NCBI RefSeq assembly: GCF_000258765.1
Contig: NZ_AJLT01000006.1
Span: forward strand, 1 to 64,000
DNA length: 64,000 bases
Source: Gillisia marina
Lineage (GTDB): Bacteria > Bacteroidota > Bacteroidia > Flavobacteriales > Flavobacteriaceae
Direction of reading: 5' to 3'
In this document: positions 1 through 64,000 of the stretch, one piece after another
Layout: every line of letters begins with the position of its first letter
How positions within the stretch are numbered: position 1 is the first letter of the stretch
Made by a program: the position numbers and the translations under genes
The notes under the pieces: model-generated
Database searches by the model: none
What the model was told of the DNA's origin: nothing
The model's input: the letters and a program-made list of their open reading frames with translations, nothing else

Positions 1-4
1 TTTT

Positions 5-39
5 GAAAGACCTTTACTGGAAAGTAAGGGTCTTTTTTT
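5..39 (+). terminator. Rho-independent terminator at the left edge
   Basis: An imperfect hairpin (AAGACC...GGTCTT arms with a short loop) is followed by a T run. It points rightward and probably ends a plus-strand gene lying left of the window. Confidence 0.7.
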
Positions 40-54
40 GTTTGTAGTAATCTT

Positions 55-88
55 TAAAACCCCCGGTGTCCAACGACGCCGGGGGTTT
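55..88. terminator. Bidirectional strong hairpin terminator
   Basis: AAAACCCCCGG and CCGGGGGTTTT form a GC-rich stem flanked by A and T runs on both sides, so it can stop transcription from either direction. It sits directly behind another terminator. Confidence 0.75.
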
Positions 89-163
89 TGTGTTTGTGGA
101 AGTTTCTATATGGAATCTACTTGAGAACAGGTATGTTGCCCTTGCTATACATAAAGTCTCAAT

Positions 164-245
164 GAGACCCGGCCAGGGATTGTAGCGAGCTACCGCGTAG
201 CGCGGAAAGCCCGGCACAAGGCGTAGCCGTAGTGGGACGCATAAA
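164..245. repeat. GC-rich structured intergenic element
   Basis: This stretch is much richer in G and C than its surroundings and holds short inverted repeats (GCTAC-CGC-GTAGC at about 190-202, and CCGGC near 169 against GCCCGG near 209). No plausible codon pattern is seen; the minus-strand reading frame that crosses it has no recognisable product. Similar GC-rich islands are familiar as intergenic repeats in Flavobacteriaceae, but no second copy lies in this window. The rest of 1-405 holds only terminators and the low-complexity repeat at 247-312. Confidence 0.4.
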
Positions 246-246
246 A

Positions 247-312
247 AGAAGTGAGAAGTGAGTATTGAGATGTGAGAAGTGAAAAGTTAAATGTGAAAAG
301 TGAGTAGTAAAA
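247..312. repeat. Degenerate GTGAGAAGTGAG-type short tandem repeat
   Basis: A purine-rich tract made of variants of GTGAGAAGTGA and GTGAAAAGT (GAAGTGAGAAGTGAG, GTGAGAAGTGAAAAG, GTGAAAAGTGAG). It is non-coding and lies between the GC-rich element and the end of the DUF6095 gene. Confidence 0.6.
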
Positions 313-405
313 TTTTAATAAATTGGAAATCTGTAATAAATCAAAGAAGGAGTTTCAGTCTATTAATTTTAAACCCTATACCGAGGCTTAAGTGCATTAG
401 TAAAA

Positions 406-627
406 TCAATCAAATAGCGCTTTCATAATGGTTTTGATCCCTAAAAACATTAAGATTATAGCACCGGAAAAAGCAAGGAGTCCAAATATTAATACAAAAA
501 TGTAATATGGATGTTCCTTATTATGAAATGCGGAATAAAGCACTACCGGTCCTAAAAGTATTAAAGGAAGTGCTCCTGCCAAATATTTTATTCCTTTTCC
601 TAGTAGTTCTCTATTGGTGTGCTTCAT
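406..627 (-). CDS. DUF6095 family small membrane protein
   Basis: A protein of 73 residues with two hydrophobic segments, roughly residues 15-35 and 42-65, separated by a short polar turn. The opening MKHTNRELLGKG and the closing GIKTIMKALF resemble the DUF6095 family of Flavobacteriia, whose function is unknown. I chose the ATG at 627, which fits the family N-terminus; a TTG at 642 would add five residues. It lies 23 bases downstream of the DUF4249 lipoprotein gene on the same strand and is probably the last gene of that transcript, though nothing ties it functionally to TonB transport. Confidence 0.7.
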   Translation of the reverse strand: MKHTNRELLGKGIKYLAGALPLILLGPVVLYSAFHNKEHPYYIFVLIFGLLAFSGAIILMFLGIKTIMKALFD

Positions 628-650
628 ATAAACTTTTATCAAATTTAATA

Positions 651-1460
651 TTAATCGACTTCATAAATTAGTGTATCCGACTGGGATAATCTAAAATATC
701 CAAACGCAAAATTTTCTGCATTTGTAGTGTTTATTATATTTCCACGAACGGTTGTTGGCTGGGTTTGGAATGGGCCGCCATTATTTTCTCCCGCCTGTGA
801 ACTTAATATATAAAGATATTCATAAAATCTTTCTGAAATTCCTTGAATTTGGAAATTTACCTGATCGCCGGTTTTTAAGTCTTCATCTGAAAAATAGGCA
901 AAAGTTCTATTTCCATTAGTAAATTCATCATTATAAATTTGAAGTGAAGAATCATCAAAAAAGAATTTGAAGAGATAAAAATTTTCCACTTCTGACGGAT
1001 CTGAATAATATGCTTTTAACTCTATATCATCTCCTCCAAATCCTCCATTTAAAGATTGTTCTACATTTTCCAAATCTACCACAGAAATCATCTTTTCACT
1101 AGCTGTATAAATTTCGTTGTTGTAATTAATTGATAGGGTGTATGTTTCATCTATTTCAGGTTTAAAATTATTATTCTCATAGACACCTGGTGCAACTTCA
1201 CTGAATTCATATACTTCTTCGATTGAGGAACTGACTATAACTAAGGCACCTTCTGCAGGTGGATTTTCAGAATTAAAAAACGACGCCGTAGTGCTTAAAA
1301 TTATTATTTGATTATTTCCTGATGTTTCTTTTTCCCATATGATGGATGCTTCCACAACTAATCGAGGTTCAGATTCTTGTAAATCTACTTCTACAACTTC
1401 TTCACAGGAGAATAAGAAGATAAGTATTGTGGATAGAAATAAATTTAGAAGTGTTCTCAT
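651..1460 (-). CDS. DUF4249 family lipoprotein, partner of TonB receptor
   Basis: A 269-residue predicted lipoprotein: an N-terminal hydrophobic stretch ends at Cys19 (LFLFSC-type lipobox followed by acidic residues), so it should be anchored in a membrane, most likely the outer one. The following EVDL...PRLVVEA opening and the beta-rich body with repeated Asn/Glu/Tyr segments match DUF4249, a family usually encoded directly after a TonB-dependent receptor with a carboxypeptidase-like N-terminal domain. Here it starts two bases after the receptor stop, so the two are co-transcribed. The substrate is unknown; a surface accessory role in uptake is inferred from context only. Confidence 0.85.
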   Translation of the reverse strand: MRTLLNLFLSTILIFLFSCEEVVEVDLQESEPRLVVEASIIWEKETSGNNQIIILSTTASFFNSENPPAEGALVIVSSSIEEVYEFSEVAPGVYENNNFKPEIDETYTLSINYNNEIYTASEKMISVVDLENVEQSLNGGFGGDDIELKAYYSDPSEVENFYLFKFFFDDSSLQIYNDEFTNGNRTFAYFSDEDLKTGDQVNFQIQGISERFYEYLYILSSQAGENNGGPFQTQPTTVRGNIINTTNAENFAFGYFRLSQSDTLIYEVD

Positions 1461-1462
1461 AA

Positions 1463-3830
1463 CTAAAATTTGAAGTTATAGGTTACGGATGGAATAATAC
1501 CAAAAAGTGACAATCTTACAGCTTCATTTTGTCCTGTATCTTCATTATTTCGGAAACTTAATGAAACCGCATTTTTCCTAGCATAGATATTATAAATCCC
1601 AAAATTCCATGAAGATTTGTACTTACGGTTTTTATTTTTGGCCGGGGTATAAGTTGCAGCTATATCTAACCTGTGATATGCAGGTAAACGTTCACTATTT
1701 CTAGGGGAATATACAGGAACAACCAAACCTTCAAAGCTATATTGCCCTGTTGGAAATGTTGTAGGCAACCCGGTTTGATAGATGAAATTCGAGCTTAATT
1801 GCCATTTCTTATCTACTTCATAACTAGTAGTTACTGAAATATCATGTGTTTTATCGTATGCCGTATTATACCAGTTTCCATTATTTATGCCTGTTTCTAA
1901 TGCTGTTCTTCCAGGTGTCTTTTGTTCAGACTTTGATAGGGTATAGGCTAACCATCCTGTAAATCGTCCTTTATTTTTCTTAAGTAATAATTCTAGACCA
2001 TACGCTCTGGCCTTTCCCGATAATATAACTTGTTCGATTGCATTATTGGCCACTAAATTTGCACCATCTATATAATTAATTCTGTTCCTTATATCTTTAT
2101 AAAAACTTTCTACCTCAATAGAATAACTATCATTCTTAAAATTTTGAAAATATCCAATGGCGATTTGATCTAATACCTGCGGATCTATATACTTACCGCT
2201 TGGTGACCAAATATCTAAGGGAGTAGGGGAACTTGTATTGGTGATGAGATGTAAGTTTTGTACCATTCTGTTATAGCTCAATTTCACAGATTGATTATTG
2301 TTAAAACTGTATGCTACAGCTGCGCGGGGTTCTAGAGCAAAAAAGTATTTTTCAACCTTCGATTTTGCAAGTGTTTTTGTGCCGATAGGTTCAGCTTTTT
2401 CGTAAATCTTAAAATCATTATTAAAAACTACTGCTTCATCATTTTCATATAAATTGAGCGCTGTTTGGCCTAGTCTAAAAAAGTTACTAAAGCGCAAACC
2501 GTATTCAGTAGATAGTTTTTCACTTAACCGATGTTTAACAGCTATATATAACGCACTTTCAAACGCATATTTTTTTGTGAGATTGAAATCTATAATCCCT
2601 GAAGTTGGAGTGCTCGGTTCAATTTCCCCCGGATTAAATTCGTAATAGGTATTTTGAATTCCATAATCTAAACTGAAATCATCATTTATATAATGATTAA
2701 AATCATATTTAAGATTGAAGTTCTTGATACCGCTATTCCAATTAAATTCTACAAAATCTAACGTAAGCCCATAATAATAATCACTATAAATCACTGATAG
2801 GTTTGTGAAGATGTTATCTGAAAGGATATGATTCCACCTCAAGTTAAAAACGGCGTTTCCATATGTGTTTTTAAAACTCTCATTAATATTAAACACATCT
2901 CTTCCAAAATAGCCTGAAAATAAGATGGTATTACTATCATCTACTCGATAGCTTAATTTCGTATTTAGATCATAAAAATATGCTGAATTCTGATTGTCGG
3001 TAAGTTTTAAAAATAAATGGGCATAAGAACTTCTTCCCCCAATTAAAAAGGAGCTTTTATCTTTAACTATTGGACCTTCGGCCAAAATCCTACTTGATAT
3101 AATCCCTATTCCACCATTTGCTTTAAATTCTTTACTATTTCCATCTTTTTGAAAAATCTCTAGAACAGAGGAAACTCTGCCACCATATTTGGCTGGAATA
3201 CCACCTTTATATAATTTTAAATTCTTGATTGCATCTGGGTTAAAAACAGAAAACAAACCGAATAAATGAGAAGAGTTGTAAATGGTTGCTTCATCTAATA
3301 AAATTAAATTCTGACCTACTGCTCCGCCGCGTACATTGAATCCTGAAGATCCTTCACCGGTATTAGATACTCCTGGCAACAATAAAAGAGATTTAACCAC
3401 ATCTACCTCTCCGAAAACCACCGGTAATTTTTGAATAGTGTTAATGTCCAATTTATTAACACTCATCTCCGCACTCCTAATATTGAGCTTTTCTGAATCC
3501 TCTGTAATAATAACTTCCTCTAAGGTTTCTGAAGTTTCGATTAATGAGAAATTATAAGTGCCATTCTTTGTAATATCTAATACAACTTCCTCGGTTTTAT
3601 AACCTAGGTAAGTTATCGTGAATGTATGAGTGCCTCTTGGAAGTTTTATGGAGTAAAAGCCATATTCGTTAGTAACAACACCCGCATTTAAATTAGCCAC
3701 CAAAATGTTAACTCCGTAAAGAGTTTCGTTACTGGATGCATCTTTAATAACACCATTGATGGTGTAAGTATCTTGAGCTTGAATGATTATAAACGAAAAC
3801 AAAAAAAAATGTAGAAATTAACTTTTTCAA
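1463..3830 (-). CDS. TonB-dependent receptor (frame break in signal peptide)
   Basis: Outer-membrane beta-barrel receptor for energy-dependent uptake. After the signal peptide come a carboxypeptidase-D regulatory-like domain (about residues 15-90, GVIKDASSNETLYGVNI), a plug domain (VVKSLLLLPGV, NVRGG) and a barrel ending in an aromatic F, as outer-membrane proteins do. The intact frame begins only at a TTG at 3802 with a stub signal peptide. Upstream, in the next frame, TTG at 3830 begins KKLISTFF; removing one T from the T9 run (A9 on the plus strand, 3801-3809) joins it to LFSFIIIQAQ and gives a normal signal peptide with cleavage after AQA/Q-like residues. Repaired length is 788 residues. 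The ligand is unknown; the DUF4249 partner follows two bases later. Confidence 0.85.
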
Positions 3831-3940
3831 TTTTTTATTGTAAATATAGGTTTTGTAAGATTATTTTTTGGGAATGGGGTTTGTTCTTAAGAAAGATTTT
3901 CAACCTGTTTAACTATAAGAGAACTGGTATATAATCAAAT

Positions 3941-3973
3941 AAAAAGCCCTGAACGGTAGGAACAGGGCTTTTT
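3941..3973 (-). terminator. Terminator of icd
   Basis: AAAAAGCCCTG...CAGGGCTTTTT inverted repeat with A and T runs, 22 bases beyond the icd stop codon. It ends the minus-strand icd transcript and separates it from the TonB receptor promoter region. Confidence 0.85.
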
Positions 3974-3994
3974 AAATATATGTTGTTCTTTGTT

Positions 3995-6220
<2,226 letters not shown>

Positions 6221-6404
6221 TTATTTCTTCTCAATCTGCATTTAGAAAAATTAAATCTCCAAAGGCTTATCGATTGGTTATTAAATTTTAAAATTGAATT
6301 ATTTGGATGTGAAATCCAACGTGTCGCGAAGATAGGGTTTTTAGCTATTTTATCATAGAGGCTAAACTCGTAATCCCAGGGTTTTATATAAATTTTAGCA
6401 TTAA

Positions 6405-6545
6405 AAAAGCCATTTCAACATACCTTGTATATTGAAATGGCTCCTGACGAAGTAACGCTTTACCGCTGGATCATCTAAGATCGTTCATAAGTCAATTACC
6501 ACACTTACTTCGTGCGTTACTCCACATGATACAATTTACTCACAA
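6405..6545 (-). ncRNA. Candidate structured small RNA with terminator
   Basis: A perfect 11-base-pair hairpin (6408-6418 with 6432-6442) followed on the minus strand by a T6 run is a textbook terminator, yet no open frame lies upstream of it before the separate terminator of the protease gene at 6843-6876. Upstream of the hairpin, plus-strand segments 6447-6458 (ACGAAGTAACGC) and 6505-6521 (TTACTTCGT then GCGTTACT) pair with each other in two overlapping, mutually exclusive ways (8 and 9 perfect pairs). This suggests a non-coding RNA. Flavobacterial 6S-like (6S-Flavo) or flavo-1 RNAs are possible identities but I cannot confirm either. The remaining parts of 6212-6891 show nothing else recognisable. 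Confidence 0.4.
6408..6442 (-). terminator. Orphan terminator of the candidate small RNA
   Basis: AGCCATTTCAA and TTGAAATGGCT arms, 13-base loop, and an A6 run at 6402-6408 on the plus strand that becomes a U tract in a minus-strand transcript. It is not adjacent to any protein gene end. Confidence 0.75.
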
Positions 6546-6842
6546 ACGCGCTTAAATTATATCAAAGATGTTCAAATCTTTCAAACTACTTTTGCTTAGC
6601 AAAATATGCGTTATATAGAAGATAAGAACCTATGTAAAGAAATTACTTTACAGTACTTCTTGAAATGGAGAAATCCTTTTGTCATTCTTCCATATTTTTT
6701 AAAAGTACTTTTAAATTTACGACAGAAACCATAAATTATCAAGTAATTTAACTAATTAGTTTTCAACAGGTTATAATCATGGGTTATTAACTTTTGTTAA
6801 TTATATTCGTGTGTTTTTTAAATTTTTTTGGAAATTTCGAGC

Positions 6843-6876
6843 AATAAAAAAGCCCCGACTAAGGGGCTTTTTATTT
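6843..6876. terminator. Terminator of the subtilase gene
   Basis: AAAAAGCCCC-GACTAA-GGGGCTTTTT inverted repeat, 16 bases past the stop codon of the minus-strand protease gene; flanking A and T runs would allow action in both directions. Confidence 0.85.
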
Positions 6877-6891
6877 TCTTTTAAATATAAA

Positions 6892-8316
6892 TTAATCTGT
6901 AACTGCTCTAAATGCATTTACTCTTCCTTTACCAAAGAAAAGGCTTTGTCCGTTTCCACCTACTTTATCTGCAGTATTTATCATTTGTTTTGCAACATCA
7001 TGAGGACTCATTTGTCCACCATTTTTAGCAATGATCAAAGCAGCTACGCCAGATGCATGTGGTGCAGCCATACTTGTTCCAGCAAAATAGTTAAATGCGT
7101 CCACACCACTAGCAACACTAAATACCATATCCAAAGCGGATACATCACCATCACCACCAGGGGCTGCAAGATCAACTAAAGATCTTCCATAAGTTGTATA
7201 ACTTGCAGGAATATCAAAATTTGTATCTGGATTAGCGAATGGATGCCATCCTTCTGGAGCAGTTGCTGAAATTGTAATAACATTATTTAAGCTTCCAGGC
7301 AATTTAGTATCAGCTCCATTACCGTCATAATTTACCCCATCGTTTCCTGCAGATGCAATTATTGTTACCCCATTATTAAAAGCATAATCAATTGCTCTCT
7401 GTTGTGCTTTAATAATCTCTTGAATAAATTTAGCCGGTATTTTAAACGGGTTACCATCAGCATCGGTTAATTTTCCATTTTTGCTTAACGTAGCACCAAG
7501 GCTCATATTAACAACATCGGCATTGTTGTTACCTGCATACACTACACCTGCGTTTATAGAGCTAAAGGCACCACTACCGGTGAACTCAGATAAAACTTTT
7601 ACAGCAACAAGTTCTGCTTCGTAAGCAACTCCTATTACACCAAAATTATTTTTATTAGCATTTATAGTTCCAGCAACGTGGGTACCATGATTAGTAAATC
7701 TTCCAGGTCTTGTGTAATAAGTTTCACCTGGTACAAATGAAGCTGAAAGATCTTTATTAAGGGTTTGAGAAAATTCAACATTATCCCTGTCTATACCCGA
7801 GTCAAGAACAAACACACTTGCTCCTTTACCAGTATAACCCGCACTCCAGGCCTCTGGAGCATCTATTGCATCCATACCCCATAGACGAATATATGAAGGT
7901 TCAGAATCACCCGCACTTGGGCTTAAAGCTTCTGCTGAAACATCCATGCTTGTAGGCTCATTTTCTGTAGATGGAATCCATTGGATTTCGTAATCTGGAA
8001 CAACAGATTGAATTTCGGATCCTTTCATTGCTTTTTGCATAAAATCTGAATCATTGGAATGAACAATTGCAATTCCAATTTCAGGAATAGTACTTAATAT
8101 ATTTCCTCCAGAGGCCTTTAGAAAATCTTCAGCACTTTTAGTTAATTCAGTACTTTTAGTAATTACCATATAATTTTTAAATACTGGCTCTTGAAGGTCA
8201 ATATTTACTACATCTGAAGAATTCTCTGTAACTTCATCTTTTTCACAAGATGTAAATACAAATGCCGTGCAGCATACCAATAAAAATGTTTTTAATAAAT
8301 GTGATGTGCTTTTCAT
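6892..8316 (-). CDS. Secreted S8 family serine protease (subtilase), lipoprotein
   Basis: A 474-residue subtilisin-like peptidase. The catalytic triad is visible: Asp172 in VLDSGID, His213 in NHGTHVAGT and Ser415 in GTSMAAPHASG; the oxyanion Asn lies in IIASAGNDG. The N-terminus carries a hydrophobic stretch ending at Cys24 (TSC followed by EKDE), so a lipoprotein is likely. Residues 45-115 look like an inhibitor I9-type propeptide, which would fold the enzyme and then be removed. It probably degrades extracellular or surface protein. It is monocistronic, with a terminator behind it and a TATATTCG element (minus strand, 8348-8355) near-matching the -7 promoter consensus in front. Confidence 0.93.
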   Translation of the reverse strand: MKSTSHLLKTFLLVCCTAFVFTSCEKDEVTENSSDVVNIDLQEPVFKNYMVITKSTELTKSAEDFLKASGGNILSTIPEIGIAIVHSNDSDFMQKAMKGSEIQSVVPDYEIQWIPSTENEPTSMDVSAEALSPSAGDSEPSYIRLWGMDAIDAPEAWSAGYTGKGASVFVLDSGIDRDNVEFSQTLNKDLSASFVPGETYYTRPGRFTNHGTHVAGTINANKNNFGVIGVAYEAELVAVKVLSEFTGSGAFSSINAGVVYAGNNNADVVNMSLGATLSKNGKLTDADGNPFKIPAKFIQEIIKAQQRAIDYAFNNGVTIIASAGNDGVNYDGNGADTKLPGSLNNVITISATAPEGWHPFANPDTNFDIPASYTTYGRSLVDLAAPGGDGDVSALDMVFSVASGVDAFNYFAGTSMAAPHASGVAALIIAKNGGQMSPHDVAKQMINTADKVGGNGQSLFFGKGRVNAFRAVTD

Positions 8317-8470
8317 GTTTATTTTTAGTTATTATTAATAAGTAGCTCGAATATAGATAAATAAGTATGTATAAAACGTAATTTTTTTTAGTCTAAATCA
8401 GTTTTTCGATTAACTGCTGAATTTTAAACATGAAATGTCAAGTTTTGTAGGTGTTTTTTAATTAGGATAT

Positions 8471-8499
8471 AAAAAAAAGCCCCAATTAAGGGGCTTTTT
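8471..8499. terminator. Terminator of rplS
   Basis: AAAAGCCCC-AATTAA-GGGGCTTTTT hairpin with flanking A8 and T5 runs, 23 bases beyond the rplS stop codon on the minus strand. Confidence 0.85.
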
Positions 8500-8521
8500 A
8501 ATTTCTTCAGAAGAAAGATTG

Positions 8522-8875
8522 TTATTTTCTTCTAAGTTCTTTAATACGGGCTTTTTTACCAGTAAGACCTCTAAAGTAATAAATACGAGCTCTTCTTACA
8601 GCACCACGCTTATTAACTTCGATTTTTTGTAATGCAGGCAAGTTTACCGGGAAGATACGTTCTACCCCAACAGTACCACTCATCTTTCTGATGGTAAAAG
8701 TTTTTGAAGAACCAGTTCCTTTAACTTGAATAACTACACCTCTAAAAAACTGAGTACGAGTTTTAGCACCTTCCTTAATTTCATAGTACACAGTAATAGT
8801 GTCACCTGCTGAATATTCAGGAAATTCTTTCCTTGTAACGAATTCGTCTTGAACGAATTTAATTAGGGATTCCAT
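8522..8875 (-). CDS. rplS: 50S ribosomal protein L19
   Basis: A 117-residue basic protein of the large ribosomal subunit, located at the interface with the small subunit. The motifs FRGVVIQVKGTG, FTIRKMS and GVERIFPVN, then the basic C-terminal KRGAVRRARIYYFRGLTGKKARIKE (given in part), are family hallmarks, and the length is usual. It lies 113 bases downstream of trmD on the same strand, the classical trmD-rplS order, and is followed by a terminator. Confidence 0.98.
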   Translation of the reverse strand: MESLIKFVQDEFVTRKEFPEYSAGDTITVYYEIKEGAKTRTQFFRGVVIQVKGTGSSKTFTIRKMSGTVGVERIFPVNLPALQKIEVNKRGAVRRARIYYFRGLTGKKARIKELRRK

Positions 8876-8988
8876 ATCTAATATTTTTAATATAGTCTAA
8901 ATCAACATTCACGGATCTCGCCAGAGGTTAATATAGAAACGAGTGCAAAATTAAATAATTTAAAACTATAAACAAGAGAAAACTTAAT

Positions 8989-9669
8989 TTAATCTTCTCC
9001 TAAAAGATCGGGACGTAATTTTTTAGTTCTTTCGTACGACTGATCCTCTCTCCAAGATTCAATTTTAGGGAAATTTCCCGAAGTTAAAACCTCCGGAACT
9101 TTCCAACCTTTATAATTTGCTGGTCTCGTATAGACCGGTGGTGCTAAGAGATCATCCTGAAAAGAATCTGTAAGTGCTGAAGTTTCATTTCCTAATACCC
9201 CTGGAATTAATCTTATAACAGCATCGCATACAATTGCGGCAGCTAATTCTCCTCCAGATAATACATAATCGCCAATAGAGATCTCTTTGGTTATAAAATG
9301 ATCCCGAACTCGTTGATCTACTCCCTTATAATGCCCGCAAAGAATGATGATATTTTCCTTTAATGAGATTGTATTAGCAGTTTTTTGATCGAAACGCTCT
9401 CCATCCGGGGTCATATAGATAATATCATCATAATCCCGTTGAGATCTTAGATCTGTAATGCATTTATCTATTGGCTCTATCATCATAACCATTCCTGCAC
9501 CACCACCAAATTGATAGTCGTCTATTTGCTTATAATTATCGGTAACGTAATCTCGAAGATTGTGTAAATGTACCTCTACAAGCCCTTTTTCAATCGCTCT
9601 TTTTAGAATGGAAACTTCAAACGGACTGGTAAGAATATCGGGTACAACTGTTATTATATCTATGCGCAT
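8989..9669 (-). CDS. trmD: tRNA (guanosine(37)-N1)-methyltransferase
   Basis: A 226-residue SPOUT-class enzyme that methylates G37 next to the anticodon using S-adenosylmethionine, preventing +1 frameshifts. The opening [11 protein letters not shown], the [12 protein letters not shown] segment and the knotted SAM site ([13 protein letters not shown], then [14 protein letters not shown]) are all present, as is the flexible lid and C-terminal [18 protein letters not shown]. It stands between the coiled-coil membrane protein gene and rplS, all on the minus strand. Confidence 0.98.
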
Positions 9670-9736
9670 TCTAATTTATTTTACTCCTGCAAAGATGCGA
9701 AATATGTATAAGCTATAGCTTGTGGGGAAACCTTAT

Positions 9737-10322
9737 TTACCGATCACTAGCTTTATTTCTTTCGTCTTGCAATAATCTACCAAGTCTTTGCTCTTTTAGC
9801 AATGCCTTAGCTTTAAAAGCTTCAAATTCCTTTTCTGTTTCTGTAAGATTACGCCTTGCCTCAGAAGTTTGTACATGGCCTTTCTTATATTGGAAAATAA
9901 AGAAAAGCAACAATAAAATTAAGACAGCTACAATTCCCCACATAAGTGCCATATATGTTCCTTTACTAAAAGGCATACCTAAAAAGGTGATAGCATCTTT
10001 TTCTGCGGTTACTTCTTTTAAATTATTCTGTGTACTTTCAAGATCTTTTTTTTAATTGTGTAATCTCTTTTTGCTGCTGATCTATGGTGTTTTTTTGAGT
10101 GACTATTTCATTGTTTAAATTTGAAATAAAACTTGCCGTATTCTGTTTCAGCTTAATTAGATCGCTGTAGTCTACTACTTTGTAGCCCTGATAGTCATTC
10201 GAATTTTCAATAATACTGTTAAATTCATCTTCGACAGGATTTTCGCTTTCTTTTATTTCTTGAGCAGTCGCCGAAAATGTAAAAAAGAGGATTGATAACC
10301 CTAGTAATAATAATTTATTCAT
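9737..10322 (-). CDS. trmD-linked coiled-coil membrane protein (frame break)
   Basis: Two overlapping frames form one gene. The first part (10322-10038) has a signal peptide (MNKLLLLGLSILFFTFSATAQ) and a coiled coil ending ITQLKKRS. The second part (to 9737) has a transmembrane helix (MALMWGIVAVLILLLLFFIF, part of it) and a charged tail with ETEKEFEAFKAKAL and a final RLLQDE. Deleting one base from the T8 run at 10046-10053 (A8 in the coding strand) reads through LKKDLESTQNNLKE...ITFLGMPFSKG and gives 194 residues, the layout of a flavobacterial protein regularly found beside trmD. Databases often mislabel it as a guanine-N1 methyltransferase; it has no methyltransferase motif. Function unknown. 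Confidence 0.8.
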
Positions 10323-10464
10323 TGTAATGTTTTTTGGTTTGGTATTCCTAACAACGTACCTAAAAAATAGTTATTGCTAAAATTTTCAATTAATGCGATT
10401 TTAATGGTTTTCATTTAAAGAATCGCTATATTTTAAATTGGAATTTTTCTTTTAAGCCGGCTAT

Positions 10465-11649
10465 TTAATTGTCATCATTTTTTCGTTCTTCTATTCGTTC
10501 AGCTCTTTTCTCCTGTCTTAATTCTTTTTTCTCTTCTTTGGATAATTCCTTTTCTTTAAAAGCATCTTTAAATTCAATATCGTCGTCTACTTCTCCGGAA
10601 AATGCATTGATCCAGGCATTTTCAAATATATTAAATACTGTTGGCCATACTCCAGCTTCTACGTTATTTAAGTCGCCTTCTAATGGAACTTTTGTTGCTA
10701 GAGTATCTGTACTTTGATTTTTTAAAAGAAACTTGAAAAAGCCAACAAAGCCTTCCCATAACACCCCTAAAAACCCATCTTCCTTGCCTATTAGTTTTGT
10801 ATCTGTAAGTAAGGGTTTTAGATAACCTTTCATATAACCATCGGCAATTGCAACTTCACTATACAGCCCAAAAGTTCCACTTTCAAAGTCTATTCCCGCA
10901 TAAGGTCTCGTAAAATTATTTAGCGCTGTAACATCTCCATCTTCAATAGAAAGGCTTAAATCCATGTCCGGAATTTCTTTTACAAGATTTACTTTCCCGT
11001 CCAGTTTCATACTTCCTTGTCCAACGGTAACTCCAGTCGCAGTAATAGAAGAGGGGAGTGTTCTATCGGCTCCAACTACATTCCTTAAATTATCGGCAAC
11101 CAACTCTATATTATTTATGTGGAGATCTATATTGGGATCCTTTTGAAGTTCTACGAATGCCACTTTGGCGTTGTGAGCTTCAAAATGGTTAATGTCTATC
11201 GGGACAAGATCTGTTAGTACTTTTGTCCAATCATCTATATCTGCAGAGCCACCTTCTTCTTCAGGAATTTCTTCATCTTGATCTTCAAAAATATAGATAA
11301 CCTCTGGTCTATACATAATAATTTCACTTACAATCTTTCCTTTGAGGAGTGATTTCCATTCAATAGAAATATCATTAGATGGGAAATTAAGAAATGGAAC
11401 TTGGGTATCTGCATTTACTTTATTTAAATACATTCCCTTTATCTCATAAGCTCCTCGATAAAGCGAAACATCTATATCTTCTACCTGCCCATAATATCCG
11501 GGAATTTCTGCTAAAACTTCATTTACATGGTCTTTTAACCAATATGGCAGATAAATTCTTGCAGCAATTAATAAAACCAAAATTACTAATGGAGCGGTAT
11601 ATCGCTTCTTTTTATATGCCTTCCTTTTTTTCTTTTTTTCTGAAGTCAT
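10465..11649 (-). CDS. DUF748 domain-containing protein
   Basis: A 394-residue protein with a very basic N-terminus (KKKKRKAYKKKR), one transmembrane helix at about 18-38 (APLVILVLLIAARIYLPYWL, in part), a long periplasmic beta-rich region typical of DUF748/AsmA-like proteins, an acidic patch near residues 123-135 and a highly charged C-terminal tail after about 350. AsmA-like proteins are long beta structures linked to envelope lipid handling; no specific role can be assigned here. The gene is isolated on the minus strand between the trmD cluster and gap. A TAATTTG sequence (minus strand, about 11669-11675) may be part of its promoter. Confidence 0.8.
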   Translation of the reverse strand: MTSEKKKKRKAYKKKRYTAPLVILVLLIAARIYLPYWLKDHVNEVLAEIPGYYGQVEDIDVSLYRGAYEIKGMYLNKVNADTQVPFLNFPSNDISIEWKSLLKGKIVSEIIMYRPEVIYIFEDQDEEIPEEEGGSADIDDWTKVLTDLVPIDINHFEAHNAKVAFVELQKDPNIDLHINNIELVADNLRNVVGADRTLPSSITATGVTVGQGSMKLDGKVNLVKEIPDMDLSLSIEDGDVTALNNFTRPYAGIDFESGTFGLYSEVAIADGYMKGYLKPLLTDTKLIGKEDGFLGVLWEGFVGFFKFLLKNQSTDTLATKVPLEGDLNNVEAGVWPTVFNIFENAWINAFSGEVDDDIEFKDAFKEKELSKEEKKELRQEKRAERIEERKNDDN

Positions 11650-11757
11650 TGGTTTGCTATTGAATATGCAAATTACTTAAAATAATTAGCCCTTAAAAGC
11701 CAAGCATTTTAAGAGTTGGATTTAACTGATTTAAAGAAACAACTAAGGAGTCTAAAT

Positions 11758-11791
11758 AAAAAAGGCTCGGGAAAATTTTCCGAGCCTTTTT
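11758..11791 (-). terminator. Terminator of gap
   Basis: AAAAGGCTCGG-GAAAATTTTC-CGAGCCTTTTT: a nearly perfect palindromic stem with flanking A and T runs, 30 bases downstream of the GAPDH stop. Confidence 0.9.
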
Positions 11792-11820
11792 CTATATGAA
11801 TTGATCAGTTTTTATTTCTA

Positions 11821-13269
11821 CTAGTAATATGTAAAACGTCTTACTTTAGAAATGTACTTTGCTAATCTAATTACTTGGTGGCTGTACCCATATTCGTTAT
11901 CATACCAGATATAAAGTACGATATTCTTCCCATCGGCAGTGGCAATGGTTGCATTACTGTCGTAAATTGCAGGAGCTGACGAACCAACAATATCTGAAGA
12001 TACCAACTCATTATCGATAGAGTATTTTATTTGCTCTACTAAATCTCCCTCTAAAGCATATTTCTTTAAGATATTATTTACACCTTCAACAGAAGTTGCA
12101 GCTTCCACTTCTAGATTAAGAATAGCCAAAGATCCGTTTGGTACAGGAACTCTAATTGCATTGGAAGTTAATTTACCATCAAAAATTGGTAATGCTTTCG
12201 TCACCGCTTGTCCTGCGCCAGTTTCAGTAATTACCATATTTAAAGCTGCAGCACGGCCTCTTCTATATTTACTGTGCATATTATCTACCAAGTTTTGATC
12301 GTTGGTGTATGCATGAATTGTTTCTAAATGTCCATGCACAACTCCAAGAGAATCTTGAATAGCCTTTAAAACTGGGGTAATTGCATTGGTGGTACAAGAA
12401 GCCGCAGAAAAAATAGAAATTTCGTCTGGGTTATGTTCTGTATGATTAACACCATGAACTATATTTGGAATTCCTTTTCCGGGTGCAGTAAGTAATACCT
12501 TACTAGCTCCTTTAGAACTTAAATGTCTAGATAATGCTTCTTTGTCTCTAAAAGCACCAGTATTGTCTATAATAAGAGCATCATTAATTCCGTACTCAGT
12601 ATAGTCGATGTCTTCTGGATTATTTGCTGAAATAATATGAACCGTAGTTCCATTTATTATTAAAGAAGAATTCTCCACATCTATATTTACAGTTCCTGAA
12701 AAATCTCCGTGAACAGAATCGCTTCTTAAAAGAGAAGCTCTTTTTTCTAAAACAGTTGCATCAACTTTACCTCGAGTTACAATTGCTCGAAGTCTCATTT
12801 GATTTCCAACTCCAGTTCTAGTCATTAATTCCCTTGCAACCAATCTACCAATTCTTCCGAAACCATAAAGAACAACGTCTTTTGGTGTGATATCTTGATA
12901 ATCTTTTGCGTCTTTTAATTTAGAGGAGATAAACGCTTTTGCATTGTTATAATCTACATCTTCTAAGTGATATTCGTAGGTTAACTTTCCAATATCTAAT
13001 TTTGCAGGCGGAAGATCTAGATCTTTTATAGCCTGAGCAATTTCTACAGAATCGAAAATGGAGATTGGCTTTTCAACAAAAGCCCCTGCATATTCATGTA
13101 GGTTTAGAATGTCACTTACATTTCTATTGATTAGTTGATTTCTGAATAACACCAATTCTATAGACTTATCGTACCATAGATCGCTTATTATTTTAATAAA
13201 CTCCACAGAGGCACGCCTGCGGTCTGCTTGAAAAGCAAGTTCTTTTTCGTAAACTTCGTTAAATCCCAT
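11821..13269 (-). CDS. gap: Glyceraldehyde-3-phosphate dehydrogenase, long form
   Basis: Converts glyceraldehyde 3-phosphate to 1,3-bisphosphoglycerate, or the reverse. The NAD-binding YGFGRIGR lies at residues 135-142, the catalytic Cys292 in SAASCTTNAITP and the catalytic His in IHAYTNDQ. At 482 residues it is about 140 longer than the classical enzyme, owing to an N-terminal extension (MGFNEVYEKELAFQADRRRA...) seen in other Bacteroidota. I start at ATG 13269; an in-frame TTG at 13323 would overlap a good promoter -7 element (TACTTTTG, minus strand 13306-13313), which supports the shorter form. Cofactor preference and flux direction cannot be read safely; the long type is a candidate gluconeogenic isoenzyme. 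Confidence 0.93.
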   Translation of the reverse strand: MGFNEVYEKELAFQADRRRASVEFIKIISDLWYDKSIELVLFRNQLINRNVSDILNLHEYAGAFVEKPISIFDSVEIAQAIKDLDLPPAKLDIGKLTYEYHLEDVDYNNAKAFISSKLKDAKDYQDITPKDVVLYGFGRIGRLVARELMTRTGVGNQMRLRAIVTRGKVDATVLEKRASLLRSDSVHGDFSGTVNIDVENSSLIINGTTVHIISANNPEDIDYTEYGINDALIIDNTGAFRDKEALSRHLSSKGASKVLLTAPGKGIPNIVHGVNHTEHNPDEISIFSAASCTTNAITPVLKAIQDSLGVVHGHLETIHAYTNDQNLVDNMHSKYRRGRAAALNMVITETGAGQAVTKALPIFDGKLTSNAIRVPVPNGSLAILNLEVEAATSVEGVNNILKKYALEGDLVEQIKYSIDNELVSSDIVGSSAPAIYDSNATIATADGKNIVLYIWYDNEYGYSHQVIRLAKYISKVRRFTYY

Positions 13270-13305
13270 TTTTTGTTGAGTTATGTTGTGTGTTTTTAGA
13301 CGCTG

Positions 13306-13313
13306 CAAAAGTA
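13306..13313 (-). promoter_or_regulatory. Promoter -7 element of gap (TACTTTTG)
   Basis: Perfect match to the Bacteroidota TAnnTTTG element on the minus strand, about 36 bases before the ATG at 13269. No convincing -33 TTTG at the usual distance. Confidence 0.5.
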
Positions 13314-13344
13314 TAGATTTCAAACGTTTTCGTGAAATATTTGT

Positions 13345-13379
13345 AAAAAAAATAACCTACTGCTAAAATTACAGTAGGT
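13345..13379 (-). terminator. Terminator of degQ-type gene
   Basis: On the minus strand ACCTACTG-TAATTTTAG-CAGTAGGT is followed by TATTTTTTT. It lies 23 bases beyond the protease stop and just upstream of the gap promoter. Confidence 0.85.
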
Positions 13380-13401
13380 CATACTTTTTATGTATTGGTA
13401 T

Positions 13402-14802
13402 CTACCTCCAAATATAGGTTTGTTCCTTTCCCTCTTTATTCACAAAAGTAACACTAATAGGCTCCGAGGAGTTTTTAGAATTTAGAACCCGTTTTACATC
13501 TTCAATATCATTTACTTTTTGATTGTTTATTTTGGTAATGATAATTCCAATAAGTGCCTGAGATTGTTTGTCTCCTTTTAAGGCTCGAGAAATTTTCACA
13601 CCATTTGAAGTATTATATTCTCTAAGTTCGGCTTTAGAAGCATTAGCAACCTCTAAACCAATTTGTTGAATGGCAAACGTTTCATATTTAACTAATTTTA
13701 CTGCAACTTCTCGTTCTTTACCATCTCTAATAACTTTCACATTTACCACATCTTTAGGTCTTTTAGAGCCTAAATATCCGGTTAGGTCAGACATTTTTCT
13801 AATTTCAATATTGTCTATTCGTCTTATAACATCTCCTTGCTTTATGCCGGCTAGCGCTGCGCCACTTCCGCTATCAACATCGGCAACTATAACTCCTTGG
13901 GAAGTTGGGAGATCAAACTGTTTAGAAATTATTTGATTTACATTTTGACCTTTTATTCCCAGTATTCCTTGCTGTACATTCCCATATTCCATAATGTCCT
14001 CTACGATCTTTCTGGCGTTATTGGATGGAACAGCAAAACCATAACCAATATAACTACCGGTTTGAGAAGTAATTGCGGTATTAATTCCAACAAGTTTTCC
14101 GTCTATATCCACCAAAGCGCCCCCGCTATTTCCGGGATTTATAGCAGCATCGGTTTGAATAAAGGATTGTGGGGAACCATCATAGGCATTCAAATCTCTA
14201 GCTTTTGCACTTACAATTCCTGCGGTAACTGTAGAGGTTAAATTAAAAGGGTTACCAACGGCTAACACCCATTCTCCAAGTTTAATATCGTTCGAATTTC
14301 CAAACGGAATATATTCAAGATCTGTGGCATCAATCTTTATTAATGCTATATCTGCCTTTGTATCAACTCCAATTACTTCAGCCAAATATGTTTGATTATT
14401 ATTTAAAGTTACTTCAACTTCTCCGGCACCTTTAATTACGTGATTATTGGTAATGATGTATCCATCTGGCGAAATAATTACTCCTGAACCAGAGCCTTGT
14501 AAAGCTTTTCCGGTATTACCTCCTCTAGAGTAATAATCCCAAATACTATTAGATTTATTAAAAATCGCGACATTTTTTACATGGACAACAGAGTGAACTG
14601 TCTTTTCGGCAGCCTCGGTAAAGTCGGCATTTGTTCCGTAGATATTATTAGAATTAGCTACGGGAATAAACGAAGAAGATTCTTGTTCTATAGGGGAATG
14701 ATCCAAAAAGACATCATTTTCCTCAATAATTAGTTTGTAAGAGCCTAATGTTAAAACACCACCTAATACGGAAACACCAAGTAATTTAATAAACTGTTTC
14801 AT
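13402..14802 (-). CDS. degQ: DegP/DegQ-type periplasmic serine protease (HtrA family)
   Basis: A 466-residue envelope quality-control protease. A signal anchor covers residues 1-25. The trypsin-like domain holds the triad His121 (TNNHVIKG), Asp151 (KADIALIKI) and Ser226 (NPGNSGGAL). Two PDZ domains follow, the first at about 275-360 (GVIVADVDSGSGAALAGIKQGD in part), the second at about 385-460. It degrades or refolds misfolded periplasmic proteins. The gene is monocistronic, divergent from dapF and closed by a hairpin. The symbol follows general usage; DegP and DegQ cannot be told apart by sequence alone in this phylum. Confidence 0.93.
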   Translation of the reverse strand: MKQFIKLLGVSVLGGVLTLGSYKLIIEENDVFLDHSPIEQESSSFIPVANSNNIYGTNADFTEAAEKTVHSVVHVKNVAIFNKSNSIWDYYSRGGNTGKALQGSGSGVIISPDGYIITNNHVIKGAGEVEVTLNNNQTYLAEVIGVDTKADIALIKIDATDLEYIPFGNSNDIKLGEWVLAVGNPFNLTSTVTAGIVSAKARDLNAYDGSPQSFIQTDAAINPGNSGGALVDIDGKLVGINTAITSQTGSYIGYGFAVPSNNARKIVEDIMEYGNVQQGILGIKGQNVNQIISKQFDLPTSQGVIVADVDSGSGAALAGIKQGDVIRRIDNIEIRKMSDLTGYLGSKRPKDVVNVKVIRDGKEREVAVKLVKYETFAIQQIGLEVANASKAELREYNTSNGVKISRALKGDKQSQALIGIIITKINNQKVNDIEDVKRVLNSKNSSEPISVTFVNKEGKEQTYIWR

Positions 14803-14889
14803 TTTTTATTATAATTTTTATTTCGATAAAATAACTAATCATTCTAATGCTTACTATAAAATCGCTTTAAAAGCCCATCTATACAACGA

Positions 14890-14917
14890 TTGTTTTTATG
14901 CGATTGTTGTATATTTG
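14890..14917 (+). promoter_or_regulatory. Promoter of the dapF operon
   Basis: TTG at 14890-14892, a 17-base spacer, then TATATTTG at 14910-14917, a perfect TAnnTTTG -7 element. It lies 20 bases before the ATG at 14938, predicting a short leader, and rules out the longer reading frame that begins at 14890. Confidence 0.65.
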
Positions 14918-14937
14918 TTTTATCCAAATTAGCATAC

Positions 14938-15726
14938 ATGAATATCCCTTTTTATAAATTCCACGGCACAGGAAATGATTTTATAATGATTGATAATCGC
15001 AATGATGTATTCTCCAAAAATAATACCAATCTAGTCCATAATCTTTGTCATCGAAGATTTGGAATTGGAGCCGATGGCTTGATCCTTTTGGAAAATTCTG
15101 AAGAAGCTTCAGAAGACTTTAAGATGGTCTATTATAATTCCGATGGCAACCAGAGTAGTATGTGCGGTAATGGTGGAAGATGCTTGGTGGCATTTGCAAA
15201 ACTTCTTGGGATCATTAATGATAAAGCAACTTTTAATGCGATAGATGGTCTTCATGAGGCAACAATAGATGGAGATATTGTGAGTTTAAAAATGCAAGAT
15301 GTAATGGCGAAAGGAATAAATGAAGATGAGTTGTTTCTGGACACCGGATCTCCTCATCATATTTTGTTTTCAGAACAAGTTGGTGATATCAATGTAAAAA
15401 GAGAAGGGGCATCCATTAGATATTCAGAAAAATATAAATCCAGTGGCGGAACTAATGTGAATTTTGTTCAGCAAAAAGATGATACTACCTTTTTAGTGAG
15501 AACTTATGAGAGAGGAGTAGAAGATGAAACTTATTCTTGTGGAACTGGAGTTACCGCAGTAGCCATTGCTGTTAATGCGATAGGAAAAACCGATGCGAAT
15601 ACCATAAATTTGGAAACGCCTGGAGGAAAGCTTAAGGTGTCTTTTGAAAATAATAATGGAGCGTATCATAATATCTGGCTTACAGGGCCAACTGCTAGAG
15701 TTTTTAAAGGAAAGTTTGAATGTTAA
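14938..15726 (+). CDS. dapF: Diaminopimelate epimerase
   Basis: Converts LL- to meso-diaminopimelate for lysine and peptidoglycan synthesis. The two catalytic cysteines are visible: Cys76 in MCGNGGRC and Cys201 in SCGTGVTA. The N-terminal FYKFHGTGNDFIMID is the family signature. The ATG at 14938 gives 262 residues, a usual length; an upstream in-frame TTG overlaps the promoter. Its last seven bases overlap the start of the acetyltransferase gene, so dapF, the GNAT gene and mltG form one operon. Confidence 0.97.
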   Translation: MNIPFYKFHGTGNDFIMIDNRNDVFSKNNTNLVHNLCHRRFGIGADGLILLENSEEASEDFKMVYYNSDGNQSSMCGNGGRCLVAFAKLLGIINDKATFNAIDGLHEATIDGDIVSLKMQDVMAKGINEDELFLDTGSPHHILFSEQVGDINVKREGASIRYSEKYKSSGGTNVNFVQQKDDTTFLVRTYERGVEDETYSCGTGVTAVAIAVNAIGKTDANTINLETPGGKLKVSFENNNGAYHNIWLTGPTARVFKGKFEC

Positions 15727-16250
15727 CTTTAAAAGGAGATAAAGTGTATTTAAGGGCATTGGAGCCCGAAGATCTGGATTTTGTTCTGGAGGTGGAAAAC
15801 GCGGAAGATTTTTGGGAAATAAGTGCTACCAGAGTGCCATATTCTCGCTTTTTAATCAAGAAATTCCTGCAAAATTCCCATCGTGATATTTTTGATGTAA
15901 AACAGCTGCGGTTAATGATCTGTAGGCAAGATGATACACCAATTGGTTTAATAGATGTATTCGATCTAGAACCTAAAGATCGCAGAGCTGCGTTAGGGAT
16001 CCTGATTGTAAATGATGAAAATCGTGGAAAAGGCTATGGCGCAGAAGTTCTAAAGCTAATCAGCAATTATTGTTTTACTCATTTAGGTTTGCATCAATTA
16101 TATGCAAATGTTACCGCAGATAATTTAGCCAGTATCAAATTATTTGAAAAATGTAATTTTAAACCCGTGGGGACTAAAAAAGACTGGATTTTAGTAAGCG
16201 GAAAATTTAAGGACGAAATTCTTTACCAATTAATAAATAATGTATATTAA
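15720..16250 (+). CDS. GNAT family N-acetyltransferase (RimJ/RimL type)
   Basis: A 176-residue acetyl-CoA-dependent acetyltransferase. The opening LKGDKVYLRALEPEDLDFV and the acetyl-CoA loop NRGKGYGAEVLKLI, then the NLASIKLFEKCNF segment, are characteristic of the RimJ/RimL-like group. Targets of this subgroup vary (protein N-termini, amines), so the substrate is unknown. It overlaps dapF by seven bases and mltG by eleven, so its translation is coupled to cell-wall genes. Confidence 0.88.
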   Translation: MLTLKGDKVYLRALEPEDLDFVLEVENAEDFWEISATRVPYSRFLIKKFLQNSHRDIFDVKQLRLMICRQDDTPIGLIDVFDLEPKDRRAALGILIVNDENRGKGYGAEVLKLISNYCFTHLGLHQLYANVTADNLASIKLFEKCNFKPVGTKKDWILVSGKFKDEILYQLINNVY

Positions 16251-17283
16251 AAAAATTCTTTGGATTATCGCCCTTCTTGGGCTTGTAGCATTAGGGATCT
16301 ATAGTTATTCCGTTTATAATTCAATTTTCTCACCGAACACGAAATTCGAAAGTAGTACTAAAACAGTTTATATTCCAACGGGAGCAACGTATCAAACTGC
16401 GATAGATAGTTTACGCCCACTACTGGATGATCTTTCTTCGTTTGATGTTGTCGCCCAGAAAAAAGGTTATGCGGCAAATGTGAAAGCTGGAAAATATATT
16501 CTGAAAAAGGGCATGAATAATAATGATCTGGTGAATGTGCTTCGCAGTCAGAATACTCCGGTCTCAGTGGTGTTCAATAACCAAGAACGATTGGAAGATC
16601 TTGCAGGGAGAATTGCAGTTCAAATTGAAGCAGATAGCGTTTCGTTATTAAATACGATGAAAGATGAAGCTTTTTTAAATGCTAATAATTTAAATAAGGA
16701 AGAAGCACTAGGCTTATATATCCCGAATAAGTATGAATTCTTTTGGAATACTTCTGCAGAAGGTTTTAGAGAACGGATGCTAACAGAATATAAAAGATTC
16801 TGGAACCAGAACAGATTAGATAAAGCTAAAGAAATTGGATTAACACCAAATCAGGTAACCGTGGTGGCTTCCATAGTTCAGAAAGAAACCGCGAAGGTAG
16901 ATGAGCGACCTAAGGTTGCTGGTGTGTACATGAATAGGTTTAATAGTGGTTGGAAGTTGGAAGCAGATCCCACAGTGATCTATGCTATAAAAGAGAAATC
17001 CGGGAATTTCGATACGGTTATAAAAAGGGTGCTTTACAAAGACCTTAAATTGGAATCTCCTTACAATACGTATATGAATATCTCCCTTCCTCCGGGTCCA
17101 ATTGCCATGCCCGATATTTCTTCTATAGATGCGGTTTTAAATTATGGGAAGCATAAGTATTTCTATTTCGTTGCCGATGTGGAGAATTTTGGATATCATA
17201 AATTTGCTGAAAATTTGGCTCAGCACAATAGAAATAAACAGGCGTATGTGCGATGGATCAATGCACAAGGAGTAAATAGATAA
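16240..17283 (+). CDS. mltG: Endolytic peptidoglycan transglycosylase MltG
   Basis: A 347-residue inner-membrane enzyme that cleaves nascent glycan strands and sets their length. A transmembrane helix at about 5-25 is followed by a LysM-like region and the YceG/MltG catalytic domain. The catalytic glutamate is Glu216 in SIVQKETAKVDE; the LEADPTVIYA and SPYNTYMNISLPPGPI motifs follow. The gene overlaps the acetyltransferase by eleven bases. With dapF two genes upstream, the operon links precursor synthesis and remodelling of peptidoglycan. Confidence 0.96.
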   Translation: MYIKKILWIIALLGLVALGIYSYSVYNSIFSPNTKFESSTKTVYIPTGATYQTAIDSLRPLLDDLSSFDVVAQKKGYAANVKAGKYILKKGMNNNDLVNVLRSQNTPVSVVFNNQERLEDLAGRIAVQIEADSVSLLNTMKDEAFLNANNLNKEEALGLYIPNKYEFFWNTSAEGFRERMLTEYKRFWNQNRLDKAKEIGLTPNQVTVVASIVQKETAKVDERPKVAGVYMNRFNSGWKLEADPTVIYAIKEKSGNFDTVIKRVLYKDLKLESPYNTYMNISLPPGPIAMPDISSIDAVLNYGKHKYFYFVADVENFGYHKFAENLAQHNRNKQAYVRWINAQGVNR

Positions 17284-17293
17284 TTTTTCAGAA

Positions 17294-17775
17294 TTATTTA
17301 AATTTATAACCCAAGCCTCCGTAAACCGAGCCTTTAATTTTATCATTTATATCTGGTCGCACTTTTATCTCACCTTTAATATAGATAAAGAAGGGTCCGA
17401 AGTGATAATCTAATTCGCTTAGTGCGGCTAAGGAAGGATATAAGTGCTTAGGCCTTTGTATCATGCCTAATTCTATTCCTAGTAATGGAGTTAGTTTTTT
17501 ATCCCTCCTAAGAACATAGCTTAAATTAGCTCCAAAAGCTTTGTAATTTATAATATTGAAAATTTCATAAAATGCCTCCACTTGAAGTTCCTCTTTTCTA
17601 ACTCCGAAACGGAAAACACCATCAAAACCTCGTTCATTTACAGTTCCCTTATAAACTGCATTTCTTATATCGGCGCCAGCACTGATAAAAAAATAAGAGT
17701 CGTTAGAAAAAGTATTTCTATACTGGCCTATACACAAGAAAGGCATATAAGAAAAATAAAAATTAAAGTTTTCAA
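17294..17775 (-). CDS. Small outer-membrane beta-barrel-like protein (possible frame break)
   Basis: The uninterrupted frame runs from ATG 17746 and gives 150 residues of alternating aromatic and polar strands ending GSVYGGLGYKFK, the terminal aromatic pattern of an outer-membrane barrel. No family is recognised with certainty. The visible N-terminus (MPFLCIGQ) is a poor signal peptide. Upstream, TTG at 17775 in the next frame encodes KTLIFIF; adding one T to the coding-strand T5 run would join it to SYMPFLCIGQ and make a proper signal peptide and a protein of 160 residues. That repair is inferred and less secure than others in the window. The gene converges on mltG with a gap of ten bases. 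Confidence 0.6.
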
Positions 17776-18090
17776 TTTGATTTATAGGGTGATGGTTTTT
17801 ATTCAGTGAAATTCTATCAAATCCTGCAGGGGAAAAGGAGCTTTTAGAGCCCTTGATTTTTTTATTTCAGACAATTATTAAAAATATAATAAATGAAAAG
17901 TTGTTACAATACATTTAACTTTCTAAATATCAGTTAGTTAAAATAATTAAGAGAGTGGTCAAAATCTTGTGTTTTGTTTAACAGGCTGTAAATCAAATTA
18001 TTAAAAATTAATGTATCTTTGCACGGCGAAATTGAGAAGGGTACTAAATATTATATATTAAAACCAATTGCTTCTCAGAATCAAAACATT
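17776..18090 (+). promoter_or_regulatory. Upstream region and -7 element of the lysozyme-like gene
   Basis: This 315-base intergenic stretch is very AT-rich. It holds TATCTTTG at 18014-18021, a perfect TAnnTTTG -7 element, followed by GCACGG, about 70 bases before the ATG at 18091; no TTTG stands at the usual -33 distance. Nothing else recognisable. Confidence 0.45.
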
Positions 18091-18750
18091 ATGAAAAAGA
18101 AAGTTGCAAAATTTTCAATTCTACCAATTTTATCTGGTGCTATATTTTTTAGCTTTTCTACAAAGGAAGCTGCAAATTTAGAAGGATATGCCACCTCTTC
18201 ACTTGAACCTTTAGAATATACTGTTCCCAATACAGAGGATATGCCAGAAGAAATCCTTGAGGATGTTAAGGCTACTCCTAAACTTGGGAAATCTTATGTT
18301 GGCTTTAAGGAAGCTTTGGGTTTCAAAGAATCTCGAGGTAATTATAAAACCATCAATCAATATGGTTACATGGGGAAATACCAATTTGGTAAAGGAACTT
18401 TGAAATTAATTGGAGTATATGATACTCAATTATTTTTGGATTCTCCAGAGTTGCAAGAAGCAGCATTTTATGCGAATGCATCTAGAAACAAATGGATTTT
18501 AAAAAGAGATATAAAGAGATTCGTTGGAAAACGAATTAATGGAATTCTTATTACAGAATCTGGAATATTGGCTGCAGCACATCTTGCAGGGCCGGGGAGT
18601 GTAAAGAAATACCTTAGAAGTTGGGGAGCAAACGCATTTAGTGATGCTTTTGGAACTACTATCGGATATTATATGAAGAAGTTTTCTGGATATGACACTT
18701 CTTTCGTGCAACCAGAGAGAAAAGCTAAAGCTATTGTAGCTATTTCTTAA
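18091..18750 (+). CDS. Lysozyme/transglycosylase-like exported protein
   Basis: A 219-residue protein with an N-terminal signal peptide (KKKVAKFSILPILSGAIFF region) and a C-terminal domain containing FKESRGNY, followed by YMGKYQFGKGTLKLIG. A Glu-Ser-Arg-Gly pattern followed by a GKYQFG-like strand resembles lysozyme-fold muramidases, where the Glu is catalytic. AAHLAGPGSVKKYL also fits this fold. Peptidoglycan cleavage is inferred. The ATG at 18091 is preferred; an in-frame TTG at 18019 lies inside the promoter element. Its stop codon overlaps that of the convergent methyltransferase by four bases (TTAA). Confidence 0.7.
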   Translation: MKKKVAKFSILPILSGAIFFSFSTKEAANLEGYATSSLEPLEYTVPNTEDMPEEILEDVKATPKLGKSYVGFKEALGFKESRGNYKTINQYGYMGKYQFGKGTLKLIGVYDTQLFLDSPELQEAAFYANASRNKWILKRDIKRFVGKRINGILITESGILAAAHLAGPGSVKKYLRSWGANAFSDAFGTTIGYYMKKFSGYDTSFVQPERKAKAIVAIS

Positions 18751-19478
18751 AAATCTTTTTGAATTATAAACATAGTAGGCCTTTTATGAAGGTCTACTTT
18801 TGTTTTCGACCATTCCAAAACAGATTTGGTAATGATATATTCAGTTGCCAAGGTTAGATCGCAGGCGATACAGAGTTTCGTGGCAGGGTTTAAAACCTGT
18901 ACTAGATCTTCAACTAATTGATTATTTCTATATGGAGTTTCTATAAAAAGCTGTGCCTGATTTTTTTCTGAAGAAATTCTTTCCAAAGTTTTTAGCTCTT
19001 GTTTTCGTTCCTTCTTATCTATTGGTAAATACCCATTAAAAGTAAAACTCTGACCATTCATTCCGCTTCCCATCATAGCCAAAAGAATAGAAGATGGTCC
19101 TACCAATGGCACTACTTGAATTCCCATTTCATGTGCCAGTTTTACAATTTCAGCACCTGGATCGGCAACTCCTGGACATCCCGCTTCACTAAGCAACCCA
19201 ACATCTATTCCGTCTTGGCATGGCTCTAAAAATGTCGATAAAATAGAAATATCAGTATGTTTATTTAGGGTGTTTAGCTTTAAAAAAGACTGTTGTTTTT
19301 CGGGAAGTACTTGTTTTATAGATCTTCTGGCAGTCTTTTCGTTCTCCACAATATAATGATCTATTTTTTCAATAATAGTAGATATGGAATCTGGAAGAAC
19401 TTCAGAAATTTTAGACTCGCCTAAGGTGGTTGGAATTAAATATAATTTTCCAGAGAATCGAAAGATGGAATTGCTCAT
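18747..19478 (-). CDS. SAM-dependent methyltransferase, RsmI-like tetrapyrrole methylase family
   Basis: A 243-residue protein of the tetrapyrrole (corrin/porphyrin) methylase superfamily. KLYLIPTTLGE, GLLSEAGCPGVADPGAEIV and VGPSSILLAMMGSG correspond to the SAM-binding elements of RsmI, which 2'-O-methylates C1402 of 16S rRNA. It is shorter and more divergent than true RsmI (about 280 residues); Bacteroidota commonly carry both, so this one may have a different substrate. It follows the phosphatase gene by 15 bases on the same strand, in a dnaA-phosphatase-methyltransferase operon. Confidence 0.88.
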   Translation of the reverse strand: MSNSIFRFSGKLYLIPTTLGESKISEVLPDSISTIIEKIDHYIVENEKTARRSIKQVLPEKQQSFLKLNTLNKHTDISILSTFLEPCQDGIDVGLLSEAGCPGVADPGAEIVKLAHEMGIQVVPLVGPSSILLAMMGSGMNGQSFTFNGYLPIDKKERKQELKTLERISSEKNQAQLFIETPYRNNQLVEDLVQVLNPATKLCIACDLTLATEYIITKSVLEWSKTKVDLHKRPTMFIIQKDF

Positions 19479-19493
19479 AATTATAAATGGATG

Positions 19494-19967
19494 TTATTTA
19501 GGCTGCTGCTTCGCTTCCAATTTATTGGCGATAACTTCGCAGGCTTCATCTAGCATTTTGTAAACGTTTTTGAAGCCTTCAGCTAAACCTTGATAAGGAT
19601 CTGGAACATCTACATTTTCACCGGGAAATATTTCGTCCGATATAAGTTTCACCTTCTTTTTATCTTCTTCATTTCTCGCCAGCGCAATCACATCGGCATA
19701 ATTAAAAGTATCCATGACATAAATAAGGTCAAAATTATCGAAATCTCGAATGCTAAATTGTCTTCCTCTTTGTAAAGTGATATCTAAACTATGTTTTTTT
19801 GCGATGGCGATCGATCGAGGATCAGGCTGGTCTCCAACATGATAATCCCCAGTGCCGGCAGAATCTACATATACTTTTTGAGGATCTGTTTTGGACTTTA
19901 GAATTCCTTCGGCTAGTGGCGATCTACAGATGTTTCCGAGACACACCATTAAAACGTTGGTTTTCAT
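19494..19967 (-). CDS. Low-molecular-weight protein-tyrosine-phosphatase
   Basis: A 157-residue cytoplasmic phosphatase. The P-loop CLGNICRSP near the N-terminus supplies the nucleophilic Cys9 and Arg15, and the general-acid Asp lies in VPDPYQG near residue 122. Length is usual for the family. It lies ten bases downstream of dnaA. No tyrosine kinase or capsule cluster is nearby, so the substrate is unknown. Confidence 0.95.
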   Translation of the reverse strand: MKTNVLMVCLGNICRSPLAEGILKSKTDPQKVYVDSAGTGDYHVGDQPDPRSIAIAKKHSLDITLQRGRQFSIRDFDNFDLIYVMDTFNYADVIALARNEEDKKKVKLISDEIFPGENVDVPDPYQGLAEGFKNVYKMLDEACEVIANKLEAKQQPK

Positions 19968-19977
19968 AAACTGTAAA

Positions 19978-21405
19978 TTATAGAGTCAGTTTTTTATTAA
20001 GGTCTTCTACGAATTTCTTGAATTGCTTATCTGTAGCGGCTAAATTATCTACTGTTTTGCAAGCATGAAGCACTGTGGCGTGATCTCTCTTGCCAATTTG
20101 GCTACCAATACTCGCGAGTGATGCCTTAGTTAATTTCTTAGCAAAGAACATAGCAAGTTGTCTAGCCTGTACAATATGTCTTTTTCTGGTTTTAGATTGA
20201 AGTGTTTCTACATCCATTTGGAAATAATCACTTACGATCTTTTGGATATAATCTATAGATACTTCACGCTTGGTGTTCTTCACATAATTATCTACAATTT
20301 TTGTAGCTAATTCTAGCGTGATGTCTTTTTTGTTAAAGGAAGAATGAGCGATAAGCGATATGATTGCGCCTTCTAATTCTCGTATGTTCGTTTTAATATT
20401 ATTCGCTAAAAATTCAATAATATCTTCCGGCATTTCTACACCGTCACGATATAATTTATTTTTAATTATGGAAACGCGGGTTTCAAAATCCGGGTGTTGT
20501 AATTCTGCTGAAAGTCCCCATTTAAAACGAGATAATAAGCGTTGCTCGATATCTTGCATATCTACAGGTGCCTTATCACTGGTTAAAATAACCTGTTTCC
20601 CGTTTTGATGAAGATGGTTAAAAATATGAAAGAACACATCTTGAGTTCCTGCTTTACCGGATAATAATTGAATATCATCTACTATCAGCACATCTATAAT
20701 CTGATAGAAATGAATGAAATCATTTCTATTATTTTTTTTAACAGACTCTATATATTGTTGCGTGAATTTTTCTGCGGAAATATATAAAACCGTTTTTTCT
20801 GGATATTTATCTTTAATATCTACCCCAATAGCATGGGATAAATGTGTTTTTCCAAGTCCTACGCCTCCAAAAATCAATAAAGGGTTGAAAGAAGTTCCTC
20901 CCGGTTTATTGGATACTGCTAAACCTGCCGAGCGCGCTAGCCTGTTAGAATCACCTTCAAGAAAATTTTCGAAACTATAGTTTGGATTAAGCTGAGATTC
21001 TATCTTAACATTTCTAATTCCAGGTATAATAAAAGGGTTTCTAAGCTCTGGATTTTTATTCTTAATAGGCACGTCTACTTCTTGGGAACGCATTTGAGTT
21101 CGTTGTGTGCTAGGTATTTTTTCAGTAAATGGAAGTTTGTTTCCGTAGGTGTTCTCCATTTTAATAACATACACCAATTTTGCTTTTTCGCCTAACTCTT
21201 TAGTAAGTGAAACTTTCAAAAGTTTTACATAGTGTTCCTCCAACCATTCATAAAAGAATTTTGAGGGTACCTGTATACTTAGAGCACAATCTGTAAGTTT
21301 TACTGCTTGTATAGGTTCAAACCAAGTTTTATAAGCTTGGGGTGTGATGTTATCTTTGATAAAAGCTAGACAGCTATTCCAAACTGATTGCGCAGTTTTT
21401 GACAT
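19978..21405 (-). CDS. dnaA: Chromosomal replication initiator protein DnaA
   Basis: A 475-residue AAA+ ATPase that binds DnaA boxes and opens the origin. Domain I (about 1-85) opens with SVWNSCLAFI, the linker is short, the Walker A GGVGLGKT lies at 180-187, Walker B is VLIVDDIQ near 240, and the C-terminal DNA-binding domain ends with the signature GKRDHATVLHACKTV. It heads a transcript with the phosphatase and methyltransferase. I looked for TTATCCACA boxes in 21406-21611 and saw none, so an origin here is not supported. Confidence 0.99.
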   Translation of the reverse strand: MSKTAQSVWNSCLAFIKDNITPQAYKTWFEPIQAVKLTDCALSIQVPSKFFYEWLEEHYVKLLKVSLTKELGEKAKLVYVIKMENTYGNKLPFTEKIPSTQRTQMRSQEVDVPIKNKNPELRNPFIIPGIRNVKIESQLNPNYSFENFLEGDSNRLARSAGLAVSNKPGGTSFNPLLIFGGVGLGKTHLSHAIGVDIKDKYPEKTVLYISAEKFTQQYIESVKKNNRNDFIHFYQIIDVLIVDDIQLLSGKAGTQDVFFHIFNHLHQNGKQVILTSDKAPVDMQDIEQRLLSRFKWGLSAELQHPDFETRVSIIKNKLYRDGVEMPEDIIEFLANNIKTNIRELEGAIISLIAHSSFNKKDITLELATKIVDNYVKNTKREVSIDYIQKIVSDYFQMDVETLQSKTRKRHIVQARQLAMFFAKKLTKASLASIGSQIGKRDHATVLHACKTVDNLAATDKQFKKFVEDLNKKLTL

Positions 21406-21611
21406 GCTTGTTACTTGGTTATAAAATGGTTAGTAGATCGTTAAAAATTTGAAAAGCTCAAATTTGGTTTTAACTTCTCGCAGAACAAATATGTGAACAA
21501 AATATCTAATAAAAAAAATGCTTTTAGTGTTGAATTTCAATAAAATTTTATGCATACTTGCTTCGTTCGATGAAAGTACAAAACCTACCTAACTTATCCT
21601 GAAAAAATCCT

Positions 21612-22010
21612 ATGAAAAGTCATAATACTTATGTTAAAGTCAGATATGCAGAAACAGATCAGATGGGTGTAGTGCATCATGGAAACTATGCCGATTATTT
21701 AGAAATAGCCCGTCTAGACTGGCTTGATACCTTAGGTGTTTCTTATAGATCTATGGAAAAAGAAGGGGTGATGTTGCCTGTTTATGAGCTTCATTTTAAA
21801 TTTCTGAAATCTGCAATGTTCGACGATCAACTTAAAATCGTTACAAAATTAAAGAAGATTCCAAGTGTTAAAATTGAATTCGATTATGAAATCTATAATC
21901 AAGATGAAGAGTTGCTAACAACAGCAAATACAGTATTAGTGTTCATGGATACCCATTCTAGAAAACCAATAAGATGCCCGGAATATGTTTTAAATAAGTT
22001 GAAGGGCTAA
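21612..22010 (+). CDS. Acyl-CoA thioesterase, YbgC/FadM family (hotdog fold)
   Basis: A 132-residue hotdog-fold enzyme expected to hydrolyse acyl-CoA thioesters. The active-site pattern RYAETDQMGVVHHGNYADYLE (read in part) holds Asp16 and the conserved YAETD and HHGNY residues. Length matches the family. Divergent from dnaA. Its stop codon overlaps the repaired end of yigZ by four bases (CTAA). Physiological substrate unknown. Confidence 0.92.
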   Translation: MKSHNTYVKVRYAETDQMGVVHHGNYADYLEIARLDWLDTLGVSYRSMEKEGVMLPVYELHFKFLKSAMFDDQLKIVTKLKKIPSVKIEFDYEIYNQDEELLTTANTVLVFMDTHSRKPIRCPEYVLNKLKG

Positions 22011-22622
22011 TTCTCTATTTTTTTAATTTCAACTTTATAAACACCTGAAAATTTTTCGAAAATAGTTTCAGATTCTTTTTTTTCTTACTGAAATAAAAAT
22101 TTTGCAGTCCAATGCTAATTGCTGATCTATCACATTAAGATTATGCTCTTTTATAATTCGCATTACTACATTCATTTCGGGATAATCGAATTGTATTACA
22201 TAGCGATCGTCAATGGTGCGTTTTAGGATATTGCTGTTTTCAAGAGCCATTTGTGCCGCACTTCTGTACGCATTAATCAATCCGCCAACGCCAAGCTTTA
22301 CTCCACCAAAATAACGAACTACTACAATTAAAATATTGGTGACTTCAAAAGACTGAATTTGCCCATAAATTGGCATTCCGGCAGAATTGGATGGTTCTCC
22401 ATCGTCGTTGGCTCTAAACTGATGCTCTTGCTCTTCTTTTCCTAACTGCCAAGCATAGCACCAATGTCTAGCTTGATGATGTTTCTTTTTAAGATCATCT
22501 ATGATTTCCTTCACCTCATCTTCAGATTTAATAGGGAAAGCATACCCGTAGAATTTTGAATTCCGGTCTTTAAAAATAACTTCTTCCGAAGCTTTGGTTA
22601 TACTTTTATAAGTGTCCTTCAC
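22007..22622 (-). CDS. yigZ: YigZ/IMPACT family protein (frame break near the C-terminus)
   Basis: The uninterrupted frame ends at 22068 after FISVRKKRI. Removing one base from the T8 run at 22076-22083 restores RKKESETIFEKFSGVYKVEI and a stop at 22007, giving 204 residues, the usual length. The N-terminal IMPACT domain shows KFYGYAFPI, HWCYAWQLG, NDDGEPSNSAGMPI and RYFGGVKLGVGGL. The IMPACT family is linked to translation regulation in eukaryotes; the bacterial role is not settled. It starts with GTG at 22622, six bases after the EamA transporter stop. Confidence 0.88.
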
Positions 22623-22627
22623 AATAG

Positions 22628-23500
22628 TTAAATTCCGCTATTTGCAACCAAAAGGATACTAATAATCGCTAGCACGATCCCAATCCAATTCTTGGTTATT
22701 AATTTTTCTTTAAATAATATAATTCCCAGTACCGTAGAGACTAAAACTATCGCGACGTTGTTAATTGTGAAAATGGTGGAACTGTCAAATCCGTTATTTC
22801 TAAGGGCCATCACAAGGAAGTGGATGGAGAAGAAATTTGGGATTCCAAGAACGATTCCTCCAATAATATTCCTTCCTGTAATTTTCAAATTACCCGTAAT
22901 TCCTTGAAAAGTTAAGACTAAAACTCCAATAGTTCCAGCCACAGAAAATATGGTTGAAGAGAAAAGGGCAACATCGGTTTTATTTACATATCCGGATTCT
23001 ATAAATTTAATAAGTGTATCTATAAGTCCACTCCCTAAAAACACCAAGATTGGATAAATGAGGTTTTTTTTCTTGATCGCAATCCCCGTATTGGCTTTTA
23101 TAGAACTTAAGTAAACTGCGATTAATGCCAGAACAACTCCTACTATTTTTAAAATTCCCGCGCTTTCATTAAAATAAAGAATTCCAAATAATACAGGAAT
23201 TGCTACAGACATTTTTGTAGCTACTGAAACTACCGAAAGTCCGCTACGCTGTGTGGTGATTGCGGCAAGGTTGAACACAATAATAAAAAGTAATCCAAGA
23301 ATTAGCGTGCCATAAAACCAAGGTTTAGAAGGAATTTCGCTGATATTAGCATCTTCTACAAATCCAAAATAACCTACCGCACACGCAATAAAATAATTAA
23401 CAATGATCGCCTGAAGGGTGTTGATCTCAAATCGTTTGAACAATTTAAAAACCACAAAAATGATACTGGACGAAAGAATGCTAAGTAGTAGGTATATCAA
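22628..23500 (-). CDS. EamA/DMT family transporter
   Basis: A 290-residue polytopic protein with about ten hydrophobic helices arranged as two EamA repeats, typical of the drug/metabolite transporter superfamily. The second repeat ends with the IILFKEKLITKNWIGIVLA pattern (a glutamate-containing loop common in EamA proteins). It begins at a TTG whose bases overlap the stop of the HAD gene (TTGA), so translation is coupled. Substrate unknown. Confidence 0.85.
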   Translation of the reverse strand: MIYLLLSILSSSIIFVVFKLFKRFEINTLQAIIVNYFIACAVGYFGFVEDANISEIPSKPWFYGTLILGLLFIIVFNLAAITTQRSGLSVVSVATKMSVAIPVLFGILYFNESAGILKIVGVVLALIAVYLSSIKANTGIAIKKKNLIYPILVFLGSGLIDTLIKFIESGYVNKTDVALFSSTIFSVAGTIGVLVLTFQGITGNLKITGRNIIGGIVLGIPNFFSIHFLVMALRNNGFDSSTIFTINNVAIVLVSTVLGIILFKEKLITKNWIGIVLAIISILLVANSGI

Positions 23501-24105
23501 AATAATGCTTTGTTGGTGGTGAATAGATCAATTACATCCTCTCGTGTCGGTTCAAGATTCCATGTATGAATCCCTAATTTTTCGGCAGCTTTGGTATTTT
23601 CTATGGTATCATCAATAAATAAGCATTCTTCAGCTTTTAGTTGATCCTTATTCAGCACATATTCAAAAATATCTAAATTCGGCTTTCTTAAATTTATTTC
23701 ATGTGATAAATAAAATGCATCGAAACAAGATTTGAATTCTTCGAAAAATGGAACTTTTTCCTTAATCCAATCTATATGAATCTCATTGGTGTTGCTTAAA
23801 AGAATGAATTTATAATTCTTGTCTTCTGAAAGCTTTTTGATAAACTGAAATCGGTATTTAGGAAAATCCATTAATATAGAATTCCATGCCGTAGTCATAC
23901 TTTCGGGAGTAAGAGACGAATAAGTATCTATATAGGAAGTAATAAATGATTCCGTAGAAACTAGCCCCATTTCATAATCCTTATTAATATGCAGGATGTC
24001 TTCCGGAAACACTTCAATGTTTAATTTTTTAAGCTCTCTAATGGTTGCGGGTTTATCAAGATTGATAAATACATCGCCAAAATCGAATATTATGGTTTTA
24101 ATCAT
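23497..24105 (-). CDS. HAD superfamily hydrolase
   Basis: A 202-residue haloacid dehalogenase-like phosphatase, subfamily IA variant 3. Motif I IIFDFGDVFI gives the nucleophile Asp9 and Asp11, although the second Asp of DxD appears as DFGD; motif II is LLSNTNE, motif III KPNLDIF and motif IV FIDDTIENTKAA. Similar proteins dephosphorylate small metabolites. It overlaps ribD by eight bases upstream and the transporter downstream; a riboflavin-precursor phosphatase role is possible from this placement but not shown. Confidence 0.9.
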   Translation of the reverse strand: MIKTIIFDFGDVFINLDKPATIRELKKLNIEVFPEDILHINKDYEMGLVSTESFITSYIDTYSSLTPESMTTAWNSILMDFPKYRFQFIKKLSEDKNYKFILLSNTNEIHIDWIKEKVPFFEEFKSCFDAFYLSHEINLRKPNLDIFEYVLNKDQLKAEECLFIDDTIENTKAAEKLGIHTWNLEPTREDVIDLFTTNKALF

Positions 24106-25162
24106 TGGAATAAATTCTTAAAGTATCTCCAGTAAATTCTTGCTTCAATTTTATTTCAGCATCAAAAACGGGGGCTTTTATTCCCTTTCCAAATTGAACT
24201 TCTCCCGTAAACACTCGTGCCTCATCCCAAAGACCGGAATCTATAAAGGATTGAAGTGTTCTGGACCCTCCTTCAATAATTACAGACTGAATGGAGTGTT
24301 TATAAAGGACTTGACAAATTTGAGAGGTGACCTCCTTTTTGAAATCTATATGTTCAAAAACTAAATATTCCGAGGAAGTTTTAGAATTTGAATTCTGGGA
24401 CTCTTCACCACAAATTACAATGGTTTTGATGCTCTTGTCTAAAAGCGCAGAATCCTCGGTTAACCTCAAATGCTGATCTATTAATATTCTTACGGGATTT
24501 GTGCCTTCCCAAAGACGAGTATTCAGCTTAGGATTGTCCAATACCGCTGTATTTGTGCCCACTAAAATCGCGGCTTCTTCGCTCCGCCATTTATGCACTA
24601 ATTGTTGGGAATATTTATTGGTGATCCACACTGGTTTCCGAGTATGATTTTCTTCAGAAGAAATAGGTGCAATAAAACCATCTACACTTTGTGCCCATTT
24701 TAATATAATATAAGGCCTTTGATGTTTATGAAAGGTGAAAAATCGCTTATTCAGAGTGTTGCATTCTGTGTCCAGAATTCCTAAAGTAACCTGGCAGCCT
24801 GCATCCATCAGCTTTTTAATTCCTTTTCCGGAAACTGCTGGAAACGGATCTATGCTGCCAATCACGATTTTTTTAATGCCACTTGCGATAATTAAATCGC
24901 TACAAGGAGGAGTTTTTCCGTAATGGGAACAAGGTTCTAAGCTCACATAAATCGTCGCCTTTTTTAAAAGTGATTTATCCTTAACAGAATTTATAGCATT
25001 AACCTCTGCGTGAGGCTCTCCAGCTTTGCGATGCCAGCCTTCACCAATGATCTTATTTTCGTGAACGATAACACTTCCAACCATCGGATTTGGATAGGTG
25101 GTTCCTAGTCCATTTTTGGCTAATTGAATGCACCTTTTTATATATTTTTCGTGTATCTTCAC
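24098..25162 (-). CDS. ribD: Bifunctional deaminase/reductase RibD
   Basis: A 354-residue enzyme for two successive steps of riboflavin synthesis: deamination of the pyrimidine and NADPH reduction of the ribose. The zinc deaminase domain has HAEVNAI (His51, Glu53) and EPCSHYGKTPPC (Cys78, Cys87). The C-terminal reductase domain starts near residue 150 (RPYIILKWAQSVDG) and has IEGGSRTLQSFIDSGL. The start is GTG at 25162. No FMN riboswitch was seen upstream in the short gap to the divergent GNAT gene. Confidence 0.95.
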   Translation of the reverse strand: MKIHEKYIKRCIQLAKNGLGTTYPNPMVGSVIVHENKIIGEGWHRKAGEPHAEVNAINSVKDKSLLKKATIYVSLEPCSHYGKTPPCSDLIIASGIKKIVIGSIDPFPAVSGKGIKKLMDAGCQVTLGILDTECNTLNKRFFTFHKHQRPYIILKWAQSVDGFIAPISSEENHTRKPVWITNKYSQQLVHKWRSEEAAILVGTNTAVLDNPKLNTRLWEGTNPVRILIDQHLRLTEDSALLDKSIKTIVICGEESQNSNSKTSSEYLVFEHIDFKKEVTSQICQVLYKHSIQSVIIEGGSRTLQSFIDSGLWDEARVFTGEVQFGKGIKAPVFDAEIKLKQEFTGDTLRIYSND

Positions 25163-25189
25163 ATCACAAAAATAGGATTAATTAGAAGA

Positions 25190-25678
25190 ATGTGCAGTTT
25201 TAAAATACGTGAGATTCAACCAAAAGACAACCAGAGTGTTGCGAAGGTGATAAGAGAAGTTTTAATAGAAATGGGAGTGCCTAAAGTTGGTACTGCTTAT
25301 GAGGATAAATCCTTGGACGATATGTTTGCTAACTACGATACTAACAAAATGCAATATTTTGTGGTCGAAGAGAATGGTGAAATTATTGGAGGTTCAGGAA
25401 TTGGTCCATTATTAAATGCTGATGAGACAATTTGTGAGCTTCAAAAAATGTATTTTCTACCTGTTGCTCGAGGCAGGGGGATTGGAGCTGCGATGATGCA
25501 AACTTGCTTGCTTTATGCGAAATCTGTAGGTTATGAGCAATGTTACTTGGAGACATTGCCGTATATGGAAAATGCCAGAAGCCTTTACAATCGTACAGGA
25601 TTTAGAAATCTTGAAAAGCCAATGGGAGATACCGGGCATTATAACTGTACTATGTGGATGATCAAAGATCTAGATTAG
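25190..25678 (+). CDS. GNAT family N-acetyltransferase
   Basis: A 162-residue acetyltransferase beginning at ATG 25190 (MCSFKIREIQPKDNQSV). The acetyl-CoA loop is VARGRGIGAAMMQTCL and is followed by YLETLPYMENARSLYNRTGF, common in small-molecule acetyltransferases. An in-frame start upstream at 25124 would overlap ribD and is less likely. Divergent from ribD. Substrate unknown. Confidence 0.88.
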   Translation: MCSFKIREIQPKDNQSVAKVIREVLIEMGVPKVGTAYEDKSLDDMFANYDTNKMQYFVVEENGEIIGGSGIGPLLNADETICELQKMYFLPVARGRGIGAAMMQTCLLYAKSVGYEQCYLETLPYMENARSLYNRTGFRNLEKPMGDTGHYNCTMWMIKDLD

Positions 25679-25725
25679 ATCGATGAAGACAGCTTAGTTC
25701 TTAATTCAGAAAACAATTTAGATTA

Positions 25726-26577
25726 TTGTTACTTTCAGAATATAAAAAACAATTTGGGCTTGCTTTGAAAAACGAATATCCTGTAGAGGAGATCAACTCG
25801 TTTTTCAATATTTTAATAGCACATTATTTAAAGGTGACGCGATTGGAGTTGGCGCTGGATCCGAAAAAAGAGATTTCTTCTGGAAATATAAATCTGTTTG
25901 ATGAAATTTCGCTGAGGTTGCAGCAGCACGAGCCAATACAGTATATACTAGGGGAAACTGAGTTCTTCGGATTAAAATTCCAAGTGAATACAAACGTATT
26001 AATACCAAGACCCGAAACAGAAGAATTGGTTTCTTGGATTCTTTTAGATCTTTCAAAAAATAAAATTTCAGCTCCCAAAATTGTAGATATTGGTACAGGA
26101 ACCGGATGTATTGCAATTAGTTTAGCTAAGAATCTACCGGAGGCCAAGCTTACGGCTTTAGATATTTCAGAAGAAGCTTTAAAAGTGGCTTCCAATAATG
26201 CCGAAGCGAACGAAGTAGAAGTGAAATTTGAAAATCAAGATATTCTTAATCTTAAGCAAGCTTTTAATTTTTTTGATATCATTGTATCCAATCCGCCGTA
26301 TGTAAGGGATTTGGAAAAAAAGGAAATGAATAGGAATGTTCTTGAAAATGAACCGGACGGAGCACTTTATGTGCGAGATAACGATCCCCTTATTTTTTAT
26401 GAAGCTATTACAAAGCTGGCAAATGAAAGTTTAGGTACAGGTGGACGCTTATATTTTGAAATCAATCAATATCTTGCTGAAGAAACAGAACAATTGATAA
26501 AAAATGCCGGTTTTAGTACCACGCTTAAAAGGGATCTTTTTGGTAATTTCAGGATGATAAAAGGAATTAAACGCTAA
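25726..26577 (+). CDS. prmC: Release factor glutamine methyltransferase PrmC
   Basis: A 283-residue enzyme that methylates the GGQ glutamine of peptide release factors. An N-terminal helical domain (about 1-85) precedes the methyltransferase domain with PRPETEELV, VDIGTGTGCIAISLA and the catalytic NPPYV motif (near residue 188). TTG at 25726 is the only start in frame after an upstream stop. It forms a plus-strand run with the preceding GNAT gene (47-base gap) and the LOG gene (25-base gap). Confidence 0.95.
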   Translation: MLLSEYKKQFGLALKNEYPVEEINSFFNILIAHYLKVTRLELALDPKKEISSGNINLFDEISLRLQQHEPIQYILGETEFFGLKFQVNTNVLIPRPETEELVSWILLDLSKNKISAPKIVDIGTGTGCIAISLAKNLPEAKLTALDISEEALKVASNNAEANEVEVKFENQDILNLKQAFNFFDIIVSNPPYVRDLEKKEMNRNVLENEPDGALYVRDNDPLIFYEAITKLANESLGTGGRLYFEINQYLAEETEQLIKNAGFSTTLKRDLFGNFRMIKGIKR

Positions 26578-26602
26578 CATATAATTTAAAATCTAGCCCC
26601 GT

Positions 26603-27214
26603 TTGAAAACTCATAATAATTACAGGAATAACTTAAAGAGTATAGCAGTGTTTTGCGCCAGCAGCGATGGTGTAGATTCTGAGATTTTCAAGGAAGCATA
26701 TCAAGTCGGGAAATATTTGGCTGTAAACAATATAAAATTGGTTTATGGCGGCAGTAAACTGGGCTTAATGGGACAGGTTGCGCAAGGAGTTTTGGATAAT
26801 AAGGGTTCAGCAACCGGCGTAATTCCGGATTTTTTAAAGACCAAAGAAGTGGTTCATACCGGTTTAACAGAACTAATTACCACAGATAATATGCACGAGC
26901 GAAAGTTGAAAATGCATGATCTCAGTGAGGGTTTTATTGCTTTGCCGGGCGGATTTGGAACTCTGGAAGAGCTTTTCGAGATCCTAACGTGGGGACAATT
27001 AGGTTTGCATAAGCATCCAATTGGGATCTTAAATAGCAATAATTATTATGATGATCTTTTGGCGATGTTAGATAAAATGGTCGCTAAAGGTTTGTTGAAA
27101 GAATCTAATATGAATCTGGTTTTAGTGGCGGATAACATTGAAGAATTAATAAAGAAGATGAAACACTTTGAGCCAATGCCGGTACCAAAATGGATGAATA
27201 AAAACCAGACGTGA
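26603..27214 (+). CDS. LOG family (TIGR00730) Rossmann-fold protein
   Basis: A 203-residue protein with the LOG signature PGGFGTLEE (near residue 113) and the nucleotide-site motif YGGSKLGLMG. Family members hydrolyse nucleoside 5'-monophosphates such as cytokinin riboside phosphate or AMP; the true substrate in this organism is unknown. Start TTG at 26603. Confidence 0.92.
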   Translation: MKTHNNYRNNLKSIAVFCASSDGVDSEIFKEAYQVGKYLAVNNIKLVYGGSKLGLMGQVAQGVLDNKGSATGVIPDFLKTKEVVHTGLTELITTDNMHERKLKMHDLSEGFIALPGGFGTLEELFEILTWGQLGLHKHPIGILNSNNYYDDLLAMLDKMVAKGLLKESNMNLVLVADNIEELIKKMKHFEPMPVPKWMNKNQT

Positions 27215-27301
27215 TTTTAATATTCCAAGTAGATATGATAAAAGGAGTTCTGTGGAGAAGGAAAACTTATTATAGGAAATTTTAGTTTTAAAAATGAGAT
27301 T

Positions 27302-27392
27302 TGTCATTCTGGAGGTAATATAGTGGACTGAAGAATCTCAATAGAGTAAAATAATACTAAGCAAAGAAATCCCTCCGAAGGTCGGGATGACA
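27302..27392. repeat. Intergenic palindromic repeat, family B
   Basis: Begins TGTCATTCTGGA, has GAAGAATCTCA in the left half and AAATCCCTCC...GTCGGGATGACA at the right end. TGTCAT pairs with ATGACA, so the element can fold into a long hairpin. Related copies lie at 49963-50038, 50154-50230 and 63868-64000. Confidence 0.7.
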
Positions 27393-27455
27393 TATTATAA
27401 AGATTATTGTACAGATTGATTCTGGAAATTTGTCAGAACTGTAAGGAATTGAATT

Positions 27456-28148
27456 ATGAAAATTACAAGACTGGAAATAGGTTGTAAGAATACTGTAAAA
27501 CAACAACAGTTTTACAAGGATGTTCTTGGTCTTGAAATATTTAATGTTTCAGCAAATTTATTCGAAATACAACTTGGTTATTCTGTTCTAAATTTTCAAG
27601 AAGACAACAATTTTACGCCTTACCATATAGCTTTTCATATTCCGGATAAAAAGGAAGAGCAAGCTTTAATGTGGTTGAAGAATCGAGTAAATGTTTTAAA
27701 ATATGAAAATTTTGAGATCATAGATTTTAAAGGTTGGAATGCGAAATCTCTTTATTTTTATGATGCAGATAAGAATATTATGGAATTTATTTCTCGAAGA
27801 AATTTTAACGGGGAATCATCAAAAGACTTTTCAGAAAAAAGTATTTTAGGAATTAGTGAGATTGGTTTGGCAACGGATGATATTCAGGAAAAATATCAGA
27901 TTTTAAATAACAATGCGAACTTAGAAATATTCGATGGAAATTTTGAAAAATTCTGTGCTATTGGAGACGATGAGGGTTTGCTAATAACCATCAATAGCAA
28001 TCTTAAAACTTGGTTCCCCACGGGAGATACCGCCTATAATTCAGCATTTAAAATACAGTTTTCACATATCGAAAAGGAGTATAACTTTCAATACACAGGA
28101 GAAAAATTGAAGTTTTTAGATGCCTTACCCAATAATTATTCAGCATAA
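27456..28148 (+). CDS. VOC family (glyoxalase-like) protein
   Basis: A 230-residue protein with two vicinal-oxygen-chelate-type modules: RLEIGCKNTVKQQQFYKDVLGL at the start, PYHIAFHIPD, then NIMEFISRR, followed by a weaker second module from about residue 128 (GISEIGLATDD). Metal ligands such as Glu9 and the Glu in MEFI are plausible. Reaction unknown. It ends nine bases before ligA and may be co-transcribed with it. Confidence 0.8.
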   Translation: MKITRLEIGCKNTVKQQQFYKDVLGLEIFNVSANLFEIQLGYSVLNFQEDNNFTPYHIAFHIPDKKEEQALMWLKNRVNVLKYENFEIIDFKGWNAKSLYFYDADKNIMEFISRRNFNGESSKDFSEKSILGISEIGLATDDIQEKYQILNNNANLEIFDGNFEKFCAIGDDEGLLITINSNLKTWFPTGDTAYNSAFKIQFSHIEKEYNFQYTGEKLKFLDALPNNYSA

Positions 28149-31057
<2,909 letters not shown>

Positions 31058-31060
31058 GAC

Positions 31061-31828
31061 TTAAAGAATTTGGATATACCTATTGTCTATACTGGTTTTA
31101 AGAGTATCTACTTTTTTAAAATGATCTATGATAGCATTTCTAAGCTTGTAATCTAGTTTATAAAGATTCGACGGGTTTTTAAAGAAATTCATGCTATCGC
31201 CGCCTTGTTGCAAATAATCCGAAGTTGCCACGAAATAGGTTTTTTCAGTATTAATAGGCTCTTCTCTTATTAAAGCGCTTATAGTTTTAAAATTTCCATC
31301 AACTTTTAATTCGAGCCCACTTATAGGATGCGCAATTTTGGCATTTTCTAAATAGTTTAGTAGTTCCAACATCTTTTTTCCGGAAAGTTCTGCAACAACT
31401 ATTTCATTTTCAAAAGGCATTAACTTAAACCCGGTTCTGGTGGTAACCGCTCCCTCCCCAATTCCAGATCTAATCCCTCCATGATTTAGAAGAACCATAT
31501 CTATTTCGAAACCGGTTCTGGATTTAAAAATCGGATTTGCTTGGGCCATCACTAAATCTGCCATCATATTTCCTATTGCAGTATTAAGCTTCCCGTCACT
31601 TTTATTCAAATTCCTGGGGTTATAGGCTAGTGTACTATCTAAAGTAGCATTCAAATGATTGGAATAGGGTCTAATAAAATCTTCAATTTCCGGATCGGGA
31701 GAAATTGTATTATCAATTGGAAATCTTTTTCCGTTGATCTCTGAAGGGGAGGATGTTATGTGCGCGTTATTTTTACACGCAAATAACACTAAAAATACTA
31801 GTAAGATGGAGTAGGGTCTAAAATTCAT
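31061..31828 (-). CDS. 5'-nucleotidase C-terminal domain lipoprotein
   Basis: A 255-residue protein carrying the 5'-nucleotidase C domain (GNMMADLVMAQ, NHGGIRSGIGEGAVT, MPFENEIVVAELSG, ATSDYLQQGGDSM), the part that binds the nucleobase in UshA. A signal peptide ends at a Cys around residue 18 (LVLFACKNN), so it is probably lipid-anchored. It precedes the metallophosphatase gene by three bases in one transcript. On its own it should lack catalytic metals. Confidence 0.9.
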   Translation of the reverse strand: MNFRPYSILLVFLVLFACKNNAHITSSPSEINGKRFPIDNTISPDPEIEDFIRPYSNHLNATLDSTLAYNPRNLNKSDGKLNTAIGNMMADLVMAQANPIFKSRTGFEIDMVLLNHGGIRSGIGEGAVTTRTGFKLMPFENEIVVAELSGKKMLELLNYLENAKIAHPISGLELKVDGNFKTISALIREEPINTEKTYFVATSDYLQQGGDSMNFFKNPSNLYKLDYKLRNAIIDHFKKVDTLKTSIDNRYIQIL

Positions 31829-31991
31829 TATTATGGATTTCGCAAAAAATCACAAATATAAACAGTTATTTGAAATGAAATTTTTAGAATTCTCTTAATG
31901 TTGAAGCGTATCAGTAGTTGTTCAAATAAATTTTATTGAGAGATCTGTTTTTAGAAGAGGAAATCTTACTTTTAGAGTCTTGATTATCCCT

Positions 31992-32691
31992 ATGAAATTG
32001 AGAATATTTTGCGCAATTGCATTTTTAAGCCTATTGCTTACCAATGTATATGCACTTTTTAATAATTTGTTCTGGCTTAATATGCTAAGCCACATGGGTT
32101 TTTATATTGTCGCGTTTTTTTTTGTTTTTTAATAAACGTAATTCTTACAATCTCTATTTTTATTTATTTGTTGCTTTTACTATAATTTCCTATTTCTTGG
32201 AAATATATCATGAACTTTGGTTTTTTAATGAAATCACTTTACTCATTCAGGCCGTTAGTTATCTGTTTCTAATCATGGATGCTACCAATCACTTCAAAAT
32301 GAAAAGCATGAACTATTTTATGTTTTTCTATCTTTTTGCTATCATAGGATTGAATACGTACTTGTTATTTCTTCATATAAGTGAAATTAGAATCTATATT
32401 GCCAGTGATATTACCTCACTTATATACACGTTTTATTATCTTAATTTAGGTGCACTCGGTGTAACTGCAATGGTCTATTATTTAAATTCTTTCTCTAAAA
32501 AATCGATGTTTTTTATTTCTCTGGCAATAAGCTTGATTTTCGCCAATGTATTACGGGATATGGGAGTCTTCTATTTTAAGGATATAAGTGTAGAGATATC
32601 TGAAAGTATTATTAGATTAGGAAGCTCGATATTTCTTGTGTTATATTTTGTGACTTCAGAAAAAAGATTGAAGTTGATGAATTTTACATAA
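31992..32691 (+). CDS. Multi-pass membrane protein of unknown function (frame break)
   Basis: ATG at 31992 begins KLRIFCAIAFLSLLL; the frame stops near 32130 after a T9 run at 32115-32123. Removing one T joins it to a second frame ending at 32691 and gives 232 residues with about eight hydrophobic segments and few charged loops. Codon use and composition are continuous across the break. I recognise no family. It lies 21 bases before the DUF6913 gene and may be the first gene of the dapA transcript. Confidence 0.7.
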
Positions 32692-32712
32692 TCAAGTTTC
32701 TTAAAGTTATTT

Positions 32713-33222
32713 ATGCTAAAAAGTATTAAGCTTTCGCTGGTCAAAAGAAGAATTGCCAATAGTAACAACTTCTCTTCAGGCGAATTAAAATTGCCGATTA
32801 CCTCTGGAGTACTATTATTAGATTCTGTTCATATAAGGTCACTCCCAGTTTTATTGAGATTAAAAAAGGAACTTAATCTGAAAGATCTTAATTTCAAGGT
32901 GATACTATACAAAATGAAAGGCGAAGATTTTCCGGAGTTTGATGGCCTAATTTTTGTTGAAGATGATATAAGTTTTCTAGGGAAGCTTAATAATAAAGAA
33001 TTATTAGATTTTACTAAAAATCACGTCGATTTACTCATTACTTTTGCTGAAGAAAATCATGTGCCAATAAATTTGTTAACTACAAATTTGGCTGCATGTT
33101 TAAAGCTTGGAAACGATCCAAATAGCGAGAAAATTCTAGATGTGGTTATAAGATCTGGAGATGATGCTGAAGTTTTTACTTCAGAAATATTAAAATTTTT
33201 AAATCAGTTTAAAAACACTTAG
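32713..33222 (+). CDS. DUF6913-like protein upstream of dapA
   Basis: A 169-residue soluble protein resembling DUF6913, a conserved flavobacterial family of unknown function often found next to dapA. It opens with basic residues ([14 protein letters not shown]) and contains [18 protein letters not shown] and a C-terminal [12 protein letters not shown]. There is no signal peptide or membrane helix. Its stop lies one base before the dapA start. Confidence 0.65.
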
Positions 33223-33223
33223 C

Positions 33224-34099
33224 ATGAATAAGTTTATAGGTACGGGAGTTGCAATTATCACCCCTTTTAAAGAAGATTATACCGTAGATGTTGAAGGTCT
33301 TAAGAATTTGGTGAAAGATCAAATTGAAAATGGAATAGAATATATTGTAGTCCTTGGCACCACAGGGGAAAGCGCAACCTTAAGCAGTTCAGAGAAAGAA
33401 CTAGTAAAAAAGACCATTATAGAAACTAACGATGGGATATTACCATTGGTGTTAGGGATTGGAGGTAACAATACAGCAGCTTTAGTTAATGAATTTCAGA
33501 GTACAGATCTTGAGGCTTTCGATGCTATTTTATCTGTTTCTCCATATTACAATAAGCCTTCTCAAGAAGGAATCTACCAGCATTATAAGGCATTGGCTGC
33601 GGTTTCACCAAAACCAATTATTTTATATAATGTTCCGGGAAGAACAGCTTCTAATGTGTTGCCTGAAACTGTAAAAAGGCTGGCTACAGATTTTAAAAAT
33701 ATCATTGGAATAAAAGAAGCAGCAGGAGATATAGTTCAAGCTATGAAACTTATTTCTATAGTGCCAAAAGATTTTCTGGTGATTTCAGGAGATGATATGA
33801 TCACTTTACCAATGGTTCTTGCCGGAGGACACGGAGTGATTTCGGTTATTGGACAAGGTCTGCCAAAAGAATTTTCCGAGATGGTGCGTCTAGGTTTGCA
33901 AAGAAAGGTGAAAGATGCCTATAAATTGCACTATAAAATAGCACCTTCTATAGATATGATTTTTGCTGAAGGCAATCCGGCGGGAATTAAATCGTTATTA
34001 GAAGCAAAGAAAACTTGTAAGTCAGTGCTGCGTTTGCCACTGGTAAAAGTTTCAGATAAACTGAAGCAGGAAATACAGGTATTTATAGATCAATATTAA
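33224..34099 (+). CDS. dapA: 4-hydroxy-tetrahydrodipicolinate synthase
   Basis: A 291-residue class I aldolase-type enzyme that condenses pyruvate with aspartate semialdehyde, the first committed step to lysine and diaminopimelate. The Schiff-base Lys164 lies in IGIKEAAGD, Tyr135 in LYNVPGRT, and GTTGESATL binds pyruvate. With dapF elsewhere in the window it supplies the cell-wall precursor pathway. It directly follows the DUF6913 gene. Confidence 0.97.
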
Positions 34100-34250
34100 T
34101 CATTCGGAGAGGGTGTGAATTTACTAGGCTAAGCTGGATTTTTGAAAAGGCTTTTTCTTTTAGGTCTCACGGATTAGGCCCGAGCTTATTATTTAATGAA
34201 AGACTGCTATTTGCGATACTTTAAAGTTTTTTTAATATCGTAGAAAAGAG

Positions 34251-34258
34251 TACTTTTG
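34251..34258 (+). promoter_or_regulatory. Promoter -7 element of bamD (TACTTTTG)
   Basis: A perfect TAnnTTTG element 19 bases before the ATG at 34278. It makes the nearer in-frame ATG at 34263 an unlikely start because transcription would begin at about that point. Confidence 0.5.
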
Positions 34259-34277
34259 CCAGATGTTTTTACAAAAT

Positions 34278-35090
34278 ATGAAAAAAGGTTTATTATTATT
34301 AGGTGTGTTTTTAATGCTGGCATCTTGCAGTGAATACCAGAAGGTACTTAAGAGCGACGATGCAGGTAAAAAATATACTTTGGCCGAGGAGCTTTACAAT
34401 CAAGCAATCGTAGAAAACAGTAAATCTACATTTAGAAAAGCACTTCGTATTTTCGAACAGATTGTTCCACAATATAGAGGCAAACCTCAGGGAGAAAAAT
34501 TAACCTTTTTATTTGCAGATACGTATTATCAATTAGGGGATAATCAATTGGCTGCATATCAATTTGAACGTTTTGTGGCATCGTATCCAAATAGTGAGAA
34601 AGCAGAAGAAGCTGCTTTTAAAAGCGCAAAAAGTTATTACTTGGATTCTCCTAGATACGATTTAGATCAGGCGGAAACGGTAAAAGCTATTGGAGAGCTT
34701 CAAGAGTATATAGATAAATATCCTAACGGAGAGTTTTTAGATCAGGCTAATGAATATGTGGCAGAGTTGCGTATTAAGCTGGAGAAAAAAGCTTATGAGA
34801 TTGCTAAGCAATATCACCATACCGAAAATTATAAGTCTGCAATCGTGGCCTTTAATAATTTCATTAAAGAGTATCCGGGTTCTCCATTTAGAGAAGCAGC
34901 CTTTTATTACAGATTCGATTCTGCTTACGAACTGGCAATTAACAGTTATGAGTATTTGATGAAAGAACGATTAGATACTGCAAAAGGATTCTACACAAAT
35001 TACAATAAATATTACCCTGAAGGAAGTGAGTATTATGAACCAATACAAGTTAGTTTTCAGGACTTAGAAGCGAGATTACAAAATTTTTAA
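34278..35090 (+). CDS. bamD: Outer-membrane assembly lipoprotein BamD
   Basis: A 270-residue TPR lipoprotein of the BAM complex, which folds beta-barrel proteins into the outer membrane. The signal peptide ends LMLASC with the lipidated Cys followed by Ser-Glu-Tyr. The body contains tetratricopeptide helices (YTLAEELYNQAI, FADTYYQLGDNQLAAYQFERF, NYKSAIVAFNNFIKEYPG). It starts at ATG 34278; a start at 34263 would add MFLQN in front of the lipoprotein signal. It heads a run with rpoZ, coaBC, the DUF4835 gene and recN. Confidence 0.94.
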   Translation: MKKGLLLLGVFLMLASCSEYQKVLKSDDAGKKYTLAEELYNQAIVENSKSTFRKALRIFEQIVPQYRGKPQGEKLTFLFADTYYQLGDNQLAAYQFERFVASYPNSEKAEEAAFKSAKSYYLDSPRYDLDQAETVKAIGELQEYIDKYPNGEFLDQANEYVAELRIKLEKKAYEIAKQYHHTENYKSAIVAFNNFIKEYPGSPFREAAFYYRFDSAYELAINSYEYLMKERLDTAKGFYTNYNKYYPEGSEYYEPIQVSFQDLEARLQNF

Positions 35091-35100
35091 TAAGATATAG

Positions 35101-35433
35101 ATGATGGATTACAAAAAAATTAATGCGCCAATTAATACTACTACAATCGATAAGAATTTAGTAGATGCTCCAACAAATAATATATATGAGGCTATTTCTG
35201 TGATCTCAAAGAGAGCTACTCAAATAAACTCTGAGATTAAAAAAGAGCTTTTGGAGAAATTGGATGAATTTGCTACTTATAACGATAGCTTAGATGAGGT
35301 TTTCGAAAATAAGGAGCAAATTGAAGTGTCTAAATTCTACGAAAAATTGCCAAAACCACATTCTTTGGCAGTTCAAGAATGGTTAGACGATAAAATTTAC
35401 TACAGAGATACAAAGGAATCTTCTGAAGCATAA
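35101..35433 (+). CDS. rpoZ: RNA polymerase omega subunit (Rpb6-like)
   Basis: A 110-residue protein of the omega/Rpb6 family as found in Bacteroidota. The core NNIYEAISVISKRATQINSEI matches the conserved omega helix with KRATQI in place of RARQI. Omega stabilises the beta-prime subunit of RNA polymerase. It lies ten bases after bamD and six before coaBC, a conserved flavobacterial order. Confidence 0.9.
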   Translation: MMDYKKINAPINTTTIDKNLVDAPTNNIYEAISVISKRATQINSEIKKELLEKLDEFATYNDSLDEVFENKEQIEVSKFYEKLPKPHSLAVQEWLDDKIYYRDTKESSEA

Positions 35434-35439
35434 GCTAAG

Positions 35440-36650
35440 ATGGGAGTGCTAGAAGGCAAAAAAAATACTGTTGGGAATAACTTCTGGTATTGCTGCCTAT
35501 AAAACAGCCTCCTTGGTAAGATTATTTATAAAAGCCGGAGCGCAGGTTAAAGTTGTTATGACTCCTTCGGCTAAAGAATTTATTACCCCACTTACCTTAT
35601 CCACACTTTCTAAAAATGAGGTCATTTCTACCTTCACAAATGAGGAAGATGAAAATGCCACCTGGAATAATCACGTAGAACTCGGCCTTTGGGCCGATTT
35701 TATGCTTATAGCCCCTGCGACAGCCAATACGTTATCTAAAATGGCTTCCGGCAGTAGCGATAATATCTTACTTGCAACCTATCTTTCAGCTAAGTGCCCG
35801 GTCTATTTTGCTCCGGCTATGGATCTGGATATGTATTTGCATCCAGCAACAAAAACCAGCTTAGAAACGCTACAATCATATGGTAATATTATGATTCCGG
35901 CAGAATCAGGAGAACTTGCCAGCGGTTTGGTGGGAGAAGGGAGAATGGCAGAACCAGAGAATATAGTCTCTTTTGTAGAAAAAGATCTTTCATCGCAATT
36001 ACCACTTCGGAATAAAAAAAGTGCTTATTACTGCAGGACCAACGTATGAAGCTATAGATCCTGTTCGATTTATAGGAAATCATTCCAGCGGAAAAATGGG
36101 ATTTGAGCTTGCAAAGGAAGCAGCGAAACTTGGAGCACAGGTGATTCTTATTACCGGTCCCACACATTTACAATTAGATTCATCCAGTATTAAACTGATT
36201 AGAGTTACAAATGCTCAAGAAATGTATGAGGCAGCGCATACTTATTTTGAGGATCAAGACGTTGTAATAGCAGCTGCGGCAGTTTCAGATTATAAGCCTA
36301 AGGAGGTAATCAATCAGAAAATAAAAAAGAAAGATGCTAATTTGAACATCGAGTTGATTCCTACTCAGGATATTTTAGCATCTTTAGGAAAGATTAAAAA
36401 ACAACAAAAATTAATTGGTTTTGCTTTGGAAACAAATAATGAGGTAGAAAACGCAAAATCGAAATTAGAAAGAAAGAATTTAGACTTTATTGTGCTCAAT
36501 TCCCTTCAGGATAAAGGTGCAGGTTTTAAAAAAGACACTAATAAAATCAGCATAATTTCTAGATCTGAAATCAAAAATTTTGAACTAAAGTCTAAGGCTG
36601 AAGTAGCGCAGGATATATTAAAGGAAGTACTATCTTTATTCCATGAGTAA
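35440..36650 (+). CDS. coaBC: Bifunctional CoaBC (two frame breaks)
   Basis: Phosphopantothenoylcysteine synthetase and decarboxylase for coenzyme A. ATG at 35440 begins GVLEGKK; removing one A from the A8 run at 35458-35465 gives KKILLGITSGIAAYKTA, and removing one from the A7 run at 36014-36020 joins LPLRNKK to VLITAGPTYEAIDPVRF. The repaired protein has 402 residues, exactly the family length. The decarboxylase half shows the active-site His in WNNHVELG and PAMDLDMY; the synthetase half shows NHSSGKMG and AAAVSDYKP. The enzyme is essential, so real inactivation is improbable. It overlaps the DUF4835 gene by eight bases. Confidence 0.93.
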
Positions 36651-37533
36651 ATTAATTTTGATGCTAGGTTTGTTTTTCTGTGTTTCCATTGTGAGCGCAC
36701 AGGAACTCAATTGTGAGGTAATTGTAAATGCAGAGCAAACAGGGCAAAGCAATTTGACAGTTTTTAAAACTTTGCAGACTGCCTTATCAGAGTTTATCAA
36801 TAAAACAACTTGGACAGGAACTTCCTATCAAAATCAGGAACGCATTAATTGCAGTGTTTTTATAAATATCTCCAGTTTCGATAATGAAACATTTACAGGA
36901 ACCATTCAAGTACAATCTTCCAGACCGGTTTTTGGATCTACTTTAATTTCCCCTGTTTTTAATTTTAACGACGAGCAGTTTACATTTACCTATCGGGAAT
37001 TCGAACCATTAAATTACAGTGAAAACACGTATTCTTCGAATCTTATATCTGTAATCTCTTATTATGTTTATACAATCCTAGGTTTAGATGCAGATACATT
37101 TTCACAGGAAGGCGGAACCCCTTTTTATGAAGAAGCTAACCGCATAGTTACCACAGCCCAGCAAGGAAATTCTTCCGGTTGGAGAGGCTCAGATGGCACC
37201 CGATCCCGATATAGATTAAATGCAGATCTTTTATCCAATGCTTTTTTAGGTTATAGAACAAGCTTGTATCAATATCATAGGTTAGGATTAGATACCATGC
37301 ATAAAGATGTTACAAAAGGCAAACAAGCCGTGGCTGCTTCTATCTTGAACCTTAGAAAGATGAGTGATTCCAGGCCGAATTCTCTTTTAATGCGAGTATT
37401 CTTTGATGCAAAAGCTCAGGAAATTGAACAGATTTTTAGTGGAGGGCCAAGCGTTCCGGTTACAGAACTTAAAGAGGCTTTAAATAGAATAGCTCCGCTA
37501 TATGCTGAAAATTGGAGCAAGCTTCAATTCTAG
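36643..37533 (+). CDS. DUF4835 family exported protein (PorD-like)
   Basis: A 296-residue protein with a signal peptide cleaved after VSA (SKLILMLGLFFCVSIVSAQ in part). The mature part begins ELNCEVIVNAEQTG, with FINKTTWTG and later RYRLNADLLSNAFLGYR, the pattern of DUF4835. Some annotations name this family type IX secretion protein PorD; I cannot confirm that from sequence. It overlaps coaBC by eight bases and precedes recN. Confidence 0.85.
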   Translation: MSKLILMLGLFFCVSIVSAQELNCEVIVNAEQTGQSNLTVFKTLQTALSEFINKTTWTGTSYQNQERINCSVFINISSFDNETFTGTIQVQSSRPVFGSTLISPVFNFNDEQFTFTYREFEPLNYSENTYSSNLISVISYYVYTILGLDADTFSQEGGTPFYEEANRIVTTAQQGNSSGWRGSDGTRSRYRLNADLLSNAFLGYRTSLYQYHRLGLDTMHKDVTKGKQAVAASILNLRKMSDSRPNSLLMRVFFDAKAQEIEQIFSGGPSVPVTELKEALNRIAPLYAENWSKLQF

Positions 37534-37594
37534 TCGGTTCCTTTTTGATTCCGAAGAAATTCTCACGTATATTTAGCCTTAAAATTCACACGAC

Positions 37595-39248
37595 TTGCTT
37601 ACCGAATTATCCATTAAAAACTACGCTTTAATTGAAGATATCAAAATCAATCTTCAGCAAGGCTTTACCATAATCACCGGAGAAACTGGTGCTGGAAAAT
37701 CCATTATGTTAGGGGCTTTAGGTCTCTTACTTGGAAAAAGGGCAGATTATAGCGCTATTAGAAATGCAAAGAATAAATGCATTATAGAAGGCGTTTTTGA
37801 TATTTCTAATTACTCCTTAAAAGGCTTTTTTGAAGCCGAAGATCTGGATTTTGAAGAGCAAACTATCATAAGAAGAGAAATTCTAGCTTCAGGGAAATCC
37901 AGAGCATTTATAAATGATACTCCTGTTACCTTACCGGTGCTTGTTAAACTAGGTGACTTTTTAATTGATATTCATGGGCAACATCAGACTTTGAGTTTGG
38001 GTGAGAACCAATATCAATTTCAGGTGTTGGATACTTTGGCTAAGAATCAGGAAAGCCTTCAGAAATATAAAAAAGGATTAAAGGAGCATAAAAAAACTTC
38101 AGCAGCAATTAACTATTCTAAAAGAAGATCAGTCTCAAGCCTTAAAAGAGCATGATTACAACCTTTTTTTACTGAATGAATTGCAGGAAGCAAAACTTAA
38201 AGCCGGAGAACAAGAGGAATTGGAAGAGCGTTACGAAGAGCTGAGTAATGTAGAAACCCTTACAGAGCATTTAGGATTAGCGGTAAACCAGATCCAACAA
38301 GAGGATGTTGGAAGTCTGTCCGGGCTTAAAGAAGTAAAAACAAATCTCTCGAAGATTTCGAAATTTTCAGCAAATTATGCTTCGCTTCAAGAAAGAATAG
38401 AAAGTGTGATCATAGAGCTGGATGATGTTGCACAGGAATTGGAAAATTCGTTGGAGCGGGTTGAAGCCAATCCTGAAGAATTGGAGCAGGTGAATGCAAA
38501 ATTGCAGCTTATTCATAATTTGCAGAAAAAACATGCGGCCGGCAGTGTAGAAGAATTATTAGAGATTACTAATGCTTTAAACGAAAAAGTAGCACTTATA
38601 GAAAATGCCGATGCCGATTTAGAAAAACTTCAGCAGGAACTTCTGAAAAGTAAAAAGGAATTAGAACGAATTTCTTTAGAAATATCTACAAAGCGTAAAA
38701 AAATCGTTCCTGACTTTGTGAAAACTGTGGAGAAAATTGTTGCGGAACTTGGGATGCCAAATGCGCGATTAAAAATTGAGCTTACACAGCAATCAGAATT
38801 CTTTGCTAATGGGCAAGACCATTTGAATTGGTATTTATCGGCCAATAAAGGAGGCGATTTTAACGAGCTTAAAAAAGCAGCCTCCGGAGGAGAATTATCA
38901 CGAATTATGCTTGCTGTAAAAAGTATTCTTGCTACACAAAGCAACTTGCCAACCATCGTTTTTGATGAAATAGACACCGGAGTTTCCGGAGATATCGCAC
39001 AAAAAATGGGAGATATCCTTCAAAAAATGGGCTTAAGTATGCAGGTAATTGCGATCACGCATTTACCGCAAATTGCAGGAAAAGGAAGCAAACATTTCAA
39101 AATTTTCAAGGAAGATATCGGCGAAACTACGGTTACCAAAATTGAAGAACTCACAATAGACGATAGAATTGAGGAACTTGCCATGATGCTTGGTGGAAAT
39201 ACCAAAAGTGAATCGGCGATGGCGCATGCCAAAGCACTACTCAATTAA
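37595..39248 (+). CDS. recN: DNA repair protein RecN (frame break)
   Basis: An SMC-like ATPase in double-strand break repair. The N-terminal part starts at TTG 37595 (LTELSIKNYALIEDI) with Walker A ITGETGAGKSIMLGAL and IDIHGQHQTLSL. The frame breaks at an A7 run (38090-38096); one A fewer gives HKKLQQQLTILKEDQSQALKE...NLFLLNELQEA and restores a 550-residue protein. The C-terminal part holds the coiled-coil return arm, the ABC signature ASGGELSRIMLAVK and Walker B TIVFDEIDTGVSG. Both halves are well conserved, so the break is probably recent or technical. Confidence 0.94.
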
Positions 39249-39268
39249 TCCCTCATTGAGGGTTTAAT
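39249..39268 (+). terminator. Weak hairpin after recN
   Basis: AATCCCTCA-TTGAGGGTTT is a short stem just past the recN stop, followed by TAATT, not a long U tract. The same kind of hairpin (CTCTCATTGAGGGTTTT) follows pcm. Confidence 0.5.
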
Positions 39269-39273
39269 TCCCC

Positions 39274-39293
39274 GTCCCGATAATTATCGGGAC
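39274..39293. repeat. 20-bp perfect palindrome
   Basis: GTCCCGATAATTATCGGGAC is a perfect inverted repeat in the recN-fabI gap. It could be an operator, a hairpin, or part of an intergenic repeat (GTCCCGA and TCGGGA also occur in family B). Confidence 0.55.
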
Positions 39294-39375
39294 AGAACTC
39301 GTAGGCTTAGCCTGTGGTTCTTGTTTTGAAGTTTATTATATTTACCAGCTAATACAATCATAAAAAACAATATAC

Positions 39376-40197
39376 ATGTCATACAATCTACTTAAAGGGA
39401 AAAGAGGAATTATTTTTGGAGCTTTAGATGAAAATTCTATCGCTTGGAAAACTGCAGAGCGTGTTCACGAAGAAGGTGGAAGTTTTGTGCTTACCAATGC
39501 GCCAATAGCAATGAGAATGGGAAGTATCAATCAGCTTGCTGAAAAAACGAATTCCCAAATTATTCCTGCAGATGCTACGAAAGTAGAAGATCTTGAAAAT
39601 TTAGTAGATAAAGCTCAAGAGATCCTTGGCGGAAAATTAGATTTTGTATTGCATTCAATTGGAATGTCTGTAAATGTGAGAAAAGGAAATCACTATACAG
39701 ATATGAATTACGATTATACCACAAAAGGATGGGATGTTTCTGCAGTTTCTTTCCACAAAACCATGCAAGCGCTTTACAAAAAAGATGCTATGAATGAGTG
39801 GGGAAGTATCGTGGCATTAACGTATATGGCTGCACAGCGTGTGTTCCCAGATTACAATGACATGGCAGACAACAAAGCGTATCTAGAATCTATCGCGCGT
39901 AGTTTTGGGTACTTTTTCGGAAAAGATAAAAAAGTAAGAGTTAATACTATTTCTCAATCTCCAACGCCAACTACGGCAGGGCAAGGTGTAAAGGGATTTG
40001 ATGGCTTTATCGCTTATGCCGATAAAATGTCGCCTCTTGGAAATGCAACGGCAATTGATTGTGCAAACTATACCATTTCTTTATTCTCTGATCTTACGAA
40101 AAGAGTAACCCTGCAAAACCTTTACAACGATGGTGGATTCTCCAACATGGGAGTGAGCCAGCAAGTGATGGAAACGTTTATGAAGGATATGGAGTAG
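39376..40197 (+). CDS. fabI: Enoyl-[acyl-carrier-protein] reductase FabI
   Basis: A 273-residue short-chain dehydrogenase that performs the last reduction in each fatty-acid elongation cycle. The N-terminal KGKRGIIFGALDENSIAW is the divergent FabI nucleotide site; VLHSIGMS follows and the catalytic Tyr-X6-Lys pattern is YNDMADNK. The substrate-side loop SQSPTPTTAGQGV is present. The gene is flanked by intergenic repeats on both sides and is probably transcribed alone. Confidence 0.97.
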   Translation: MSYNLLKGKRGIIFGALDENSIAWKTAERVHEEGGSFVLTNAPIAMRMGSINQLAEKTNSQIIPADATKVEDLENLVDKAQEILGGKLDFVLHSIGMSVNVRKGNHYTDMNYDYTTKGWDVSAVSFHKTMQALYKKDAMNEWGSIVALTYMAAQRVFPDYNDMADNKAYLESIARSFGYFFGKDKKVRVNTISQSPTPTTAGQGVKGFDGFIAYADKMSPLGNATAIDCANYTISLFSDLTKRVTLQNLYNDGGFSNMGVSQQVMETFMKDME

Positions 40198-40219
40198 AGA
40201 GTAGAACTAAAAAAATTAG

Positions 40220-40285
40220 GGTCAGTTCGAGCGGAGTCGAGAACTTTTTACGTAAAAAGGATGTTTTGATTACGCTAAACCTGAC
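40220..40285. repeat. Intergenic palindromic repeat, family A (degenerate)
   Basis: Starts GTCAGTTCGAGCGGAGTCGAGAAC and ends CGCTAAACCTGAC. It matches the other family A copies (55616, 56745, 58671), with a decayed right arm. Confidence 0.6.
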
Positions 40286-40301
40286 ATTATTTAAAATATC
40301 T

Positions 40302-40335
40302 AAAATTAAGCCCCGAGTGTCGGGGCTTAATTTTA
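40302..40335. terminator. Bidirectional terminator after fabI
   Basis: AAAATTAAGCCCCGA-GTG-TCGGGGCTTAATTTT is a long near-perfect stem 105 bases past the fabI stop and just before the glycosyltransferase gene. Confidence 0.85.
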
Positions 40336-40369
40336 CCTTAAAATTTTTGAAATAGAATTTATTTAAAAA

Positions 40370-41380
40370 ATGCAATTAGAATATTCATTTATTATCCCTG
40401 TTTACAATCGCCCGGAGGAAATCCGTGAGTTGTTGCAAAGTATGCAGGAATTGGATTTTAATCGCAGTTTTGAAATAGTGATTGTAGAAGATGGCTCTAC
40501 GATTTCTTCGGAAGAGGTAATCAAGGGATTCAGCGATACGTTGAACATCAGTTATTACTCTAAAGAAAATACCGGCCCTGGAGATTCCAGGAATTACGGG
40601 ATGAAGCTGGCCAAAGGGGATTATTTTCTCATTCTGGACTCAGATGTTCTGCTTCCTAAAAACTATTTACAGGAAGTAGATTCGTTTTTATCTAATAACT
40701 TTTCCGATTGTTTTGGTGGCCCGGATGCAGCACACGAAAGCTTCACAGATCTTCAAAAAGCAATTAATTATTCTATGACCTCTTTGCTAACAACCGGAGG
40801 AATTAGAGGGAAGAAGCAAGCAGTAAATAAATTTCAGCCCAGAAGTTTTAATATGGGACTCTCGAAAAAGGCATTTTTAGCATCCGGCGGTTTTGGATTA
40901 ATTCATCCGGGAGAAGACCCGGATCTTGCATTAAGATTACAAAAAGAGGGATTCAATACCATACTTATTCCCGATGCGGTAGTTTTTCATAAACGCCGAA
41001 TAGATTGGGATAAATTCTATACTCAGGTAAATAAATTTGGAAAGGTTCGGCCAATTTTAAATTCATGGCATCCGGAATCGGCCAAAATCACTTTCTGGTT
41101 CCCAAGTTTGTTTCTTGCCGGATTTGTGTTTTCTCTTATAATAGGCTTATTAGGATTTCCGCTTTTTGCATGGTTTTATCTAGTCTATTTTTTAATTATC
41201 GGAATAGATGCGGGAATAAAAAATAAAAGTGTTTATATTGGAACTGCTGCCATAGTAGCAACCTGTATTCAGTTTTTAGGTTATGGAATAGGTTTTTTTA
41301 AATCTATCTGGAAGCTGAAATTTTTAAAAATGCAACCACAGGAAGCATTTCCTAAGCTATTTTTCACCAATGAAAACTAA
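40370..41380 (+). CDS. Family 2 glycosyltransferase
   Basis: A 336-residue membrane-associated glycosyltransferase. The GT-A fold begins FIIPVYNRPEEI, with EDGST and LDSDVLLP (the DxD metal motif), and the later GEDPDLALRLQKEGF. Two hydrophobic segments at about 245-290 anchor the C-terminus. The acceptor is unknown. It overlaps the YbbR gene by eleven bases and starts a run with ybbR-like, coaE and the two-component pair. Confidence 0.9.
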   Translation: MQLEYSFIIPVYNRPEEIRELLQSMQELDFNRSFEIVIVEDGSTISSEEVIKGFSDTLNISYYSKENTGPGDSRNYGMKLAKGDYFLILDSDVLLPKNYLQEVDSFLSNNFSDCFGGPDAAHESFTDLQKAINYSMTSLLTTGGIRGKKQAVNKFQPRSFNMGLSKKAFLASGGFGLIHPGEDPDLALRLQKEGFNTILIPDAVVFHKRRIDWDKFYTQVNKFGKVRPILNSWHPESAKITFWFPSLFLAGFVFSLIIGLLGFPLFAWFYLVYFLIIGIDAGIKNKSVYIGTAAIVATCIQFLGYGIGFFKSIWKLKFLKMQPQEAFPKLFFTNEN

Positions 41381-42326
41381 ATTGAAAGAGAAAAAACCAT
41401 GGATAAAAAGAGGGCCTTTAAAGACTTTCTCATTTTTTCTTGGGTTTTCTGCTGTGATATGGGTGGTTGTCCAATTTTCTAAAGAATATACAGAGGTATT
41501 GGAAATGCCCATTACGTACACCAACCTTCCGAAAGATAAAATTCTAGTTGGAGATACTCCAAAAACACTTGACTTGAGAGTTAGAGATCGCGGATTTTAT
41601 ATTGCATGGAATCGAGTGTTTCCTCAAAATATTGCCATAGACATCAGTGACGCCACTGAAGATGGGAATTCTTTGATTTATGATCTCGAATTACAAAAAA
41701 CGGCTATTCTATCTCAGTTAAATCTGGATTATGAGAAAGCAGATTTACTTCAGAAAAATATTAAAATAAGCTTCGAGCAGCGAGCGGTTAAAAAAGTGGC
41801 GGTTTTATCGTCCATAGATCTCAGTTTCGCGGTAGGCTATTCAGCATTGGAAGAAATTAAAATACAACCGGATTCTGTTATGCTTAGTGGGCCGGCTAAT
41901 ATTTTAGATACATTAAATTCCATTAAAACGAAGCCTATAAAAATTAATAATATCAGTAATGATGTTAAGGGGAAAGTAAAGCTGGAAACTACAGGTCTTA
42001 ATGAAATTTCACTATTTCAAGAGGAAGTAAGTTACTCTGTTAGAACCGAGAAATTTACCGAAGGAAAAGTGGAAATCCCAATCAAATTACTGAATGTGCC
42101 GGAAGGAACTAATGTTGTGATCTTCCCTAAAGAAGTGGTGATATTTTATCAGGTAAGTTTAAATGACTTTGATGAAATTGATTCCTCTTCATTTGTAGTG
42201 GCGGTAGATTTTAATAATGCGCAAGACAGTGACGGCTTTCTAATTGCTCAAATTCTCGAAAAGCCAGATCAGGTGAATAATATCAGACTTAATGAGAAAA
42301 AAATTCAATTTGTAATTAAGCGATGA
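41370..42326 (+). CDS. YbbR-like domain protein
   Basis: A 318-residue protein with an N-terminal transmembrane helix (LKTFSFFLGFSAVIWVVV, about 20-37) followed by periplasmic beta-rich YbbR repeats, for example EYTEVLEMPITYTNLP and LDLRVRDRGF. In Firmicutes YbbR (CdaR) regulates the diadenylate cyclase CdaA; here no cdaA is nearby, so that role is not supported. It overlaps coaE by four bases (ATGA). Confidence 0.85.
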   Translation: MKTKLKEKKPWIKRGPLKTFSFFLGFSAVIWVVVQFSKEYTEVLEMPITYTNLPKDKILVGDTPKTLDLRVRDRGFYIAWNRVFPQNIAIDISDATEDGNSLIYDLELQKTAILSQLNLDYEKADLLQKNIKISFEQRAVKKVAVLSSIDLSFAVGYSALEEIKIQPDSVMLSGPANILDTLNSIKTKPIKINNISNDVKGKVKLETTGLNEISLFQEEVSYSVRTEKFTEGKVEIPIKLLNVPEGTNVVIFPKEVVIFYQVSLNDFDEIDSSSFVVAVDFNNAQDSDGFLIAQILEKPDQVNNIRLNEKKIQFVIKR

Positions 42327-42913
42327 AGATAATAGGACTTACCGGTGGAATGGGTAGTGGGAAAACTACCGTGGCTAATTTTTTTAAGGAAATGGGAGTT
42401 CCGGTTTATATTGCAGATGATGCCGGGAAATCTTTGATGAATACCAATAAAGAAGTGAAGTCTAAGATTATATCCTTATTTGGTGAGCAGGCCTACAAAG
42501 ATGGACTTTTAGACAGGAAATATATTGCAAATCAGGTTTTTAATTCTCCGGAAAAACTGGAACAATTAAACCAAATTGTACATCCTGCAGTGGGTTTAGA
42601 TTTTCAGCAATGGATGAATAATCAAGACAGCCCATACGTGTTATATGAAGCGGCAATACTTTTTGAAAAAGGAGGTTATAAAAAATGCGACCTTATAATA
42701 TTAGTCACAGCTCCTATGGACGATCGGATTTCGAGATTACAAGCTCGGGATGATAGTTCTGTAGATGAAATTGAAGCTCGAATTCAGCATCAATGGAGCG
42801 ATGATAAAAAACGAAAATTATCTAATTTCGAAATAATTAATAAAAATCTTTCTTCAACCAAAAAGCAAGTGCGAAATCTTCACGAAATTCTTATAAACAC
42901 TAGTAAAAACTGA
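42323..42913 (+). CDS. coaE: Dephospho-CoA kinase
   Basis: A 196-residue kinase for the final step of coenzyme A synthesis. The P-loop GGMGSGKTT is at residues 8-16, ADDAGKSLM binds substrate, and the lid region contains RLQARDDSS. Length is usual. With coaBC 5.7 kb upstream, two steps of the pathway lie in the window but in different transcripts. Confidence 0.96.
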   Translation: MKIIGLTGGMGSGKTTVANFFKEMGVPVYIADDAGKSLMNTNKEVKSKIISLFGEQAYKDGLLDRKYIANQVFNSPEKLEQLNQIVHPAVGLDFQQWMNNQDSPYVLYEAAILFEKGGYKKCDLIILVTAPMDDRISRLQARDDSSVDEIEARIQHQWSDDKKRKLSNFEIINKNLSSTKKQVRNLHEILINTSKN

Positions 42914-42967
42914 TATTTGTTTTGTTAACATTTGGTTAAATGCGTAAGGCTCTAAATGTTAAAATCT

Positions 42968-42975
42968 TATTTTTG
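42968..42975 (+). promoter_or_regulatory. Promoter -7 element of the histidine kinase gene (TATTTTTG)
   Basis: A perfect TAnnTTTG element ends four bases before the ATG at 42980, so transcription would begin at or near the start codon. No -33 TTTG is seen at the usual distance. Confidence 0.45.
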
Positions 42976-42979
42976 AGGC

Positions 42980-44545
42980 ATGAATAAAAAATTATTCTTT
43001 CTCCTCGTTGTACTGATGAGCTTATCGCTTATCGGGATAATTTTCGTTCAGGGGTATTGGATAAAAAGTACTGTAGATGATAAGGAAGAACAGTTTTCTT
43101 ATAATGCCAAACAGGTGCTTATTAATGTTTCTAAAGAGCTTCAAAATAAGGAATTAGAGGCTTTTTGGTTTAATTTTGATTTTGAGGACAGCACCGCATT
43201 AAAATTAAATAGCAATAATCTCGATAAATTTTTCGGTATTAATAAATATCAAAACGGGAACGGTTCCAATGGAGATTATAATGAAGTTTTAGGAGAGGAT
43301 TTTAAGGAATCTTCTAATTTTTTGGTTTCGGCTTCAGATAGTATAGAGCTTGCTAACTTAATTAACAACAGGGTAAACGATTTTTTAAATAAGGATCAAG
43401 TGCCCGGGAGACTTTCTGCAGAAGAGCGTATAGAGCGTTTAATGAGAATGGAGGAGGCAGAAAAGGAAATGTTAAGTGCCTATATTTCTGAATTTACCGC
43501 TAAAATCCCGATCCATAAAAGACTTTCTAGGCAGTTAGTAGAGCAAACCATAAAAGAGGAATTACAAAATTATAATTTGAAATCTTCTTTTGAATATGGG
43601 GTTTATACCAATTCTCTGGCTACGAAAGTACATTCAGATAATTTCATAATGGATTCCCCATCAACATATTCGGTTCCATTATTTGTAGATGTTTCAGGAA
43701 ATAGTAATTATCAGCTCTTGGTTAATTTTACAGAGAAAAAAGAGGTTGTACTATCATCTGTGATTTTAATGGCAGCATTGTCTATACTCTTCACACTAAT
43801 CATTGTGATTGCGTATTCTAGTGCGTTATCGCAATTAATTAAGCAAAGACAGATCTCGCAGATAAAGACAGATTTTATAAATAATATGACGCATGAGTTT
43901 AAAACTCCTATTGCTACTATAAATTTAGCTTTAGATGCGATTAAGAATCCGAAGGTTGTTAATGACCAATCAAAGGTTTCGCGTTACTTGCAAATGATTC
44001 GGGATGAAAATAAGAGAATGCATGCACAGGTAGAAAATGTACTGCAAATTTCCAAGCTGGAGAAGAACGAACTGGATCTTAAAAAGGAACGTTTACAACT
44101 TCATGAATTAATAGAAGACGCGCTAACCCATGTAGAATTGATTGTTGAAGATAGAAACGGGTATATTAAAAATCATTTTGGAGCCTTAAAATCTTCTGTT
44201 TTAGGAAATGAAGATCATTTAACAAATGTGATCGTAAATATCTTAGATAACGCTATAAAATATTCGATAGAAGAGCCTAAAATTGATATTTACACAGAAA
44301 ACGTTAGAAATTCCATAATTTTGAAGATTAGAGATCAAGGTTCCGGAATGAGTAAAGCGGTTCAGAAAAAAATATTTGAAAAATTTTACCGGGAACATAC
44401 CGGAGATATTCATAATGTAAAAGGCCATGGTTTAGGTCTTGCATATGTAAAAAGAATCCTTGACGACCATCACGCTACAATTCATGTAGAAAGTGAACGC
44501 GGAAAAGGAAGTACATTTATAATTAAATTACCACTAATAACGTAA
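42980..44545 (+). CDS. Sensor histidine kinase
   Basis: A 521-residue inner-membrane sensor. Transmembrane helices at about 5-28 and 257-280 enclose a periplasmic sensor region of about 225 residues with no recognised domain. The dimerisation/phosphoacceptor site is His305 in NNMTHEFKTPI; the ATPase domain has the N box VNILDNAIKYS, the G1 box IRDQGSGM and the G2 box GHGLGLAYVKRI. It is four bases from its response regulator. It resembles the RprX-type kinases of Bacteroidota. Signal unknown. Confidence 0.95.
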   Translation: MNKKLFFLLVVLMSLSLIGIIFVQGYWIKSTVDDKEEQFSYNAKQVLINVSKELQNKELEAFWFNFDFEDSTALKLNSNNLDKFFGINKYQNGNGSNGDYNEVLGEDFKESSNFLVSASDSIELANLINNRVNDFLNKDQVPGRLSAEERIERLMRMEEAEKEMLSAYISEFTAKIPIHKRLSRQLVEQTIKEELQNYNLKSSFEYGVYTNSLATKVHSDNFIMDSPSTYSVPLFVDVSGNSNYQLLVNFTEKKEVVLSSVILMAALSILFTLIIVIAYSSALSQLIKQRQISQIKTDFINNMTHEFKTPIATINLALDAIKNPKVVNDQSKVSRYLQMIRDENKRMHAQVENVLQISKLEKNELDLKKERLQLHELIEDALTHVELIVEDRNGYIKNHFGALKSSVLGNEDHLTNVIVNILDNAIKYSIEEPKIDIYTENVRNSIILKIRDQGSGMSKAVQKKIFEKFYREHTGDIHNVKGHGLGLAYVKRILDDHHATIHVESERGKGSTFIIKLPLIT

Positions 44546-44548
44546 TAT

Positions 44549-45268
44549 ATGGAAACTGAAAACAAGAAAATTTTATTAGTAGAAGACGATCCTAATTTTG
44601 GAACGGTACTAAAAGATTATTTAGCGATGAACGACTACGAAGTCACTCATGCTAAAAATGGGATGGAAGGTTTTGAAAAGTTTAAAAAAGACGATTTCGA
44701 TCTTTGTATTCTAGATGTAATGATGCCTTATAAAGACGGATTTACACTTGCCAAGGAAATTCGCGATAAAAACGAGGATGTGCCAATTATTTTCTTAACC
44801 GCAAAAGCGATGAAAGAAGATGTATTAAAAGGATATAAAGTAGGGGCAGATGATTACCTAAACAAACCTTTTGATAGTGAAGTGCTTTTAATGAAAATTA
44901 AAGCCATTATGCAGCGTAAAGCTACAGATAGTGTTGCAGACAGTAAACAATTTGAATTTCAAATTGGTGGACTGCATTTAAATTCTAAGCTAAGATTCTT
45001 GACGTATAAAGATCAAGAGCCAATAAAACTTTCTCCAAAAGAGAACGAATTATTGAGATTGTTGGCTTTGCATGAAAACGATTTGATGCCAAGAGAATTG
45101 GCACTTACCAAGATATGGAGAGACGATAATTACTTTACATCCAGAAGTATGGATGTGTATATCGCGAAACTTCGTAAGTATCTAAAAGTAGATGAGAATG
45201 TAGAGATTTTAAACATTCACGGGGAAGGATTTAGATTGGTAGTTAAAAATAAAGAGGGCGACGCCTAA
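44549..45268 (+). CDS. OmpR-family response regulator
   Basis: A 239-residue DNA-binding regulator. The receiver domain has the acidic pair in LLVEDDPNF, the phosphoacceptor Asp56 in CILDVMMP and Lys107 in LNKPF. The C-terminal winged helix (about 138-232) contains LSPKENELLRLLA and YFTSRSMDVYIAKLRKYL. Partner of the adjacent kinase. The secreted HYR protein gene downstream could be a target, but that is a guess from position. Confidence 0.96.
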   Translation: METENKKILLVEDDPNFGTVLKDYLAMNDYEVTHAKNGMEGFEKFKKDDFDLCILDVMMPYKDGFTLAKEIRDKNEDVPIIFLTAKAMKEDVLKGYKVGADDYLNKPFDSEVLLMKIKAIMQRKATDSVADSKQFEFQIGGLHLNSKLRFLTYKDQEPIKLSPKENELLRLLALHENDLMPRELALTKIWRDDNYFTSRSMDVYIAKLRKYLKVDENVEILNIHGEGFRLVVKNKEGDA

Positions 45269-45290
45269 ATAGAAGAAATTTCAGTTTCTT

Positions 45291-45397
45291 AAAGGGACTG
45301 TATAAAAGTAAGTAGGTATTTTTGGGGATCTAATTTTGAGAATTTTCTTGAAGTTATAAACCCTATAAATCCGATCTCAACTTTTATACAGTCCTTT
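45291..45397. repeat. MITE-like inverted repeat
   Basis: AAAGGGACTGTATAAAAGT at 45291-45309 and its near-complement ACTTTTATACAGTCCTTT at 45380-45397 enclose about 70 non-coding bases; the arms differ by one G. The total length (about 107 bp) and terminal arms recall a miniature inverted-repeat element or an end-only insertion-sequence remnant. No clear target-site duplication is seen. It could also act as a terminator behind the response regulator. Confidence 0.5.
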
Positions 45398-45498
45398 TGT
45401 ATTTTAAACTTAACAGGTAAGCACAATATAATCCGTTAAACGGCATTATCTTTGTAATTCTAAGCATATATAATGAAACATAATTACCCTATTAACTT

Positions 45499-48400
45499 AT
45501 GTCTTCACCTTACTCAAGCTTACGCCCTAAGAGGAACGCTATGCTGTTTTTTTGCGTATTGTTTTTTATGCTTTTTTCTTCGTGGAGTGTGGTGGGGCAG
45601 AATCAAGTACAAATTTCGAGCCCACAAGCACCGGGACCTACAGATTCAAATCCGATTGAAGTATTACTTAAATTCAAGGATGCTGTTAATTCCTCAATAG
45701 GAGATAAATTAAATTTTAGCAATGGAACTTTAATTTCTGAAAACCGAGTAATCCCTGATTTTGAAAATTTTAAATCTTTTGACTTACCAACTAGAATTAT
45801 TCAAGCTTCTGTCGATGATTTTTTAATAAATTTTTTTAGGTTTAATCCGTTTGATTTTAATAATAGTTATACAGAACAACTTCAAAAACAACTTAAGCAA
45901 TATTTATTATTTAAATTTAAAGATTTAATCGTAGCATTCGACGTGAATGACAATGGTGAAATGTTTTATTTGACATTTGGCAATGGGGTTTTTAAATATA
46001 ATTCTAATGGGGAAGATGAAAAAGTTATAGCCAATGAATTCGAATCTCCTATTGATTTGTTAATTGACAAGGAAAACAGAATTTTAGTAGCAGATAGTGA
46101 TGCATTTTCTGTAAAAGTTTTTAGTCCAATTGATTATTCTTTATTAATTGAGATTGGTGGTTTCCAAGGTGCTGATAAAAATGAGTTTTATGGTCCAACT
46201 GGATTAGCAGTAGACTCTAATAATCAGATATATGTTGCTGACACTTATGCAGGAGAATTTACTGGGCCTGATCCAAATAATAAAGTAAATGACAAAATTA
46301 AAGTATACAAAATAACAAATACTAGTTATAGCTATGTGGACTTTTTTGGAATTGATGAATTAGATGATCCATTTAGACTTACCGTAGACTCTAAAAATAA
46401 TATTTACGTAAGTGATTCTGGCGGGACTAATGGTAGAATTAGAATATTTGATTCAGGAGGTAGTTTAAAGGCTACTATAGCTTCTTCCGCAGATCACTCA
46501 CCAGCTAGTATTAGCGTAGATTCGTTTGGATATATTTATGTTGCTGATTACGATGGAGATATAACCTTTAATGGAATATATCAGAATCCTTTAGATTTGC
46601 TAACTAAGTTTAATTTGCTGAAGGATAAAACTTATGCAATTGACGTATACAAACCATTGTCTGAGGATTATAAAACCGAAATTATAACATCCTTTAATAG
46701 CAATCTAAAATTGCCAATTGATCTAACTTTGAATCAATGTGAAAATATTTTTGTTTTAGATCTGGATTTTAGTGGAGAAATTGATGATGCAGATTTTGAT
46801 TTCGATATAGAGGCTTTTCGACGGAATGATATATTTAGAATACAAATAGAACCAACATCTGCCGGTCTGGTTACTGTTGCCTTAAAGGATATTAACTTTT
46901 TTAAATGTGATCCTCAACCTGCAGCCACTTTTTCTGTTGAATATAGACCTGACGATAATACTCCTCCCGAGGCAAACTGTAAACCTGTAACCCTTTTTTT
47001 GAATGCCGATGGAAATGCAACACTGATAGCAGCACAGGTTTACGATGGCGATGCTGCAGCAGATAATGTAACACTAAGTATAGATAAAGAAAACTTCGAT
47101 TGTTCTAGTTTAGGCGAAAACGTGGTTACCTTGACAGTTACTGGAGAAAATGGAGAAGCTGCATCTTGTGGTACAATTATTAAAGTCGAAGATAATGAAG
47201 AACCAATTATAATGTGTACACAAGACATTGAAGTTACGGCAAGCGCTGGGGATGATTTTGCAGTAGTAGAATACCCAATGGCTACAGCTACAGATAATTG
47301 TTCATCCATCCTCGTTCAAACAGGGGGGCTGGGATCTGGTAGCGAATTCCCTATAGGTACATCCATCATCGAGTTTACGGCTTCAGATCCGAGTCAAAAC
47401 AATACTATATGCACATTTACTATTACAGTAAATGAAAGTCCTGATATAGAAGAACCTGAAATCACGTGTCCTGATAATATTATTCGAAATACAGATTCTG
47501 GAGAATGTGGCGCAGTGGTAACATTTTTAGATGCTACAGCTACCGATAATTCTGATAACGTTTCAGTTAGTCTGATATCTGATCTTCCTTCGGGTTCAGA
47601 ATTTTCAGTAGGAACACATACAGTTAGTTTTGAGGCTAAAGATGCAGCTGGAAATACTTCAGTATGTAATTTTACAATTACAGTAATAGATAATGAAGAC
47701 CCAACGATTTCGTGTCCAAATGCTATTTCTGAAACTGTGGCTTTTGGAGAGAGTGGTAAAGTAATTACTTATACGCCACCGATTGCAAATGATAATTGTT
47801 CAGAAACAACTATTGTACAAACGGAAGGCTTGGCTTCTGGAAGCGAATTTTTAATAGGAACCACGACGAATACATTTGAAATAACCGATGCAAATGGGAA
47901 TACTGCAGCCTGTAGTTTTGATATAACAATTTCTGAAAGTTTAGACAACGAAGATCCACTGATAACTTGTCCAACTGATATCACCCAAAATGTTGATTCC
48001 GGGGAATGTGGGGCGATAGTTACATTTGCAAACGCAAGTGCTACCGATGATTCAGGAAATGTTTCTGTACGCTTAATTTCCAATCTTCCTTCTGGTTCAG
48101 AATTTCCTGTAGGAACAACTACCGTTATTTTTGAAGCTGAAGATTCCTTTGGAAATACAGCCGAATGTAGTTTTGAAATTACGGTATTAGATACTATTCC
48201 TCCAAAAATAACCTGCCCTAGCGAAATTTTGGTAGAATATACCACAGATAAAACCTATACGGTTCCAGATTTTTCAAGTCTATATTCCAGTTCAGATAAT
48301 TGCAGTACGACGCTTAGTTATTTTCAAACCCCGGCTGTAGGGACGGTGATTACTGAAGATAGGGATGCTACTTTTAGAGTGGGCGATGAAAACAATAATT

Positions 48401-49947
48401 TTATTACCTGTAATTTCAATATTAAATTCATTAATTCCGCCGATTTACAAATAACCAACTGTCTTGGGAATCAGACTTTTGAGGTTGGAAATGCTTGCGA
48501 ATTTACTGTTCCAGATTATGCTTCTACAATTACTGCAAACGATCCTGATGCTGTAATAACACAGTCGATTCCTGCAGGAACTGTTATTAATAATGCTTTA
48601 CCAATTACGATTACTGCAACATTAGATGGGCAAACAGCGACTTGTGAATTTCAATTGCTTCCAAAAGACAGTATAAATCCGGTAGTTATTTGTCCGGGAG
48701 ATCAAAATGAGACATTTGAACCCTCAAACGGATTTTCATTACCAAATTATGCGCTCCAGGCACAAGCTTCCGATAATTGCGAGGTAGCTAAAATCGAACA
48801 AATTCCGGATGTAGGAACGGTGATTTTTGAGGATACGCAGGTCACTATTCGAATCGAGGATGCTACCGGAAATTTTGCATCATGTACTTTTAATGTGATT
48901 TTAACTGAAGAAAATACAGCGAACACCCCTCCGGTAGCCATTAATGATACCTATTCTATAGCGCAGGATATGACCTTATCAATTTCAGCACCCGGAGTTT
49001 TAGAAAACGATTCTGATGCAGAGCAAGATGAACTAACGGCTATTATACAAAGTTCAACATCCAATGGAGACCTGGTATTTAATTCGGATGGTTCTTTCAG
49101 CTATACTCCAAATAGTGGATTTACTGGAGAAGATACTTTTACTTATGTGGTGAATGATGGTTTTGCAGATTCTGCTGTTGCTACTGTGACGATTACAATA
49201 ACTGCTACTACAGACAACACAGTTGTTTGCAAGGAGTCTATTATTTTAGAGTTGGATGAAAATGGAATTGCCAATTTAAATGCTGCCGAGTTATTTACAG
49301 CAAGGCCAGAAGATCTTCAGTTTTCTGTTAGTCAGGAAGTTTTTACTTGTGATGAACTGGGAGAAAATATAGTTACGCTTTCTTATTCCAATACGGAAGT
49401 TCAAGGTTCATGTAATGTGACTATTACGGTTAAAGATGTTTCTGCACCTATCCTCAATGTAAAGGATATTAGCATCGCGCTAAATCAATTTGGATCTATA
49501 ACGATCACCCCGGAGATGCTGGATAATGGATCTACCGATAATTGCGAGAATTTGACTTTCAGTCTAAGTAAACTCACTTTTGGGTGTAAAGATTTGGGAG
49601 AAAATACGGTGACTTTTACAGCTACAGATTCCAGCGAAAATTTTTCGAGCACCACAGCGATAGTTAGGATAACCGGAAATTGTGAAATAGGGCCGGGAGA
49701 AGAAGTAGAATATATTTTTATCTACCCAAATCCTACTTTAGGACCATTTCAGTTTGCCACACCTTTGGGAGTTACTATTCAGCGGGTAGAAGCATATGAC
49801 TCCCGTGGGAGAATGATCATGTTTAAGGAATATTCTGAAATAGACCTGCAATACAACATGGATCTTAGCGGAGTACAGAATGCCGTGTATATCCTAAAAT
49901 TATTCACTTCTGAAGGAATTGATATTAAGAGAGTGATAATTAATTAG
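45499..49947 (+). CDS. Secreted HYR-repeat protein with NHL-like propeller and T9SS sorting domain
   Basis: A 1482-residue secreted protein. The signal peptide ends WSVVGQ (the start may be ATG 45499 or 45541). About residues 130-440 repeat GLAVDSNNQIYVADT-like units, as in NHL beta-propellers. From about 500 to 1130 come several HYR-type Ig-like modules, each opening EPEITCPDNI or DPLITCPTDI and closing TCxFxITV. Around 1155-1240 lies a cadherin-like/VCBS-type module (NDTYS, VLENDSD, FTYVVNDGF). The last 80 residues (IFIYPNPTLGPFQF, VYILKLFTSEG) form a type A sorting domain for the type IX secretion system. It is probably surface-attached; adhesion is inferred. The HYR modules are close repeats of each other. 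Confidence 0.9.
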   Translation: MSSPYSSLRPKRNAMLFFCVLFFMLFSSWSVVGQNQVQISSPQAPGPTDSNPIEVLLKFKDAVNSSIGDKLNFSNGTLISENRVIPDFENFKSFDLPTRIIQASVDDFLINFFRFNPFDFNNSYTEQLQKQLKQYLLFKFKDLIVAFDVNDNGEMFYLTFGNGVFKYNSNGEDEKVIANEFESPIDLLIDKENRILVADSDAFSVKVFSPIDYSLLIEIGGFQGADKNEFYGPTGLAVDSNNQIYVADTYAGEFTGPDPNNKVNDKIKVYKITNTSYSYVDFFGIDELDDPFRLTVDSKNNIYVSDSGGTNGRIRIFDSGGSLKATIASSADHSPASISVDSFGYIYVADYDGDITFNGIYQNPLDLLTKFNLLKDKTYAIDVYKPLSEDYKTEIITSFNSNLKLPIDLTLNQCENIFVLDLDFSGEIDDADFDFDIEAFRRNDIFRIQIEPTSAGLVTVALKDINFFKCDPQPAATFSVEYRPDDNTPPEANCKPVTLFLNADGNATLIAAQVYDGDAAADNVTLSIDKENFDCSSLGENVVTLTVTGENGEAASCGTIIKVEDNEEPIIMCTQDIEVTASAGDDFAVVEYPMATATDNCSSILVQTGGLGSGSEFPIGTSIIEFTASDPSQNNTICTFTITVNESPDIEEPEITCPDNIIRNTDSGECGAVVTFLDATATDNSDNVSVSLISDLPSGSEFSVGTHTVSFEAKDAAGNTSVCNFTITVIDNEDPTISCPNAISETVAFGESGKVITYTPPIANDNCSETTIVQTEGLASGSEFLIGTTTNTFEITDANGNTAACSFDITISESLDNEDPLITCPTDITQNVDSGECGAIVTFANASATDDSGNVSVRLISNLPSGSEFPVGTTTVIFEAEDSFGNTAECSFEITVLDTIPPKITCPSEILVEYTTDKTYTVPDFSSLYSSSDNCSTTLSYFQTPAVGTVITEDRDATFRVGDENNNFITCNFNIKFINSADLQITNCLGNQTFEVGNACEFTVPDYASTITANDPDAVITQSIPAGTVINNALPITITATLDGQTATCEFQLLPKDSINPVVICPGDQNETFEPSNGFSLPNYALQAQASDNCEVAKIEQIPDVGTVIFEDTQVTIRIEDATGNFASCTFNVILTEENTANTPPVAINDTYSIAQDMTLSISAPGVLENDSDAEQDELTAIIQSSTSNGDLVFNSDGSFSYTPNSGFTGEDTFTYVVNDGFADSAVATVTITITATTDNTVVCKESIILELDENGIANLNAAELFTARPEDLQFSVSQEVFTCDELGENIVTLSYSNTEVQGSCNVTITVKDVSAPILNVKDISIALNQFGSITITPEMLDNGSTDNCENLTFSLSKLTFGCKDLGENTVTFTATDSSENFSSTTAIVRITGNCEIGPGEEVEYIFIYPNPTLGPFQFATPLGVTIQRVEAYDSRGRMIMFKEYSEIDLQYNMDLSGVQNAVYILKLFTSEGIDIKRVIIN

Positions 49948-49962
49948 TTGCAAAAGTGGAAA

Positions 49963-50230
49963 ATGTCATTCTGAACGAAGTGAGGAATCTCAAGGAAGCA
50001 GTAATCTAATAAATAGATCCCACCTACGTCGGATGATAATAAAACTGTGTTGTCAATCTGAATCTAGCGCAGTGAAGTGAAGAATCTCTATGAAAGTGTA
50101 TCCTAAATAGATAATTTCTGCGTTGGGATTACAAACTGGGAAAATGTTATTCTGAAGGTAAGGTAGTGGACGGAAGAATCTCAAGGAAGCAGTGATATAA
50201 TAAATAGATCCCTCCTATGTCGGGATGACA
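49963..50230. repeat. Tandem family B repeats, 191-bp period
   Basis: Two copies of the family B palindromic element (49963-50038 and 50154-50230) lie in a direct duplication: AATCTCAAGGAAGCAGT occurs at 49986 and again at 50177, with similar sequence on both sides (AATAAATAGATCCC...CC, then AATAAAAC.GTGTTG). The unit between them also has a weakly related TCTGAATCTAGCGCAGTGAAG. The whole 49948-50316 gap is made of this material and has no gene. Confidence 0.75.
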
Positions 50231-50316
50231 ATAAAACAGTGTTGCCCTTCTGAACAAAACGCATTTGACTGAAGCATCTCAAAAGTGTAGTAGAAAACTA
50301 CCTCACAAATTTCTAG

Positions 50317-51236
50317 CTACCGATACTTTTCCCGAATCTCCGACTTGATAAAATCTTCAATTTCAGAAAAAGGAGTTTTATAGTTAAACCAGGTGGTTTC
50401 TTCATTTTTTCGGAACCACGTCAATTGCCTTTTGGCATATCTGCGGGAATTCATTTTGATCTCTTCTACAGCCGTTTCCAAATCTATTCTGCCTTCAAAA
50501 AAGGAAAATAATTCTTTATAGCCTACCGTATTTAAAGCATTGAGTCTGCGTTTAGGATATAAAGCCTGTGCCTCCTCTAATAAACCTTCATCCATCATAA
50601 GATCTACTCTACGATTAATACGCTCATAAATCTCTTCTCTGGGAGCGGTAAGCCCAATGGATATAGTTTTAAAATCTCTTACAGGCTTAGGCTGATTTAA
50701 GAACGAAGAAAATGTTTTCCCAGAACCAATACAAATTTCTAAAGCACGTATTACCCGATGCGGGTTATTACTATCTATTTTATTATAATATTCAGGATCT
50801 AAGCTTTCTAACTGCGCTTTTAAAGGTTCTAAACCTTCATTTAACAGCCTATCATTTAATTGTTCTCTAATTTCTGGCGCTATCTCCGGGAAATTATCCA
50901 AGCTTCAACTAAACTTTTAATATACAATCCACTGCCACCAACTAGAATAATTTCTTCATGCTCTTTAAAAAGTTCATCTAATTTTGCTATTGCCTCACGC
51001 TCATAATCTCCCACCGAATAACCCTCTTCTATAGATCTATTACGAATAAAATGATGAGGTGCAGCAGCCAATTCTTTTTTACTAGGAGCAGCAGTACCAA
51101 TAGGGATTTCTTTATAGAACTGCCTGGAATCGGCAGATACAATTTCAGTTTTAAAGATTTTGGCCAGTTTGATGCTTAAAGCCGTTTTTCCAATGGCCGT
51201 TGGCCCAACAATACTGATAAGAAGCTTAGTTTTCAT
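50317..51236 (-). CDS. miaA: tRNA dimethylallyltransferase MiaA (frame break)
   Basis: Adds the isopentenyl group to A37 of tRNAs reading UNN codons. ATG at 51236 starts KTKLLISIVGPTAIGKTALS with the P-loop; VSADSRQFYKEIPIGT and GGSGLYIKSLVE follow. The frame then breaks near 50900: one base is missing between GTTGAAG and CTTGGAT, so EAWIISRR ends where E(G)LDNFPEIAPEI should continue. The second part has RVIRALEIC, NALNTVGYKELFSF and TWFRKNEETTWF. With one base added the protein has 306 residues, the family length. Unlike the other breaks this one is not in a long A/T run. It overlaps the channel gene by eleven bases. Confidence 0.93.
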
Positions 51237-52071
51237 TAAATTTTTTACCGCAATGATGACAAAATTCTGAATTAAGTTTATGATCTTTTTCTCCGCAGCT
51301 TGGACAAACAAAAGGTTTTTTTTCATCCTGCTCTTTACTCATATCTTTAGAGATCTCTGCGCCAACAATTCCGGTAGGCACAGCAATCACTCCATAACCA
51401 ACGATCATAATAAATGAAGCGATGAATCTCCCTAAAGGAGTTAAAGGGTGTATATCTCCAAAACCCACCGTTGTAAGAGTAACTATTGCCCAATAAATAC
51501 TTAGCGGGATATTGGTAAAGCCATGCTCAGGTCCTTCCACCAAATACATTAATGTTCCTGTGATAATACATATAATTAAAACAGCGAAGAGAAAAATACT
51601 AATCTTAGCACGGCTATTCCTTAGTGCATTTAACAACTTTTGAGATTCTCCAATATATCGGGTAATTTTTAATATTCTAAAAACCCTAAGTAAACGGAGA
51701 GCACGTACTGCCAAGAACATATTACTTCCTCCTACAAAAAAGATTATGTAAGACGGAATAGTAGACAGTAAATCTACAATGCCATAAAAGCTAAAAATGT
51801 AATTCTTAGGTTTATTTATGGTAAGGATTCTCAAGATATATTCAATAGTAAAGAAAATCGTAATTATCCATTCTGCAAAGTAGAACTGGTCGTGATACTT
51901 AATATTATAACTGGCTACGCTTTCCAACATTACCAGAATAATACTCAATACAATAAGAATAAGAAGCACTACATCAAACAATTTCCCTAAAGGAGTATCG
52001 GCTCCATAAATAATGTGATAAAGCTTTACCCTCCAGGCTGCATGATCTTTATCAAAATTTATTTTTTTCAA
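51226..52071 (-). CDS. Voltage-gated potassium channel family protein with zinc ribbon
   Basis: A 281-residue six-helix Kv-like channel. S4 carries regularly spaced arginines (RALRLLRVFRILKITRY at about 123-139). The pore helix leads to the K+ selectivity filter TVGFGD at 201-206. The C-terminus holds a four-cysteine-type zinc ribbon (CPSCGEKD...FCHHCGKKF), which is unusual for small bacterial channels but known in the phylum. Start is TTG at 52071. It overlaps miaA by eleven bases. Confidence 0.93.
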   Translation of the reverse strand: MKKINFDKDHAAWRVKLYHIIYGADTPLGKLFDVVLLILIVLSIILVMLESVASYNIKYHDQFYFAEWIITIFFTIEYILRILTINKPKNYIFSFYGIVDLLSTIPSYIIFFVGGSNMFLAVRALRLLRVFRILKITRYIGESQKLLNALRNSRAKISIFLFAVLIICIITGTLMYLVEGPEHGFTNIPLSIYWAIVTLTTVGFGDIHPLTPLGRFIASFIMIVGYGVIAVPTGIVGAEISKDMSKEQDEKKPFVCPSCGEKDHKLNSEFCHHCGKKFNEN

Positions 52072-52160
52072 ATACGGAGATTTTTAGAATGCTTAAAGTT
52101 AACTATTTTCTGTGACTAGGAACTTCACTGAATTTGCAAGTAGTAGGAACAGTTTGCGTA

Positions 52161-53543
52161 TTATAAATCGGTACCCTGTATAGCAAATTGGATGATCTTT
52201 AGTTTGTTGTTTTTTCTTAGGTAACTTTGGATGATATGTCGTGCGTCTCTATCGTTCGTCATAGGTGTAATAATAGAGCGAACAATATCTATATTATTCA
52301 TTTGGTGATTTAAGTTGAAAAAGCCAATTCCTTTAAATTCTCCCTCTTCTACCAAAAGAGCGCTTTTCTCATCGATCTCTCTCCCTCGTCCAATCACTAG
52401 CATATTCTGATTTTGGAAACTATGAAGCGCTATTACTTCCATGATCCGAGCATTATATTCTTCAGGAGTTTCTACATGAATACAGGCTCCTTTACAAGAT
52501 TTGATGGTGTAGCTGAAACAATTTCCATTACCCATATGCAGTCCTGTAAGTTTCTGACAAAGTTGATATTTCTCTACAATATTATGTAAGACAGATTTTG
52601 CCTGTTGTAGATTTGTAAAGGTGGTAATGCTTTTTTTACGGGCATTAGCTCTACCAATATTTAAATTGATATATCCGTTTTCATCTACCGATTCATATAA
52701 GGCATAATTAAAAATAGACTTTTTAAGGGCTTTATTGTATTTGGGCTTGATCTGTTTAATCTCTTCATTTTCCTTCAGCAAGGCTATTAATTCATTTCCG
52801 GTGGCTTCAAAACTTACCGAGGCTACTTCCTTTTGAACTTCTTTCGATTTATGGTTGTCGTTGGTAAAATGCTGATTGATACGCTTTCGTATGTTCTTGC
52901 TTTTTCCAATATATATGATTTCTCCCTCATTATTATGCAAGTAGTAAACTCCCGTGATCGATGGTAACTCTTCGATAATTTGGATGAGTTTGGAATCTAT
53001 TTGCTTGGAAGGTTCGTTTCTAACGGTAGCTTTAAGGATTGCTTTTTCAAGATCTTTTGCCATCAGCATTTTAAACAACTTTACTGTTGCCTGGGCATCT
53101 CCGTTAGCTCTGTGTCTATCGCTTAAAGGAATTCCTAAAGATTTAACGAGTTTTCCTAAACTATAAGAATCTTGTCCCGGAATAAGTTTTTTGGATAATT
53201 CTACCGTACAAAGGGTTTTGCGCTCAAAATCGAAACCGAGTCGACGAAATTCTAAACGTAGAATTCTATGATCGAATTTAGAATTATGAGCAACAACAAT
53301 ACATCCCGTAGTAATTTCTACTATTCGTTTAGCAACTTCATAAAATTTGGGAGCATTGCGAAGCATATCATTATTAATACCCGTGAGTCCAACTACAAAT
53401 GGTTGGATGGGCTGCTCTGGATTAACAAGACTAATAAATTGATCTACTACTTTGGAGCCATCAAACTTGTAAATGGCTATTTCTGTAATTCCTTCTTCAT
53501 TATACTTACCGCCGGTAGTCTCTATGTCTAATATTGCGTACAA
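52161..53543 (-). CDS. DEDDh exonuclease fused to GIY-YIG endonuclease domain
   Basis: A 460-residue nuclease. Residues 1-165 are a DnaQ-like 3'-5' exonuclease: Asp6 and Glu8 in LDIETTGG, Asp91 in KFDH, His144 and Asp149 in RHRANGDA. Residues 195-285 are a UvrC-type GIY-YIG domain (TGVYYLHN, then IIYIGKSKNIRKRI). The remaining region to about 460 resembles the spacer seen in UvrC/Cho-like proteins. A role in DNA repair is inferred, possibly like Cho or the mycobacterial UvrC-exonuclease fusions. Starts with TTG. Confidence 0.92.
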   Translation of the reverse strand: MYAILDIETTGGKYNEEGITEIAIYKFDGSKVVDQFISLVNPEQPIQPFVVGLTGINNDMLRNAPKFYEVAKRIVEITTGCIVVAHNSKFDHRILRLEFRRLGFDFERKTLCTVELSKKLIPGQDSYSLGKLVKSLGIPLSDRHRANGDAQATVKLFKMLMAKDLEKAILKATVRNEPSKQIDSKLIQIIEELPSITGVYYLHNNEGEIIYIGKSKNIRKRINQHFTNDNHKSKEVQKEVASVSFEATGNELIALLKENEEIKQIKPKYNKALKKSIFNYALYESVDENGYINLNIGRANARKKSITTFTNLQQAKSVLHNIVEKYQLCQKLTGLHMGNGNCFSYTIKSCKGACIHVETPEEYNARIMEVIALHSFQNQNMLVIGRGREIDEKSALLVEEGEFKGIGFFNLNHQMNNIDIVRSIITPMTNDRDARHIIQSYLRKNNKLKIIQFAIQGTDL

Positions 53544-53557
53544 AAATCTTTTTCTTC

Positions 53558-54217
53558 TTAATTATAATTTCGTTCTCCAAAGATAGCACTTCCTATTCTT
53601 ACCATATTGCTACCACAGGTAACGGCTATTTTGTAATCGCCGCTCATTCCCATTGAAAGCACCTCAAATTGAGGCTGCTTTTTCTTGAGATCGTCGTAAA
53701 CAGACTTTAGATAATCGAATTCCCCTCTCACTTTTGCTTCGTCGTCAGAGAAAGTTGCCATTCCCATTAGTCCAATTACTTTTATATTCTTCAATTCTTG
53801 AAATTCTTCTGAAGCAAGAATCTCTCTAGCTTCATCTGCATCTAAACCAAATTTGGATTCTTCTTCAGCAATTTTAATTTGAAGCAAACAAGAGATGGTT
53901 CTCTCATTTTTTTTCGCTTCCTTATCGATCTCTTTCAGCAACTTAAGACTATCTACTGCATGGATTAAACTCACAAATGGTGCCATGTATTTCACTTTAT
54001 TGCGCTGTACATGCCCAACCATATGCCACTGAATATCTCTAGGAAGATTTTCCCACTTTTCAGCCATTTCCTGAATCTTATTCTCGCCAAATACGCGTTG
54101 TCCTGCTTGATATGCCTCCAAGAGATCGCTGGTAGGTTTGGTTTTAGAAATTGCAACTAAGGTTATATTCTCTCCAAGCTCATCTTGGTATCGTTTAATA
54201 TTTTCGGAAATTTCCAT
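53558..54217 (-). CDS. yggS: YggS family pyridoxal-phosphate homeostasis protein
   Basis: A 219-residue PLP-binding barrel protein. The Schiff-base Lys25 lies in AISKTKPTS, FGENKIQEM follows, WHMVGHVQRNK and LSMGMSGDY are family motifs, and the C-terminus is RIGSAIFGER. It keeps PLP balance; no enzymatic activity is firmly known. Usual length. Confidence 0.96.
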   Translation of the reverse strand: MEISENIKRYQDELGENITLVAISKTKPTSDLLEAYQAGQRVFGENKIQEMAEKWENLPRDIQWHMVGHVQRNKVKYMAPFVSLIHAVDSLKLLKEIDKEAKKNERTISCLLQIKIAEEESKFGLDADEAREILASEEFQELKNIKVIGLMGMATFSDDEAKVRGEFDYLKSVYDDLKKKQPQFEVLSMGMSGDYKIAVTCGSNMVRIGSAIFGERNYN

Positions 54218-54264
54218 TCTCTAAAATTAAGTAATTATTAGCCTATACAGACCTACTACTGGTG

Positions 54265-55500
54265 CTAAAATTCATAAATTGTTAGTCCGCTTCTTAGTTT
54301 TGGCTCGATATAAGTGCTTTTTGGAGGCATGGTTAAGCCTTCGTCTGCCACTTTTTTAAGTTCATCTATGGTTAGTGGTAACATACCAAATCCAACTGCA
54401 AAATTCCCGCTATCTACTTGAGATTTAATTTCTATTAAATCATTTCTTCCATGGATATAAGCAATCCTATTATCATTACGAAGATCCTGAATATTTAGGA
54501 TGGGCTTTAGTACTTTCTCGTATAAAATATAGGTGTCTAGACTACTCAGGGAATTGGTGAATTCGTAATTCGTTTTTCGCAAATACAACGAATAGAATTC
54601 GCCATCCAGATACATGTTAAAATGATGTTTTTTCGTGGGTGTGTATACCTCTAGCCCTCGGCTTTCTATTCTAAACCAAAGATCCAGTTGCATTAAAAAT
54701 TCCTCTTTACATAAACTGTTGAGGTCTTTAATTAATCTACTGAATTCAAAAATCTGTAGTTTGCTTTCAGAAATAAGAAAGCTCATAAAATAATTATATG
54801 GCTCTTCTCCCGTATGATTGGGATTTGCATCTTTAGATTCTTTTGCAAGTAAATGGGAGGAAGCACTTCGATGATGCCCATCTGCAATATAAAGTGCAGG
54901 CATGGCTTCAAATTCAGATTTTATTTGATCTATGGATGCTGCATCACAGATTTTCCATAAATAATGAGTTTCTTTATTATAGGTGGAAAATTCATATTCG
55001 GGTTTGCTTTTCATTACCTTTTCCAAAAGCTCATCTATAACCTTGGAATCGGGATAGGTGAGGAGCACCGGCTCTGTATTAAAACCTACCACCTTTAAAT
55101 AATCCTTGAAGAGGTTTTCCCGATACGCTATGGTGTCTTCATGCTTTTTTATAACATTGTCCTCATAGTCCTGCACGCTGGCCGCTGCAATAATCCCCGA
55201 AAACATATTAGTTCTTGTAACTATCTTATAAAAATAGTAGCACGGGCTAGCATCCTGAATAAAGATATTTTCTTCTTTAAATTCCAGATACCGGTTCTTT
55301 ACCAACTGAAAACGTTTTTCGCCGGTAATTTCATGCTGAAATTTATAACCCGGATTAATAATATGCAGGAAAGAAAAGGGATTGTATTCCAATTGGGCTT
55401 TTAATTCGCCCACACCATAATCTTCGTAAGGCCTAGATGCGACCATTCCCGCCTTATCTTTGGTAGGTCTAACTGCTTTAAACGGAACTATTTTTGCCAA
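54265..55500 (-). CDS. DUF1015 family protein
   Basis: A 411-residue protein opening AKIVPFKAVRPTKDKAGMVASRPYE (read in part), the signature of DUF1015, with the further motif YIADGHHRSASS near residue 205. In some bacteria this family sits in serine-catabolic or other amino-acid clusters; here its partners are yggS downstream and 3-hydroxybutyryl-CoA dehydrogenase upstream, so function stays open. Start is a TTG at 55500; no ATG is available upstream in frame. Confidence 0.92.
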   Translation of the reverse strand: MAKIVPFKAVRPTKDKAGMVASRPYEDYGVGELKAQLEYNPFSFLHIINPGYKFQHEITGEKRFQLVKNRYLEFKEENIFIQDASPCYYFYKIVTRTNMFSGIIAAASVQDYEDNVIKKHEDTIAYRENLFKDYLKVVGFNTEPVLLTYPDSKVIDELLEKVMKSKPEYEFSTYNKETHYLWKICDAASIDQIKSEFEAMPALYIADGHHRSASSHLLAKESKDANPNHTGEEPYNYFMSFLISESKLQIFEFSRLIKDLNSLCKEEFLMQLDLWFRIESRGLEVYTPTKKHHFNMYLDGEFYSLYLRKTNYEFTNSLSSLDTYILYEKVLKPILNIQDLRNDNRIAYIHGRNDLIEIKSQVDSGNFAVGFGMLPLTIDELKKVADEGLTMPPKSTYIEPKLRSGLTIYEF

Positions 55501-55615
55501 TGAATTTTTAGTTTCAGATTTTATGAAAAGAGTCTTTTTAAATGCCCTCTAGTATTTTGTGTTTTATAATTCCACGCAATCTCACCGGTAAATAAAATAG
55601 CTAATGATAGATTTT

Positions 55616-55674
55616 TGTCAGCTTGAGCGGAGTCGAAAGCTAAGCAAAACATCTCGACTGCGCTCGATGTGACA
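55616..55674. repeat. Intergenic palindromic repeat, family A
   Basis: TGTCAGCTTGAGCGGAGTCGAAAGC at the left pairs with CTCGACTGCGCTCGATGTGACA at the right, so 59 bases fold into one hairpin. It lies between the DUF1015 gene and the dehydrogenase. Confidence 0.75.
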
Positions 55675-55717
55675 TTAAATTCTAATACTGGTTAAAAGAG
55701 ATAACATTTTATGTTTT

Positions 55718-56605
55718 TTAGCTGAATTGTTTTGAAACTTTTTCTGCTTTTCTGTTTTCAGAATAGTCATAAAAACCTTCTCCAGATTTCACTCCTAATT
55801 TTCCTGCACGCACCATATTTGTTAATAATGGGCAAGCTGCATATTTAGGATTTTTGAAACCTTTGTACATTACTTGAAGGATAGAATGACAAACATCTAA
55901 ACCTATAAAGTCTGCTAATTGAAGTGGTCCCATTGGATGTGCCATCCCTAATTTCATTACCGTATCTATCTCATAAACTCCCGCAACACCGTTATAAAGT
56001 GTTTCAATAGCCTCGTTGATCATTGGCATTAAAATTCTGTTGGCCACAAAACCAGGATAATCGTTTACTTCTACCGGGCTTTTGCCAAGTTTCTCTGAAA
56101 GATCCATGATGGTTTTGGTAACCTCGTCGCTGGTATTGTATCCTCGAATAATCTCTACCAATTTCATTACAGGAACAGGGTTCATAAAATGCATTCCTAT
56201 CACTCGAGATGGATTAGAAATTTTTGAAGCTATTTGGGTAATAGAGATAGAAGAAGTGTTGGTAGCTAGAATAGTATCCTCATCACAATTTGAATCTAAT
56301 TGATCGAATATTTTTAATTTGAGATCTTCATTTTCTGTAGCAGCTTCAACAACAAGTGAAACATTCTTTACGCCTGAAGGGATGTCGATAAAAGTCTTTA
56401 TGTTTTTTAAAGTTGTTTTTTTATCAGCTTCAGTGATTTTCTCTTTAGCCACCATTCTGTCAAGGTTTTTGGAAATAGTATCCACTCCCTTTTGAAGGCT
56501 TTCCTTAGAAATGTCTATCAGATTCACTTTGTATCCACTTTGAGCAAAGGTGTGGGCAATTCCGTTCCCCATGGTTCCTGCTCCAATTACTGCTATGTTT
56601 TTCAT
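55718..56605 (-). CDS. 3-hydroxybutyryl-CoA dehydrogenase
   Basis: A 295-residue NAD(P)-dependent 3-hydroxyacyl-CoA dehydrogenase. The Rossmann motif GAGTMGNGIAHTFAQSG is at residues 7-23, followed by ATNTSSISITQIA, MHFMNPVPVMKLVE (the catalytic His-Phe-Met region), GFVANRILMPMINEA and GPLQLADFIGLD. It interconverts acetoacetyl-CoA and 3-hydroxybutyryl-CoA in fatty-acid or butyrate metabolism. Monocistronic, between two family A repeats. Confidence 0.95.
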   Translation of the reverse strand: MKNIAVIGAGTMGNGIAHTFAQSGYKVNLIDISKESLQKGVDTISKNLDRMVAKEKITEADKKTTLKNIKTFIDIPSGVKNVSLVVEAATENEDLKLKIFDQLDSNCDEDTILATNTSSISITQIASKISNPSRVIGMHFMNPVPVMKLVEIIRGYNTSDEVTKTIMDLSEKLGKSPVEVNDYPGFVANRILMPMINEAIETLYNGVAGVYEIDTVMKLGMAHPMGPLQLADFIGLDVCHSILQVMYKGFKNPKYAACPLLTNMVRAGKLGVKSGEGFYDYSENRKAEKVSKQFS

Positions 56606-56744
56606 GCTTTTTTTTTTATTAGTTAGTATCGGTATAAATTCTCCGACAGCTTTTGTTAATATATTTTTAAAGAGGTTAGCTGATAACTATACGCGATTTT
56701 TATCATCTATTTTGTTGAATTTTAATTAATTAGATTTCTCGTTT

Positions 56745-56811
56745 TGTCTGTTCGAGCGCAGTCGAGAACTTTGTGGTTTAAAAAGAGGTTTCGACTCCGC
56801 TCAACCTGACA
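56745..56811. repeat. Intergenic palindromic repeat, family A
   Basis: TGTCTGTTCGAGCGCAGTCGAGAAC at the left and GTTTCGACTCCGCTCAACCTGACA at the right are complementary; the spacer is AT-rich. Confidence 0.75.
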
Positions 56812-56858
56812 TTCCAAGACAAATCTTTTTTTTTGATAAAAATTTAACCACTGACCTT

Positions 56859-57824
56859 CTATTTCTTAAAACTTTCTATTACCATATTTGCCACTTTTAA
56901 CGCCTTTGCACCTTGTTCTAAGCTTACCACCGGTTCTGTATTATTATTTATCGCGTGCGCAAAAGATTCCAATTCATCTAAAATTGCATTATTCACAGCT
57001 ACAGTTGGATTCTCAAAATAGATCTGTTTTTTAACGCCTTCAGCATTCTGAAGGATCATTGCAAAATCATCTGGATCCTTAGGTGCATCCTTCATTTTTA
57101 CCACTTCACATTTACGTTCAAGAAAATCTACAGAGATATAGGCATCCTTTTGAAAAAATCGAGCCTTACGCATATTTTTAAGCGAAATTCTACTTGCGGT
57201 TAAATTGGCAACACAACCATTTTCAAACTGAATTCTTGCATTGGCGATATCTGGAGTTTCACTAATTACTGAGACTCCGCTGGCATAAACGTTTTTTACA
57301 GGGGATTGTACGACGCTCAAAATCACATCGATATCATGGATCATCAAATCTAAAACCACCGGTACATCTGTCCCTCGCGGATTGAACTCTGCCAACCTGT
57401 GCGCTTCAATAAACATTGGATAACCAATCTTATCTTTACATGCAATAAATGCAGGATTAAAACGCTCCACATGACCCACTTGCCCTTTAACTTTATGGTG
57501 TTTCGCTAATTCGATTAATTCTTCAGCTTCAGCATAGGTGGAAGTAATAGGTTTTTCAACAAAAAGATGTTTTCCGGCAGTGATCGCTTTTTTAGCGGTT
57601 TCGAAATGAGTAATAGTAGGAGTTACTACATCTATCATATCTACAGCTTCTATGAGAGCTTCAGCAGAATCGAAACTTTTATATCCAAAATCGTTTTCTA
57701 TCTCTTTGGCTCGTTTGGTATCTCCGTCATAAAATCCTATCAACTCATATTCCGAAGATTGTTGGAGCAATTTTAAATGGATCTTACCCAAATGTCCTGC
57801 CCCAATTACACCAGCTTTTAGCAT
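56859..57824 (-). CDS. Gfo/Idh/MocA family oxidoreductase
   Basis: A 321-residue NAD(P)-dependent dehydrogenase. The N-terminal Rossmann fold opens LKAGVIGAGHLGKIHLKLL; the conserved EKPIT motif (Lys near residue 96) and the C-terminal barrel with DLMIHDIDVILS, where the His is a likely catalytic residue, follow. The family acts on sugars, inositols and related metabolites; this substrate is unknown. Divergent from pcm. Confidence 0.92.
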   Translation of the reverse strand: MLKAGVIGAGHLGKIHLKLLQQSSEYELIGFYDGDTKRAKEIENDFGYKSFDSAEALIEAVDMIDVVTPTITHFETAKKAITAGKHLFVEKPITSTYAEAEELIELAKHHKVKGQVGHVERFNPAFIACKDKIGYPMFIEAHRLAEFNPRGTDVPVVLDLMIHDIDVILSVVQSPVKNVYASGVSVISETPDIANARIQFENGCVANLTASRISLKNMRKARFFQKDAYISVDFLERKCEVVKMKDAPKDPDDFAMILQNAEGVKKQIYFENPTVAVNNAILDELESFAHAINNNTEPVVSLEQGAKALKVANMVIESFKK

Positions 57825-57981
57825 GTTTTTACGTTTTCAACAAAAATAGCATTTCTTAGCATAAAGCCAATACCAATTTGGTTGTAAATGATTTAGTACA
57901 ATCGTTAAATAATAATTAAAACATAGCTTGAAGCCTTGGCTAAGATTGTTTAATTTTATGCCATAATTGGAATTTATTAAG

Positions 57982-58623
57982 TTGAAGGATACATTTAGAC
58001 ATAAGGGGAAAAGGCAACAATTGGCAGCAATTGTGGAAGCAAAAGGAGTGAGGGATAAAAAGGTTTTAGCTGCGATTAATAAAATTCCTAGGCACCTCTT
58101 TATGGATAGTAGTTTCGAAGATCACGCCTACCAGGATAAAGCATTTCCCATTGCTGCAGATCAAACTATTTCTCAACCTTATACCGTTGCATTTCAAACC
58201 GAGTTGTTGGAAATTAAAAAAGGAGATAAGGTACTCGAAATTGGAACTGGAAGTGGCTATCAAACCGCCGTTTTATGTGAATTGGGAGCAAAGGTGTATA
58301 GTATAGAACGCCAAAGAGAACTATACAGAAAAACCAAAGTTTTCTTAGCTAAAATTGGGTACAGACCCAAATATTTGAGTTTTGGAGACGGATACAAAGG
58401 ATTGGAAGAATATGCGCCCTACGATAAAATTATAGTTACCGCCGGTGCGCCTTATGTTCCTAATCCGTTATTGGCTCAATTAAAGATTGGAGGCCGTTTG
58501 GTTATTCCGGTTGGGGAGGACGTGCAGGTAATGACACTTTTTGTACGAAAATCTGCCAAGGAATTCGATAAAAAGGAATTTGGTGATTTTAGATTTGTTC
58601 CTCTTTTGGAGGATAAGAATTAG
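57982..58623 (+). CDS. pcm: Protein-L-isoaspartate O-methyltransferase
   Basis: A repair enzyme of 213 residues that methylates L-isoaspartyl residues in damaged proteins. Motifs: QTISQPYTVAFQTELLEIKKG (in part), LEIGTGSGYQTAVL and IIVTAGAPYVPNPL. I place the start at TTG 57982, which gives the family-like N-terminus KDTFRHKGKRQQL; a TTG at 57967 would add five residues. A weak hairpin follows the stop. Confidence 0.94.
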   Translation: MKDTFRHKGKRQQLAAIVEAKGVRDKKVLAAINKIPRHLFMDSSFEDHAYQDKAFPIAADQTISQPYTVAFQTELLEIKKGDKVLEIGTGSGYQTAVLCELGAKVYSIERQRELYRKTKVFLAKIGYRPKYLSFGDGYKGLEEYAPYDKIIVTAGAPYVPNPLLAQLKIGGRLVIPVGEDVQVMTLFVRKSAKEFDKKEFGDFRFVPLLEDKN

Positions 58624-58645
58624 ACTCTCATTGAGGGTTTTATTT
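58622..58645 (+). terminator. Weak hairpin after pcm
   Basis: ACTCTCA-TTGAGGGTTTTATTTATT: a short imperfect stem followed by a T-rich tail directly behind the stop codon. Confidence 0.5.
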
Positions 58646-58670
58646 ATTTATTGTTTTAAAGTAAATGATT

Positions 58671-58763
58671 TGTCGGTTCGAGCCCTTTGACTTCTCTCAG
58701 GATAAACTAAAGTCGAGAACTTTTGGACTAAATAAATAGGTTTCGACTCCGCTCAACCTGACA
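58671..58763. repeat. Intergenic palindromic repeat, family A (expanded spacer)
   Basis: TGTCGGTTCGAGC at the left and GTTTCGACTCCGCTCAACCTGACA at the right, with AGTCGAGAAC in the middle. A 30-base insert (CCTTTGACTTCTCTCAGGATAAACTAA in part) splits the left arm compared with the other copies. Confidence 0.7.
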
Positions 58764-58819
58764 AGCTAACTTGCTAGAAGTTTGCACTTTAATAAGAAAA
58801 ATATTCTAACTTTTTAGCA

Positions 58820-61306
58820 CTATTCTAAAATCCCTAGAAATTTAAGTCCGAAGATAAAGGCACCTTCAGTTTTTCCTTGATAATTGGAGACTACATAATC
58901 CAGTCTTAACAACCTGTATTTTCCAAATCCTAAATTGTCTATTCCAACAGAAAACTCTGTGTAAGGCTTATTGTTTTCAATGGAAAGGGCATGTGAACCA
59001 AGGATCAAGTTATAATTCAGTTTATTTATCAAAGGAAGTTTCCCTAAGATCCAACCTTGAAAATCATGCTCTGCATGTACTTCCAAATAGTTGTTTTTGG
59101 TGCTCAGATCATAATATGGCAATAAGTTGAATTTGTTGAGGTAGCTGCCGCTTCCAATTCGAGTTTGATTCCCATTAAAGTGTTGATAATCCAAATAGGA
59201 GATTTCATTATCAGTTAGAAATGCACCAGCCTTCAAAGTATATCCAAAATTCCCTTTATTGCCTAGTTTTATGGTTTGAGTAAGCGCTGCCCGAACCTGA
59301 TCGAAATTATAATCAGAAATATCACTGCCAAAACCTTTCTCGTAGGTTAGCCATAGCGTTGGAAATTTATTAGAAGGCACATTTACTTTACTATCTGGAT
59401 AACTCATATATTTCTGAGCAAAATCTATTCTTCCGGAAATATTCAACTTAAAAATATGATGATCTTCAAAAGGGGCACTTCCAAAATTAGTTGGCTGCAA
59501 AGGATTGTTGGAACTATAGACAATATCATCACGATTCACCCAAGAATGATCATTAGTATTAAATAACGCATTTCGTTGCTGATAACTAATGTCTGAAAAC
59601 AATCTAAATCCGTTAAAAAGTTCTTGCTGATAGGAGATTTCTGCAAACTGTTTTTCGTATAATTTCAAATAATTTCGTTCGAAAAATAAGCTGGTGATAT
59701 CGTTTATTCTTTCTGAAATTGGAAGTGTAGGATTTATTTGCGCGGTTTCTACTCCGGCTTCCACATTCAAAATTGGCTTGGAAATATTGTTGAATTTCTT
59801 CTGAAAACCTGCTATTATTCTGAAGCGCTCATCACTAAAACCATAATTCATATTAGAGTAAATCCTCCAGTATTTTCCGAAATTATCATCTAAGTTCCTT
59901 CTATAAGCGATATTTACTGAAGTATTGTAGCCTTGAACTGTATTATAATGTGTGCCAAATAAGGGTGAAGAAATACTAATGCGCTGCTTTTTATAGGTAT
60001 TTCCATAGCTATAACCAAAGAGCAAGTTTGAGATGGAGAATTTATTTTGTGCTGTATCTACAGAATCCAGATATTTTTTTGGAACTTTTTTAGCTCTTGT
60101 ATGCTATCCTTCTTCACATAATCTGTTAACTCTTCTGTAGTTAATGGTACCGGCCTAATTTTGTTCCAGTAGAGAGAATCTTTTTTGTTGGCCTCATCGG
60201 CAAAACTTAAAACCTCTCTGGTAAAGGTTCTTTTTTCAAATTGAGGCTCGAAATTATAATTACTGTAAACCGCAGTAAATCTTCCATCTCCACCAATTCC
60301 AAACATCGAAAAGCTAAAATCTACCGCCTGACTAATTTTGATCCAGAATTTGTTTTCTTCAGAATATTTGAAGTTTTGTGTAAAAGTGAGTTCCTCTATT
60401 GGTGCCACTTGAATTGCTTGACCTGTAGTTTTTAGTTCTGTTCCAAAGATTTGCCAAGTGTCCTCTACAATATAAATGAAGCCACTAAAAACTCGATCTT
60501 TTGAACGTTTGGGTGTTACTAGAATCTTATTAATAAGGTAACCTTCGGTATCATAAAAAACGCCTTCTAACTTATAATCGTAATAGTTGAAAGCATAATC
60601 GGCGATAGGAGAAACTATTTCAGCATTAATTTCTATCGTATTATTATAAAAGGAAAAATCAGATTCTTCAGCAGAATTTAAGCTGAAACCATTGTCATTC
60701 CCACTTACTTTAGAGGCTATAATTTTCTCTTTAAAATCATCGGGTGCACGAAAGGTAATTTCAGAAATAGTTTCACTTAAGTAGATTATTCCGCTGCGCG
60801 TAGAATCCAAGCCTCCACCGAGATCCCCAAGCTCTTGTCCTAATATTTTTTCCGGTGCATTTTTAATACGCCACAAACCTCGGGAATAATAATTGGCAGT
60901 ATATTGTTCTAATTTCGCAAGATTTTGCTTTCTGTTTTCAATTGCACTTCTTATGATTCTATTGGCTGGATTATCTTTGGAATCAATGGTTACCTCGTCT
61001 AGATTTGTAGTTTCAGAAGTTAATTGGACGTCTAGTTGGAAAGGAAATTTATCTACAAGGATCTTTTTTTTTGAGGGTTTGATATCCCAAAAATTGAAAA
61101 ACTAATTCGTATTCACCTGTTTTAGATAATCGAAGTTCGAAATTGCCATCTTCGTTGGTAGTCGTTCCATATTTTCCGTCCTCAGTATAAATATTCACAT
61201 ATGGCAGAAACAGGTCATTGCTATCTCTAACAGTTCCAATAACTTGTGCAAATGTGAATTGGGAAAAAAGTAAAAGAAAAAGGAGGGATTTTAAGCTACC
61301 ATTCAT
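58820..61306 (-). CDS. DUF5686 / carboxypeptidase-regulatory-like outer-membrane protein (two frame breaks)
   Basis: Three consecutive frames form one gene. The first (from ATG 61306) has a signal peptide and a carboxypeptidase regulatory-like domain (VIGTVRDSNDLFLPYVNI). The T9 run at 61065-61073 carries one base too many; removing it gives LKKKILVDKFPFQLDV...NRIIRSAIENRK and joins the second frame (RIKNAPEKILGQELGDL). The T7 run at 60074-60080 is one base short; adding one gives FQKKYLDSVDTAQNKFSISNLLFGYSYG. The C-terminal part is an outer-membrane barrel ending FIFGLKFLGILE. The repaired protein has 828 residues, typical of DUF5686. Function unknown. Confidence 0.88.
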
Positions 61307-61360
61307 AAACAGAGGTTTTATCTCTGCAAAATAGCCAAATAAAAGAGATGAGAGCTAGGC

Positions 61361-61816
61361 TTAATTAAAGTCTTTTTTAATTCGGTCTAAATTGCGTTTA
61401 TTATCCCTGTCCTTCATAGTTTCCCGCTTGTCGTATAACTTTTTACCTTTTGCCAAGGTGATCTTAAGTTTTGCAATTCCACGATCGTTGATGAAGAGGT
61501 TGATAGGGATAATAGTAAGCCCTGTATTCTTAACTTCTTTTTCCAGTTTTTTTAACTCTCCTTTATTCAGAAGTAATTTACGTTCACTTTTAGGATTGTG
61601 ATTAAAGTGCGTGGCGTGAGAATACTCTTCTACGTGCATATTGATTACAAAAAGCTCATGATTTTGAAACTCACAAAAACTTTCGGCAATAGATGCTTTC
61701 CCCAAGCGAATAGCTTTAATCTCCGTCCCTGCAAGTTTTATGCCTGCCACATAGGTGTCTAGAAATTCATATTCAAATTTCGCTTTACGGTTTTTTATGT
61801 TGATGGTATTCTTCAT
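61361..61816 (-). CDS. smpB: SsrA-binding protein SmpB
   Basis: A 151-residue RNA-binding protein that brings tmRNA to stalled ribosomes. KNTINIKNRKAKFEYEFLDTYVAGI, LAGTEIKAIRLGKASI, HVEEYSHATHFNHNP and KLKITLAKGKKLYDKRE are family motifs. The C-terminal tail is basic. The tmRNA gene is not in this window. It lies 54 bases downstream of the DUF5686 gene end-to-start on the minus strand, upstream in transcription. Confidence 0.97.
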   Translation of the reverse strand: MKNTINIKNRKAKFEYEFLDTYVAGIKLAGTEIKAIRLGKASIAESFCEFQNHELFVINMHVEEYSHATHFNHNPKSERKLLLNKGELKKLEKEVKNTGLTIIPINLFINDRGIAKLKITLAKGKKLYDKRETMKDRDNKRNLDRIKKDFN

Positions 61817-62021
61817 AGAGGCACAAAAATAGGAAGGTTTCTTTAGAAATTCCTATAATGATTTTGTAAAGTTTTGAGATCGGTGTTTTCTGAAAAGTTG
61901 GCAAAAAATTTTATCAGGTGTAAGGAGTTTGGAATAATGCAGTCTTAAAATAGTGATATTATGAATTAGACAATTTCTGTTGTGTTAATTTTTTTATCTT
62001 AGCGCCTATTTTAACTGAATT

Positions 62022-62774
62022 ATGAGATACCTTTTAATATTTGCTTTAGTTCTACTATCTGCTTCCTGCCAGAACGAAAAAGAGGAATTTTCTGCGGATG
62101 AAATCATCGATAAAACCATTGAAAATGCAGGTGGTGAAAACTATAGAAATGCTACAATCGAATTTAAATTTCGTGAAAACCAATATAAAAGTGTTCGAAA
62201 TGGCGGGGAATTTCTTTTAGAACGCCAGATTATCGATTCTCTTGGAGTAGATACTATTAAAGATGTGGTGAGCAATACGGGTTACAAGCGATTTTTAAAT
62301 GATAGTTTGATCACGGTGCCGGACACTATGGTAGTTAAGTACACCGGTAGCATTAATTCTGTTCATTATTTTGCTCACTTACCTTATGGTTTAAATGATA
62401 GAGCTGTAAATAAGAAAATGGTGGGAGATGCTGAAATTAATGGAATGCCTTACTACCAATTAAAAGTAACTTTTAGTCAAGACGGTGGTGGTACAGATCA
62501 TCATGATGAGTTTTTATACTGGATCCATAAAGAGAATTTTACCATAGATTACCTTGCTTATAAATTTCATGTAAACGAAGGCGGACTTAGATTTAGAGAA
62601 GCCTATAATCCTCGCGTAATTGAAGGAATTCGCTTTGTAGATTATAAAAATTATACGCAAGAAGATTTTAACACGGATCTTTGTCAGTTAGACGAATTAT
62701 TTGAGGAAGGTAAACTGGAACTGTTGTCTAGGATTGAGACTGAAGATGTACATGTAAAGTTGAAAAAATCTTAG
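62022..62774 (+). CDS. DUF6503 family lipoprotein
   Basis: A 250-residue predicted lipoprotein; the signal peptide ends LLSASC with Cys16-17 followed by QNEKEE. The mature part opens EIIDKTIENAGGENYRNATIEF, typical of DUF6503, and contains DHHDEFLYWIHKE and GLRFREAYNPR. The beta-rich pattern is like outer-membrane lipoprotein-sorting folds, but no function is known. Single gene on the plus strand between two minus-strand groups. Confidence 0.8.
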   Translation: MRYLLIFALVLLSASCQNEKEEFSADEIIDKTIENAGGENYRNATIEFKFRENQYKSVRNGGEFLLERQIIDSLGVDTIKDVVSNTGYKRFLNDSLITVPDTMVVKYTGSINSVHYFAHLPYGLNDRAVNKKMVGDAEINGMPYYQLKVTFSQDGGGTDHHDEFLYWIHKENFTIDYLAYKFHVNEGGLRFREAYNPRVIEGIRFVDYKNYTQEDFNTDLCQLDELFEEGKLELLSRIETEDVHVKLKKS

Positions 62775-62818
62775 ATTAACTATCCGGAATACTTTCTATT
62801 TTATATAAGCTGAAGTTG

Positions 62819-63488
62819 TTAATGTGATGTAATATATCCATTATTAATTAAGTCCAAAGGTTCTGAAATCTCTATTTTCTGTCCATTTTTCAGAAGAAAA
62901 TTAGATTGAGTAATATCTAGAACATCACGGTAATAGTGATCTGTTACAATAATACCTTTAGTTTTACTTAAGTTCTTTAAAAGCTCTTTTAGAAGTTCTT
63001 TGTAAAGTGGTTCTAACATCGAAAAAGGTTCGTCCAGCATGATAAATGGATGATCCAGAGATCCTACCAACAATGTTTCCAGATATCTTAATTGTCCCAT
63101 AGATAGCTTGCCGATTTTAGTATGATCGAATTTAGAAACACCGGGAGCATAGAAAACCTTGTTTTGCTTCTCTTCATCATCACAAAATAGCGGGATAATA
63201 TCTCTAACCTTTGTTCCTTTCGGTAAAAAACTGTCTTGTGGTAAATAACCAATAAGTTGGCGGGGAATTATTTCGTGGGCATCAATAATTTCTGAATTAT
63301 ATTTTATCTGGATATGATTTGCGGGTAAACTGCCGAACATCATTTTCAAAAGTGTAGATTTTCCACTTCCGTTTCTTCCGAAGATGCCTAATATATCTCC
63401 TGTTTTTACTTCAAAAGCAATATTTTCCAGAATTCTTTTTTTTGCCGAAAGACTTGTAAGCGCCACTTATCTCTAAAAGATGACTCAT
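62819..63488 (-). CDS. ABC transporter ATP-binding protein (frame break)
   Basis: The frame from ATG 63488 reads SHLLEISGAYKSFGKK and then breaks in the T8 run at 63436-63443 (A8 in the coding strand). With one base fewer it continues RILENIAFEV and gives 222 residues. Walker A GIFGRNGSGKSTLLKMM, Q loop YLPQDSFLPKG, signature LSMGQLRYLETLLVG and Walker B FIMLDEPFSML are intact; the H-loop is VTDHYYRDV. The partner is the 93-residue membrane protein just upstream. Signature LSMGQ and length resemble ABC-2 type exporters; substrate unknown. Confidence 0.88.
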
Positions 63489-63491
63489 ATT

Positions 63492-63773
63492 TTATATGGC
63501 TAAAGCGATTACAAGTAATGGGATTGCAACCATAAGATTGAGGATCCAAACTATTTTCAGCAATTTCAATTTACTAAAACCAAGATTGAAATATAGATTG
63601 TACTCGTTATTTTTAAAATAACGAAAGGCATAACGACCTACAAAAATTCCTAGAGTGCAAAACATGAAGATTCCCCAATACCTATTATCTAATAAATACA
63701 TAATGAAAATTGAAAACACGAGATTTACGATATTAATATCGATGTAATAACTCCAAATTGCGCGTACATTCAT
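63492..63773 (-). CDS. Small four-helix-type membrane protein beside the ABC ATPase
   Basis: A 93-residue protein with hydrophobic segments at about 15-27, 33-48 and 73-92, separated by basic loops (RYAFRYFKNNEYN, KLKLLK). I do not recognise a family. Its stop lies three bases before the ATPase start on the same strand, so the two are certainly co-transcribed and probably work together. It is far smaller than a normal ABC permease; other membrane components could lie elsewhere. Confidence 0.6.
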   Translation of the reverse strand: MNVRAIWSYYIDINIVNLVFSIFIMYLLDNRYWGIFMFCTLGIFVGRYAFRYFKNNEYNLYFNLGFSKLKLLKIVWILNLMVAIPLLVIALAI

Positions 63774-63867
63774 TTTGTGTAAAATAATATTGATGATGAA
63801 GTTAGCATTTTTGTGAACATAAATTCTAAGGGAAAGTTAAATCATTAGATCAGAGCTCCTGTTATCA

Positions 63868-64000
63868 AGAGATCCCTCCTCCGTCGGGATGACACTTGGA
63901 CCTTAAAAAGACCCTTGAAAGGTCATAAAGAATATTGAACTCGAATGTCATTCTGAATGCAGTGAAGGATCTCAATGGAACAGAATTTTTCTGCCAAGAA
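63868..64000. repeat. Family B palindromic repeats at the right edge
   Basis: GAGATCCCTCCTCCGTCGGGATGACA (63869-63894, the right half of one copy) is followed by TGTCATTCTGAATGCAGTGAAGGATCTCAATGG from 63947 (the left half of another that runs past the window). The sequence between, 63905-63926, contains a short hairpin AAAGACC-CTTGAAA-GGTC. Confidence 0.65.

Follow-up and report, generated by a model that had tools for sequence, protein, structure and literature searches.

The window analysed here, a stretch of 64,000 nucleotides of Gillisia marina DNA, very likely contains a stand-alone gene for a structured non-coding RNA (ncRNA), with a promoter of its own on the minus strand, at which transcription would begin, and an intrinsic terminator of its own, at which it would stop. 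The position of this gene between rplS and icd is conserved, and compensatory changes preserve its fold in each of two groups of relatives that were aligned independently. We infer from the sequence that the RNA is transcribed, and it probably acts in trans and not as a leader of icd.

Extent and neighbourhood of the predicted gene

The predicted gene and its surroundings are arranged as follows, from upstream to downstream:

8522-8875, minus strand: open reading frame (ORF) of rplS (ribosomal protein L19), the usual upstream gene of the RNA
8316-6892, minus strand: ORF of an S8 subtilisin-like protease, between rplS and the RNA in the window
6847-6872, minus strand: terminator of the S8 protease gene, separate from the terminator of the RNA
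6742-6712, minus strand: predicted promoter, consisting of TTG (6742-6740), 20 nt and TAAATTTA (6719-6712)
6403-6706, minus strand: predicted ncRNA gene of about 300 nt, with the 5' end placed from the promoter and the 3' end from the terminator
6326-6334, minus strand: promoter-like box of icd, TATCTTCGC, downstream of the RNA terminator
3995-6211, minus strand: ORF of icd (monomeric isocitrate dehydrogenase), the downstream neighbour of the RNA

The ORF at 3995-6211 we take to be icd from sequence knowledge, and the protease, which was named by eye from its sequence, is presumably of the S8 subtilisin-like type. The rplS ORF is likewise named from sequence knowledge, and we take it to be the gene that the L19 leader precedes: an L19-Flavobacteria leader (RF03130) is found upstream of it at 8903-8930 on the minus strand, and this leader recurs in many of the related loci scanned.

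How far does the RNA extend? The first-pass annotation had placed a structured ncRNA candidate at 6402-6545. This region is real but corresponds only to the 3' half; the object runs upstream to about 6706, and the promoter at 6742-6712 had been overlooked. In a single-orientation alignment of relatives, the block from promoter to terminator is conserved, far upstream of the part first noted. The conservation reaches the promoter-like sequence TTG-N20-TAAATTTA, and the gene is therefore taken to run from about 6706 to 6403. Model R1 aligns to the window at 6403-6696, and model R2, which was made without the window's own group, at 6401-6691.

The predicted promoter fits the flavobacterial TTG / TAnnTTTG type. 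A strict form of the motif is present at 16 of 16 loci in one group of relatives (group D) and at 14 of 24 loci in the window's own group (group A), while it occurs in 0.5-9.5% of shuffles per locus. From the promoter start to P2, a hairpin of the RNA, the distance is 62-70 nt in group D, 61-124 nt in group A and 91 nt in the window. At the other end, a minus-strand terminator had been noted earlier and is present in the folds, where 6445-6427 pairs with 6405-6423 over 19 pairs with a T run at the end, though a consensus terminator scan does not list it. It had also been described as standing alone, and this agrees with the gene arrangement: the nearest upstream gene on the minus strand, the S8 protease, has its own terminator at 6847-6872, so the terminator of the RNA is not that of the protease. 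Consensus and conservation both point to an own promoter and an intrinsic terminator, two of the marks by which a stand-alone ncRNA gene may be recognised.

The genome of the window has a single copy of the RNA; the sole other matches are to the terminator palindrome, on the opposite strand. Among the first 80 of at least 118 named loci listed, Salegentibacter agarivorans (L065) is the only one with the protease in the interval from rplS to the RNA; the protease precedes the RNA in L034 as well.

Fold and compensatory changes

The folding energy of the region, compared with that of shuffles, gives a z of -5.0 for 6400-6560 and of -6.3 for 6400-6700. The consensus fold obtained with RNAalifold for group A has six main helical elements: the hairpins P1 to P4, the domain P5, which encloses two smaller hairpins, and the terminator. 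These elements, together with two further features that bear on the interpretation of the RNA, are listed here:

6669-6688, minus strand: hairpin P1, within which a short ORF begins; two-sided changes in 3 of 4 pairs, 86.5% paired
6634-6651, minus strand: hairpin P2, GUAAAG/CUUUAC; 99.3% paired; of its 6 pairs, 3 are invariant and none has two-sided changes
6570-6629, minus strand: P3, a long irregular hairpin (helices 4-7); 11 of 22 pairs changed on both sides
6527-6564, minus strand: hairpin P4; two-sided changes in 9 of 11 pairs, with 82.6% of cells paired
6448-6524, minus strand: P5 domain; its closing helix (6514-6524 with 6448-6458) contains pairing 2
about 6487-6508 and 6469-6482, minus strand: hairpins P5a and P5b, within the P5 closing helix, with the same layout in group D
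6403-6445, minus strand: intrinsic terminator, conserved in sequence (AGCCATTTCA...TGAAATGGCTTTTTT)
6447-6455 with 6505-6513, minus strand: pairing 1 (alternative), in the window's sequence and not conserved
6685-6611, minus strand: short ORF of 24 codons, MTKGFLHFKKYCKVISLHRFLSSI, in the 5' part of the RNA

Covariation in group A was counted in an alignment (A6) of 24 sequences of Gillisia-type, Salegentibacter, Salinimicrobium and Christiangramia genomes. The second copies of L002, L009 and L017 (L031-L033) and L078, which holds L036, were left out, and L141-L178, which are outside A6, possibly include further copies of this group. In A6, 91.3% of 2097 cells are paired, and in slid controls 42-46%, a comparison that favours the predicted structures, as these were predicted on the same alignments on which they were counted. 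On all five measures, 0 of 500 shuffles were as high; related sequences can exceed shuffles, and the more robust part of the result is the number of two-sided changes, which affect 45 of 90 pairs and 147 cells. An alignment with a search for compensatory changes had been proposed in the first-pass annotation, and the covariation found in these relatives supports its claim of a structured ncRNA candidate on the minus strand.

P2 and the terminator stand out for their constancy. P2 is the internal element with the highest sequence conservation, and those of its pairs that are not invariant are nearly so in group A; in group D, 4 of 6 pairs are invariant, and most members have AAAG-UAACGUU-CUUU. 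The terminator stem is 97.8% paired, with 12 of 19 pairs invariant in the 24 group A sequences and 10 of 18 in group D, although invariant pairs of P2 and of the terminator are no test of structure. The constancy of the terminator is partly selected, because the terminator pattern helped to pick both sets of sequences. Terminators usually drift in sequence, yet this one is conserved, and a sequence-specific partner for the hairpin would be a reasonable guess.

Does the RNA switch between two folds? A bistable design had been proposed earlier on the basis of two overlapping pairings, both of which are exact in the window: 6447-6455 (acgaagtaa) is the reverse complement of 6505-6513 (pairing 1), and 6451-6458 (agtaacgc) is the reverse complement of 6514-6521 (pairing 2). 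When the 100 nt without the terminator (6446-6545) were shuffled 2000 times with dinucleotides kept, a single shuffle had two overlapping Watson-Crick helices of at least 8 bp, and at least 7 of the 9 pairs of pairing 1 are possible in 14 of 24 sequences, all from the window's genus. However, only 1-5 of these 9 pairs are possible in the other 10 (L016, L017, L034-L037, L065, L086, L104 and L113). Across the 24 sequences, pairing 1 has 65.3% of its cells paired versus 66.3% in shuffles, 450 of 500 of which are as high, and its mean probability in single-sequence ensembles is 0.02 or less in all 24. By contrast, the mean base-pair probability of P5 is above 0.8 in 22 of 24 (the low values are those of L007, 0.08, and L036, 0.37). 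Pairing 2 lies within this covarying helix: in A6, 97.4% of its cells are paired, 6 of 8 pairs have changed on both sides, and 25 cells show two-sided changes versus 7.5 in shuffles. For pairing 2, which has no more than 8 pairs, 0 of 500 shuffles were as high on three measures; on the remaining two, which count pairs and types, 31 and 50 of 500 were. With P5 supported and pairing 1 at the level of shuffles, a single fold is conserved and a switch is not; on these 24 sequences the switch is rejected as a conserved feature, and as an explanation of the RNA it is scarcely credible.

Another possibility is that the transcript is coding, or has a dual function: the 5' ORF (MTKGF..., MTQGFP... or MSQGIL...) would give a tiny peptide, and the remainder would be a 3' UTR. 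The start codon is kept in 22 of the 24 group A sequences (21 ATG and 1 TTG), and some of the changes, judged by eye, conserve the amino acid. However, the length of the ORF ranges from 5 to 27 codons across group A, neither of the two Christiangramia-type sequences (L035 and L104) has the start, no such ORF is seen by eye in group D, and conservation tracks the RNA fold. It is very improbable that the peptide accounts for the transcript, although a tiny peptide from the group A 5' end, which would not be general, is possible.

The structured RNA is also found in other types. A search of 299 genomes of Flavobacteriaceae with R1 (E up to 0.001) gave matches in 38, and group D was found through these matches. 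In group D, P2 is AAAGUAACGUUCUUU, the layout of P5 is the same, with a GGUAUAAUAAA-type loop, and the terminator is AAGCCAU(A/G)UCA. In a separate alignment of 16 group D sequences (A7), 91.9% of cells are paired and 37 of 75 pairs have changed on both sides, and 0 of 500 shuffles were as high on all five measures. Not included in A7 were L043 (a near-copy of L041), L087 (the same RNA as L042), L051 and L054 (whose 5' parts aligned badly), and L050, L053 and L056-L060 (which are of other types). Compensatory changes, which are expected of a stand-alone structured bacterial ncRNA, are thus found in both groups A and D.

R2, made from group D only and hence from other genera, recovers the window copy (6401-6691) at full length with 61.4 bits and an E-value of 2.1e-13, E-values being rough owing to short calibrations. 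This recovery and the common gene neighbourhood are the strongest evidence for a presumed common descent of groups A and D. The P2 motif and the terminator, together with a closing stem, recur in two further types: type B (e.g., Maribacter, Zobellia and Arenibacter) and type C (e.g., Winogradskyella, Gelidibacter and Psychroserpens), the latter of about 450 nt. Types B and C were described from folds of 9 and 14 sequences (6 of each listed), and the covariation counts cover A and D only. The RNA is therefore about 300 nt long in the window and about 300-450 nt in relatives.

Comparison with known RNA families

Does the RNA belong to a known family? The first-pass annotation had named 6S-Flavo (RF01685) and flavo-1 (RF01705) as possible identities, but a permissive Rfam scan of 6210-6900 (E up to 10) lists neither of them. 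When the window was compared with Rfam 15 (4227 families) at gathering score, there was one match, the L19-Flavobacteria leader at 8903-8930. The permissive scan gave 25 weak matches, 24 of them in 6767-6900 around the protease terminator and the remaining one at 6336-6378; none of the 25 overlaps 6402-6700. No Rfam 15 family reaches its cut-off in the window copy of the RNA or in the copies at 42 relative loci, all different, which were scanned in sets of 20 (E up to 0.5), 15 (gathering score) and 10 (E up to 0.1), with three loci shared by the latter two. Two sub-threshold matches fall on the RNA: ncr982 at the terminator of L035 (34.3 bits versus a cut-off of 50, E 0.28) and GlsR7 in L048 (23.2 bits versus a cut-off of 75, E 0.48).

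6S-Flavo is, like the RNA described here, a stand-alone structured RNA of flavobacteria; it differs in size, its model having 108 positions versus about 300 nt for the window RNA, and the true copy of this genome lies on another contig (G000:C20:37636-37755, 93.4 bits). The L19-Flavobacteria leader shares the gene neighbourhood but is a leader of 29 positions that precedes rplS.

A highly diverged copy of a known housekeeping RNA would be consistent with the size and single-copy status of the RNA, which are like those of RNase P, tmRNA or 6S RNA. However, RNase P (218 bits, contig C22), SRP RNA (54 bits, C43), tmRNA (125 bits, C23) and 6S-Flavo are all found above cut-off elsewhere in the same genome, and the Rfam scans of the window and the 42 relative loci have no family at cut-off. 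An element that acts at the level of DNA can be considered along with it; the compensatory changes point instead to RNA. The chance that either of these two accounts for the conserved region is minimal.

Large bacterial ncRNAs such as OLE, GOLLD, ROOL and raiA have been found by comparative genomics, and the RNA resembles them in being long, structured and discovered by comparison. None of the four is reported in the Rfam scans of the window or of the relative loci, and we presume that their families are in the library scanned.

Flavo-1 is an RNA motif of Bacteroidetes, listed as such in a section of PMC2864571, and its function is still unclear according to an extract of PMC9723704. No Flavo-1 is found in the window RNA or in the copies scanned in relatives. 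One sub-threshold match to Flavo-1 is found in L232 at 356-427 of the plus strand (30.9 bits versus a cut-off of 42), upstream of the rplS leader and outside the RNA. The Rfp sRNAs of Flavobacterium psychrophilum are, like the RNA proposed here, independent flavobacterial transcripts, some of them structured and conserved, and the same extract of PMC9723704 reports 85 new transcripts in that species, including the protease-related sRNA Rfp18. The Rfp sRNAs, e.g., Rfp18, were compared with the window RNA by their description, and one of them may correspond to it. No description of the RNA was found in the open-licence PMC literature; four terms relating to flavobacteria or Bacteroides are all absent from the main text of PMC8632094, and PMC5698469 mentions small RNA in its references only. 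We conclude, from comparisons of sequence, that the RNA would form an uncatalogued family of the class of large structured bacterial ncRNAs.

Distribution, relation to icd and possible role

Of 40 genomes searched with BLAST, of which 15 are from the same genus as the window's own genome and 24 are others, 16 gave matches, namely the genome itself, 14 of the 15 of its genus and, in part, G022, which belongs to another genus of the family. There was no BLAST match in G012 (same genus, 65% complete), in which icd and rplS were likewise not found. A scan of named genome contigs for the terminator pattern gave at least 118 stretches. Among the 118 matches listed, icd lies within 1.5 kb downstream in 89 and rplS within 2.5 kb upstream in 83, and one or both genes are present at these distances in 98; the 20 matches listed with neither gene include likely chance ones in Lactiplantibacillus, Paenibacillus and Roseibium.

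In an even sample of 31 Flavobacteriaceae genomes (one per genus, at least 90% completeness), 27 have icd and 23 of these have the signature terminator upstream of it, with rplS or a protease before the RNA; a GTTCTTT motif is found 240-410 nt further upstream in 18 of the 23. As a control, the signature terminator was found in 0 of 23 stretches downstream of icd at the same loci. Downstream of rplS it was found in 0 of 14 stretches, from the 8 remaining genomes of the family and 6 from other families (L265, with a second, short rplS match, is left out). The RNA is absent in all three sampled genomes in which the 1.5 kb upstream of icd are without rplS (L243, L220 and L250), and also in L249, where rplS does precede icd. 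The large genus g142 has five genomes in which rplS and then icd occur with no terminator signature; g142 is, at a guess from its many species, Flavobacterium and, if so, the best-studied genus would be without the RNA.

Is the RNA then a part of icd expression? As a cis-acting 5' leader or attenuator of icd, its terminator would be a regulated stop and the folded RNA would sense a metabolite. The RNA is on the same strand and nearly always near icd, the distance from terminator to icd being 134-294 nt in 19 of the 23 sampled genomes and 425-768 nt in 4. Moreover, its absence from three of three sampled genomes that have icd with no rplS upstream is what a cis role likewise predicts. This steady nearness and pattern of absence leave a cis role with a low probability. 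However, a TAnnTT(T/C)G box follows the terminator and precedes icd at 42 of the 47 named loci where icd is no more than 500 nt away, while 6.7 would be expected from shuffles, and in 13 of 60 named loci with icd nearby the two are 721-905 nt apart (both counts are from the first 80 of the 118 pattern matches listed). In 12 of these 13 gaps there is an ORF of 116-193 aa on the same strand. Among the matches listed, the RNA is thus not always directly upstream of icd in one transcript, given the distant loci and the separate promoter-like box. Furthermore, the terminator stem is almost fully paired across group A, and the sole alternative pairing examined, pairing 1, is not conserved. A leader or attenuator of icd is on balance unlikely, and a trans-acting RNA is favoured by the own promoter and terminator, the separate icd box and the intervening ORFs.

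The intervening ORFs (L061, L071, L080, L088, L097, L117, L118, L121, L126, L129, L133 and L136) look by eye like pentapeptide-repeat proteins and come from Winogradskyella/Gelidibacter/Psychroserpens-type genomes.

In a search of the family with R2, 111 of 299 genomes had matches, many of them weak and to the terminator only, and 32 matches reached 60 bits or more. Beyond the family, R2 matched 9 of 246 genomes in a sample of the order and 8 of 296 in a sample of the phylum, all of them Flavobacteriaceae and the window's genome included; this is weak evidence of absence elsewhere, as R2 misses many real copies, and the listings of these samples do not give the share of genomes from other families. 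Both models miss real-looking copies (e.g., L215, L216 and L226), so the model counts set a minimum and are a weak test of absence from other families. Within the Flavobacteriaceae, the RNA is widespread though not universal.

How might such a trans-acting RNA work? It would fold into P1-P5 plus the terminator, and the P2 loop and the terminator stem (the 3' hairpin), which are the best candidate contact sites, would be contact points for a protein or a partner RNA. The other helices would serve as a faster-changing scaffold, and the partner-bound RNA would act as a regulatory or scaffold RNA. In the sea, Flavobacteriaceae count among the major degraders of algal polysaccharides and, to our knowledge, few of their ncRNAs are known. 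A more far-reaching reading, which we hold tentatively and rate below an even chance, is that this is a lineage-wide core RNA of the Flavobacteriaceae, comparable in scale to RNase P, tmRNA or 6S, and the backbone of a ribonucleoprotein or a global regulator. It could have been overlooked because the best-studied genus may lack it. If true, a single-copy structured RNA in most sampled genera would be a basic missing part of Flavobacteriaceae biology, being either a global regulator or the RNA component of a new ribonucleoprotein. With the covariance models at hand and its place between rplS and icd fixed, the RNA can be tested directly in culturable strains.

Some loci may extend this picture. 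Among the 14 stretches downstream of rplS, L251 has a GGTTCTTT / TTAAGGTTCTTTGAAG motif and a different terminator-like hairpin, and it may hold a diverged copy of the RNA. The terminator signature of the RNA is also found beside rplS and/or icd in L077, L114 and L147, which are labelled Chlorobiota, Rokubacteria and Cytophagaceae, respectively, and are perhaps mislabelled or mis-binned Flavobacteriaceae contigs.
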